NCBI GenBank assembly: GCA_013360485.1
Contig: JABWBN010000007.1
Location: 1-45,110 of the forward strand
DNA from: Burkholderiaceae bacterium
GTDB lineage: Bacteria; Pseudomonadota; Gammaproteobacteria; Burkholderiales; Burkholderiaceae_C
Length of the DNA stretch: 45,110 nucleotides
Reading direction: 5' to 3'
The notes beneath the pieces are model-generated. The model saw nothing but the letters and a program-made list of their open reading frames with translations. It was not told the DNA's origin and searched no databases. The position numbers were made by a program, and so were the translations under genes. Shown piece by piece: positions 1-45,110 of the stretch (within the stretch, counting starts at the first letter, position 1; each line of letters starts with the position of its first letter).

Positions 1-327
1 AGCTGCCGGTGCCGAAGGCGCTGCAGGCGCAGCGACTGCCGGCGCAGGTGCAGGTGCAGGCGCGGACGGCGCCGCGCCCGCCTGGCCCTCCGTGTCGATG
101 GTGGCGATGACCTGATCGCTCACCACCGTGCCGCCAGCCGCGACCACGTGCGCGGCGATCACTCCGCCAACGGGTGCCGGAACCTCGAGCACCACCTTGT
201 CGGTCTCGATCTCGATGATGATCTCGTCCATCGCCACGGCCTCGCCGGGCTGCTTCTTCCACTGCAGCAGCGTGGCCTCGGCCACGGATTCGGACAATTG
301 GGGAACCTTGACTTCAACGATTGCCAT
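1..327 (-). CDS. odhB: Dihydrolipoamide succinyltransferase (E2 of 2-oxoglutarate dehydrogenase), N-terminal part
   Basis: This is the first 109 codons of the E2 subunit, which carries the succinyl group from E1 to coenzyme A in the TCA cycle. The visible part is one complete lipoyl domain: the residues ETDKVVLEV hold the lysine that carries lipoate. It is followed by a linker of almost only Ala and Pro, as is usual between the lipoyl domain and the E1-binding domain. The ATG at 327 gives the standard family start [15 protein letters not shown]. The gene lies 113 bases downstream of sucA on the same strand, so the two are probably co-transcribed. The catalytic domain lies outside the window. 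It could in principle be another E2, but the sucA neighbour makes the succinyltransferase very likely. Confidence 0.93.
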
Positions 328-440
328 GATGTGTCTCTATCGATGCGGGGGTACCCGCGCCAGACCTGCCTGCCGCGCCGCCCACAGGGGCATCCGCGCA
401 GCGATGCGGCAGACCCCGGGCGCGCGGGCCGCCAGGGATG

Positions 441-3299
441 TCACTTGGTGAGCACGAAGCCCTTGAGCTTGGCGTAGGCCTGGTCGAGCAGCGCCTTCTG
501 CTGCTCCTGGTGCAGGTGGGCATAGCCCACAGCCGGCGATGCCGAAGGCGGACGCCCGGCGTAGCCCAGCTTCTGGCCCTCGTTCAGGTTCTCGTGAATG
601 TAGTGCTGCACGAAGAACCAGGCACCCTGGTTCTGGGGTTCATCCTGGCACCACACCACCTCGGTTGCTGCCGCGTAACGCTTGATCTCGGCGGCAAACG
701 CCTTGTGCGGGAAGGGATAGAGCTGCTCGACACGGATGACGGCCACATCGAGCGCCTTCTTCTCCTCGCGCTTCTTGACGAGGTCGTAGTAGACCTTGCC
801 CGAGCAGGCGATGATGCGGCGCACCTTTTCGGGCACGACGTCGGTGTTCTGCTCCGGAACCACGGTGCGGAACTCGCCGCGCGTGAACTCACTCAGCGGC
901 GACGTTGCGTCCTTGTTACGCAGCAGCGACTTGGGTGTCATGATGACCAGCGGCTTGCGGAACTGGCGCACCATCTGCCGGCGTAGCAGGTGGAAAATCT
1001 GGCTGGCCGAGGTGGGCTGGCAGATCTGCATGTTGTTGTCGGCCGCCAGCTGCATGAATCGCTCCAGGCGCGCGGAGCTGTGCTCCGGCCCCTGACCCTC
1101 GTAGCCATGCGGCAGCATCAGCGTCAGTCCATTGACGCGCCCCCACTTGACTTCGCCCGATGCGATGAACTGGTCGATGACCACCTGGGCACCATTGACG
1201 AAGTCGCCGAATTGCGCTTCCCAGATGGTGAGCGTGTTGGGCTCGGCACTGGCATAGCCGTACTCGAAGCCCAGCACCGCCTCCTCAGAGAGGATGGAGT
1301 CGATCACGACAAAGGGCGCCTGCGTTTCCGCCACATGCTCGAGCGGCACGTAGGTGCCGATGTCCCACTTCTCTCGGTTCTGGTCGTGCAACACGGCGTG
1401 GCGGTGCACGAAGGTGCCGCGGCCACAGTCCTCACCGGACAGGCGCACGCCGTAGCCCGAGGCCACCAGTGATGCATACGCCAGGTGTTCGCCCATGCCC
1501 CAGTCGACATTGATCTCGCCGCGTCCCATGGCTGCGCGATCGGCGATCACCTTTTCGACCAACGGGTGCAACTTGAAGTTCGCCGGCACCGTGGTGATGC
1601 GTTCTGCAAGGCGCTTGACCTCGACCAGCGGCAGCGCCGTGTCGGCCGAATCGGTCCACTTCTTGCCCAGGAACGGGACCCAGTCGACCGCGTACTTGCT
1701 CTTGAAGTTGGTGAGCACCGGGTCGGCGGTGTGCCGGCCGGCGTCGAAGGCCGCGCGCAGATCCTTGGCCATCTGGTCGGGGCCATCGGCGGGGAGCACC
1801 CCTTGTGTCACCAGCTTCTCGCCATAGAGCCTGCGCGTGCCCGGGTGCTTGGCAATCACCTTGTACATCAGCGGCTGGGTCAGGCTGGGCGTGTCCTGCT
1901 CGTTGTGGCCCAGCTTGCGGAAGCAGATGATGTCGACGACCACGTCCTTCTGGAACTGCTGGCGATAGTCGAGCGCGATCTGCGTGCACAGCACCACGGC
2001 CTCGGGATCGTCGCCGTTGACGTGCAGGACCGGCGCCTCGATCATCTTGACCACGTCCGAGCAGTACAGCGTCGAGCGGCTGTCTCGCGGATCGCTGGTG
2101 GTGAAGCCGATCTGGTTATTGATGACCAAGTGGACCGTGCCACCGGTTGAATAGCCGCGCGTCTGTGCCAGCGCCAGCGTTTCCATCACCACGCCCTGGC
2201 CCGCGAAAGCGGCGTCGCCGTGTACCAGCACCGGCAGGACCTGCGCGCCGGTCGAATCGCCACGGCGGTCCATGCGCGCCTTCACGCTTCCCTCGACCAC
2301 CGGATTCACGATCTCGAGGTGCGAGGGGTTGAACGCAAGGCTCAGGTGCACTGGCCCGCCAGCGGTGGAAATGTCGCTGGAAAAGCCCTGGTGGTATTTC
2401 ACGTCACCGGCCGGCAAGTGTTCCGGCGCGGTGTGCTCGAACTCGGCGAAGAGGTCCTTGGGCATCTTGCCCAGCGTATTGACCAACACGTTCAGCCGCC
2501 CGCGGTGGGCCATGCCGATCACGATTTCCTGCACGCCCTTGGCGCCAGCGCGCTGGACGAGTTCGTCCATGGCGGCGATGAAGCTCTCGCCGCCCTCGAG
2601 CGAGAATCGCTTCTGGCCCACGTACTTGGTGTGCAGGTAGCGTTCCAGGCCTTCTGCGGCAGTGAGGCGGTCCAGGATGTGCTTCTTGCCCGCCGCATCG
2701 AACGAGGGCTTGCTGCGAATCGACTCGAGCCGCTCCTGCCACCACCGCTTCTCGGTCGGATCGGTGCAGTGCATGAACTCGACGCCGATGGTGCCGCAGT
2801 AGGTATCCCGCAACGCCTGCACGATTTCGCGCAGGGTCATGTTCTCGGCCTTCGTGAAGTAGGTATTGGCCGCCGAGAACGTGATGTCCATGTCGGACTC
2901 GGTCAGGTCGTAGAACGCCGGCTCGAGTTCCGGAATCTTGGGTCGTTCGGTGCGCTTGAGCGGGTCGAGATCGGCCCAGCGGCTGCCCAGGAATCGGTAG
3001 GCGGCGATGAGCGACTGCACGTGCACCTGCTTGCGCGCCACCGCCAGGTCAGCCGAACTGGCCTTGACCGCAAAGGCGTTGGACTTGGCGCGCTGTGCAA
3101 ACGACTCGATCACCGGTGCATGCGCCACATCCCGCGTCTGCGAGCCATCGGTGGCCGGCACGTTCTGCAGGTTGTCGAAGTAGGCGCGCCAGTTGTCGGG
3201 CACGCTGCCCGGGTTGTCGAGGTAGGCCTCATAAAGTTCCTCGACATAGGGCGCATTGCCCCCGAACAGGTACGAATTGGACCTGTGCTGCTGCATCAT
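441..3299 (-). CDS. sucA: 2-oxoglutarate dehydrogenase E1 component
   Basis: This 952-residue thiamine-diphosphate enzyme decarboxylates 2-oxoglutarate and hands the succinyl group to the lipoyl arm of E2. The length is close to that of E. coli SucA (933). The N-terminal segment GNAPYVEELYEAYLDNP (from about residue 14) is the E2-binding helix of this family. The middle has VIGMAHRGRLNVLVNTLGK (about 260-280), VHGDAAFAGQGVVMETL and LVINNQIGFTT, which belong to the ThDP and active-site region; the C-terminal transketolase-like half is complete. Two ATG codons stand together at 3299 and 3296, and AAGGTGAG lies just upstream as a ribosome site. odhB follows downstream. No frameshift is visible. 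Confidence 0.98.
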   Translation of the reverse strand: MMQQHRSNSYLFGGNAPYVEELYEAYLDNPGSVPDNWRAYFDNLQNVPATDGSQTRDVAHAPVIESFAQRAKSNAFAVKASSADLAVARKQVHVQSLIAAYRFLGSRWADLDPLKRTERPKIPELEPAFYDLTESDMDITFSAANTYFTKAENMTLREIVQALRDTYCGTIGVEFMHCTDPTEKRWWQERLESIRSKPSFDAAGKKHILDRLTAAEGLERYLHTKYVGQKRFSLEGGESFIAAMDELVQRAGAKGVQEIVIGMAHRGRLNVLVNTLGKMPKDLFAEFEHTAPEHLPAGDVKYHQGFSSDISTAGGPVHLSLAFNPSHLEIVNPVVEGSVKARMDRRGDSTGAQVLPVLVHGDAAFAGQGVVMETLALAQTRGYSTGGTVHLVINNQIGFTTSDPRDSRSTLYCSDVVKMIEAPVLHVNGDDPEAVVLCTQIALDYRQQFQKDVVVDIICFRKLGHNEQDTPSLTQPLMYKVIAKHPGTRRLYGEKLVTQGVLPADGPDQMAKDLRAAFDAGRHTADPVLTNFKSKYAVDWVPFLGKKWTDSADTALPLVEVKRLAERITTVPANFKLHPLVEKVIADRAAMGRGEINVDWGMGEHLAYASLVASGYGVRLSGEDCGRGTFVHRHAVLHDQNREKWDIGTYVPLEHVAETQAPFVVIDSILSEEAVLGFEYGYASAEPNTLTIWEAQFGDFVNGAQVVIDQFIASGEVKWGRVNGLTLMLPHGYEGQGPEHSSARLERFMQLAADNNMQICQPTSASQIFHLLRRQMVRQFRKPLVIMTPKSLLRNKDATSPLSEFTRGEFRTVVPEQNTDVVPEKVRRIIACSGKVYYDLVKKREEKKALDVAVIRVEQLYPFPHKAFAAEIKRYAAATEVVWCQDEPQNQGAWFFVQHYIHENLNEGQKLGYAGRPPSASPAVGYAHLHQEQQKALLDQAYAKLKGFVLTK

Positions 3300-3601
3300 T
3301 GCTCGCTCACCTTACACCCCGGTTTCCAGGGCTATGATGGGTTGGAAAACCTTCCGCGTTCCCGGCTCGACCGGTTGGCGGATTGCGACCCGCCTTGACT
3401 GGATGGGCACCAGCAAGGGGACGGGAAGGACCTGGGTCATTCTCAGGGGTGCGACTTTAGCATCCGATGGTCGGATCTGCCTGCCGCATGTGGATTGGAA
3501 CCCACTGAACCTTGCCGAAGCTGACACGACGCACTGAATCGCCAGGACCGGCGCTCCATCGTGACCCGCCGCAGGCGCTTGCCCTCGCCGAGCAGCGGGC
3601 A
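3300..3601. other. Intergenic stretch upstream of sucA and the cysteine-cluster gene
   Basis: These roughly 300 bases separate the divergent sucA and the small cysteine-cluster gene. They must hold the sucA promoter, but I see no convincing -35/-10 pair on either strand. An open frame from a TTG at 3512 runs into the downstream gene. Its first 30 codons do not look conserved, so I treat them as non-coding. No RNA gene or repeat is seen. Confidence 0.4.
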
Positions 3602-3913
3602 GTGATCGTGTTGCATGTCCAGGCACCGCCCAAGCCGCCCGTCGGTCAACCCTGCAACGGTTGCGGTGTTTGCTGCGCTTGGCAGCCTTGCCCGCTGGGC
3701 ATGGTGGTATCCCGGCGCCGCCGCGGGGCGTGTTCGGCATTGCGCTGGGTGGACGAAGAGCGCCGGTATCGATGCGGTGTGCTGTGGGCGCCGGGCACCT
3801 CCCTGCCAGGACCGCTGCGTTGGATGGGGCCCCTGCTGGCACGACTGGCATCGCGCTGGATCGCTGCCGGATCGGGATGCGACTGCGACGCTGACACCGA
3901 CACCGAGGGCTAA
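3602..3913 (+). CDS. YkgJ-family small cysteine-cluster protein
   Basis: This is a small protein of about 103 residues. It has a dense cysteine motif near its N terminus, CNGCGVCC followed by QPCPLG, then ACSALRW and YRCGV, and a C-terminal WIAAGSGCDCD. This pattern (CxxCGxCC) is that of the YkgJ/UPF0153 family, presumed to bind zinc or an iron-sulfur cluster; the biochemical role of the family is not settled. The start is uncertain. The frame is open from a TTG at 3512, and in-frame GTG codons at 3602 and 3608 put the cysteines 15-20 residues from the N terminus. None has a clear ribosome site. It stands alone between sucA and the peptide-binding protein, so the context gives no function. 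Confidence 0.7.
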   Translation: MIVLHVQAPPKPPVGQPCNGCGVCCAWQPCPLGMVVSRRRRGACSALRWVDEERRYRCGVLWAPGTSLPGPLRWMGPLLARLASRWIAAGSGCDCDADTDTEG

Positions 3914-3981
3914 TCCGGAAGGCAGTCCCCATCTCGCCTCACTAGCATCGTCGCCTGTCCGCAACCAACGGAGATCGCCCG

Positions 3982-5556
3982 ATGTGCTTCAAGTCACTCC
4001 TGGCTGCCGCCGCCATGGCGGTCTGCCTGGCGCAACCTGCCCACGCCTCAACCCTGCGCTGGGCAGCGCAGAACGACATCCTGACCCTGGATCCGCACTC
4101 GCAAAACCATGCGACCACGAACGCGATCCTGATGCATGCCTACGAGGGCCTTACTCGGTACAGCGCCAAGTACGAGGTGGAGCCCGCACTGGCCACGAAG
4201 TGGACGTACATCTCGCCAACGCAAGTGCGCTTCGATCTGCGCAAGGGTGTCAAGTTCCATGACGGTTCGCCCTTCACCGCCGACGATGTCGTGTTCACGT
4301 TCAACCGGATCCGCCAGCCCCAGGGCACGATGCAGATCTACGTGACGGGGATCAACGAGGTCCGCAAGGTCGACGATCACACGGTCGACCTCATCCTTGC
4401 CTCGCCCAACCCCATCTTGCTGCGCAACATCATCGATTTCCGGATGATGAGCAAGACGTGGGCCGAGAAGAACCGCACCACCAACGTGCAGGACTACAAG
4501 GCCAAGGAAGAGAACTACGCTTCCCGCAATGTCAACGGCACAGGCCCGTACCAGATCACCGGCTGGGTTCCGGACCAGCGCGTCACCATGAAGGTCAATC
4601 CCGAGTGGTGGGACAAGGCTACGCTGGGCAATGTCACCGAGGTGGTGTTCACCCCGATCAAGTCCGACCCGACGCGTGTCGCAGCGCTGATCGCCGGCGA
4701 CGTCGACCTGCTGACCGACCTGCCCACGCAGGACGTGGCCAAGCTGCGCCAGGACTCCAAGCTCAAGGTGCTCGACGGCCCTGAAGTGCGCACGATCTTC
4801 ATCGCGCTGGACCAAGGCAGCGCCGAATTGAAGTACTCCAGCGTGAAGGGCAAGAACCCGTTCAAGGACAAGCGTGTGCGTGAAGCCTTGAGCATCGCCG
4901 TCGATCGCGAGGCCATCAAGCGCAACATCATGCGCGGACTGTCCATCCCGGCTGGCGTGATGGTGGCCCCAGGCGTCAACGGCAACACGCCCGACATCGA
5001 CGTCGCGCCGAAGGCCGACCCCGATCGCGCCAAGAAGCTCCTGGCCGAGGCCGGGTACCCGGATGGATTCGAGTTCCAGCTCAATTGCCCGAACAATCGT
5101 TACGTCAACGACGAGGAGATCTGCCAGGCCTTGTTGTCGATGTGGGCCAAGATCGGCATCAAGAACAAGTTGGTGGCCGAGCCCATGGCGCAGCATGCCG
5201 TGAAGTTCCAGAACTTCGATGCGTCGGCCTACATGCTGGGTTGGGGCATCGCGACCTATGACGCGCAGTACATGATCCAGTCGCTGGTGCGAACCAAGAC
5301 GACCGGCGCGGACGGCAACTTCAACTTCAACAAGATCAGTGACACGCGCATCGACCAGCTCACCGACGCGATGAAGTCCGAGACCGATATCGCCAAGCGC
5401 AATGCCATGATCCGCGAAGCCCTGCTGCGCATCCGCGACGAGCATCTGCTGCTGCAACTGCACCACCAGATGAGACCCTGGGCGATGAAGGCCGGGGTTA
5501 CGACAGTCCACCGGTCCGACGACCGGCCCGAGGCCCGGTTCACGTCGATCAAGTAG
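3982..5556 (+). CDS. ABC transporter periplasmic binding protein, peptide/nickel family (SBP_bac_5)
   Basis: This 524-residue solute-binding protein is of the DppA/OppA type. Residues 1-23 form a signal peptide (MCFKSLLAAAAMAVCLAQPAHA, cut after AHA). The mature protein starts with LRWAAQNDILTLDPHSQNHA and has the family block GVKFHDGSPFTADDVVF near residues 90-107, where these proteins describe the usual bound-ligand domain I. It would capture oligopeptides or a similar ligand in the periplasm and deliver it to an inner-membrane permease. No permease or ATPase gene is next to it here, so it is an orphan binding protein; such orphans are common in Burkholderiales. The ATG at 3982 has GGAG eight bases upstream. 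The ligand cannot be deduced from the sequence. Confidence 0.93.
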   Translation: MCFKSLLAAAAMAVCLAQPAHASTLRWAAQNDILTLDPHSQNHATTNAILMHAYEGLTRYSAKYEVEPALATKWTYISPTQVRFDLRKGVKFHDGSPFTADDVVFTFNRIRQPQGTMQIYVTGINEVRKVDDHTVDLILASPNPILLRNIIDFRMMSKTWAEKNRTTNVQDYKAKEENYASRNVNGTGPYQITGWVPDQRVTMKVNPEWWDKATLGNVTEVVFTPIKSDPTRVAALIAGDVDLLTDLPTQDVAKLRQDSKLKVLDGPEVRTIFIALDQGSAELKYSSVKGKNPFKDKRVREALSIAVDREAIKRNIMRGLSIPAGVMVAPGVNGNTPDIDVAPKADPDRAKKLLAEAGYPDGFEFQLNCPNNRYVNDEEICQALLSMWAKIGIKNKLVAEPMAQHAVKFQNFDASAYMLGWGIATYDAQYMIQSLVRTKTTGADGNFNFNKISDTRIDQLTDAMKSETDIAKRNAMIREALLRIRDEHLLLQLHHQMRPWAMKAGVTTVHRSDDRPEARFTSIK

Positions 5557-5583
5557 GCGGCACCACGTCGCTGAGAAGCACGG

Positions 5584-5601
5584 CGGGGCCCTTGGGCCCC
5601 G
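5584..5601. terminator. GC-rich hairpin between convergent genes
   Basis: An 8-bp perfect inverted repeat (CGGGGCCC / GGGCCCCG) with a two-base centre lies 27 bases after the binding-protein stop and 25 bases from the stop of the convergent nitronate monooxygenase gene. It could stop transcription from both sides. There is no real T run on either side, so intrinsic termination is only possible. Confidence 0.4.
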
Positions 5602-5626
5602 TCATCGTTCAGTCTCGTGCAATCGC

Positions 5627-6586
5627 TCAGGCCGTGCAGATGCGCCGTCGGGCCTGCTCGTATTCACGTGCCAGGCGTGCCACCAGCTCGGCAGCTGGGA
5701 TCACGCGGTCGACGACGCCGATCCCCTGGCCGCTGCCCCAAATGTCCTTCCAGGCCTTGCGGTTGCCCTCACCCGAGCCGAAGCTCATCTGGCTGGGATC
5801 GCTGCTGGGCAGGTTCTCGGGATCGAGGCCGGCATTGACGATCGATCCGCGCAGGTAGTTGCCCAGCACGCCCGTGAAGAGGCTGCTGTAGACGATGTCG
5901 TCACTCGTGGAATCGACGATCATCTGCTTGTAGGCATCCGAGGCCCGCGCCTCGTCGGTCGCAATGAATGCCGACCCGATGTACGCCAGGTCTGCGCCCA
6001 TTGCCTGTGCAGCCAGTACCGCGCCGCCGGTGGCGATGCTGCCCGACAAGGCCAGCGGCCCATCGAACCACAGGCGGATCTCCTGGACCAGCGCAAATGG
6101 GCTGCGGGTGCCGGCATGTCCACCGGCACCCGCCGCCACGGCGATCAGGCCGTCGGCGCCCTTCTCGATGGCCTTGCGCGCAAAGCCGTTGTTGATGACG
6201 TCGTGCAAGACGACGCCGCCCCATCCATGCACGGCGTCGTTGATATCGGTGCGCGCGCCCAGGCTGGTGATGACCACCGGCACCTTGTATTTCGCGCACA
6301 GCAGCATGTCCTGCTCGAGCCGGTCATTCGTCTTGTGCACGATCTGGTTGATCGCAAATGGCGCGGCCTTGCGTCCAGGCACCTCGCGCTCCCAGGCAGC
6401 GAGGGTCTCCGTGATTTCGGCGAGCCACTCATCGAGCTGCGATGCGGGCCGCGCATTCAACGCCGGCATCGATCCGACGATACCGGCCTTGCACTGTTCA
6501 ATGACGAGCTTCGGGTTGCTGATGATGAACAGGGGTGAGCCGATGACCGGCAGCGACAAGGTCGAAAACACGGGGGGCAATGACAC
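5627..6586 (-). CDS. Nitronate monooxygenase (2-nitropropane dioxygenase family)
   Basis: This is a 319-residue FMN-dependent TIM-barrel protein of the nitronate monooxygenase/YrpB family. It oxidises alkyl nitronates such as propionate 3-nitronate, a toxic metabolic compound, or in some members acts as an enoyl reductase. The sequence shows LPVIGSPLFIISNPKL at the N terminus, the barrel segment VVLHDVINNGFARKAIEKG, the phosphate-binding AAGAGGHAGT (about residues 150-160) and LSGSIATGGAVLAAQAMGAD (about 180-200), all typical. The start is GTG at 6586, preceded by AGGAG seven bases away. It lies 46 bases behind the acyl-CoA dehydrogenase on the same strand and may be the last gene of that transcript. 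The exact substrate is unknown. Confidence 0.9.
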   Translation of the reverse strand: MSLPPVFSTLSLPVIGSPLFIISNPKLVIEQCKAGIVGSMPALNARPASQLDEWLAEITETLAAWEREVPGRKAAPFAINQIVHKTNDRLEQDMLLCAKYKVPVVITSLGARTDINDAVHGWGGVVLHDVINNGFARKAIEKGADGLIAVAAGAGGHAGTRSPFALVQEIRLWFDGPLALSGSIATGGAVLAAQAMGADLAYIGSAFIATDEARASDAYKQMIVDSTSDDIVYSSLFTGVLGNYLRGSIVNAGLDPENLPSSDPSQMSFGSGEGNRKAWKDIWGSGQGIGVVDRVIPAAELVARLAREYEQARRRICTA

Positions 6587-6632
6587 GACAGGCTCCTAGG
6601 GATCAAATTGCAGGCGGCGTCGATCCGCCGCT

Positions 6633-8423
6633 TCAGAACGCGTCCAGCGCCATCGCGGTGACCGACCCGGCGCCCTCGACGATGGCGTCGCGCAGCCCCA
6701 GCGCCTTGGCCAGGATGTGCTCCGCATAGAAGCGAGCAGTGGCAATCTTGGCGCTCATGAAGGCGGCGTCTTCGCCGGCTGCAAGCAGGCGTTCCGCCAC
6801 CAGCAACGCGCGGCCCATCTGCCAGCCAGCCACCACGTTGCCCGCGAGCATCAGGTAGGGAACACTGCCCGCGTAGACCGCGTTGGCGTCGCTGCGCGCG
6901 TGGGTGGCCATGAAGTCCACGACATCGAGCAGCGCCCGTCGGCCGGCTGCCAAGCGCGTGGCCATCGCAGCAGCTGCCGCACCGCCGGCAGCAGCCAAGT
7001 CGCGCTCGGTCTGTTCGATCTGGGCTGCCACGGCGCGAGCCATGGCACCCCCATCGCGCGTGGTCTTGCGACCGACCAGGTCGTTGGCCTGGATCGCCGT
7101 CGTGCCTTCATAGATGGTGAGGATCTTGGCGTCGCGGTAGTGCTGCGCAGCACCCGTCTCCTCGATGAAACCCATGCCGCCGTGCACCTGCACGCCCAGG
7201 GACGTGACCTCCTGGCTCATCTCGGTGGAATAGCCCTTGACCAACGGCACGAGGAACTCGTAGAAGGCCTGGTTGTCGCGTCGAACGGTCGCGTCGGGAT
7301 GGGCATGCGCGGCATCGAATGCCGCCGCCGCCACCAACGCCATCGCGCGGCAGGCCTCGGTGTAGGCGCGCATGATCATGAGCATGCGACGCACATCGGG
7401 GTGGTGGATGATGGGCGCTGCACCGCTGACGCTGCCGTCCACGGGTCGGCTCTGAACCCGGTCGCGCGCGTACTGCACCGCTTGCTGGTACGCGCGCTCG
7501 GCCACAGCCACGCCCTGGACGCCCACCCCGTAGCGCGCGGCGTTCATCATCACGAACATGTACTCGAGGCCGCGGTTCTCCTGGCCCACCAGATAGCCGA
7601 CGGCCCCGCCGTGGTCGCCGAACTGCAGCACCGCTGTCGGGCTGGCCTTGATGCCCAGCTTGTGCTCGATCGACACGCAATGCACATCGTTGCGCGCAGC
7701 GTTGCTGCCGTCGGCGTTGTACAGATGCTTGGGCACGACGAACAGCGAAATGCCCTTCACACCCTCGGGTGCACCGCTGACCCGGGCCAACACGAGGTGC
7801 GCGATGTTGTCGGTGAGATCATGCTCGCCATAGGTGATGAAAATCTTGGTGCCGAAGACGCGGTAAGTGCCGTCTGGCTGCGGTTCAGCGCGCGTGCGCA
7901 CCAGCGACAGATCGGACCCGGCCTGCGGTTCGGTCAGGTTCATCGAGCCGGTCCAGCGGCCCTCGATCAGGCGCGGAATCAGCGTGGTCTTCTGTTCCTG
8001 GCTGCCGGCGGTGAGCAACGCCTCGATCGCACCGTCGGTGAGCAGCGGACACAACGCGAAGCTCAGGTTGGCGCTGTTGACCATCTCCTGGCACGCCGCG
8101 TGGATCAGCTTAGGCAGTCCCTGGCCACCGAACGCCACCGGATGGTGCAACCCTTGCCAGCCACCCTGGACGTACTGCTCGAACGCGGCCTTGAAGCCGG
8201 GCGTCGTCGTGACCCGGCCATCGCTGAAAGTCGACGGTTGAACATCGCCATCGCGGTTCAGCGGCGCGATCACGCCTTCGTTGAGCTTGGCGCACTCCTC
8301 GAGCACCGCAGCTGCCGTGTCGTAGCCCGCGTCCTCGTGGCCAGGCAGGCGAGCCACCGCATCGATATCTGCGAGGTGCTTCATCACGAACAGCATGTCC
8401 TTGACGGGAGCGCGATAGGTCAT
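6633..8423 (-). CDS. Acyl-CoA dehydrogenase, ~600-residue type
   Basis: This 596-residue FAD enzyme introduces a trans-2 double bond into an acyl-CoA and passes electrons to ETF. It is of the long type with an extra C-terminal domain, related to the DmdC group (3-methylmercaptopropionyl-CoA dehydrogenases) and to many uncharacterised fatty acyl-CoA dehydrogenases. Typical pieces are MNLTEPQAGSDLSLVRT (flavin and substrate site), KIFITYGEHDL, and GGMGFIEETGAAQHYRDAKI followed by LTIYEGTTAIQANDLVGRK. The frame is open to 8507, but ATG 8423 has GGAG eight bases upstream and gives the family start MTYRAPVKDMLFVM. etfA and etfB lie upstream on the same strand, which fits direct electron transfer. 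Chain length of the substrate cannot be told. Confidence 0.94.
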   Translation of the reverse strand: MTYRAPVKDMLFVMKHLADIDAVARLPGHEDAGYDTAAAVLEECAKLNEGVIAPLNRDGDVQPSTFSDGRVTTTPGFKAAFEQYVQGGWQGLHHPVAFGGQGLPKLIHAACQEMVNSANLSFALCPLLTDGAIEALLTAGSQEQKTTLIPRLIEGRWTGSMNLTEPQAGSDLSLVRTRAEPQPDGTYRVFGTKIFITYGEHDLTDNIAHLVLARVSGAPEGVKGISLFVVPKHLYNADGSNAARNDVHCVSIEHKLGIKASPTAVLQFGDHGGAVGYLVGQENRGLEYMFVMMNAARYGVGVQGVAVAERAYQQAVQYARDRVQSRPVDGSVSGAAPIIHHPDVRRMLMIMRAYTEACRAMALVAAAAFDAAHAHPDATVRRDNQAFYEFLVPLVKGYSTEMSQEVTSLGVQVHGGMGFIEETGAAQHYRDAKILTIYEGTTAIQANDLVGRKTTRDGGAMARAVAAQIEQTERDLAAAGGAAAAAMATRLAAGRRALLDVVDFMATHARSDANAVYAGSVPYLMLAGNVVAGWQMGRALLVAERLLAAGEDAAFMSAKIATARFYAEHILAKALGLRDAIVEGAGSVTAMALDAF

Positions 8424-8447
8424 TTCATTCTCCGGGAGGTCACGGAC

Positions 8448-8475
8448 CGAGGGGCGTCCCGCACGACGCCCCTCG
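8448..8475 (-). other. 11-bp perfect hairpin between etfA and the acyl-CoA dehydrogenase gene
   Basis: CGAGGGGCGTC pairs with GACGCCCCTCG around a six-base loop. It lies in the 151-base gap between the etfA stop and the dehydrogenase start, without a T run. It may tune expression between the two genes (mRNA end protection or partial termination). Confidence 0.45.
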
Positions 8476-8574
8476 ACATTGGAAACTGCGCCCGTCGCAC
8501 GCAACACTCGCGTGCAACGGCGCCATGGGCCTGCCGCGGCAATCAGGCGTTGCGCCTGCGCCAGGCCTTCGGGC

Positions 8575-9504
8575 TCAAATCGACTTCACCAGTTCGGGCA
8601 CCGCCGCGAACAGATCGGCTTCGAGCCCGTAATCGGCCACGCTGAAGATCGGGGCCTCGGGGTCCTTGTTGATCGCAACGATCACCTTGGAGTCCTTCAT
8701 GCCCGCGAGGTGCTGGATGGCGCCCGAGATGCCACAGGCCACGTAGAGCTGCGGCGCCACGATCTTCCCGGTCTGGCCCACCTGCCAATCGTTGGGTGCA
8801 TACCCTGCGTCGACCGCTGCGCGGCTGGCGCCCAGCGCCGCGCCGAGCTTGTCGGCAAGCGGCGTGAGCACTTCGTTGAACTTCTCGCTCGAGCCCATCG
8901 CCCGGCCACCCGAAACGATGATCTTCGCCGCGGTCAGCTCGGGTCTGTCACTCTTCGTGACGTCGCGCCCGGCGAACGAACTCTGCCCGCTGTCGGCCAC
9001 CGCCGCGATCGACTCCACGGCCGCAGAACCGCCCGCGGAAGCTGGGTCGAACCCGGTGGTGCGCACGGTGATCACCTTGATCGAATCGCCGCTCTGCACC
9101 GTCGCCACGGCATTGCCGGCATAGATCGGGCGCTCGAACGTATCGGCCGCCACAACCTTGGTGATGTCGCTGATCTGGGCGACATCCAGACGGGCCGCCA
9201 CGCGCGGCGCCACGTTCTTGCCGCTGGCTGTGGCCGGGAACAGGATGTGGCTGTAGCTGGGAGCCAACGCGAGCACCTGTGCAGCGACGTTTTCGGCCAG
9301 ACCGTCGGCCAGGCTTGCACCTTCGGCATGCAGCACTTTGGCCACGCCTTGAACCTGGGCGGCCGCTTGCGCCACCGCCGCCGCGCCCTGCCCCGCAACC
9401 AGCACATGCACGTCCGCCCCGCAGGCTTGGGCCGCCGTGACCGTGTTCAGCGTCGCGCCCTTGAGATGAACGTTGTCGTGTTCAGCAATCACCAGGATGG
9501 CCAT
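8575..9504 (-). CDS. etfA: Electron transfer flavoprotein subunit alpha
   Basis: This is the 309-residue FAD-binding subunit of ETF, the soluble heterodimer that takes electrons from acyl-CoA dehydrogenases and gives them to ETF:quinone oxidoreductase. The C-terminal FAD domain has the signature [13 protein letters not shown] (about 200-212) and [35 protein letters not shown] (about 240-280), with the late motif [17 protein letters not shown]. The gene starts one base after the etfB stop, so the two subunits are translationally coupled. The length matches the usual 305-315. Confidence 0.97.
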
Positions 9505-9505
9505 C

Positions 9506-10255
9506 TCAGATCACCTTCGCTTCGTTCTTCAGCTTTGCCACCAGCGTGGCCACGTCCGGCACCTTCACGCCCGCGCCGCGCTTGGGCGGCTCGGCGACCT
9601 TCAGCGTCTTCAGTCGCGGCGTGACGTCAACGCCCAGATCGGCCGGCTTGACGGTCTCCAGGGGCTTCTTCTTGGCCTTCATGATGTTGGGCAGCGTGAC
9701 GTAACGCGGCTCATTCAGCCGCAGATCGGTGGTCACCACGGCCGGGATCGCCAGGCTCACCGTCTCCAGGCCACCGTCCACCTCACGGGTCACGCGCGCC
9801 CTGCCATCCGCAACCTCTACCTTGCTCGCAAATGTTCCCTGAGGCAGGTTGGCCAACGCAGCCAGCATCTGTCCGGTCTGGTTGCAGTCGTCGTCGATGG
9901 CCTGCTTGCCCAGGATCACCAAACCGGGCTGCTCCTTGTCGACCAGGGCCTTGAGCAGCTTGGCCACCGCCAATGGCTGCAACTCGACATCGGTCTCGAC
10001 CAGAATGGCCCGGTCTGCACCTATCGCCATGGCCGTGCGCAGGGTTTCCTGGCACTGGGCAACGCCGCAGGAGACCGCGACGACCTCCGTGACAATGCCC
10101 TTCTCCTTCAGGCGCACAGCCTCTTCGACGGCAATTTCGTCGAAGGGGTTCATGCTCATCTTGACGTTGGCGATGTCCACCCCGGTGCCGTCAGACTTCA
10201 CGCGCACCTTGACGTTGTAGTCGACGACCCGCTTCACGGGTACCAGAACCTTCAT
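9506..10255 (-). CDS. etfB: Electron transfer flavoprotein subunit beta
   Basis: This 249-residue AMP-binding partner of EtfA has the family start [20 protein letters not shown] and the motif [40 protein letters not shown] is the recognition-loop region that contacts dehydrogenases, and [18 protein letters not shown] follows near residue 130. The ATG at 10255 has AGGAG eight bases upstream. It is the first gene of an etfB-etfA-acyl-CoA dehydrogenase (perhaps also nitronate monooxygenase) transcript. The palindrome at 10347-10370 lies about 90 bases upstream and is the obvious candidate control site. Confidence 0.97.
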
Positions 10256-10346
10256 TTCACACGGCTCCTGATCGAGTTGAATTGACGTTCACGTAAACGG
10301 TTCATTCTAGTCGGCATGCCCCTGTGTGCGACCCGAAGACACAGAC

Positions 10347-10370
10347 AAAATAGAACGATCGTTCTATTTT
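10347..10370. promoter_or_regulatory. Perfect 24-bp palindrome, probable TetR-type operator
   Basis: The site has the centre TAGAACGATCGTTCTA, extended on both sides by AAA/TTT, without any mismatch over 24 bases. It lies in the 217-base gap between divergent etfB and murI. Perfect palindromes of this size with an ACGATCGT-like core are typical targets of TetR-family repressors. TetR-type regulators (PsrA, FadP) are known to control fatty acid oxidation and ETF genes in proteobacteria, so control of etfBA is the likely role. No regulator gene is in the window. Confidence 0.7.
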
Positions 10371-10472
10371 AATCAGCCGACGCCGCCTGTCTGTCGTCAG
10401 GGCGACTGTCGAACAGCACGGGCGCTGCTGTCGCGCGGCAATCCCCAACCTCTTGGCCTAGACTCTCCGCCC

Positions 10473-11303
10473 ATGACCGATGGGCCAGGCCGCCCCCCGC
10501 GAGTGGGCATCTTCGACTCCGGCGCCGGCGGGCTGTCCATCCTGCGACACCTTGCCAGCCAGGCATCCGGGTTGTGGGCGCTGTACCTCGCGGACAACCG
10601 CTACCTGCCGTACGGCGACAAACCCACGAGCTGGCTGGAACGACGAGCCGCCACGCTGACCGAAGTGCTGCTCGAGCGCGGCGCCGAACTCGTGCTCGTG
10701 GCGTGCAACACCGCCACCACGCACACGATCGGTACATTGAGAACGCGTTGGCCCCATGTGCCATTCGTAGGGGTTGAGCCCGCCATCAAGCCGGCCGCCC
10801 GGCTCAGCCGCAACCGCCGCGTTGCCGTGATGGCGACACCAGCGACGATACAGAGCCAAAGGCTCAGGCAGCTCATCGACGAGCACGCAGCCGGCGCAGA
10901 GATTCACCTTGTGCCGTGCCCAGGGCTGGCCGACGCGATCGAGCGCGCAGACGACGAGGCGCTGTCGCCCCTGTTGGACCAGACAGCCAACCGCCTGCTC
11001 GCCACCGGAGCCGACACCATCGTTCTGGGCTGCACGCACTACCCACTGGTTGCGGATCGCCTGGCCGCGCGCCTGGGGCCACAGGTGCATCTCATTGACA
11101 CAGCGCCCGCCGTGGTCAGTCGCGTACATCATCTGCTAGGCACAACGCCCCACTCGCACACGCCGACTCATACGGAGCCGGTGCAGCTGCAGGTGTTGTG
11201 CACGGGTGATGTCGCGCAGATCGACCGGGCACTGCTGCGATGGCTGGACTCGGCAGCGCACTGCGCGCATCTGGAGCTGCCAGAACCAACGATCTCCACC
11301 TGA
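10473..11303 (+). CDS. murI: Glutamate racemase
   Basis: This 276-residue enzyme converts L- to D-glutamate for peptidoglycan, by a two-cysteine mechanism without cofactor. Both catalytic cysteines are present: Cys78 in VACNTATTH and Cys187 in LGCTHYPL. The N-terminal IFDSGAGG holds Asp15/Ser16 (the family usually has FDSGVGG). LPYGDK at 45-50 is the conserved substrate loop. The frame is open from 10326, but ATG 10473 gives the normal N terminus MTDGPGRPPRVGIFDSG; the upstream part crosses the palindrome region and is not coding. It is a single gene, converging on the tRNA cluster. Confidence 0.96.
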   Translation: MTDGPGRPPRVGIFDSGAGGLSILRHLASQASGLWALYLADNRYLPYGDKPTSWLERRAATLTEVLLERGAELVLVACNTATTHTIGTLRTRWPHVPFVGVEPAIKPAARLSRNRRVAVMATPATIQSQRLRQLIDEHAAGAEIHLVPCPGLADAIERADDEALSPLLDQTANRLLATGADTIVLGCTHYPLVADRLAARLGPQVHLIDTAPAVVSRVHHLLGTTPHSHTPTHTEPVQLQVLCTGDVAQIDRALLRWLDSAAHCAHLELPEPTIST

Positions 11304-11393
11304 GCGCCGCTGCGCTGGCTGGCGTTCCCAGGACCACCCGGTTTCGAAGCAACCACCGCCAGCGCGCTTGCAGGGGGGGCCCATTCTTTGGCT

Positions 11394-11482
11394 TGGTGCC
11401 CGAAGCGGGGTTCGAACCCGCACGCCCCTTTCGGGGCCGCGGATTTTAAGTCCGCTGCGTCTGCCGATTTCGCCATCCGGGC
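11394..11482 (-). tRNA. tRNA-Leu (UAA)
   Basis: The cloverleaf is complete, with encoded CCA. The anticodon loop CTTAAAA gives anticodon UAA. It has the long variable arm of leucine tRNAs (CCCCGAAAGGGG) and the T-loop GGTTCGAACC. It is the last of the three-tRNA cluster Gly-Cys-Leu. Confidence 0.97.
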
Positions 11483-11575
11483 GGCTGGCGCATTATCGCT
11501 TGGACTACTGGATCGCCAGGCGCGCGCCCGATGCTGCCACCCTGCGCACCACCAGCGTCGGTCCGGCCAAGAACA

Positions 11576-11596
11576 ACGCCCGGTCGAGCCGGGCGT
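11576..11596 (-). terminator. Hairpin between tRNA-Cys and tRNA-Leu
   Basis: An 8-bp perfect stem ACGCCCGG/CCGGGCGT with a five-base loop lies in the 143-base gap between tRNA-Cys and tRNA-Leu. It is followed (minus strand) by TGTTCTTGG, a weak T-rich tail. It could be a terminator or an RNA processing signal. Confidence 0.4.
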
Positions 11597-11625
11597 CTTA
11601 AAGGATGTTCTGACAGCGTTTTTCT

Positions 11626-11699
11626 TGGAGGCGCGATCCGGAGTCGAACCGGACTAGACGGATTTGCAATCCGTTGCATAACCGCTTTGCTATCGCGCC
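11626..11699 (-). tRNA. tRNA-Cys (GCA)
   Basis: A 74-nt tRNA with encoded CCA. The anticodon stem CGGAT and loop TTGCAAA give GCA, and the discriminator base is U73, as in cysteine tRNAs. It lies between tRNA-Gly and tRNA-Leu. Confidence 0.97.
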
Positions 11700-11721
11700 G
11701 TGCGGTTCGCCGCATTCTGAC

Positions 11722-11748
11722 AAAAAAGGGAAGCCCGGGCTTCCCTTT
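11722..11748 (-). terminator. Intrinsic terminator directly behind tRNA-Gly
   Basis: The core GGGAAGCCCGGGCTTCCC is a 9+9 perfect palindrome. With the flanking AAA/TTT it becomes 24 bp without mismatch. On the minus strand six T follow, a textbook rho-independent terminator. It lies five bases after the tRNA-Gly CCA end and ahead of tRNA-Cys and tRNA-Leu, which is unexpected for a co-transcribed cluster. Confidence 0.8.
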
Positions 11749-11753
11749 CGATG

Positions 11754-11829
11754 TGGAGCGGGAGACGAGTCTCGAACTCGCGACCTCAACCTTGGCAAGG
11801 TTGCGCTCTACCAACTGAGCTACTCCCGC
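11754..11829 (-). tRNA. tRNA-Gly (GCC)
   Basis: A 76-nt tRNA with encoded CCA. The anticodon stem CAACC with loop TTGCCAA gives GCC; the T-loop is GTTCGAGAC. It is the first tRNA of the cluster and lies about 70 bases downstream of a recognisable promoter. Confidence 0.97.
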
Positions 11830-11899
11830 AAGAACCTGTGCGCAGCTTGCAGATTCTGCGCTTCGCCGCTCAGCATTGCGGCTGTTCAGCGAAGCTCGC

Positions 11900-11929
11900 A
11901 GTATATACCGGATTCAAGCGCACTCGCAA
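11900..11929 (-). promoter_or_regulatory. Probable sigma-70 promoter of the tRNA-Gly(-Cys-Leu) cluster
   Basis: On the minus strand TTGCGA (-35) and TATACT (-10) are separated by 18 bases and stand about 70 bases ahead of tRNA-Gly. The -10 box is part of TATATACT, clearly AT-rich against the GC-rich surroundings. A GCTTCGC/GCGAAGC inverted repeat lies between promoter and tRNA. Confidence 0.55.
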
Positions 11930-11951
11930 GCCCTTCGCGTTGCGCATACCC

Positions 11952-14393
11952 TCAGTGTGGGAGTGCGTCACCGGCGGCGGCGGCGGGTGCGGGAGTGCCG
12001 AGCTCACTCTTAGCGGCCGCCCCCTCCTTTGCCGCAACAGGCTCATCCTCGGGCAGTGGGTCGGGCGTGCGAATCAACGCCATTTCGAGCACGCGCTCGA
12101 TCCAGCGCACCGGCACGATCTCGAGGTTGTTCTTGACGTTCTCGGGGATGTCCTGGAGATCCTTCACATTCTCTTCGGGGATGAGCACGGTCTTGATACC
12201 CCCCCGATGGGCCGCCAGCAGCTTTTCCTTGAGGCCGCCGATGGCCGTGACCTCGCCACGCAGCGTGATCTCTCCCGTCATGGCGACATCGGAACGCACC
12301 GGAATGCCCGTGAGCGCCGAGACGATGGCCGTGGTCATGGCGATGCCCGCGCTCGGGCCGTCCTTGGGCGTGGCGCCGTCGGGAACGTGCACGTGGATGT
12401 CGCGCTTCTCGAACAACTCGTCCTTGATGCCCAGGCGCTGCGCGCGGCTGCGCACGACCGTGCGGGCAGCCTCGACGGACTCCTTCATCACGTCGCCCAG
12501 CGAACCCGTGCGGATGATGTTGCCCTTGCCTGGCATCACGGCCGACTCGATCGTCAACAGATCGCCACCCACTTCGGTCCAGGCCAGTCCGACCACCTGG
12601 CCGACCTGGTCCTTTTTCTCGGCACGTCCGAAGTCGAACTTGCGCACGCCGAGGAAGTCGTTGAGGTTGTCCTCGGTGACGACCATCTGCCCCTGGGCTT
12701 GCTTGAGCTGGACGCTCTTGACGACCTTGCGGCAGATCTTGGAGATCTCGCGTTCAAGCGACCGCACGCCTGCCTCGCGCGTGTAGTAGCGGATGATGCC
12801 GCGTATCGCCGACTCGGTGACCTGCATCTCCTCGTCCTTGACGCCGTTGTTCTTCTGCTGCTTGGGCAGCAGGTAGCGCTGGGCGATGCTCACCTTCTCG
12901 TCTTCGGTGTACCCCGACAGCCGGATGACCTCCATCCGGTCGAGCAGCGCCGGCGGGATGTTCATCGAGTTCGAGGTGGCGACGAACATCACATCCGACA
13001 GGTCGAAGTCGACCTCGACGTAGTGGTCGCTGAACGTGTGGTTCTGCTCGGGATCGAGCACTTCCAGCAGCGCCGAGGAAGGATCGCCTCGGAAGTCCAT
13101 GCCCAGCTTGTCGATCTCGTCAAGCAGGAAAAGCGGATTGCGCACGCCCGCCTTGGTCAGGCTCTGCAGCACCTTGCCCGGCATCGAACCGATGTACGTG
13201 CGCCGGTGGCCGCGGATCTCGGCTTCGTCGCGCACGCCGCCAAGCGCCATGCGCACGAACTTGCGGCCGGTGGCCCGGGCCACGCTCTGTCCCAGCGAGG
13301 TCTTGCCCACTCCAGGCGGGCCCACCAGGCAAAGAATGGGCGCCTTGACCTTGTCCACGCGCTGCTGCACCGCGAGGTATTCGAGGATGCGCTCCTTCAC
13401 CTTCTCGAGGCCGAAGTGGTCTTCGTTGAGCACATCCTCGGCCAGAGGCAGGTCATGCTTGACCTTGCTCTTCTTGCTCCACGGCAAGTTGACCAGGGTG
13501 TCGATGTAGTTGCGCACAACGGTGGCCTCGGCCGACATGGGCGACATCAGCTTGAGTTTCTTGAGCTCGCCATCGGCCTTCTTGCGCGCGTCCTTGGGCA
13601 TGCGCGCCGCCTTGATCTTCTTCTCGAGTTCCTCAAGGTCGGCCCCTTCCTCGCCATCACCGAGTTCCTTCTGGATGGCTTTGACCTGCTCGTTGAGGTA
13701 GTACTCGCGCTGGCTCTTCTCCATCTGGCGCTTGACGCGGCCGCGGATGCGCTTCTCCACCTGCAGGATGTCGACCTCGTGCTCCAACAGCTCGAGCAGC
13801 TTCTCCAGGCGCTTGGCAATGTCGAACAGGTCGAGCACCGCCTGCTTGGCCTCGAGCTTGAGCGGCAGGTGTGCCGAGATGGTGTCGGCCAGGCGGCCCG
13901 GATCGTCGATGCCAGCGATGGACGTGAGGATCTCCGGCGGGATCTTCTTGTTGAGCTTGACGTATTGGTCGAACTGCTGCGTCACGGCCCGACGCAGCGC
14001 CTCGATCTCGGGCGACGGCTGGCCGCCCGGCTGAACCGGGGTGACCTCCGCCACGAAGTGCTCGCCGTTGTCGGCGATGTGCAGGGTTTGTGCACGCTGC
14101 ACCCCTTCGACCAGCACCTTCACCGTGCCATCGGGCAGCTTGAGCATCTGCAGGATGCTCGACACGCAGCCGATCTCGAACATGTCCTCCGGCTTCGGCT
14201 CATCCTTGCCGGCCGCCTTCTGCGCGACCAGCATGATCTGGCGACCGGCTTCCATCGCGGCCTCGAGCGCCTTGATCGACTTCGGCCGCCCGACGAACAG
14301 CGGGATCACCATGTGCGGGAACACCACCACGTCGCGCAGAGGGAGCAGCGGCAGGGTGATGGGATCCGGCGGGAGTACGGGATGACCAGACAT
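11952..14393 (-). CDS. lon: ATP-dependent protease Lon
   Basis: This 813-residue homohexameric AAA+ serine protease degrades misfolded and short-lived regulatory proteins in the cytoplasm. In order: LAN substrate-binding domain (about 1-210) starting [20 protein letters not shown]; coiled-coil middle with [21 protein letters not shown]+ domain with Walker [14 protein letters not shown] and Walker B FLLDEIDK; and the proteolytic domain with the Ser-Lys dyad ([11 protein letters not shown] and [17 protein letters not shown]). The tail rich in Ala and Pro after residue 785 is longer than in E. coli Lon (784 residues). AAAGGA precedes the ATG. It lies 95 bases downstream of clpX, and a sigma-32-like promoter is visible in that gap. 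Confidence 0.98.
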
Positions 14394-14419
14394 GGGGGAA
14401 TCCTTTCTTTCTCAGGCCG

Positions 14420-14447
14420 ATGTGAGGCCCGAGCCAACGATTGCAAG
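14420..14447 (-). promoter_or_regulatory. Possible heat-shock (sigma-32) promoter of lon
   Basis: On the minus strand CTTGCAA is followed after 13 bases by CCTCACAT, close to the RpoH consensus CTTGAA(A)-N13-CCCCATnT, and ends 27 bases before the lon ATG. lon is a heat-shock gene in most proteobacteria. The match is partial. Confidence 0.4.
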
Positions 14448-14488
14448 TACCGGCGCGGCGGATCCAGCCGTCCGGAGGCGCGCAGCGC

Positions 14489-15760
14489 TCAAGCGCTGGC
14501 CTTGGCCTGTTCCCGATAGACCAGAAGGGGCTTGGCACCCTCCTCGACGATGTGCTCGTCGATCACGACCTTGGCCACGCCGTCGAGCGTGGGCAAGTCG
14601 AACATCGTGTCGATGAGGACATGCTCCATGATGGACCGAAGGCCGCGCGCCCCGGTCTTGCGTTCCAGCGCCTTGCGCGCGATCGCCGAGAGCGCCGACG
14701 GGCGCACCTCGAGTTCGACACCGTCCATCGCAAAGAGCTTCTGGTACTGTTTCACGAGCGCATTGCGGGGCTCGGTGAGGATGCGAACAAGTGCCTCGTC
14801 CGTGAGTTCACCCAGGGTGGCAACCACTGGCAGCCGACCCACGAGCTCCGGGATCAACCCGAACTTGATCAGGTCTTCGGGTTCGGCCTGACGGAAGAGG
14901 TCGGCCGCGCGCTTTTCGGACTTGCTGTGCACCGAGGCGGCGAAGCCTATGCCCGACTTCTCGGTCCGGTTCTGGATGACCTTCTCCAAACCGTCGAACG
15001 CTCCGCCACAGATGAAGAGGATGTTCGTTGTGTCGATCTGCAGGAAATCCTGGTTCGGATGCTTGCGACCACCCTGCGGCGGCACGCTGGCCATCGTGCC
15101 TTCGACCAGCTTCAGCAAGGCCTGCTGTACGCCCTCGCCAGAGACATCACGCGTGATGCTGGGGTTGTCTGCCTTGCGCGAGATCTTGTCGATCTCGTCG
15201 ATGTAGACGATACCGCGCTGGGCCCGCTCGACGTCGTAATTGCAATTCTGCAGCAGCTTCTGGATGATGTTTTCAACATCCTCGCCCACGTAGCCGGCTT
15301 CTGTGAGCGTCGTGGCGTCGGCGATCACGAACGGTACGTTCAGCAGCCGGGCCAGTGTTTGGGCCAGCAGCGTCTTGCCTGAGCCGGTCGGGCCGATGAG
15401 CAGGATGTTGCTCTTGGTGAGCTCGACCTCTTCCTTGTTGCCCGTGCCCATGTGCTTCAGGCGCTTGTAGTGGTTGTAGACCGCTACCGACAGCGTGCGC
15501 TTGGCCGTCTCCTGCCCGATCACGTACTGGTCGAGGCTGGACTTGATTTCGGCTGGCACCGGCAGGTCCGAACGTGCCGATTTGCCCTGCGAGCCATCCG
15601 CCGGGGCCTCGTCGCGGATGATGTCGTTGCACAGCTCGATGCACTCATCGCAGATGAACACCGACGGTCCGGCGATCAGTTTCTTCACCTCGTGCTGGCT
15701 CTTGCCGCAAAAGCTGCAATAGAGCACTTTCTCGCCGGAGGCGCCTTTCTTCTCGGCCAT
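14489..15760 (-). CDS. clpX: ClpX, ATP-binding unfoldase subunit of the ClpXP protease
   Basis: This 423-residue AAA+ unfoldase recognises tagged substrates and threads them into ClpP. The N-terminal zinc-binding domain has Cys15, Cys18, Cys37 and Cys40 (YCSFCGKSQ and ICDEC). The AAA+ module has Walker [16 protein letters not shown], the pore loop [15 protein letters not shown], and Walker [11 protein letters not shown]. The IGF-like loop that docks on ClpP is present as GIGFAASV. The length equals E. coli ClpX (424). AGGA precedes the ATG by five bases. It lies between clpP and lon, the usual order. Confidence 0.98.
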
Positions 15761-15916
15761 GAATTCCTGTGTCCCGCTGATGACGCGTGATGTGCAGATC
15801 TATGATAGTCCAAACGCCCGGCCATGCAGGCGTGGAAATGGGCCGATTTCGGGGCCCAAGCCGGTTACGGCGAGCTCATTCAAGGGCCAAGCCCGTGCGC
15901 GCGCTCACCGCGGATC

Positions 15917-16525
15917 TCAGGCGCGCTTTTCGAGCACCTGGTCGATCAACCCGTATTCCTTGGCCTCCTGAGGGCTCATGTAGAAGTCGCGCTCCATGTC
16001 GGCTGCTATCTTTTCCAGCGACTGGCCCGTGCGGTCGGCATATATCCGGTTGAGTTGCTCACGGGTCTTGAGGATCTCGCGGGCGTGGATCTCGATGTCT
16101 GTGGCCTGACCCTGAGCGCCCCCCGACGGCTGGTGGATCATGATCTTGGAGTTGGGCAGCGCCAGCCGCTTGCCCTTGGCGCCGGCCATCAACAGGAAAG
16201 AGCCCATGCTGGCCGCCATACCCATGCACATGGTGGACACATCGGGCTTGATGAACTGCATGGTGTCGAAGATCGACATGCCGGCGCTGACACTGCCGCC
16301 GGGCGAGTTGATGTACAGGAAGATGTCCTTGTCCGGGTTCTCGCTTTCGAGGAACAGCAACTGGGCCACCACCAGATTGGCCGTGGCGTCGGTCACCGGC
16401 CCGACCAGGAACACGATGCGCTCGCGCAGCAGGCGGCTGTAGATGTCGTAGGCGCGCTCGCCGCGGCCCGACTGCTCGATGACCATGGGCACCAGGCCCA
16501 GTGCTTGTATGTCCAGTGCGCTCAT
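15917..16525 (-). CDS. clpP: ClpP, proteolytic subunit of ClpXP/ClpAP
   Basis: This 202-residue serine peptidase forms the double-heptamer chamber of Clp proteases. The catalytic serine is Ser106 (MGMAASMGS), the histidine is His131 (IMIHQPSGG) and the aspartate lies in [22 protein letters not shown] (71-83) is the oxyanion-hole strand region. A short N-terminal propeptide is expected, as in E. coli. AAGGA lies five bases before the ATG. It sits between tig and clpX on one strand, so trigger factor, protease and unfoldase are probably expressed together. Confidence 0.98.
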
Positions 16526-16583
16526 GCCTGTCCTTCAGGGAAATCGTACGGGTTCATTATGGCGTGGCGGCCCAAGGCACGAC

Positions 16584-16610
16584 GGGGCGAGGGCACATCG
16601 CCCTCGCCCC
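16584..16610 (-). other. 11-bp perfect hairpin between tig and clpP
   Basis: GGGGCGAGGGC pairs perfectly with GCCCTCGCCCC around a five-base loop, in the 121-base gap between tig and clpP. There is no T run. It may cause partial termination after tig or protect the upstream transcript. Confidence 0.5.
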
Positions 16611-16646
16611 GCCTATGCAGTCGATGTGTCGGCCGCGGCGGACGGA

Positions 16647-17963
16647 TCAACCGCCCATCAACTCGTCGAAGGCAACCGCCTTGTCGACCACCTTGGCCTG
16701 GCCCAGCACGTACTCGGTGACGTTGTTCTCGATGACGATGGCCTCGACCTCGGCCATGCGCTGGCGATCGGATAGATACCAGCGCACCACTTCCGCGGGC
16801 TTTTCATAGCTCTGTGCAAGTTCCTCGATGTGGGCCTGAAGCTGCTCGGGCTTGGCCTGCAGCGCTTGGGCACGCACCAGTTCGGCCACCACAAGGCCCA
16901 AGCGCACACGGCGCTCGGCCTGGGGCCGGAACAGCTGCAGCATGTCCGGTGGAATCGGGGCCTGGTCGGCATCCTTGACGCCGCGGCGCTTGAGGTCCTC
17001 GCGCGCGGCTTGCCCCATGCGCTCGACTTCGCCGTCCACGAGCGCCTTGGGTATGTCAAGCTCCGCAGCCTGGCTCAGGGCCTCCATGGCCGCTGCCTTG
17101 TTGCGTGCCAACACCCGGAACTTCACCTCGCGCTCGAGGTTCTTCTTCACATCGGCCCGCATGGACTGGACGGTTCCGTCGGCGATGCCCAGCGACTTCA
17201 CAAATCCCTCGTCCACCTCAGGCAGGTGCTGCACCTCGATGCGCGCCATGGTGACCATGAAGTCGGCCTCCTTGCCAGCCACGTCTTTGCCGTGGTAGTC
17301 CTCAGGGAACTGCAACGGGAAGGTCTTGCTCTCGCCGACCTTCATACCCCGAACGGCCTTGTCGAACTGCTCGAGCATCTGGCCTTCGCCGATGATGAAC
17401 TGGAACCCCTCGGCCTTGCCACCGGCGAAGGGTTCGCCGTCGATCTTGCCCTCGAAGTCGATCGTCACGCGGTCGCCCTCGGCGGCACCCTCGGCCGCGG
17501 GGCGCTGCGCAAACGTTCGACGCTGCTTGCGCAGGATCTCCACCGTGCGATCGATGGCCTCTTCGGTGACCGCGGCACTCACGCGCTCGACCTCGGTGGC
17601 GGACAGCTCGCCGAGCTTGACCTCGGGATACACCTCGAAGGTGGCATCGAACGCCAATGCGCCTTCAGGCGATTCGTCCTTCTGGGTGATGCGCGGCACG
17701 CCGGCAACCCGCAGGCGGGCCTCGTTGGCCGCCGTGTTGAATGCCTCGCCGATCTTGTCGTTCATGACTTCGTACTGCACCGAGTAGCCGTAGCGCTGGG
17801 CCACAACCGACATCGGTACCTTGCCCGGCCGAAAGCCATCGGCCTTGACCGTGCGCGACAGCTTCTTGAGCCGGCTCTCGACTTCTGTGGTGATCGCATC
17901 GGCCGGAATGGTCAGCGTGATGCGGCGTTCGAGCTTCTCGAGGGTTTCTACAGTCACAGCCAT
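16647..17963 (-). CDS. tig: Trigger factor
   Basis: This ribosome-bound chaperone with peptidyl-prolyl isomerase activity has 438 residues from this start (E. coli 432). The N-terminal ribosome-binding domain contains the signature [12 protein letters not shown] (about 44-55; family GFRxGKxP). The FKBP-like isomerase domain follows near residues 155-240 ([20 protein letters not shown]), then the helical chaperone domain. Two ATGs compete: 17975 (MSSTMAVTV) and 17963 ([14 protein letters not shown]). The second fits the family N terminus better. Neither has a clear ribosome site, because the tRNA-Leu gene ends only 14 bases before the first ATG. Downstream are clpP, clpX and lon. Confidence 0.95.
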
Positions 17964-17989
17964 GGTGGAACTCATGAGATTGAATAGTC

Positions 17990-18076
17990 TGGTGCGCGGG
18001 GCCGGACTCGAACCGGCACGCCCGTGAAGGCGTCAGGACCTAAACCTGGTGCGTCTACCAATTTCGCCACCCGCGC
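17990..18076 (-). tRNA. tRNA-Leu (UAG)
   Basis: An 87-nt leucine tRNA with encoded CCA, acceptor stem GCGCGGG/CCCGCGC and long variable arm. The loop TTTAGGT gives anticodon UAG. The outermost anticodon-stem pair looks like a C-A mismatch. Trigger factor starts right behind it on the same strand, so the two are probably one transcript separated by tRNA 3' processing. Confidence 0.96.
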
Positions 18077-18200
18077 CCGCGGATTCGTACCTCGAAAACG
18101 ACGAGGGGAGCCGATCGTGGCCCCCCACCTCGCTGGCATGGGATGCCCCTGCGGCCCCCGTCACGGCATTCCCGACTGGCGATCCGGTAAACGGGGCATT

Positions 18201-21200
18201 CTATCCGGCTGGCAGCCGGGAGTGGACCGAAACATGGCGCCGAACCCTGAACCAGGCGGCATACATCGCCGGCAGCGCCAGCAGCGTGAGTGCCGTGGCC
18301 ACGATCAACCCGCCCATGATGGCCACCGCCATCGGGCCCCAGAAGACACTGCGCGACAGCGGAACCATGGCCAGCACCGCGGCCGCGGCCGTCAACACGA
18401 TCGGCCGGAATCGCCGCACCGCGGACTCGACAATCGCATCCCAGGTCGGCATGCCGCGCGCGCGGTCCTGCTCGATTTGGTCGATCAGGATCACCGAGTT
18501 GCGCATGATCATGCCCATCAGCGCAATCACGCCCAGCAGGGCCACGAAGCCGAAGGGCCTGTTCGTCACCAGCAGGGCGAAGGCCACGCCCGCCATCCCC
18601 AGCGGACCGGTGAGGAACACGAGCATCGAGCGCGAGAAGCTCTGCAACTGCAACATCAGCAGAGTGAAGGTGATGAACAGCATCACCGGCACACCGGCGG
18701 CGATCGACCCCTGGCCCTTGCTGCTTTCTTCCTGCGTCCCGGCCACGCGGATCGCATAGCCTGCCGGCATGCGCGCCTGCAGTTCGGACAACTTCGGCCA
18801 CACGGCCTTGGTCACGGTAGGACCTTGGAGACCTTCGACGACGTCACCCTGTACCGTGATCGCGTAACTGCGGCCCTCGCGCCAGATCACGCCGGGCTCC
18901 CAGCCGAAGCTGGCCTGTGCGATCTGTGTCAGCGGAATCGAGCGCCCGGCGGCAGTGGGCAGATAGGCGCTGGCCAGGTCGGTGATCGCGTTGCGCTCTT
19001 CGAGTGGCTGGCGCAGCACGATGTCGACCAACTTGTCACCCTCGCGGTACTGGCCCACCGTGACGCCCGACAAGATGGCGCGAGACGCCTGTGCGATCGA
19101 CTGGCTGGACACACCGAGCGCGCGGGCCTTGTCCTGGTCGACGTTCAGGCGCAACACCTTGACCTGCTCGTTCCAGTTGTCGTTCACGCCCACCATATCG
19201 GGATTGGCGCGCAGCACCGCCTTGACCTGATCAGCCCATTGCCTCAGGGCGGTAGGGTCAGGCCCGACGACACGGAACTGCACCGGATACGGCACCGGCG
19301 GCCCGTTGGGCAGGATCTTGGTGCGGGCCCTAACCTCGGGAAACTCGCTGGCCAGCAGAGCGGGCAGGCGGCGGCGCAGGGCCTCGCGTGACTCCATGTC
19401 CTTGGGCAGCAGGATGGCCTGGCTCACGTTCGTCTGAGGGAAGATCTGGTCCAGCGGAAGGTAGAACCTGGGCACGCCGCTGCCGATCCAGGTACTCACT
19501 GACTCGACGCCGGGCTCGCGCAACATGCGTGCCTCGAAGCGCTTGGCCACGGTCTCGCTTTCGCGCACTGTCGAGCCCTCGGGCAGCCACAGGTCGACGA
19601 GAATTTCGGTCCTGGCTGAGTCGGGGAAGAACTGCTGCTGCACACGACCCATGCCGGCCAAGCCTGCGGCGAACAGTGCGACCGTCACGCCAATGGTGAC
19701 CCAGCGGTGCTGTACGCACCAATCCACCGTGGCTCGCAGCCGGTTGTAGAACGGTGTGTCGAACAACTCATGCGCCTCGCCCGTGACCTTGCTGCGTGTG
19801 CGCAGCAACCACGCCCCCAGGTAAGGCACGAAGTAGACCGATACCACCCAGGAAATCACCAGCGCCGCGGTGGTCACCGCGAAGATCGCGAACGTGTACT
19901 CGCCAACGGCCGATTGCGCCAGGCCGATCGGCAGGAAACCGACCGCCGTAATGAGCGTACCGGTAAGCATCGGCATGGACGTGACGTCGTAGGCGAAGGT
20001 TGCCGCCCGAGTCTTGTCGTAGCCCTCCTCGAGTTTGCGCACCATCATCTCGACGGCGATGATGGCGTCATCCACCAGCAGGCCCAGGGCGATGATGAGC
20101 GAGCCCAGCGAAATCTTGTGCAGCCCCACGCCCCAGTAGTACATGGTGACGAAGGTGATCGCCAGCACCAACGGAATCGTGATGGCCACGACGAGCCCGG
20201 GCCAGATGTCGATGCGCAGCGGCCGGGTATGCAGGCCCAGGCTGACGAAGCTCACGGCCAGCACCACGACGACAGCCTCGATCAGCACTTTCACGAACTC
20301 GCCCACCGAACGCGACACCGTCTGCGGCTGATCCTGGATCTGGTGCAGCGTGATGCCCGCGGGCAATTCAGATCGGATCTCGTCGACGCGAGCGCGCAGG
20401 GCTTTGCCCAGGGCAATGATGTCGCCGCCCTTGGCCATCGAAACACCCAGTGCAATGACCGCCCTGCCCTGGTGCCGCACCTTCACCGCTGGTGGGTCGA
20501 CGTAGCCGCGGCGCACGTTGCCGATGTCGCCCAGCTGGAGCACGCTGGCCGCGCCCGTCGCCGGATTGACACCCCGAATCGGAAAGCGCTTGAGCTCTTC
20601 GACTGACCCGAACGCTCCGGCCACCCGCACCTGCAGGTTCTGCGAACCCGCGTCCATGACGCCGGCGCCCTCGACCGCATTTTGAGCCGATAGCTGGCCG
20701 AGCACCTGGTTGAGGTCCAGGCCGAGCTGGGCCAGCCGCTTCTGCGAGATCTCAATGAAGATCTTTTCCGGCTGAGCGCCGAACACCTCGACCTTCGCCA
20801 CATCGGCCACGCGCAGCAACTGCGAGCGCACGCGCTCGGCGAAAACCCTCAATTCCTCGTCGCTGAACCCGTCTGCCGAGAGGGCAAAGATCGATCCGTA
20901 GACGTCGCCGAAGTCGTCGTTGAAGAAGGGTCCGATCACGCCCTGCGGCAGCGAAGCGCGGGCGTCCCCTATCCGCTTGCGCACCTGGTACCAGACATTG
21001 GCCACCTCCTTGGGAGGCGAACTGTCCTTGATCTGGAAGATGGTGATGGACTCACCCGGCTTGGTGTACGTGCGAATGATGTCGGCGTAGGGCACTTCCT
21101 GCAGCGTGCGTTCGATCTTGTCCGAGACCTGATCGGCCATCTGCAGCGCACTGGCGCCAGGCCAGTAGGCTTGCACCACCATCGCGCGAAACGTAAACGG

Positions 21201-21353
21201 CGGGTCCTCATCCTGCCCGAGCTGGAAATAGGCGGCAAATCCCAGCACCAGCATCACGACCAACAGGTATCGGGTGAGCGCAGGGTGCTCCAGGGCCCAG
21301 CGCGAGACGTTGAAGCGCGAGCGTTTGGCTGCCGCGGTCGCAGTGGCGTTCAT
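18201..21353 (-). CDS. RND-family multidrug efflux permease (inner membrane pump)
   Basis: This 1050-residue proton-driven pump is of the AcrB/HAE-RND class. The N-terminal helix is at about 22-42 (ALTRYLLVVMLVLGFAAYF), followed by the porter loop with GQDEDPPFTFRAMVVQAYWPGA. The transmembrane-4 proton relay pair Asp-Asp is in LGLLVDDAIIAVEMM (near residue 410). A second half repeats the same plan, with FVTGPLGMAGVAFA-like and MGMIMRNSVILIDQIEQD motifs at the C terminus. The frame is open to 21425, but ATG 21353 gives the normal cytoplasmic start. It follows the membrane fusion gene, and the stop of that gene (21373) lies 19 bases before this ATG. No outer membrane channel gene is adjacent. 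Substrates are unknown. Confidence 0.95.
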   Translation of the reverse strand: MNATATAAAKRSRFNVSRWALEHPALTRYLLVVMLVLGFAAYFQLGQDEDPPFTFRAMVVQAYWPGASALQMADQVSDKIERTLQEVPYADIIRTYTKPGESITIFQIKDSSPPKEVANVWYQVRKRIGDARASLPQGVIGPFFNDDFGDVYGSIFALSADGFSDEELRVFAERVRSQLLRVADVAKVEVFGAQPEKIFIEISQKRLAQLGLDLNQVLGQLSAQNAVEGAGVMDAGSQNLQVRVAGAFGSVEELKRFPIRGVNPATGAASVLQLGDIGNVRRGYVDPPAVKVRHQGRAVIALGVSMAKGGDIIALGKALRARVDEIRSELPAGITLHQIQDQPQTVSRSVGEFVKVLIEAVVVVLAVSFVSLGLHTRPLRIDIWPGLVVAITIPLVLAITFVTMYYWGVGLHKISLGSLIIALGLLVDDAIIAVEMMVRKLEEGYDKTRAATFAYDVTSMPMLTGTLITAVGFLPIGLAQSAVGEYTFAIFAVTTAALVISWVVSVYFVPYLGAWLLRTRSKVTGEAHELFDTPFYNRLRATVDWCVQHRWVTIGVTVALFAAGLAGMGRVQQQFFPDSARTEILVDLWLPEGSTVRESETVAKRFEARMLREPGVESVSTWIGSGVPRFYLPLDQIFPQTNVSQAILLPKDMESREALRRRLPALLASEFPEVRARTKILPNGPPVPYPVQFRVVGPDPTALRQWADQVKAVLRANPDMVGVNDNWNEQVKVLRLNVDQDKARALGVSSQSIAQASRAILSGVTVGQYREGDKLVDIVLRQPLEERNAITDLASAYLPTAAGRSIPLTQIAQASFGWEPGVIWREGRSYAITVQGDVVEGLQGPTVTKAVWPKLSELQARMPAGYAIRVAGTQEESSKGQGSIAAGVPVMLFITFTLLMLQLQSFSRSMLVFLTGPLGMAGVAFALLVTNRPFGFVALLGVIALMGMIMRNSVILIDQIEQDRARGMPTWDAIVESAVRRFRPIVLTAAAAVLAMVPLSRSVFWGPMAVAIMGGLIVATALTLLALPAMYAAWFRVRRHVSVHSRLPAG

Positions 21354-21372
21354 CGTGGTGATCTCCGACGAC

Positions 21373-22551
21373 TCAACGCGCGTCCGATGCCGCCGGCGCC
21401 GGCACTGCGCTTGCGGGGCGAGCACCCGGGCCGGCCGCTGCAGGCGCGGCAGGATCGACGAAGAGCTTCACCTTCTGACCCGGGGCCAGCGCGTGCACGC
21501 CTGCGGTGACCACCACCTGCCCCGGCAGAACGCCGTCGGTCACGAGGACGTCGTTGCCATCGGCGCCAGCCACCTGGACACGCCTTTGCCGAACCGTCAT
21601 GGAACTGCGCTCGAGCAGCCACACATGGCTCTTGCCCTGCTGCTCGAACACTGCGGAAAGCGGCAACCGGATCACGCCGTCTGCCGCGGGAAGCCGGATC
21701 AAGACGCTGGCCGTCTGCCCCAGGCGCACAGCGGCGGCTCCGATGTCGGCCTTGACCGCGAACGTGCGCGTCGCCGGATCTGCCGCTGCCGCGACCTCGC
21801 GCACCGTGGCCGGCAGAAGATCGGCCTGACCCCACAGGCGCACTTGGACCGCATCGCGCCGATCCAGAAGGGCGCGAACCAACGTGACCCGGTCTTCGGG
21901 AACAGCGAATGCCACATCGCGCGGGCCATCGTGGGCGAGCCGCAGAATTGGCATGCCGGCGGCCACCACTGCGCCCGGCTCCACATCCACGGCTGTCACG
22001 ACGCCGGGCGCGTCGGCCTGCAACGTCGCGTAGGAAGTCTGGTTGCCCTGGACACTGGCCTGCGCCCTGACCTGTTCTGCCTGCGCGCGGGCCGCCTTCA
22101 GCGCAGCTTCTCGGCGATCAAGCTCCATGCCGCTGATGAAGCCCTGTTCGCGCAATTCCTTGAAGCGCTTGAACTCTGCTTCCATCAGTTCAAGGTTCAC
22201 TCTCGCGGCCGCAAGCGTCGCCTGTGCGGCCTCCTGGCCAAGCCTGAGATCTTGCGCATCGAGTTGGGCCAGCACCTGGCCCGCCCGTACCGACTCACCC
22301 ACGTCGACGTGCCGGCGCACGAGCTTGCCACCGACCCGGAAGCCCAAGCGGGATTCGGTTCGCGCTCGGACCTCGGCCGCGAACTCCTGTTGGCCGGAAA
22401 CGTTGGACGATTCGACCACCGTGGTGCGCACGGCCCTGATCGGTTCGTCGCCTCCGGTGCTGCGGTTGCAGCCGGCGAGCAGCGCAACCATCGTGAGCGA
22501 TACGACCAGTCCAATGGTCAGACTTCTGGGACGGATGGGGACGTTCTGCAT
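21373..22551 (-). CDS. RND efflux membrane fusion lipoprotein (HlyD/AcrA family)
   Basis: This periplasmic adaptor of about 392 residues links the RND pump to an outer membrane channel. The N terminus is a lipoprotein signal: a hydrophobic stretch ending in the lipobox LLAGC with Cys28. After it come the lipoyl/barrel-sandwich halves (VGGKLVRRHVDVGESVRAGQ and APGVVTAVDVEPGAVVAAG), separated by a coiled-coil hairpin rich in Ala, Glu and Gln (about 95-155). The frame extends to a GTG at 22578, next to the operator, but ATG 22551 gives the better signal peptide. It is the first gene of the efflux operon, and its promoter region carries a TetR-type operator. Confidence 0.94.
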   Translation of the reverse strand: MQNVPIRPRSLTIGLVVSLTMVALLAGCNRSTGGDEPIRAVRTTVVESSNVSGQQEFAAEVRARTESRLGFRVGGKLVRRHVDVGESVRAGQVLAQLDAQDLRLGQEAAQATLAAARVNLELMEAEFKRFKELREQGFISGMELDRREAALKAARAQAEQVRAQASVQGNQTSYATLQADAPGVVTAVDVEPGAVVAAGMPILRLAHDGPRDVAFAVPEDRVTLVRALLDRRDAVQVRLWGQADLLPATVREVAAAADPATRTFAVKADIGAAAVRLGQTASVLIRLPAADGVIRLPLSAVFEQQGKSHVWLLERSSMTVRQRRVQVAGADGNDVLVTDGVLPGQVVVTAGVHALAPGQKVKLFVDPAAPAAAGPGARPASAVPAPAASDAR

Positions 22552-22578
22552 CGCGCTACCAAGGGTGTGGGGTCGCAC

Positions 22579-22600
22579 TTACTGACTGACCGGTCAGTAA
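22579..22600. promoter_or_regulatory. TetR-type operator upstream of the RND efflux operon
   Basis: Two arms TTACTGAC and GTCAGTAA are perfect inverted repeats with six bases between, and the centre ACTGACCGGTCAGT is itself a 14-bp perfect palindrome. This GACCGGTC-type site is a common target of TetR/AcrR repressors of efflux genes. It stands 28 bases before the membrane fusion ATG. No TetR gene lies beside it. Confidence 0.7.
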
Positions 22601-22711
22601 TGTATGTGACCATCCGAAGCCTGTCAACGCCCGTCGCGATGCCCGGAACCGGAAACAGCCGGACAACGCCAACGCGCCACGTGCCGCCGATGATGGCGAC
22701 AATCGCAGCCC

Positions 22712-23563
22712 GTGAGTGTCTCCCATTACGAAAACTTTCCGGTAGCGTCCTGGCTGTGCCCACCTGCGCTGCGACCGGCTGTGGCTGCCATTTACTGGTT
22801 CGCGCGGACGGCTGACGACATTGCCGACGAGGGTGATGCACCGCGACAGGCCCGAATGGCCGAATTGGCGCGATTCAGGAACAGCCTGAGGACTGCTGCC
22901 GCGGGGCAACTCGATGGCGGCTGGACGGAAGTCTTCGAGCCACTGGCGCGCACGCTGCAGCAGTACGCGCTGCCCCTGCGACCCTTCGAGGACTTGCTGG
23001 ATGCCTTCGAGCAGGACTGCACACCGGCGCCCTACACTGACCGACCCATGCTGCTCGACTACTGCCGCCGCTCGGCCAATCCGGTGGGCCGACTGCTGCT
23101 CGCCCTTTACGGTGTCAACGACGCCCAGGCCATGCACCGGTCGGACGCCATATGCAGCGCGCTGCAGTTGATCAATTTCTGGCAGGACGCGGGTATGGAT
23201 CTGCGACGCGGCCGGCTTTACTTCCCCTTGTCCGACCTGGAGCGCCACGGGATATCGGCTGAGTCGCTGCAACCGGGGACCGACAGCGCTGCCACTCGCG
23301 CGATGGCGGCCGACCTGTGCAATTGGAGCCGCCAAATGATGCTGGCCGGTGCACCCCTCGCACTTCAACTGCCGGGCCGCATTGGGTGGGAACTGCGCCT
23401 GGTCGTACAAGGCGGGCTGCGCGTGCTGGACCGCATCGCCGCTCGCGGCCACGACATCCTGTCCCACCGCGTCACAGTGGGTCCACGCGACCTGCCCGCC
23501 GTGCTCTGGCGCGCTTGCGCCATGCGCGTCCCCCATCCTTCGCCCGGTTTGGGGACATCATGA
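22712..23563 (+). CDS. hpnC: Squalene synthesis protein HpnC (presqualene diphosphate to hydroxysqualene)
   Basis: This 283-residue member of the squalene/phytoene synthase family has both aspartate-rich motifs of the fold: DDIADE (residues 35-40) and NFWQDAGMDLRRGRLYFP (about 153-170). In the three-enzyme bacterial route HpnD makes presqualene diphosphate from farnesyl diphosphate, HpnC converts it to hydroxysqualene, and HpnE reduces that to squalene, the precursor of hopanoids. The start is GTG at 22712 (VSVSHYENFPVASWLCP). Its stop overlaps the hpnD start in ATGA. hpnC and hpnD resemble each other, and position first in the trio and the sequence NFPVASWLCPPALRP assign this one as HpnC. 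Confidence 0.92.
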   Translation: MSVSHYENFPVASWLCPPALRPAVAAIYWFARTADDIADEGDAPRQARMAELARFRNSLRTAAAGQLDGGWTEVFEPLARTLQQYALPLRPFEDLLDAFEQDCTPAPYTDRPMLLDYCRRSANPVGRLLLALYGVNDAQAMHRSDAICSALQLINFWQDAGMDLRRGRLYFPLSDLERHGISAESLQPGTDSAATRAMAADLCNWSRQMMLAGAPLALQLPGRIGWELRLVVQGGLRVLDRIAARGHDILSHRVTVGPRDLPAVLWRACAMRVPHPSPGLGTS

Positions 23564-24411
23564 CGACACCGCAGCAGTACGTGCAGGAGCGCGCAGCGGC
23601 CAGCGGGTCGTCGTTCTACTACGCGTTCCTGTTCCTGCCGCCGCAGCAGCGGGCGGCCATCACTGCCTTTTACGCCTTCTGCCGGGAAGTGGACGACGTG
23701 GCCGACGAGGTGCACGATCCGTCGGTGGCCGGCACCAAGCTCAACTGGTGGCGACAGGAGCTGCGTGCGTCTTTCGCAGGCCACCCGACCCATCCGGTCA
23801 TGCTGGCACTCATGCCGTTGGCCGCTCCATTTGGCATAGAGGAGCGCCACTTGCAGGCAGTGATCGAGGGTTGCCAGATGGACCTGCAACAGACCCGCTA
23901 TCTCGACTTCGCATCGCTGCAGCGCTACTGCCACCTCGTGGCGGGCGTCGTGGGTGAAGTGGCCAGCGGGATCTTCGGCCGCACGGAAGAAGCGACGATC
24001 GCCTATGCACACAAGCTCGGTCTGGCTCTCCAACTGACGAACATCATCCGTGATGTCGGGGAGGATGCCCGGCGCGGCCGCATCTACCTGCCGGTGGACG
24101 AACTGCAGCGCTTCGATGTCAGGGCGCATGAGCTGCTGCATCGCAAGCCACCCTATGGCTACAGCAGCCGATTCACGGCACTGATGAAGTTCCAGGCCCA
24201 ACGTGCGCACCAGACCTATGACGAAGCCCTTGCGCTGCTGCCGAAAGCCGACCGATCGACCCAACGGCCCGGGTTGATGATGGCCCACATCTACCGTGCG
24301 CTGCTGAGAGAAATCGAGGCCGACGGTTTCCAGGTGCTGCACCAGCGCACGTCGCTCACTCCGGTGCGCAAGCTGTGGATCGCGCTGCGCACGCACTGGC
24401 GCGACCGATGA
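23560..24411 (+). CDS. hpnD: Presqualene diphosphate synthase HpnD
   Basis: This 283-residue squalene/phytoene synthase family enzyme joins two farnesyl diphosphates into presqualene diphosphate. The metal-binding motifs are DDVADEV (45-51) and NIIRDVGEDARRGRIYLP (about 158-175), both intact. The frame stays open upstream through hpnC, but the ATG at 23560 overlaps the hpnC stop (ATGA) and gives the family start MTTPQQYVQERAAASGSSFYYAF with ggGGACatc before it. It overlaps hpnE in the same way, so the three proteins are translated in a coupled manner. Confidence 0.94.
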   Translation: MTTPQQYVQERAAASGSSFYYAFLFLPPQQRAAITAFYAFCREVDDVADEVHDPSVAGTKLNWWRQELRASFAGHPTHPVMLALMPLAAPFGIEERHLQAVIEGCQMDLQQTRYLDFASLQRYCHLVAGVVGEVASGIFGRTEEATIAYAHKLGLALQLTNIIRDVGEDARRGRIYLPVDELQRFDVRAHELLHRKPPYGYSSRFTALMKFQAQRAHQTYDEALALLPKADRSTQRPGLMMAHIYRALLREIEADGFQVLHQRTSLTPVRKLWIALRTHWRDR

Positions 24412-25736
24412 AGAACAGCCGCGTGCCCGTGCCGCGCGTTGCCGTGGTCGGGGCCGGCTGGTCGGGTCTGGCTGCCGCCGTGGAGCTGGTCGAACGCGGT
24501 GCAGCGGTGACGCTGCACGAGATGGCCCATCAGCCCGGCGGCCGGGCGCGGTGTGCGCTCAGCGGTGGCAAGCGCCTGGACAACGGCCAGCACATCCTGA
24601 TCGGCGCCTACACCGAAACATTCAGGTTGATGCGCCATGTCGGCGTTGAGCCCTCTCGCGTGCTGATGCGGCTGCCCTTGGCGCTGTGCGACCCGTCCGG
24701 CCGCGGACTGCGCCTGCCACAGGGCCATCCGGTGCTGGCTTTTGCACGCGGCGTCACCGGCCATCGCGACTGGGCCTGGTCCGAACGGATCGCATTGCTG
24801 CGCACGTGTGCGAGTTGGGCCATCGCAGGTTTTCGCTGCGACGATTCCCTCACCGTTGCCGAGTTGTGCCACAACCTGCCCAGTGCCGTTCGGCGCGACG
24901 TCATCGATCCGTTGTGTGTCGCGGCACTGAACACGCGTGCCGAGTGCGCGAGTGCACAGGTGTTTCTTCGGGTGATTCGCGATGCGCTGTTCAGCGCACC
25001 AGGCAGCGCAGATCTGGTGCTGCCTCGCGCGGGACTGGACGAGCTGCTGCCAGCACCTGCCCTGCGGTGGCTGGCCATGCGCGGCGCCACGCTGCGCATG
25101 GGTCACCGGGTGATGGCGGTGCACAGGCACGACGGGCTGTGGAGGGTCGATGATGACCCCTACGACGCCGTCGTGATGGCCTGTTCGGCGCGCGAGGCGG
25201 CACGACTGGCCCAGTCGGCAGCGATCCCATGGAGCCTAGCCACGGCCTCATTTGCCTACGAGCCCATCATCACCGCCTACCTGCGTGACGACCAGCTGCG
25301 ATTCCCGCACCCCATGGTGGCACTGCCAGACGACGGGCAGTCACCCGCGCAGTTCGCCTTCGACCTGGGCGCGCTGGGCGTGGCGCCGGGCTTGTTTTCC
25401 TTCGTGGTCAGCGGCGCTCGCGCCTGGGTGGACCACGGGCTCGAAGTGGCCGCGCAGGCCATCCTGGGTCAGGCGCGACGATGTTTCGAAGGGGCGTTTC
25501 GCGGGCCAGACGATGCCGTGCTGGTTCACGTTCGAGCCGAGCACCGCGCTACGTTCGTCTGTTCGCCCGGTCTGCGGCGGCCCAGTTGCCATGTGGCGCC
25601 CGGACTGCTGGCTGCGGGCGACTACGTCGAGGGCCCCTACCCCGCCACATTGGAGGGGGCGGTGCGCAGCGGCCTGCGTGCTGCCCGAGATGCAATCGCA
25701 GGGTCAGGCGAGCGAGCTGCCCGACCGGAATTCTGA
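24408..25736 (+). CDS. hpnE: Hydroxysqualene dehydroxylase HpnE (FAD-dependent)
   Basis: This 442-residue amine-oxidase-fold flavoprotein reduces hydroxysqualene to squalene. The dinucleotide-binding motif VVGAGWSGLAAAVEL lies at about 11-25. GGRARC and LDNGQHILIGAYTET (about 45-70) are typical of this subgroup, and the FAD C-terminal segment LAAGDYVEGPYPATLEGAVRSG is near 410. The ATG overlaps the hpnD stop. No squalene-hopene cyclase gene is inside the window, so the hopanoid end of the pathway must be elsewhere. Confidence 0.93.
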   Translation: MKNSRVPVPRVAVVGAGWSGLAAAVELVERGAAVTLHEMAHQPGGRARCALSGGKRLDNGQHILIGAYTETFRLMRHVGVEPSRVLMRLPLALCDPSGRGLRLPQGHPVLAFARGVTGHRDWAWSERIALLRTCASWAIAGFRCDDSLTVAELCHNLPSAVRRDVIDPLCVAALNTRAECASAQVFLRVIRDALFSAPGSADLVLPRAGLDELLPAPALRWLAMRGATLRMGHRVMAVHRHDGLWRVDDDPYDAVVMACSAREAARLAQSAAIPWSLATASFAYEPIITAYLRDDQLRFPHPMVALPDDGQSPAQFAFDLGALGVAPGLFSFVVSGARAWVDHGLEVAAQAILGQARRCFEGAFRGPDDAVLVHVRAEHRATFVCSPGLRRPSCHVAPGLLAAGDYVEGPYPATLEGAVRSGLRAARDAIAGSGERAARPEF

Positions 25737-25808
25737 ACGCTGCGCTCGCGCGACGCCCCGTCGACATTTCGCCATGCAAAAATCGCTTAAACACTGCGAA
25801 ACGAAATC

Positions 25809-26579
25809 ATGGCATCGAAACCAGAAGGTCAGCAGCCCGCCATCCAGGTGATCGAGCGCATCTTCGCGTTGCTCGATGCGTTGGCTGCCCACCAGGACCC
25901 GGTGAGTTTGAAAGAACTCAGCGAGGCGACGCAGCTTCACCCGTCCACGGCCCATCGCATCTTGAACGATCTCGCGCTAGGCCGATTCGTCGACCGCCCG
26001 GAGGCGGGGAGCTATCGCCTGGGCATGCGCCTGCTCGAGTTGGGCAATCTGGTCAAGGCGCGGCTGGATGTCCGCGACGCGGCCCTGGGACCGATGCGCG
26101 AGCTGCACAAGCTGACCCACCAGCCGGTGAACCTGTCAGTGCGCCAGGGCGACGAGATCGTCTACATCGAACGCACCTACAGCGAGCGCTCGGGTATGCA
26201 AGTGGTGCGCGCCGTGGGCGGCCGCGCGCCACTGCACCTCACGTCGGTGGGCAAGTTGTTCCTCGCACACGACGAGCCACAACGGGTGCGGGCATACGCC
26301 ACCCGCACCGGGCTGTCGGGACACACCCGAAACAGCATCACCGACCTGCCGCGGCTCGAACGCGAGCTTGCGCAGGTCCGGGCATCGGCAATGGCTCGCG
26401 ACGACGAGGAACTGGAATTGGGCGTGCGCTGCATGGCCGCCGGCATCTTTGACGACCAGAGCAAGCTGGTGGCAGGACTGTCGGTATCGGCCCCCGCGGA
26501 CAGGCTGGAGGAATCGTGGGCCGAACGCGTCAAAGCAACAGCTGCCCAGATCTCGGCCGCGCTGGGACACCGGGTCTGA
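25809..26579 (+). CDS. IclR-family transcriptional regulator
   Basis: This 256-residue protein has an N-terminal winged helix (about 15-75) with SLKELSEATQLHPSTAHRIL as the recognition unit, and a C-terminal ligand-binding GAF-like domain (about 85-250). That domain includes the family pieces GMRLLELGNLV, VYIERTYSERSGMQVV and the late AAGIFDDQSKLVAGLSVSAP. IclR proteins sense small organic acids and usually control neighbouring catabolic genes. Here the neighbours are hpnE and a peptidoglycan peptidase, so no target is evident. The start ATG at 25809 lacks a strong ribosome site. Confidence 0.93.
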   Translation: MASKPEGQQPAIQVIERIFALLDALAAHQDPVSLKELSEATQLHPSTAHRILNDLALGRFVDRPEAGSYRLGMRLLELGNLVKARLDVRDAALGPMRELHKLTHQPVNLSVRQGDEIVYIERTYSERSGMQVVRAVGGRAPLHLTSVGKLFLAHDEPQRVRAYATRTGLSGHTRNSITDLPRLERELAQVRASAMARDDEELELGVRCMAAGIFDDQSKLVAGLSVSAPADRLEESWAERVKATAAQISAALGHRV

Positions 26580-26608
26580 ATCGCCCGCGATTGCCGCGGC
26601 GACGCTGA

Positions 26609-27595
26609 TCAGGACTTGGCGGCGTTGGCGCCGGCCTGGGCCGCACTTTGGCTGAGCCAGCGGCGGATCCGCTCGGCATCGCCGATGCGCGTGTACTTGC
26701 CGGCCGAATCGAGCAGCACCATGATGAGCTTGCGGCCCGCGAGCTGCGCCTGCATCACGAGGCAACGGCCAGCCTCGGCGATGTATCCGGTCTTCTGAAG
26801 CCCGATTTCCCACTGCGGGCTGCGCACCAGGCCGTTGGTGTTGCGGTACTGCAGCGCCCGGCTGCCAACCTGCACCAATGCCTCCTGAGACGTCGACAAC
26901 TCGCGAAGCAGCGGCTGCTGGTGGGCCTCCTTCACGAGCAGCACGAGGTCGCGCGCACTGGATCTGTTGCCACTGGACAGCCCTGTGGGCTCCACATAAT
27001 GCGTGTCGATCATGCCCAGACCGGCCGCGCGGTGGTTCATCGCGTCGACAAAGGCCGCAAGACCTCCCGGGTAGTGCCGACCCAGGGCATGCGCAGCCCT
27101 GTTCTCCGACGACATGAGCGCGAGATGCAGCATCTCGCCTCGTGTCAGCTGCGTGCCGACCGACAGCCGTGAATGGCTTCCCTTCTCGGTATCGATGTCC
27201 TCTTCCGAGATGGCAAGGACTTCGTCGAGCGGTTGAGCAGCGTCCATGACAACCAGCGCCGTCATCAGCTTGGTAATCGACGCGATCGGCTGGACGGCCT
27301 GCGCGTTCTTGCTGAACAGCACCTCGTTGGTGTCCTGGTCAACAACGAACGCAACCGCAGAACGCAGCCGCGGTGGATCCTCGTCAGGGTCGGCCGCAGC
27401 CAAAGGCACAAACCTGCGAGCGCCCGGGGTCCGCTTGGCCGCGCGCGAGGCTTTCGGTGCGGCCTGCTTCATGGCCTTGGTGGCCCGGGCAACTGGCTTG
27501 CGCGCCGGCGACGACGTCGCCGCCTCACTGGCAACGGGCGCCATCATGCACAGCGCCCACACCAGCACCACCCAGCCTGTCAAAGCCCTCATCAT
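26609..27595 (-). CDS. pbpG: D-alanyl-D-alanine endopeptidase/carboxypeptidase, PBP7/8 type (peptidase S11)
   Basis: This is a 328-residue penicillin-binding protein of low molecular mass. The catalytic triad of motifs is complete: SxxK at 106-109 (IASITKLM), SxN at 163-165 (MSSENRAA) and KTG at 268-270 (GLQKTGYI). Residues 1-25 form a signal peptide (LTGWVVLVWALCMMAPVASEA), followed by a basic, Ala/Lys-rich linker to about 62. It cuts peptide cross-links in the periplasm. The frame starts at GTG 27613, but the double ATG at 27595/27592 behind GGCGGA gives the proper signal peptide. PBP7 rather than DacA is suggested by length and by the lack of the C-terminal membrane-anchoring domain; this is an inference. 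Confidence 0.9.
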   Translation of the reverse strand: MMRALTGWVVLVWALCMMAPVASEAATSSPARKPVARATKAMKQAAPKASRAAKRTPGARRFVPLAAADPDEDPPRLRSAVAFVVDQDTNEVLFSKNAQAVQPIASITKLMTALVVMDAAQPLDEVLAISEEDIDTEKGSHSRLSVGTQLTRGEMLHLALMSSENRAAHALGRHYPGGLAAFVDAMNHRAAGLGMIDTHYVEPTGLSSGNRSSARDLVLLVKEAHQQPLLRELSTSQEALVQVGSRALQYRNTNGLVRSPQWEIGLQKTGYIAEAGRCLVMQAQLAGRKLIMVLLDSAGKYTRIGDAERIRRWLSQSAAQAGANAAKS

Positions 27596-27651
27596 TCCGC
27601 CACGTCGCCCCACAAGCGTCCAAGTACCATGCCCCGAGTGTAGGGGCAGAG

Positions 27652-27684
27652 AAAAACACGCGCAAGATCAAAAACTTGCGCGTG
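27652..27684 (-). terminator. Intrinsic terminator behind leuA
   Basis: CACGCGCAAG pairs perfectly with CTTGCGCGTG (10 bp) around an eight-base loop, and five T follow on the minus strand. It lies 26 bases after the leuA stop and ends the ilv-pssA-leuA transcript. Confidence 0.88.
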
Positions 27685-27710
27685 ATTCCTAAAGTGCCGA
27701 CGCGCGACGC

Positions 27711-29252
27711 TCAGCCTTGCGCGGCAACCCGGTCGAGATTGGCGTGCAGCTTGTTCAGCGCGGCCAAGTAGGCCTTGGCGGACGCCACCACGATGTCCGG
27801 GTCGGCTCCGACGCCGTTGACCACCCGGCCGCCGAGTTGCAGGCGCACGGTCACCTCGCCTTGCGATTCTGTGCTGCCGCTGGTGATGGCATTGACCGAA
27901 TAGAGCACCAGTTCGGCGCCACTTTCGACAACCGACTCGATCGCCTTTAGCACCGCATCAACCGGGCCATTGCCCTGGCTGTGCGCATGGTGCTCACGCT
28001 CGCCCACTGCAAAGGCGACATCGGCCTGTGGGCGCTCACCCGTCTCGCTGCGCTGGCTCAGCGACAGCAGCCGGTAGTGCTCGCGTTCGCTGGTGACGCT
28101 CTCGTCGCCGACCAGTGCGACGATGTCCTCGTCAAAAATCTCGCTCTTGCGATCGGCGAGGTCCTTGAACCGGGCGAACGCTGCGTTGACCTCGGCTTCG
28201 GACTCGAGCTCGATGCCCAACTCCTGCAAGCGTTGCTTGAACGCATTGCGACCCGACAGTTTTCCCAGCACGATGCGGTTGGCGCTCCAGCCGACATCCT
28301 CGGCGCGCATGATCTCGTAGGTGTCGCGGGCCTTGAGCACGCCATCTTGATGGATGCCCGACGCATGCGCAAACGCGTTGGCGCCAACCACCGCCTTGTT
28401 GGGTTGCACCACGAACCCGGTGGTCTGGCTGACCATGCGAGATGCCGGCACGATCTGGGTCGTGTCGATGTTGACCTGCAGCCCGAAGTAGTCACGACGC
28501 GTCCGCACCGCCATGACCACTTCCTCCAGCGAGCAGTTCCCTGCGCGCTCGCCCAGTCCGTTGATGGTGCACTCCACCTGGCGCGCACCGCCGAGCTTTA
28601 CGCCGGCCAATGAGTTGGCGACGGCCATGCCCAGGTCGTTGTGGCAGTGCACGCTCCACACCGCCTTGTCCGCGTTGGGAATGCGCTCGCGCAGCGATCG
28701 AATAAAGCTGCCGTAGAGCTCGGGCACCGCATAGCCCACGGTATCGGGAATGTTGATCGTCGTCGCGCCTTCGTCGATCACGGCCTCCAGCACCCGGCAC
28801 AGGAAGTCTGGGTCTGAGCGATATCCGTCCTCGGGCGAAAACTCGATGTCGGCACACAGGTTGCGCGCAAACCGAACGGCCAGGCGAGCCTGCTCGTACA
28901 CCTGATCCGGCGTCATGCGCAGCTTCTTTTCCATGTGCAGTGCGCTGGTGGCGATGAACGTGTGAATGCGCGAGCGCGGCGCCGCGCGCAGCGCCTCCGC
29001 CGCGCGCGAAATGTCGCGGTCGTTGGCCCTGGCAAGCGAACAGACAGTGGATTCGCGGATGTGATCGGCGATCGACTTGACTGCTTCGAAGTCACCGTTG
29101 CTCGATGCTGCGAAGCCCGCCTCGATGACGTCCACCCGCAGCCGCTCGAGTTGCCGCGCGATGCGCAGCTTTTCGTCCTTGGTCATCGAAGCGCCGGGAG
29201 ACTGCTCTCCGTCGCGCAAGGTGGTGTCGAAGATGATGAGTTGGTCGGCCAT
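27711..29252 (-). CDS. leuA: 2-isopropylmalate synthase
   Basis: This 513-residue enzyme condenses acetyl-CoA with 2-oxoisovalerate, the first committed step to leucine. The N-terminal TIM barrel begins [19 protein letters not shown] (metal and substrate site), with [18 protein letters not shown] (about 200) and [19 protein letters not shown] giving the metal histidines and the HMGL-type signature. The C-terminal regulatory domain (about 395-513) senses leucine. ATG 29252 has AGGAG seven bases upstream; the frame extends to 29294, but that part lies in the leader RNA. It is controlled by the attenuator at 29317-29435 and ends at a strong terminator. Confidence 0.97.
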
Positions 29253-29316
29253 GGTGGCGCTCCTGGGCAACTGTGAGGCTGTGAAGTGAGGCAACCCGCG
29301 AATGCCAGAAAGACAA

Positions 29317-29346
29317 ACGGCCCGCTGCGGGTTGCAAACGGGCCGT
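29317..29346 (-). terminator. Attenuator terminator of leuA
   Basis: ACGGCCCG and CGGGCCGT form an 8-bp perfect stem with a 14-base loop, followed by the T-rich TTGTCTTTC. It lies 29 bases after the leader-peptide stop. CGGGCTCGT at 29379-29387, at the end of the leader peptide, can pair with the 5' arm with a single bulge and act as antiterminator. Confidence 0.8.
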
Positions 29347-29375
29347 GAGATCGGAAGACGAACAGACGTGAGCGA

Positions 29376-29435
29376 TCAACGAGCCCGTGGAACTCCTAGA
29401 AGAAGCACTAGCGCGATCGCGGACCGGAACGTCAT
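29376..29435 (-). CDS. leuL: leuA leader peptide (attenuation)
   Basis: This 19-residue open frame reads MTFRSAIALVLLLGVPRAR and lies between pssA and leuA. Codons 9-13 are CTA GTG CTT CTT CTA. Four of these five are leucine codons of the CTA/CTT kinds, which are rare in such a GC-rich genome. This is the classic design for sensing charged tRNA-Leu: a ribosome stalled there leaves CGGGCTCGT (29379-29387) free to pair with the terminator arm, and leuA is transcribed. With leucine plentiful the ribosome runs to the stop, covers that segment, and the terminator forms. It is too short for ordinary gene finding. No clear ribosome site is seen. Confidence 0.87.
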   Translation of the reverse strand: MTFRSAIALVLLLGVPRAR

Positions 29436-29459
29436 GGCGCACAGTCTAGCACGGCGCCA

Positions 29460-30302
29460 TCAGCGGTGCAGTCCCCGCTCGTCGGGCTCATCGGTCGATG
29501 TCGCGATCACGCTGACCGGCTTGCCCTTCATGCGCCGCCAGATGTAGACGCCATAGCCCGACAGGCCATACACGATGAAGAGCGTGAAGAGCATTCCAGG
29601 AACGTGCAGGTTGATCAGCGCGATCACCAGCGCAATGGCCACAATCACCACGAACGGTACCGAGCGCCTGAAGCTCACGTCCTTGAAGCTGTAGAACGGC
29701 ACGTTGGTCACCATGGTCAGGCCCGCATAGAGCGTGATGCCGAAGGTCAGCCAGACCAGCCAGGTGATCTCGCGTATACCCCCTCGGTAGCCGGCGTCGT
29801 CCATGATCCAGATGAAGCCGGTGACCAGTGCCGCAGCCGCGGGGCTGGGCAACCCCTGGAAGAAGCGCCGGTCGACGACCGCGATGTTGGTGTTGAAGCG
29901 TGCCAGCCTCAGCGCCGCGCAGGCGCAGTAGACGAACGCAGCAATCCAGCCGGGCTTGCCCAAACCCTTGAGTGCCCACTCGTAGACGATGAGCGCTGGT
30001 GCCGCGCCAAAACTCACCATGTCCGACAGGCTGTCCATCTGCTCGCCGAACGCACTTTGGGTGTGCGTCATGCGTGCGACGCGCCCGTCCAGGCTGTCGA
30101 GCACCATCGCGCAGAACACCCCGATGGCCGCCTGCTCGAAGCGGCCGTTCATCGCCATCACGATGGCATAGAAGCCGCCGAACAGCGCTGCCAGCGTGAA
30201 GAGGTTAGGCAGGATGTAGATGCCCTTGCGGCGCGGCCGCACAGGCGCTTCCACTGCATCCGCCGCGTCGTGCTCGTCGACTGGATCCTGGGGTTCATTC
30301 AT
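29460..30302 (-). CDS. pssA: CDP-diacylglycerol--serine O-phosphatidyltransferase
   Basis: This 280-residue integral membrane enzyme makes phosphatidylserine, the precursor of phosphatidylethanolamine. The CDP-alcohol phosphotransferase motif D-G-x2-A-R-x8-G-x3-D-x3-D is complete (DSLDGRVARM, then GEQMDSLSD) near residues 75-100. About eight hydrophobic segments follow, starting with NLFTLAALFGGFYAIVMAM. The start is ATG 30302 (MNEPQDPVDEH). It is the bacterial type II (Bacillus-like) enzyme, not the E. coli PssA. It stands between ilvC and leuA, a lipid gene inside an amino acid operon, as is known for beta-proteobacteria. The psd gene that often precedes it there is absent. Confidence 0.94.
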   Translation of the reverse strand: MNEPQDPVDEHDAADAVEAPVRPRRKGIYILPNLFTLAALFGGFYAIVMAMNGRFEQAAIGVFCAMVLDSLDGRVARMTHTQSAFGEQMDSLSDMVSFGAAPALIVYEWALKGLGKPGWIAAFVYCACAALRLARFNTNIAVVDRRFFQGLPSPAAAALVTGFIWIMDDAGYRGGIREITWLVWLTFGITLYAGLTMVTNVPFYSFKDVSFRRSVPFVVIVAIALVIALINLHVPGMLFTLFIVYGLSGYGVYIWRRMKGKPVSVIATSTDEPDERGLHR

Positions 30303-30368
30303 GGGCGGCGAGCATACAGCAGCGCGCACCTGTGCAGCGCGAGCTTCCTGCGCCACCCGGAACGCGCG

Positions 30369-30388
30369 CCCCCCGAGGCAGCGGGGGG
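30369..30388 (-). other. GC hairpin between ilvC and pssA
   Basis: CCCCCCG and CGGGGGG (7 bp) flank a six-base loop, in the 99 bases between the ilvC stop and the pssA start. There is no T run. It may mark a removed gene boundary or a partial terminator. Confidence 0.4.
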
Positions 30389-30401
30389 GCAGACGCCAGC
30401 C

Positions 30402-31947
<1,546 letters not shown>

Positions 31948-31975
31948 GAGTGTTCCTCCTGGCGGACCCTCGAAC

Positions 31976-31995
31976 CCGGCAGCGGTAACTGCCGG
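31976..31995 (-). other. Hairpin between ilvI and ilvH
   Basis: A 7-bp perfect stem CCGGCAG/CTGCCGG with a six-base loop lies in the 167-base gap between ilvI and ilvH. No T run follows, so it is more likely a processing or stability element than a terminator. Confidence 0.4.
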
Positions 31996-32114
31996 CTCCT
32001 GGCCGCGCCGTCAGAAGCGTTGAGAGAAATGTCGTCCGGGCCCGCGGGCGCCCCTCGGGTTGGCCAGCCGTACTGGTCGCGGTAGCGACCGGAGCTCGCC
32101 CACCCTCGGCAGCG

Positions 32115-33896
32115 TCACAGTTCCTCGGACCCCAGCAGCATCTCGGTGATGCCCTTTCCCGCCTGCACCATGGGCCAGACGTTCTCGGTCGGGTCGGTGC
32201 GCACGTCGAGGAACACGGTGCGGTCTTTCAAGCGCAGCAGTTCCTTGAGCGCAGGCTCCACTTCGGACGGCTTGTCGATGCGGATGCCGACGTGCCCGTA
32301 GGCCTCGGCCAACTTCACGAAGTCGGGCAATGCATCCATGTAGCTGTGCGAATAGCGTCCGCCGTAGTCGAGCTGTTGCCACTGCCGCACCATGCCGAGA
32401 TAGCGGTTGTTCAAGGAGACAATCTTCACCGGCGTGTTGTACTGCGCGCAGGTCGAGAGCTCCTGGATGCACATCTGGATCGACCCCTCGCCCGTGATGC
32501 AGACGACTTCGGACTCCGGCTTGGCCAGCTTGATGCCCATGGCATACGGCAAGCCCACCCCCATGGTTCCAAGCCCGCCGGAGTTGATCCAGCGTCGCGG
32601 CTCCTCGAACCGGTAGAACTGAGCCGCCCACATCTGGTGTTGGCCGACGTCAGAAGTGATGTAGACGTCCTGCCCACGGGTAAGCTCGCCCAGGGTCTCG
32701 ACCACATACTGGGGCTTGATCACGTCGGTGCTGCGCTTGTAGGCCAGGCATTCGCGCTTGCGCCACTCGTTGATCTGCGACCACCAGGACGACAGCGCGC
32801 CCACGTCCGGCCGCGCCGGGTTCTCACGCAGGTGTGCAAGCATCTCCTGCAGCACGTCCTTGGTGTCGCCCACGATGGGAATGTCCACCCGAACGCGCTT
32901 CGAGATCGACGACGGATCGATGTCGATGTGAATGATCTTGCGCTCGACCTGCGCGAAGTGCTTCGGGTTGCCGATCACGCGATCGTCGAAGCGTGCGCCC
33001 ACCGCAAGCAGCACATCACAGTGCTGCATGGTCATGTTGGCCTCGTAGGTTCCGTGCATCCCGAGCATGCCCAGGAACTTCGGGTCGCTCGCCGGCGTGG
33101 AACCCAGCCCCATCAGGGTGTTGGTGCACGGAAATCCGAGGACGTCGGCCAGTTCGCGCAATTCCGCGGTTGCGTTGCCGAGGATCACCCCACCGCCGGT
33201 GTAGATGTAGGGCCGCTTGGCGCCCAGCAGCAACTGCATGGCCTTGCGGATCTGGCCGCCATGGCCCTTTTTGGCAGGGCTGTATGAGCGCATCTCGACC
33301 CGCTCGGGATAGCTGAACGAACACGTCTTGACCGAGACATCCTTGGGCACATCGACAACCACCGGGCCCGGACGGCCGGTGCGGGCAATGTGGAATGCCT
33401 TCTTCATCGTGGCAGCCAAGTCGCGCACGTCCTTCACGAGGAAATTGTGCTTGACGACCGGGCGTGTGATGCCGACGGTGTCGCACTCCTGGAAGGCATC
33501 CAGGCCAATCGCTGGTGTGGGAACTTGCCCGGTGACGATCACCATCGGGATGGAATCCATGTACGCCGTGGCGATGCCGGTCACAGCGTTGGTGACGCCG
33601 GGGCCGGACGTCACCAGTGCGACGCCGACCTCCCCGGTAGCCCGCGCGTAGCCATCGGCCGCGTGCACGGCCGCCTGCTCATGGCGAACCAATACGTGCT
33701 GGATCGACTCCTGCTTGTACAGGGCGTCGTAGATGTAGAGCACCGCGCCACCTGGGTAGCCCCAGATGTACTTGACGCCCTCTGCCTGCAGGCAGCGGAC
33801 GATGATTTCCGAGCCGTTGATCTCGGTGGAATGGGTGGGGGGGGAATGCGGCTGTGCCGATGCGGCACGCTTGACTTCCGCGGCAGACATGTCCAT
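32115..33896 (-). CDS. ilvI: Acetolactate synthase catalytic (large) subunit
   Basis: This 593-residue ThDP/FAD enzyme makes acetolactate from two pyruvates (or acetohydroxybutyrate), the first common step to valine, leucine and isoleucine. The N-terminal ThDP Pyr domain has EGVKYIWGYPGGAVLYIYD (family G-Y-P-G-G, about 60-78) and the conserved VLVRHEQAAVHAADGYARA with the catalytic Glu. The C-terminal ThDP domain has ITGEGSIQMCIQEL and SLNNRYLGMVRQW; the usual GDG is GEG here. ATG 33896 has AGAGG upstream; the frame extends to 33956. The operon leader before it is interrupted by the group II intron. Confidence 0.97.
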   Translation of the reverse strand: MDMSAAEVKRAASAQPHSPPTHSTEINGSEIIVRCLQAEGVKYIWGYPGGAVLYIYDALYKQESIQHVLVRHEQAAVHAADGYARATGEVGVALVTSGPGVTNAVTGIATAYMDSIPMVIVTGQVPTPAIGLDAFQECDTVGITRPVVKHNFLVKDVRDLAATMKKAFHIARTGRPGPVVVDVPKDVSVKTCSFSYPERVEMRSYSPAKKGHGGQIRKAMQLLLGAKRPYIYTGGGVILGNATAELRELADVLGFPCTNTLMGLGSTPASDPKFLGMLGMHGTYEANMTMQHCDVLLAVGARFDDRVIGNPKHFAQVERKIIHIDIDPSSISKRVRVDIPIVGDTKDVLQEMLAHLRENPARPDVGALSSWWSQINEWRKRECLAYKRSTDVIKPQYVVETLGELTRGQDVYITSDVGQHQMWAAQFYRFEEPRRWINSGGLGTMGVGLPYAMGIKLAKPESEVVCITGEGSIQMCIQELSTCAQYNTPVKIVSLNNRYLGMVRQWQQLDYGGRYSHSYMDALPDFVKLAEAYGHVGIRIDKPSEVEPALKELLRLKDRTVFLDVRTDPTENVWPMVQAGKGITEMLLGSEEL

Positions 33897-33982
33897 TTCG
33901 AACCTCTGTGAATTTCTCTGACGAAAAACCATCGGTGCCCCTCCTCGCGCCCTCATGAGGCGGAATCAGAACCTGCGCGATC

Positions 33983-34013
33983 AAAAACGGCGACTCCCGG
34001 GGTCGGTGAGCCG
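33983..34013 (-). terminator. Probable attenuator terminator of the ilv leader
   Basis: On the minus strand a stem CGGC/GCCG and an inner GAC/GTC with a seven-base loop stand directly before five T. It lies about 87 bases upstream of the ilvI ATG, between the intron 3' end and ilvI. It fits an attenuator at the end of the ilv leader RNA, though the stem is broken by a five-base bulge. Confidence 0.5.
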
Positions 34014-34077
34014 GCTTGAGACCTCAATCGCTTTGTGGAGGGTAGGGACAGACCATTGCTGGCCCATCCCCCCCTAA

Positions 34078-34111
34078 GAACCGGACGTGCCTCTTTCGAG
34101 GCATCCGGCTC
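34078..34111 (-). ncRNA. Group II intron domain V
   Basis: A 34-nt hairpin starting GAGCCGGATGCCTCGAAAG and ending GGCACGTCCGGTTC has the catalytic triad and GAAA tetraloop pattern of bacterial group II introns. Domain VI follows at about 34035-34073 with the stem GGGGGGGATGGG / CCCTACCC. It marks the 3' part of the ribozyme. Confidence 0.92.
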
Positions 34112-34173
34112 ACGCACATCACTTGCTTGTAACCAGCCTCGAGTTTACCCGAAGCGGTTAACAAGCCGAAGCC

Positions 34174-35874
34174 TCATTCCGAGGCCGGCTTCGCAACGGT
34201 CAAACCGTTGGCATGCACTCTGGCGTGGCACACCGGATGCAGCAGCACCCGGTTGGACAACGAGTCCGACCCACCCGCCACCCGATGGATCAGGTGGTGG
34301 TCGTGCCAGCCCGTCTCTTCCGACAAGACGCCGCCGCAGAGGGCGCACTGCCCGTGCTGGGACAGGAACAGCGAGGCCCACTGCCGCCGGTACGCCATGC
34401 TTCGCTGCAGGCGCCGTGAGCGCAGGTCTTCGCCGTATGCCTCCCACCGCGGATCAAAGGGGTTGTAGCCGCCCTTGACCTTCTGGTGTCGCACGATGGC
34501 CGTATCGGCGAGCCGATACAGGCGCGACCATCTCGGCGTGTCGTCCTCGACCGGAACCCGAACTGCAAATTCCGGCCTGCCGTCGACGGAGGGCCAGTAC
34601 TTCGTGGCCACCCATCTCGGGTTCTTGTTCGGATGTCTCCGACGTGCCCAGCGCGTCAACCGCCACCACAGCAGCGAGTCGAGTCTGCTGAACGTCTCCT
34701 TCGCGACCACCGGCTGGTGGTACCTCGCCCAGCCCCGCAGGACCGGGTTCAGCAGCTGGATGAGCTCCGCCTGCTTCACCGTCTTGTGCGACACGACGAT
34801 CTCCTTCACCTTGCCATAGAACGCTTGCACGTTCTTCTTGCTCGGCTTGATCAGCAGGGTTCCCGAGTACTTCCGGAAATTCCAACCGAGGAAATCGAAT
34901 CCCTGGTCGATGTGTGTGACTCGCGTCTTCGCCGGCGACAGTCGCAGCCCTCGTTGTGCGAGGAACGCTTCCATCCACGGCCGGACTTGCGTCTCCAGGA
35001 AGTCTTTCGACATCCCGGTGATCACGAAGTCGTCGGCGTACCGGACCACATTGACCTTGAGCTTCTCGACCTTGGACTTGCCCAGCGCCGCACCGAGGTG
35101 CGCCAGCAGACCCGTCTCCAGTCCGTTCAGTGCCACGTTCGCCAGGGTTGGCGAGATGATGCCGCCTTGCGGCGTGCCTGCTTCGGGGGCCGTCAGTTGG
35201 CCTTTGTAGACCACTCCGGACTTCAACCACTGGTGGACGATTCGCTTGTCCATCCGCGTGTGCTGAACGAGCCACGCATGGTTGATGTGGTCAAAGCAGC
35301 CCTCGATGTCCGCTTCCAGGACCCAGGGGGCCGAGGCCTTCCGGGCGAGGCAGATGAACAACTGGCTCATGGCATCGGCCGTCGAGCGATTGCGCCGAAA
35401 GCCGTAGCTGTTCGGGTCGCTCTGCGACTCCACGACGGGCTCCAGGCCCAGCAGGTGGAGAGCCTGCATCGCCCGGTCGCGCATCGTCGGAATGCCCAGC
35501 GGGCGCTCCTTGCCGTTGGCCTTGGGGATGTAGACCCGCCGTAGAGGCGCGGGCCGGTACCCCCGTTGCTGCTTCAACTGGTCGACGGCCGACCATTTGC
35601 AGGCCGGCGTGTCCCACAGCTCGCGGTCGACGCCTGCCGTCCGCTTGCCTTGGTTCTCTGTCACCCGTCGCACCGCCAGTGCCCTGGCGGAGAACGAGCG
35701 GGTCAGCGACCGCTGCAGGGCTTTCACCCGGCGGTAGTCGCCTTCCTGCGTTGCCTTCGCTATCCGCATCTGCATCGTCCTCACCTGTCGGTCAACTCGC
35801 CGCCAATCGATGGCGTGCCAGGCGTCTGGCAGGTGCGAAGACGCAGAACCATCGGGATCGATGATTTCTTCCAT
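34174..35874 (-). CDS. ltrA: Group II intron reverse transcriptase/maturase with HNH endonuclease
   Basis: This 566-residue protein is encoded in intron domain IV. The N-terminal RT0 region (about 20-85, ending GKRTAGVDREL) precedes the fingers and palm, with GIPTMRDRAMQALHLLGLEP, the LEADIEGCFDHI motif (about 187-198) and the catalytic YADD at 279-282. The maturase X domain follows with GWARYHQPVVAKETF. The C-terminal HNH endonuclease has CALCGG then GWHDHHLIHRVAGGSDSLSN and HPVCHARVHANG. Such proteins splice their intron and insert it into DNA. ATG 35874 has GAGG five bases upstream; the frame continues to 35958 without a ribosome site. All catalytic residues are present. Confidence 0.95.
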   Translation of the reverse strand: MEEIIDPDGSASSHLPDAWHAIDWRRVDRQVRTMQMRIAKATQEGDYRRVKALQRSLTRSFSARALAVRRVTENQGKRTAGVDRELWDTPACKWSAVDQLKQQRGYRPAPLRRVYIPKANGKERPLGIPTMRDRAMQALHLLGLEPVVESQSDPNSYGFRRNRSTADAMSQLFICLARKASAPWVLEADIEGCFDHINHAWLVQHTRMDKRIVHQWLKSGVVYKGQLTAPEAGTPQGGIISPTLANVALNGLETGLLAHLGAALGKSKVEKLKVNVVRYADDFVITGMSKDFLETQVRPWMEAFLAQRGLRLSPAKTRVTHIDQGFDFLGWNFRKYSGTLLIKPSKKNVQAFYGKVKEIVVSHKTVKQAELIQLLNPVLRGWARYHQPVVAKETFSRLDSLLWWRLTRWARRRHPNKNPRWVATKYWPSVDGRPEFAVRVPVEDDTPRWSRLYRLADTAIVRHQKVKGGYNPFDPRWEAYGEDLRSRRLQRSMAYRRQWASLFLSQHGQCALCGGVLSEETGWHDHHLIHRVAGGSDSLSNRVLLHPVCHARVHANGLTVAKPASE

Positions 35875-36512
35875 GCTGTCCTCGTTGGTGAACCCGCCGC
35901 AGACGCACTTCTCCCCCGAGGGGAGGTGCATCCCCTCGGGGTGTCTAGAACTCAGCAACCGGCTAACGACGGTTGCACGACGTGGAAGTGGGCCTGCTTT
36001 CGCAGCGGGGCATGGCGACCCCTATCCCGACCGCTACGGCAGGGCCTTCGCTTTCTCCACGATCCCATACCCCCTCATCCGACAGGTCGCCTTGCGGCTT
36101 CCCTGCCCGTTCACCGAGGTGATCGGGCGGACAATGGGGCTTACCACGTTCCTCTGATGGCCGACAACGCGGTGGTGATCCGCGCCGTCTCTCCGTTTAG
36201 GGCCCGTCTATCCCGGGGCTGCAGCGTCAGCGACGTGCTCCGGCCTCGCACTGGAGCATCCTGGCAGCGTGCCGTTTGGCTATGGCCTGACAGCAGGTTT
36301 GGCCACTCAATGCTTACCCGGGTTCAGACGACGGTTCACTTACGTTGCCCATGCGGAACTCGCCTGGCCTCTCATCCGCCGTCCTGCTGGCAGAGTCCGT
36401 GGTCGTCCTCGCGGATCGAGCCACGCCACCGAAGTGGGAGACGTTGTCGGATGGGCTTCACACAAGGCCGTTGCCAGCCTTGCATGCCATCCTAGGCGAC
36501 TGTTGGTCGCAC

Positions 36513-36812
36513 AACAGGTCACGGCACCGGCGAGCCGGGCGTGACAAGGCACTCAGAGACTTGATCGCTCTTGAAAGACCCGTCTCCCGACGGTGCACGC
36601 CCGCGTTCTGCCCAGGGCAGTTGCGGTGCGCGCCTCTCTCACGGTCTGCCTGGAGAAACCCCAGGCATTCCGTCAACGATCCGCCAAAGGCGGATGCACT
36701 TCGTGGGCCTGTCAGCCCGTGATCAGAGCCAAGGCCCCGATCGCTCTTGAAATGCTGCTTAACCCCGCAGCTAGGGAAGAGCGACACCACGTGTCGCACG
36801 CGAAGCAGCATT
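36513..36812 (-). ncRNA. Structured leader RNA of the ilvIHC operon (5' exon of the intron)
   Basis: These 300 bases between the sigma gene and the intron hold many perfect RNA stems on the ilv strand. The outer arm AATGCTGCTT/AAGCAGCATT (36803-36812 with 36751-36760) encloses the hairpin GCGACAC/GTGTCGC (36781-36797). Further stems are at 36721-36742 (10 bp), 36679-36695, 36648-36666, 36608-36620 and 36518-36545. GTCGCTCTT (36777-36785) can instead pair with AAGAGCGAT (36740-36748), which breaks the inner hairpin and makes a pseudoknot with the outer arm. No leader peptide rich in Ile, Val or Leu with a near stop codon was found. I cannot name a known family. Betaproteobacterial ilv leader motifs exist in Rfam and should be compared. 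Confidence 0.55.
36563..36752. repeat. 14-bp direct repeat inside the ilv leader
   Basis: GATCGCTCTTGAAA occurs at 36563-36576 and again at 36739-36752, identical over exactly 14 bases, with 162 bases between. Both copies contain the segment that can pair with GTCGCTCTT in the leader. It could be a duplicated regulatory arm or the trace of an insertion. Confidence 0.6.
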
Positions 36813-36864
36813 ATTGCATCAGTTGCCAGACAACCTGACCCTGCGGTGATCCGTATGGAGCCGA

Positions 36865-36873
36865 TGACATAAT
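36865..36873 (+). promoter_or_regulatory. Possible extended -10 promoter of the sigma-factor gene
   Basis: TGACATAAT resembles an extended -10 box (TGn-TATAAT) and stands 45 bases before the TTG start of the sigma gene. No good -35 box is seen at 17 bases, which an extended -10 can do without. Weak evidence. Confidence 0.35.
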
Positions 36874-36918
36874 CGCGCCCGCTCTCGCCCGGCCCGTTGC
36901 ACCCCGGGCAGGTCAGCC

Positions 36919-37488
36919 TTGGCAACCGACAAAGAACTCACCGATTTCCTGCGCAGTGTCGAGCGGCGCGCGTTCAAGCGCACCGTGTACGCCGTACGCG
37001 ACGACGATGCAGCGCTGGATATCGTTCAGGACGCCATGATCCGGTTGGCCGAGAAATATGCCGACCACGCCGCCGCCGAGTGGCCCATGCTCTTCCAGCG
37101 CATCCTGTCGAACGCCACCATGGACTGGTTTCGGCGTCAACGCGTGCGCAACGCCGTGATGCAGAACCTCTCGGACTTCGAGGCCGACCACGATGACGGG
37201 GGCGACTTCGACCTGCTGGAGACCCTGGAGGTCGCCGACGGGGTTCTGGGGACGGAAAGCGCGGCCGAGACAGTCTCGCGGGCACAAATTCTGCAACTCA
37301 TCGAGTCCGAGGTCCAACGCCTGCCGACGCGTCAACGCGAAGCGTTTCTGCTGCGTTACTGGGAGGAACTCGATGTTGCAGAGACGGCCCTGGTCATGGG
37401 ATGCTCGGAGGGCAGCGTGAAGACGCATTGCTCGCGAGCGGTACACGCGCTGGCGGCGGCGCTTCGAGCCCAGGGTATCCCATCATGA
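36919..37488 (+). CDS. RNA polymerase sigma factor, ECF-like sigma-70 family
   Basis: This 189-residue sigma factor has region 2 (about 15-80: DIVQDAMIRLAEKYAD and a WFRRQRVRN end) and region 4 (about 134-180: LPTRQREAFLLRYWEELDVAETALVMGCSEGSVKTH), without regions 1 and 3, the ECF plan. The linker between them is longer than usual and acidic (DFEADHDDGGDFD). The start is TTG at 36919 behind GCAGGTC. Its stop overlaps the next gene in ATGA. The following DUF3619 and DUF3106 genes have the layout of an anti-sigma factor and a periplasmic partner. The promoter it serves is not known. Confidence 0.9.
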   Translation: MATDKELTDFLRSVERRAFKRTVYAVRDDDAALDIVQDAMIRLAEKYADHAAAEWPMLFQRILSNATMDWFRRQRVRNAVMQNLSDFEADHDDGGDFDLLETLEVADGVLGTESAAETVSRAQILQLIESEVQRLPTRQREAFLLRYWEELDVAETALVMGCSEGSVKTHCSRAVHALAAALRAQGIPS

Positions 37489-37931
37489 GCACCAACGGCA
37501 ACCGCGCGACACACGCATCAATCCAGCTGGAAGCCCGGGTGGCAGCCCGGTTGGCGGCTTGCCTGAGCGCGCAGGCCGATGCCGTCCCGCACGATATCTC
37601 TGAGCGACTGCGCGTGGCGCGAGAGCAGGCCCTTGCGCGTGCCAGGGCAGCCCGCCGTGCCGAGGCAGCCGCGTGGTCAGTGGTCGGCCATTCTGGCAGT
37701 TCGGCTGCATTGACCTGGCGCGGAGCGCCGGAATGGTGGATGAAGCTGGCCTCGCTGCTGCCTCTGGTCGTGCTTGCAGCCGGGCTGTTGCTGATCGAGT
37801 ACCAGGACGAGCGCGCGCAGATCGCCGTGGCCGCAGAGGTCGACGCCGCACTGCTGGCCGACGATCTTCCGCCGTCAGCCTACCGTGACCCCGGGTTCGC
37901 CGAATTTCTGCGGCAAACCGAGTCCCACTGA
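37485..37931 (+). CDS. DUF3619 family membrane protein, candidate anti-sigma factor
   Basis: This 148-residue protein has a charged, helical N-terminal part (about 1-80, with IQLEARVAARLAACLSAQA and many Arg/Ala), one transmembrane helix (about 86-105, MKLASLLPLVVLAAGLLLIE) and a short C-terminal tail of about 40 residues that would face the periplasm. It is translationally coupled to the sigma gene (ATGA at 37485-37488). One-helix proteins with a cytoplasmic N-terminal part that are coupled to an ECF sigma gene are often anti-sigma factors. This role is inference from topology and context; no zinc-binding anti-sigma motif is present. Confidence 0.8.
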   Translation: MSTNGNRATHASIQLEARVAARLAACLSAQADAVPHDISERLRVAREQALARARAARRAEAAAWSVVGHSGSSAALTWRGAPEWWMKLASLLPLVVLAAGLLLIEYQDERAQIAVAAEVDAALLADDLPPSAYRDPGFAEFLRQTESH

Positions 37932-37941
37932 GGCGGTGGCG

Positions 37942-38808
37942 TTGAAGGGGCGTCAGCTTGTCGCAATTCTGGTGACCACGGTTTCGCTGGTGGTCCTGGT
38001 GCAACCGAGCACCGCGCAAGGCCCCACCGCTGCGGCGAACCGGGCTGCTGCCGCACCATCGGTCTCGCCTGCGTTCGCAGCAACGGGCCCCAGTTGGTCG
38101 TCGCTCACGGCGACCCAACGTGCCGCCTTGGCGCCACTGGAGCGGGACTGGCCGCAAATCGACGAACAGCGCAAACAGAAGTGGCTCGAGATCGCCGCAC
38201 GCTATCCGTCGCTACCGGTGGCCGAGCGCCAGCGCCTTCATGAGCGCATGACCGAGTGGTCCCGCTTGACCCCTGCCGAACGAGCACGGGCTCGCCTGTC
38301 CTTCCAGCAGGCCAAGCAATTGCCGAAGCCAGAGCGGCAGGCCCGTTGGGAGGCCTACAAGGCACTGCCCGCGGAACAGCGACGAGCGCTTGCCGAGAGT
38401 GGCACGGCCAAGCTGACCGATCGCCCTCGGCCGGCCGCAGCGAGCGCCGCTGCGGCCGCGACGTCCGGGTCCGTCGCCGGTCCGGCACATGCACCGAGAC
38501 CTGTTGCCGTCAGACCGGTGGCGCCCACGATCGTGCAAGCCAAGCCCGGCGCCACGACCACACCGGTCAACCGAATTGCGCCCGCTGCGTCGCAGCCAAG
38601 CCCACCCGGGCGAGCCAAGATCGCTGCCTCACCCAGTCAGGTCGACCGCCACACACTCCTGCCCAGGGTCGGCCCCCAAAGTGCGAAGCCAGCCTCGAAC
38701 GCGATCCGCGCGACGGGCCAGCGCGCACCGTTCTCCGTTCCCTCGCGCAGTCCGAAGGCCTCGCCTGAGCCCGTTGGGCAGGCATCGTCCGCCTCGCCGG
38801 AGCGCTGA
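37942..38808 (+). CDS. DUF3106 family exported protein
   Basis: This protein has about 288 residues. An N-terminal hydrophobic segment (VAILVTTVSLVVLVQPSTAQG) looks like a signal peptide cut after TAQ or nearby. The conserved core (about 45-125) repeats short amphipathic units such as LTATQRAALAPLERDW, LPVAERQRLHERMTEW, LTPAERARARLSF and LPAEQRRALAESG. These resemble the helical repeats of CpxP/CnrX-like periplasmic sensors in general layout. The second half is a low-complexity Ala/Pro/Arg tail. The frame opens at 37885; TTG 37942 with GAGG eight bases upstream is the best start (GTG 37936 possible). It is third in the sigma-factor operon; function unknown. Confidence 0.75.
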   Translation: MKGRQLVAILVTTVSLVVLVQPSTAQGPTAAANRAAAAPSVSPAFAATGPSWSSLTATQRAALAPLERDWPQIDEQRKQKWLEIAARYPSLPVAERQRLHERMTEWSRLTPAERARARLSFQQAKQLPKPERQARWEAYKALPAEQRRALAESGTAKLTDRPRPAAASAAAAATSGSVAGPAHAPRPVAVRPVAPTIVQAKPGATTTPVNRIAPAASQPSPPGRAKIAASPSQVDRHTLLPRVGPQSAKPASNAIRATGQRAPFSVPSRSPKASPEPVGQASSASPER

Positions 38809-38898
38809 GGCGCGCATGCGTTGCCCGTTTCACCGTCAGCCCGGTGCAACGCGTCGCTGGCGTGCCTCGACGGCGGCTCGCCCAACCCGAAGCTCGAC

Positions 38899-39432
38899 AT
38901 GAGCAGTACGCATCAGCCGACCGTGCGGCTCGAGACCCCAGGGCTGGCGCGCCGGATGGCCAGCTTCCTTTACGAGGGAGTGCTCTTGTTCGGGATAGTG
39001 GTCGTCGTGGCACTGTTCTACGCCGGTTTGACCGATCAGCGCCATGCCCTGCGCGGGCAAACCGGGCTGCAGGTCAGCCTCTTCATCGTGCTGGGTGTCT
39101 ACTTCGTTGGCTTCTGGACCCGAGGCGGACAGACCTTGGCCATGAAGACATGGCACATCCGAGTGGTCGGGTGCGATGGGAGTCCAGTGACCTGGCAACG
39201 CGCCATGGCGCGATACCTGGCGGCTTGGATGTGGTTTCTGCCCGCACTGTTGTCGGTCGAACGCGCACAGCTGAGATCGGCCTGGCCCGTTTTCGCCGCG
39301 CTTTTCGCCGGCGCGCTGGTCTACGCGCTGCTCACCCGCTTGCATCCGGACCGCCAGTTCCTGCATGACGTGCTGTGCGGAACTCGCCTCGTGACTTGGC
39401 GGCCTCAACGGCCGGCAAAATCCGGCGGATGA
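38899..39432 (+). CDS. RDD family membrane protein
   Basis: This 177-residue integral membrane protein has the RDD fold. The R-D-D elements appear as LARRMASFLYEG (about 17-28), the long second-third helix region and HPDRQFLHDVLCGTRLV (about 152-170). Four hydrophobic helices are visible. RDD proteins are small membrane proteins of mostly unknown role, some linked to Na+(Li+)/H+ antiport. The frame starts at 38821, but ATG 38899 (MSSTHQPTVRLE) is the likely start. It overlaps the diacylglycerol kinase start in ATGA. Confidence 0.88.
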   Translation: MSSTHQPTVRLETPGLARRMASFLYEGVLLFGIVVVVALFYAGLTDQRHALRGQTGLQVSLFIVLGVYFVGFWTRGGQTLAMKTWHIRVVGCDGSPVTWQRAMARYLAAWMWFLPALLSVERAQLRSAWPVFAALFAGALVYALLTRLHPDRQFLHDVLCGTRLVTWRPQRPAKSGG

Positions 39433-39812
39433 GCAATCCGCACAAGGGTCGAACGGGATGGCAGCGCATCATCTGGGCCACCCACCATTCCTTGCATGGC
39501 TTGAAGCTCGCCTGGTGCACCGAGAATGCGTTCCGCCAGGAAGCAACTGCGGCAGCCCTCATGCTTCCCGCATCGCTGTGGCTCGGGCGAAGCGGCGTGG
39601 AGGTGGCATTGCTGGCCGGCAGCGTGCTGGCTGTGCTGATCGTCGAACTGCTCAACTCCGCTGTAGAGGCGGCCATCGATCGTGTTTCGTACGAGCTTCA
39701 CGACCTCTCACGACGGGCCAAGGACTTCGGCAGCGCAGCGGTGCTGCTCTCACTGCTGGCGTGCGCGTCCGTGTGGCTGGGCGTGCTCTATGACCGCCTG
39801 GGCGCACCATGA
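39429..39812 (+). CDS. dgkA: Diacylglycerol kinase
   Basis: This 127-residue trimeric membrane kinase phosphorylates diacylglycerol to phosphatidic acid, recycling the product of membrane-derived oligosaccharide or lipid A modification. The signature EllNSavEaaiD is present with Glu73, Asn76, Glu80 and Asp84, and Lys98-Asp99 (RAKDFGSAAV) follows. There are three membrane helices. The size fits E. coli DgkA (122). The ATG overlaps the RDD stop, and its stop overlaps the LOG gene start, so it is tightly coupled on both sides. Confidence 0.95.
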   Translation: MSNPHKGRTGWQRIIWATHHSLHGLKLAWCTENAFRQEATAAALMLPASLWLGRSGVEVALLAGSVLAVLIVELLNSAVEAAIDRVSYELHDLSRRAKDFGSAAVLLSLLACASVWLGVLYDRLGAP

Positions 39813-40429
39813 CGCAATCACCCGCTAAACTTCAAATGACTCGCGCCGCGCCCTTCAGTGTTTGCGTTTACTGTGGTTCACGACCGGGCAAACGGCCCGA
39901 GTACGCCCAGGCGGCCCGCCGGCTGGGCGAGGACATCGGACGGCGGGGCTGGCAACTGGTCTACGGTGGTGGGCGGGTCGGCTTGATGGGCGAGGTCGCC
40001 AGCGCGGCGCTCGCCGCCGGCGCTCAGGTGATCGGCGTGATACCGGAGTCGTTGATGCGCCTCGAAGTGGGGCATCGCGATCTCACCGAGTTGCATGTCG
40101 TGCGCACCATGCACGAGCGCAAGCAGTTGATGGCCGAGCGTGCCCATGCCTTCATCGCGTTGCCTGGCGGCATTGGCACCTTCGAGGAACTCTTCGAGGT
40201 CTGGACCTGGCGCCACCTCGAGTACCACCCACACCCGATCGGTCTGCTTGATGTCGCTGGCTACTACGACGCTCTGGAGGCGTTCCTGGAACACGCCCTC
40301 GACGAGGGCTTCCTGAGTTCTGCGCAGATGTCGATGCTCCACCGCAGCAGCGACCCGGCGGCGCTCCTGGACACTTTGTACGACTGTCGCGCGACAGCGC
40401 TGCAGGCACCGCCGCTGGACCGCATCTGA
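39809..40429 (+). CDS. LOG family protein (cytokinin riboside 5'-monophosphate phosphoribohydrolase type)
   Basis: This 206-residue Rossmann-fold nucleotide hydrolase has the family signatures PGGIGTFEE (119-127) and MHERK (101-105, substrate arginine). It also has VYCGSRPG (20-27) and VYGGGRVGLMGEVASAAL (51-68). These enzymes release adenine or N6-modified bases from nucleoside 5'-monophosphates; in non-plant-associated bacteria the physiological role is unclear. The ATG overlaps the dgkA stop (ATGA at 39809); an in-frame ATG at 39836 is another possible start. It is the last gene of the sigma-factor-led run. Confidence 0.93.
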   Translation: MTQSPAKLQMTRAAPFSVCVYCGSRPGKRPEYAQAARRLGEDIGRRGWQLVYGGGRVGLMGEVASAALAAGAQVIGVIPESLMRLEVGHRDLTELHVVRTMHERKQLMAERAHAFIALPGGIGTFEELFEVWTWRHLEYHPHPIGLLDVAGYYDALEAFLEHALDEGFLSSAQMSMLHRSSDPAALLDTLYDCRATALQAPPLDRI

Positions 40430-40510
40430 TCGTCAAGGGGCGCGACAGCAGCGCTGGCACACCGGTCGGCCGAGCAGGACCTCGTGTCCCTCTCGGACGA
40501 GCCCGCTGCG

Positions 40511-40532
40511 TGGCCGACCCCAACGTCGGCCA
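40511..40532. terminator. Hairpin between the convergent LOG and PII genes
   Basis: TGGCCGAC and GTCGGCCA are perfect 8-bp arms with six bases between, placed nine bases from the PII stop and 82 from the LOG stop. It has no T run, but its place between convergent genes suggests a bidirectional stop signal. Confidence 0.45.
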
Positions 40533-40540
40533 GCGTGATA

Positions 40541-40948
<408 letters not shown>

Positions 40949-41029
40949 TTAGGCCCGCTTGGCTCGCGCAGGTCCCGGCTTGCCCCTGCGGCTCTCGCAA
41001 CACGGCAGTCCCTGGCACGATTGCGTGCC

Positions 41030-42193
41030 ATGACCCATACGACACTGAGGATCGTCGACGACCCGCTCTCGATCAACGCGACTGCTTGGAACGAACTCCT
41101 GGCGTTGCAGGCGGCTCCCACTCCGTTCATGCGACATGGCTACCTGGCCGCGATGCACGCCAGCGGCAGCGCGGTCCCAGCCACGGGCTGGAGACCGCGC
41201 TTCATGCTGCTCGAGCAAGCGGGGCGCTGCCTGGCGGCGGCGCCGGCCTACCTCAAGACCCACTCCTGGGGCGAGTATGTGTTCGACTGGTCCTGGGCCG
41301 ATGCCTACCACCGGCATGGCCTGCATTACTACCCGAAGCTCGTCGTGGCGGTGCCCTTCACACCAGTGTCGGGCACGCGGCTGATGGCCGTGGACGCTTC
41401 GGCGCGTCGACTGCTCGCCACCGCGTTGGAGGAACTCACCGTGTCATCAGGCGCGTCTGGGGTTCATGTGCTGTTCCACGACGAGACCGACGCGACAGCA
41501 TTGCGCGCAAGCGGCTGGCTGAGCCGCGAAAGCACTCAGTTTCACTGGCAAGTCGACCCATCGAGGCGGCCGTCATGCTTCGAGGACCTGCTGGCGTCGC
41601 TGCAGCGTGACAAGCGCAAGAAGATCTCGCAGGAGCGCCGCCGCGTGGCCGAGGCCGGGGTCCGCTTCACCGTGCACCGCGGCAGCGAGATCACGCCCGC
41701 CCTGTGGCATCACTTCTATCAATGCTACTTGGCGACCTATGCCGCCCATGGCTCCCCGCCCCACCTGAGCCGCAGTTTTTTCGAACAGACGGCAGGCACG
41801 ATGGCCGACCTGTGGCTGATGTTCGTGGCGCACCGCGATGCCCACCCGCTGGCCGCCTCGCTGGTGGCCCTGGACCCTGCACGACGCGCGGTGTTCGGCC
41901 GCTACTGGGGGTCGCTGGAGACGGTCCCGTTGCTGCACTTCGAAGTGTGCTACTACCAACCCCTGCAGTGGTGCATCGACAACGGTTACGACCGCTTCGA
42001 GGGCGGCGCCCAGGGGGAGCACAAGATCGCCCGGGGCCTGCTGCCGAGCGCGACACAGTCTGCCCACTGGCTCACCCATCGTGGATTCCATGAAGCCGTC
42101 GGCCACCACCTGCATGACGAAGCCACGGCTGTCGCGCACCATCGCGTCGCGCTCCAGACCCACACTCCCTTTCGCAGCGACGGCCCGGGCTGA
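41030..42193 (+). CDS. FemAB-like N-acyltransferase family protein (PF04339/COG3146)
   Basis: This 387-residue protein belongs to the predicted N-acyltransferase family with a double GNAT fold. Typical pieces are PTPFMRHGYLAAMHASG (about 22-38), EYVFDWSWADAYHRHGLHYYPKLVVAVPFTPV (about 80-112), the basic RDKRKKISQERR (about 195-206) and CIDNGYDRFEGGAQGEHKIARG (about 318-340). The family is common in Burkholderiales and its substrate is not known. The frame is open from 40484 across the divergent PII gene; ATG 41030 is the first that gives the family N terminus. It stands between glnB and ppa. Confidence 0.9.
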   Translation: MTHTTLRIVDDPLSINATAWNELLALQAAPTPFMRHGYLAAMHASGSAVPATGWRPRFMLLEQAGRCLAAAPAYLKTHSWGEYVFDWSWADAYHRHGLHYYPKLVVAVPFTPVSGTRLMAVDASARRLLATALEELTVSSGASGVHVLFHDETDATALRASGWLSRESTQFHWQVDPSRRPSCFEDLLASLQRDKRKKISQERRRVAEAGVRFTVHRGSEITPALWHHFYQCYLATYAAHGSPPHLSRSFFEQTAGTMADLWLMFVAHRDAHPLAASLVALDPARRAVFGRYWGSLETVPLLHFEVCYYQPLQWCIDNGYDRFEGGAQGEHKIARGLLPSATQSAHWLTHRGFHEAVGHHLHDEATAVAHHRVALQTHTPFRSDGPG

Positions 42194-42211
42194 CGGCGTC
42201 GCGGCGCCGCG

Positions 42212-42754
42212 TCAGGTCGAACGATGGCGTGCCTGCCAGCGGCGGGCGCCCTCCACCACTTCGGTGCAGGCCTCCTGAGGTCCGACCCAGCCTTGCACAC
42301 GCACCCACTTGCCTTCCTCGAGATCCTTGTAGTGCTCGAAGAAGTGCTGAATGGTCTTCAGGCGCGCGGGATTGAGATCCTCATGCGAATGCCACTGCGA
42401 GTAGATGGGGAGGATCTTGGTGGTGGGAACCGCGAGCAGCTTGTTGTCGCCGCCGGCCTCGTCGAGCATCTTGAGCATGCCCAGCGCCCGGCAGGTCACG
42501 ACCACGCCCGGGATCAGCGGAACCGGCGTGACCACGAGCACGTCGACTGGATCACCGTCGTCGGCCAATGTCTGCGGAATGTAGCCGTAGTTGCACGGGT
42601 AGTGCATCGCCGTGCCCATGAACCGATCGACGAACAGGGCACCGGACTCCTCGTCGACTTCGTACTTGATGGGGTCGGCGTTCATCGGGATCTCGATGAT
42701 CACGTTGAACTCGTCCGGGCAGCGCTCGCCAGGGGTGACGTTGTGCAGGCTCAT
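42212..42754 (-). CDS. ppa: Inorganic pyrophosphatase (soluble, family I)
   Basis: This 180-residue cytoplasmic Mg2+ enzyme hydrolyses pyrophosphate, pulling biosynthetic reactions forward. The family signature DxDPxD appears as [11 protein letters not shown] (about 66-76), after [14 protein letters not shown]. It begins [24 protein letters not shown]. coli Ppa has 176 residues. The frame opens to 42997, but ATG 42754 is the family start. It diverges from hppA, a membrane pyrophosphatase: two enzymes for the same substrate, side by side. Confidence 0.97.
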
Positions 42755-42899
42755 GATGGTGCTTCGGGCAGGCAGGGGAAACCCGTATTCTACGGACCGT
42801 GCTTGCCACGCCCTGACAAGCTCGTGACCTTGAGTTACCGCAGGAAAACACGGTTCCGCGCTGCAGCATGTTCCCGTAGCATCCGCCGGCGCGACCGCG

Positions 42900-42918
42900 C
42901 CCCCGGTTGTTCCGGGGG
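42900..42918. other. Hairpin in the ppa-hppA intergenic region
   Basis: CCCCCGG and CCGGGGG (7 bp) with a five-base loop, 63 bases before the hppA start. It would form in the hppA 5' untranslated RNA; no T run follows. Confidence 0.4.
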
Positions 42919-42980
42919 TCCACACCCAAAGAAGCGCGGCACGTTCACCACAGGGCCAGTCCGACGAGGAAGGAGATACC

Positions 42981-45110
<2,130 letters not shown>

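Follow-up and report, generated by a model that had tools for sequence, protein, structure and literature searches.

A group II intron beside the -10-like box of an ilv operon, and its relatives at promoter-like sites

A 2015 review lists three target specificities for bacterial group II introns, namely homing sites, terminator motifs and attC sites, and describes group IIC introns as targeting terminators and attC sites; it places most bacterial introns outside housekeeping genes, with exceptions in cyanobacteria and in the CL and ML lineages (PMC4424553). Here we analyze a group II intron in a 45,110-nt stretch of DNA from a Burkholderiaceae bacterium (GCA_013360485.1, contig JABWBN010000007.1, positions 1 to 45,110), which we call the window, together with relatives of this intron at other sites. 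The nearest solved protein to the one that it encodes is 6me0_C (E 6.6e-169), and we take 6me0 to be a group IIB intron RNP of Thermosynechococcus, of the chloroplast-like class. The explanation that best fits the data as a whole, and in which we have good confidence, is a mobile group II intron with a reverse transcriptase/maturase/HNH protein that is lodged at promoter-like sites. A search among openly accessible papers found no report of promoter-lodged group II introns; an earlier description is possible.

In the branched-chain amino acid operon the intron is inserted in the sense orientation, with the -10 region of the promoter on its 5' side and the beginning of the ilvI leader on its 3' side (Table 1). 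The ilvI ORF (33956-32115, minus strand) matches an NCBIfam acetolactate synthase family and is followed by ilvH and ilvC on the same strand. The original prediction of a minus-strand group II intron, co-oriented with ilvI-ilvH-ilvC, is borne out by the Rfam matches and the domains of the intron-encoded protein (IEP), and its placement in the 5' region of the operon, with relatives that have an empty site, by 14/14 congener leaders. Elsewhere in the window, a divergent ORF upstream of the ilv promoter (36919-37488, plus strand) resembles by eye an ECF-type sigma factor, and a sucA RNA motif (RF01070, 74.4 bits) is found at 3388-3304 on the minus strand.

Table 1. Features of the intron and its flanks, numbered from the first letter of the window
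Feature	Position	Strand	Details	Basis
-10-like hexamer AATAAT of ilvI promoter	36810..36815	-	10 nt before intron	sequence; kept in intron-free congeners
IBS2 AATGCT	36807..36812	-	overlaps 3' half of -10 hexamer	covariation with EBS2
IBS1 CTTCGC	36800..36805	-	last 6 nt of 5' exon	covariation with EBS1
Group II intron	34037..36799	-	2,763 nt; start GUGCGACACG, end CUACCCUCC	intron-free congener leaders, EBS/IBS covariation, RF00029 end at 34037
5' part of intron	36513..36799	-	287 nt; "structured leader" of the original prediction	found on intron copies elsewhere
Domain I part (RF02012)	36368..36518	-		Rfam match
EBS2 AGCATT	36309..36314	-		best second, separate place of scan
EBS1 GCGAGG	36244..36249	-		top of all alignment columns and offsets scanned
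IEP: reverse transcriptase, maturase, HNH endonuclease	35871-34174	-	565 aa, ATG start	
Domains V and VI	34037..34113	-	bulged A of domain VI at 34043	RF00029, fold
3' exon	33957..34036	-	rest of ilv leader (ACAAAGCG..., hairpin then T run), then ilvI	

The extent of the intron was determined by comparison with 20 other genomes of the genus, in 14 of which the ilvI locus and its leader could be seen (L017-L030); the remaining five congeners without a visible leader include two whose contigs start inside ilvI and three that were matched only weakly. In all 14 loci the leader is continuous and intron-free, reads ...AATGCTGCTTCGCACAAAGCG... or a similar sequence, and joins 36800 to 34036, which differs from the joint of 36513 to 34034 expected earlier. 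The junction GCTTCGC^ACAAAGCG is identical in eight of these leaders, one base off in four, two bases off in one and further off in one. The window itself reads AATAATGCTGCTTCGC, then GTGCGACACG... over 2.76 kb, and then ACAAAGCG. It follows from these empty leaders and the order in the window that the insertion runs from 36799 to 34037 and that the segment 36513-36799 is included in it. In one congener, G015, this insertion is present at the corresponding position, with 97.5% identity over 36513-36797, 94.5% in the protein gene and 92.8% in the upstream flank. The segment is also found on intron copies at unrelated sites, in L046 (84.0% of 262 aligned bases) and in L047 (74.7% of 261 aligned bases), the latter site being the same as that of L132, before guaB. 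A plasmid search with 36513-36797 gave no match, and one with 34035-36512 gave 1,224 records, none of which covers 80% of the query at one place. Read by eye, TTTCAAGAGCGATC is an exact repeat within the 5' part of the intron (36752-36739 and 36576-36563), and GCGATCAA at its second copy is complementary to TTGATCGC in the downstream ilv leader.

These boundaries revise the earlier ones in several respects. The 5' end had been put at 36512, and the empty sites together with the EBS covariation described below give 36799 instead; at the earlier position GTGCG is present in 12/90 intron copies and GTACG in 45, and in L046 the motif is GCGCG. The 3' end had been put at 34035, and the congener leaders resume at 34036, so the intron ends at 34037. 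The structured leader that was proposed between promoter and intron (36513-36812) turns out to be, over 36513-36799, the 5' part of the intron itself, and no such independent ilv leader element is present in the 14/14 intron-free congener leaders. The exon pairing of CCTGTT and CCGTG does not hold either, as CCTG is internal to the intron in 59/90 copies whatever the site, and EBS1 and EBS2 as found here are different from those pairings. An Rfam scan of 33800-36950 at E values up to 5 gave intron families and no leader family.

One could still picture an intron from 36512 to 34035 that entered a pre-existing structured leader of the ilv operon, or else a twintron whose outer intron begins at 36799. 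In favor of such an arrangement, GTGCG occurs again near 36512, where a strong Rfam match to domain I also starts (RF02012, 36518-36368, 114.8 bits), and CCTGTT and CCGTG are able to pair with AGCAGG and CACGG. In the related introns of tRNA-Gly genes, where the interrupted tRNA sets the 5' end, the RF02012 match has its start 217-233 nt into the intron (4/4 scanned), and therefore the start of this match is not a splice site. The 287-nt segment recurs on copies at other sites and is missing from the 14 congener leaders, and the EBS covariation indicates 36800. A single D5/D6 was found, where a twintron or composite requires two complete introns, and the composite was rejected. Taken together, we consider that this arrangement has next to no chance of being correct, and we continue with one intron from 36799 to 34037.

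Its group II character can be seen at several places. The RF00029 match (34113-34037, 61.8 bits) covers a domain V of canonical fold, with AGC and a two-base bulge, and a domain VI with one bulged A. The 5' end is GUGCG, in line with GUGYG, and was set independently by the empty site and by EBS1 covariation, while GTGCGAC also served to find the relatives. The 3' end does not follow the usual AY, since by the empty-site joint the intron ends in CUACCCUCC with a terminal CC; among the relatives the 3' end is CUACCC, then UCC, UAC, GAC and others. The IEP matches TIGR04416 with 365 bits (cut-off 300), contains RVT_N, RVT_1, GIIM and HNH domains and has the YADD motif. Compared with G015, 531/565 residues are identical, with dN 0.031 and dS 0.145 (dN/dS about 0.21), and the frame is free of stops in both species, which indicates an intact protein under purifying selection.

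For a view of the lineage we collected 110 loci, made up of the best 80 of 259 from genome contigs and 30 from a family search. A locus was accepted when GTGCGAC was found 850-1300 nt before the protein; 96/110 loci pass this rule and fall into 43 clusters by flank identity. Among the 14 loci outside the rule, the sequence available upstream of the protein is shorter than 900 nt in seven, L088 has its start 1365 nt upstream of the protein with TATAAT at spacer 10, and no GTGCGAC-type start was found in L124, L128, L149, L156, L157 and L158. An IEP tree made by a quick method was used solely to show close relatives at different sites; it includes 93/110 loci, and the 17 dropped for an in-frame stop in an extrapolated stretch, truncation or length include the tRNA-Gly and Lysobacterales rows.

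The pairing between intron and exon was searched by aligning the 5' parts of 90 intron copies (protein identity at least 56%) and comparing, for the alignment columns, how well each copy complements its own flank and how well it complements the flanks found elsewhere. Significance was estimated by permutation with one representative per site, for 41/43 clusters, L148 and the tRNA-Gly cluster being below the identity cut. Both an EBS1-IBS1 and an EBS2-IBS2 pairing were found. EBS1 and IBS1 form at least 5 of 6 standard pairs in 41/41 site representatives, which include 37 distinct IBS1 sequences, and the observed mean was reached in 0/10,000 permutations. EBS2 and IBS2 pair well in 25/41 representatives (again 0/10,000), EBS2 having been scored at a fixed offset despite variable spacers, which may account for part of the weak pairing. 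EBS2 varies together with the hexamer, as sites with TATCCT have GTAGG. In the tree, L063 and L086 are sister proteins (branches 0.042 and 0.046) at different sites, with EBS1 and EBS2 changed accordingly; to judge from this pair of sequences, retargeting seems to be quick.

One may ask whether the intron is dead or domesticated, does not splice and is just a long 5' UTR or spacer. Splicing with a 5' exon of 4 nt, as expected here, would indeed be unusual. Against this stand the dN/dS value and the absence of stops in two species, the intact D5/D6, EBS1-IBS1 pairing at every representative site and the presence of closely related copies at different sites, so that we find a dead intron improbable and keep to a mobile one.

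When the 60 nt upstream of each insertion were searched for the best -10 hexamer with no constraint on its place, the spacer was 9-12 nt in 40/43 representatives, 27 of them at 10 (L112, one of the 40, scores poorly). Under a strict rule (T1, A2, T6, at most 2 mismatches) the hexamer is present at 35/43 sites against 46/11,180 control positions, and under a relaxed rule (A2, T6, at most 2 mismatches) at 40/43 sites against 216/11,180, where the controls are positions in the 300 nt upstream of the insertions and both rules were chosen with the flanks already in view. With the relaxed rule, which admits spacers of 9-12 only, 26 sites have a spacer of 10, six of 9, four of 11 and four of 12. It fails at three of the 43, namely L063 (TACCCT, three mismatches), L112 (end of a coding ORF) and L150 (tRNA-Gly), and L127 passes weakly (AATTAT). 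Of the elements of a sigma70-type promoter, the insertion sites have the -10 hexamer and show no -35 enrichment (the mean score is -1.78 for 35 sites and -2.04 for the controls; P=0.31). In a mapping study of Burkholderia cenocepacia, an AT-rich motif with a strong TAnAAT accompanies more than 95% of the 1733 start sites that were mapped, the -35 element is weak, and the distribution of 5' UTR lengths has its maximum at 21-30 nt (PMC4603805).

Downstream of the insertions 34 ORFs were chosen and 30 were tested against NCBIfam; 23/30 match at E 1e-30 or better, several of them under the curated cut-off of the family. The matched genes are ndk, argF, hisZ, an aminotransferase, psd, an ispB-like synthase, uvrC, ppsA, serS, ribF, ptsN, an amgK-like gene, secA, hpnD, a ybaK-type gene, prfB, acuI, pmbA, rimO, coaD, lptD, guaB and ilvE. 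The distance from intron to start codon, with some of the start codons uncertain, is 14 nt for guaB, 16 for acuI, 19 for psd and rimO, 20 for serS, 25 for ribF and coaD, 26 for pmbA, 27 for ndk and 31 for amgK and ilvE, and is larger for argF (61) and hisZ (101). The guaB site was compared with its empty state in the genus of G384, where 10/10 other genomes are contiguous across the joined flanks; all ten have TATAAT, 11 nt and then TCAGGAG, and the sequence upstream of the -10 is variable. At L139 and L140 a promoter-like -10 precedes the intron, and a tRNA-Leu(CAG) gene starts a few bases past the 3' splice site. By sequence comparison, then, the lineage occupies about 40 distinct sites at which a -10-like hexamer precedes the intron by 9-12 nt, and many of these sites are in front of housekeeping genes.

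How this position comes about can be explained in more than one way. One explanation is that the promoter as such is irrelevant and that the intron protein or RNA recognizes TA...T at a distance of 10 nt upstream, a motif that promoters happen to contain. Group II intron proteins contact the distal 5' exon. The D domain of the IEP is described in the review as touching the DNA exons and adding target specificity (PMC4424553), which together with the missing -35 enrichment and the pairing of EBS2 with the 3' half of the hexamer speaks for plain sequence recognition. That EBS2 changes with the hexamer argues that TATAAT is not fixed by the RNA; where the gene is named, the insertions precede a gene of the same direction, in many cases as far from it as a 5' UTR is long, and the intron-free congeners retain the hexamer at guaB although the sequence upstream of it varies. 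We therefore find sequence recognition without promoters unlikely, though worth weighing. Another hypothesis, to which we give a slightly better but still low chance, is retention: the intron lands widely and survives only at promoter starts, where harm is least and transcription is good. Many sites do precede conserved genes, where most other insertions would be harmful, but any place in a 5' UTR should then suffice, and yet the spacer is 10 in 26/40 sites.

Some related introns are found at sites of another kind. A sister lineage (L002, which is G000:C272, and L150, L151, L152, L153, L154 and L155), with an IEP about 51% identical to that of the window, interrupts tRNA-Gly(CCC) genes. It resembles the intron of the window in the RF02012 domain (4/4 scanned), in the GUGCGAC start and in a protein related over most of its length, and differs in its insertion inside the tRNA and in the intact tRNA-Gly(CCC) gene that it bears internally. 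In 7/7 of these loci such a gene stands complete before the intron protein, and in the six loci with visible ends it is inside the intron (L152 is truncated). In the genome of the window (assembly 84.7% complete) the other full-length match to the intron-internal tRNA is only 82% identical. From these sequences, the sister intron seems to supply a replacement for the tRNA-Gly that it breaks. In the Lysobacterales (L112, L115, L123) a similar intron directly follows ...CAGAACTGA or ...CAGAACTAA, where by eye an OmpA/Pal-like ORF has its stop codon; this place is away from a promoter, and EBS1 pairing is still present. At L130, L143, L144, L145, L146 and L148, which with L142 form a separate clade, the intron begins with GTGCGACTCG, and the last bases of its 5' exon are ATG, 9 nt past a -10-like hexamer; to judge from its place, this ATG may be a leaderless start.

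A mechanism that would fit the promoter-like position is as follows. The host promoter would transcribe the intron from about 4 nt upstream of it, because the start is assumed to lie about 7 nt after the hexamer; the element would in this way take over the promoter with no gene interrupted, and the IEP would be translated from the host-promoter RNA. The native leader would be regained by splicing or by cleavage at the 3' end, and the host gene would remain downstream with its own ribosome-binding region, so that it could be expressed from a religated 5' exon, from unspliced RNA or from 3'-cleaved RNA, these being alternatives. IBS2 lies upstream of the expected transcription start and should be absent from the RNA, and its covariation with EBS2 therefore points to recognition of DNA. 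During insertion, EBS2-IBS2 and part of EBS1-IBS1 would act on promoter DNA. The stretch from about -9 to +4 is the DNA that is melted in the open promoter complex. The paired stretch of about -9 to +4 coincides with it, which makes the open complex a candidate target. We infer both splicing and open-promoter targeting from sequence. As a tentative proposal, somewhat less probable than its opposite, the lineage targets initiation: the RNP would reverse-splice into the non-template strand of the promoter at about +4, with EBS2/EBS1 pairing over -9 to +4, an EBS2-IBS2 pairing that is made with DNA only and a 5' exon of 4 nt.

For the ilv operon this has a consequence. The original prediction made branched-chain amino acid synthesis dependent on splicing, which now appears less likely, because the leader and coding region, except about 4 nt, sit downstream of the intron and are intact in unspliced RNA. 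The leader hairpin and the coding region downstream of the intron are unchanged, and the synthesis pathway may tolerate inefficient splicing. The intron-free congeners share a hairpin-like stretch at 33983-34013, which includes a T run, and highly conserved DNA at 33860-33990 that leads into the ilvI start; hairpin and conserved stretch are possibly the attenuator of a short leader.

Promoter-start targeting, if true, would add a fourth to the specificities listed for bacterial group II introns and would be a clear case of an element that exploits host promoters without gene breakage, obtaining the use of a housekeeping promoter while costing the host gene almost nothing. Dozens of introns are found at one fixed place, many before housekeeping genes, and would offer a natural system for splicing with a mostly untranscribed 5' exon. 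Compared with the 6me0 RNP, the intron of the window has the same protein build, D5/D6 and both EBS1 and EBS2; it differs in that its lineage targets positions 9-12 nt after -10-like boxes, with an expected transcribed 5' exon of about 4 nt. Like the group IIC introns, it uses as its landing site a DNA signal of gene expression that lies outside coding regions. Its IEP and EBS2 are presumably unlike those of group IIC, as it has an HNH domain and pairs via both EBS1 and EBS2, and its flanks carry a -10-like hexamer 9-12 nt upstream at 40/43 sites, where those of group IIC would have a terminator or attC. Group IIC introns land where transcription ends, whereas the lineage of the window lands where it would start.
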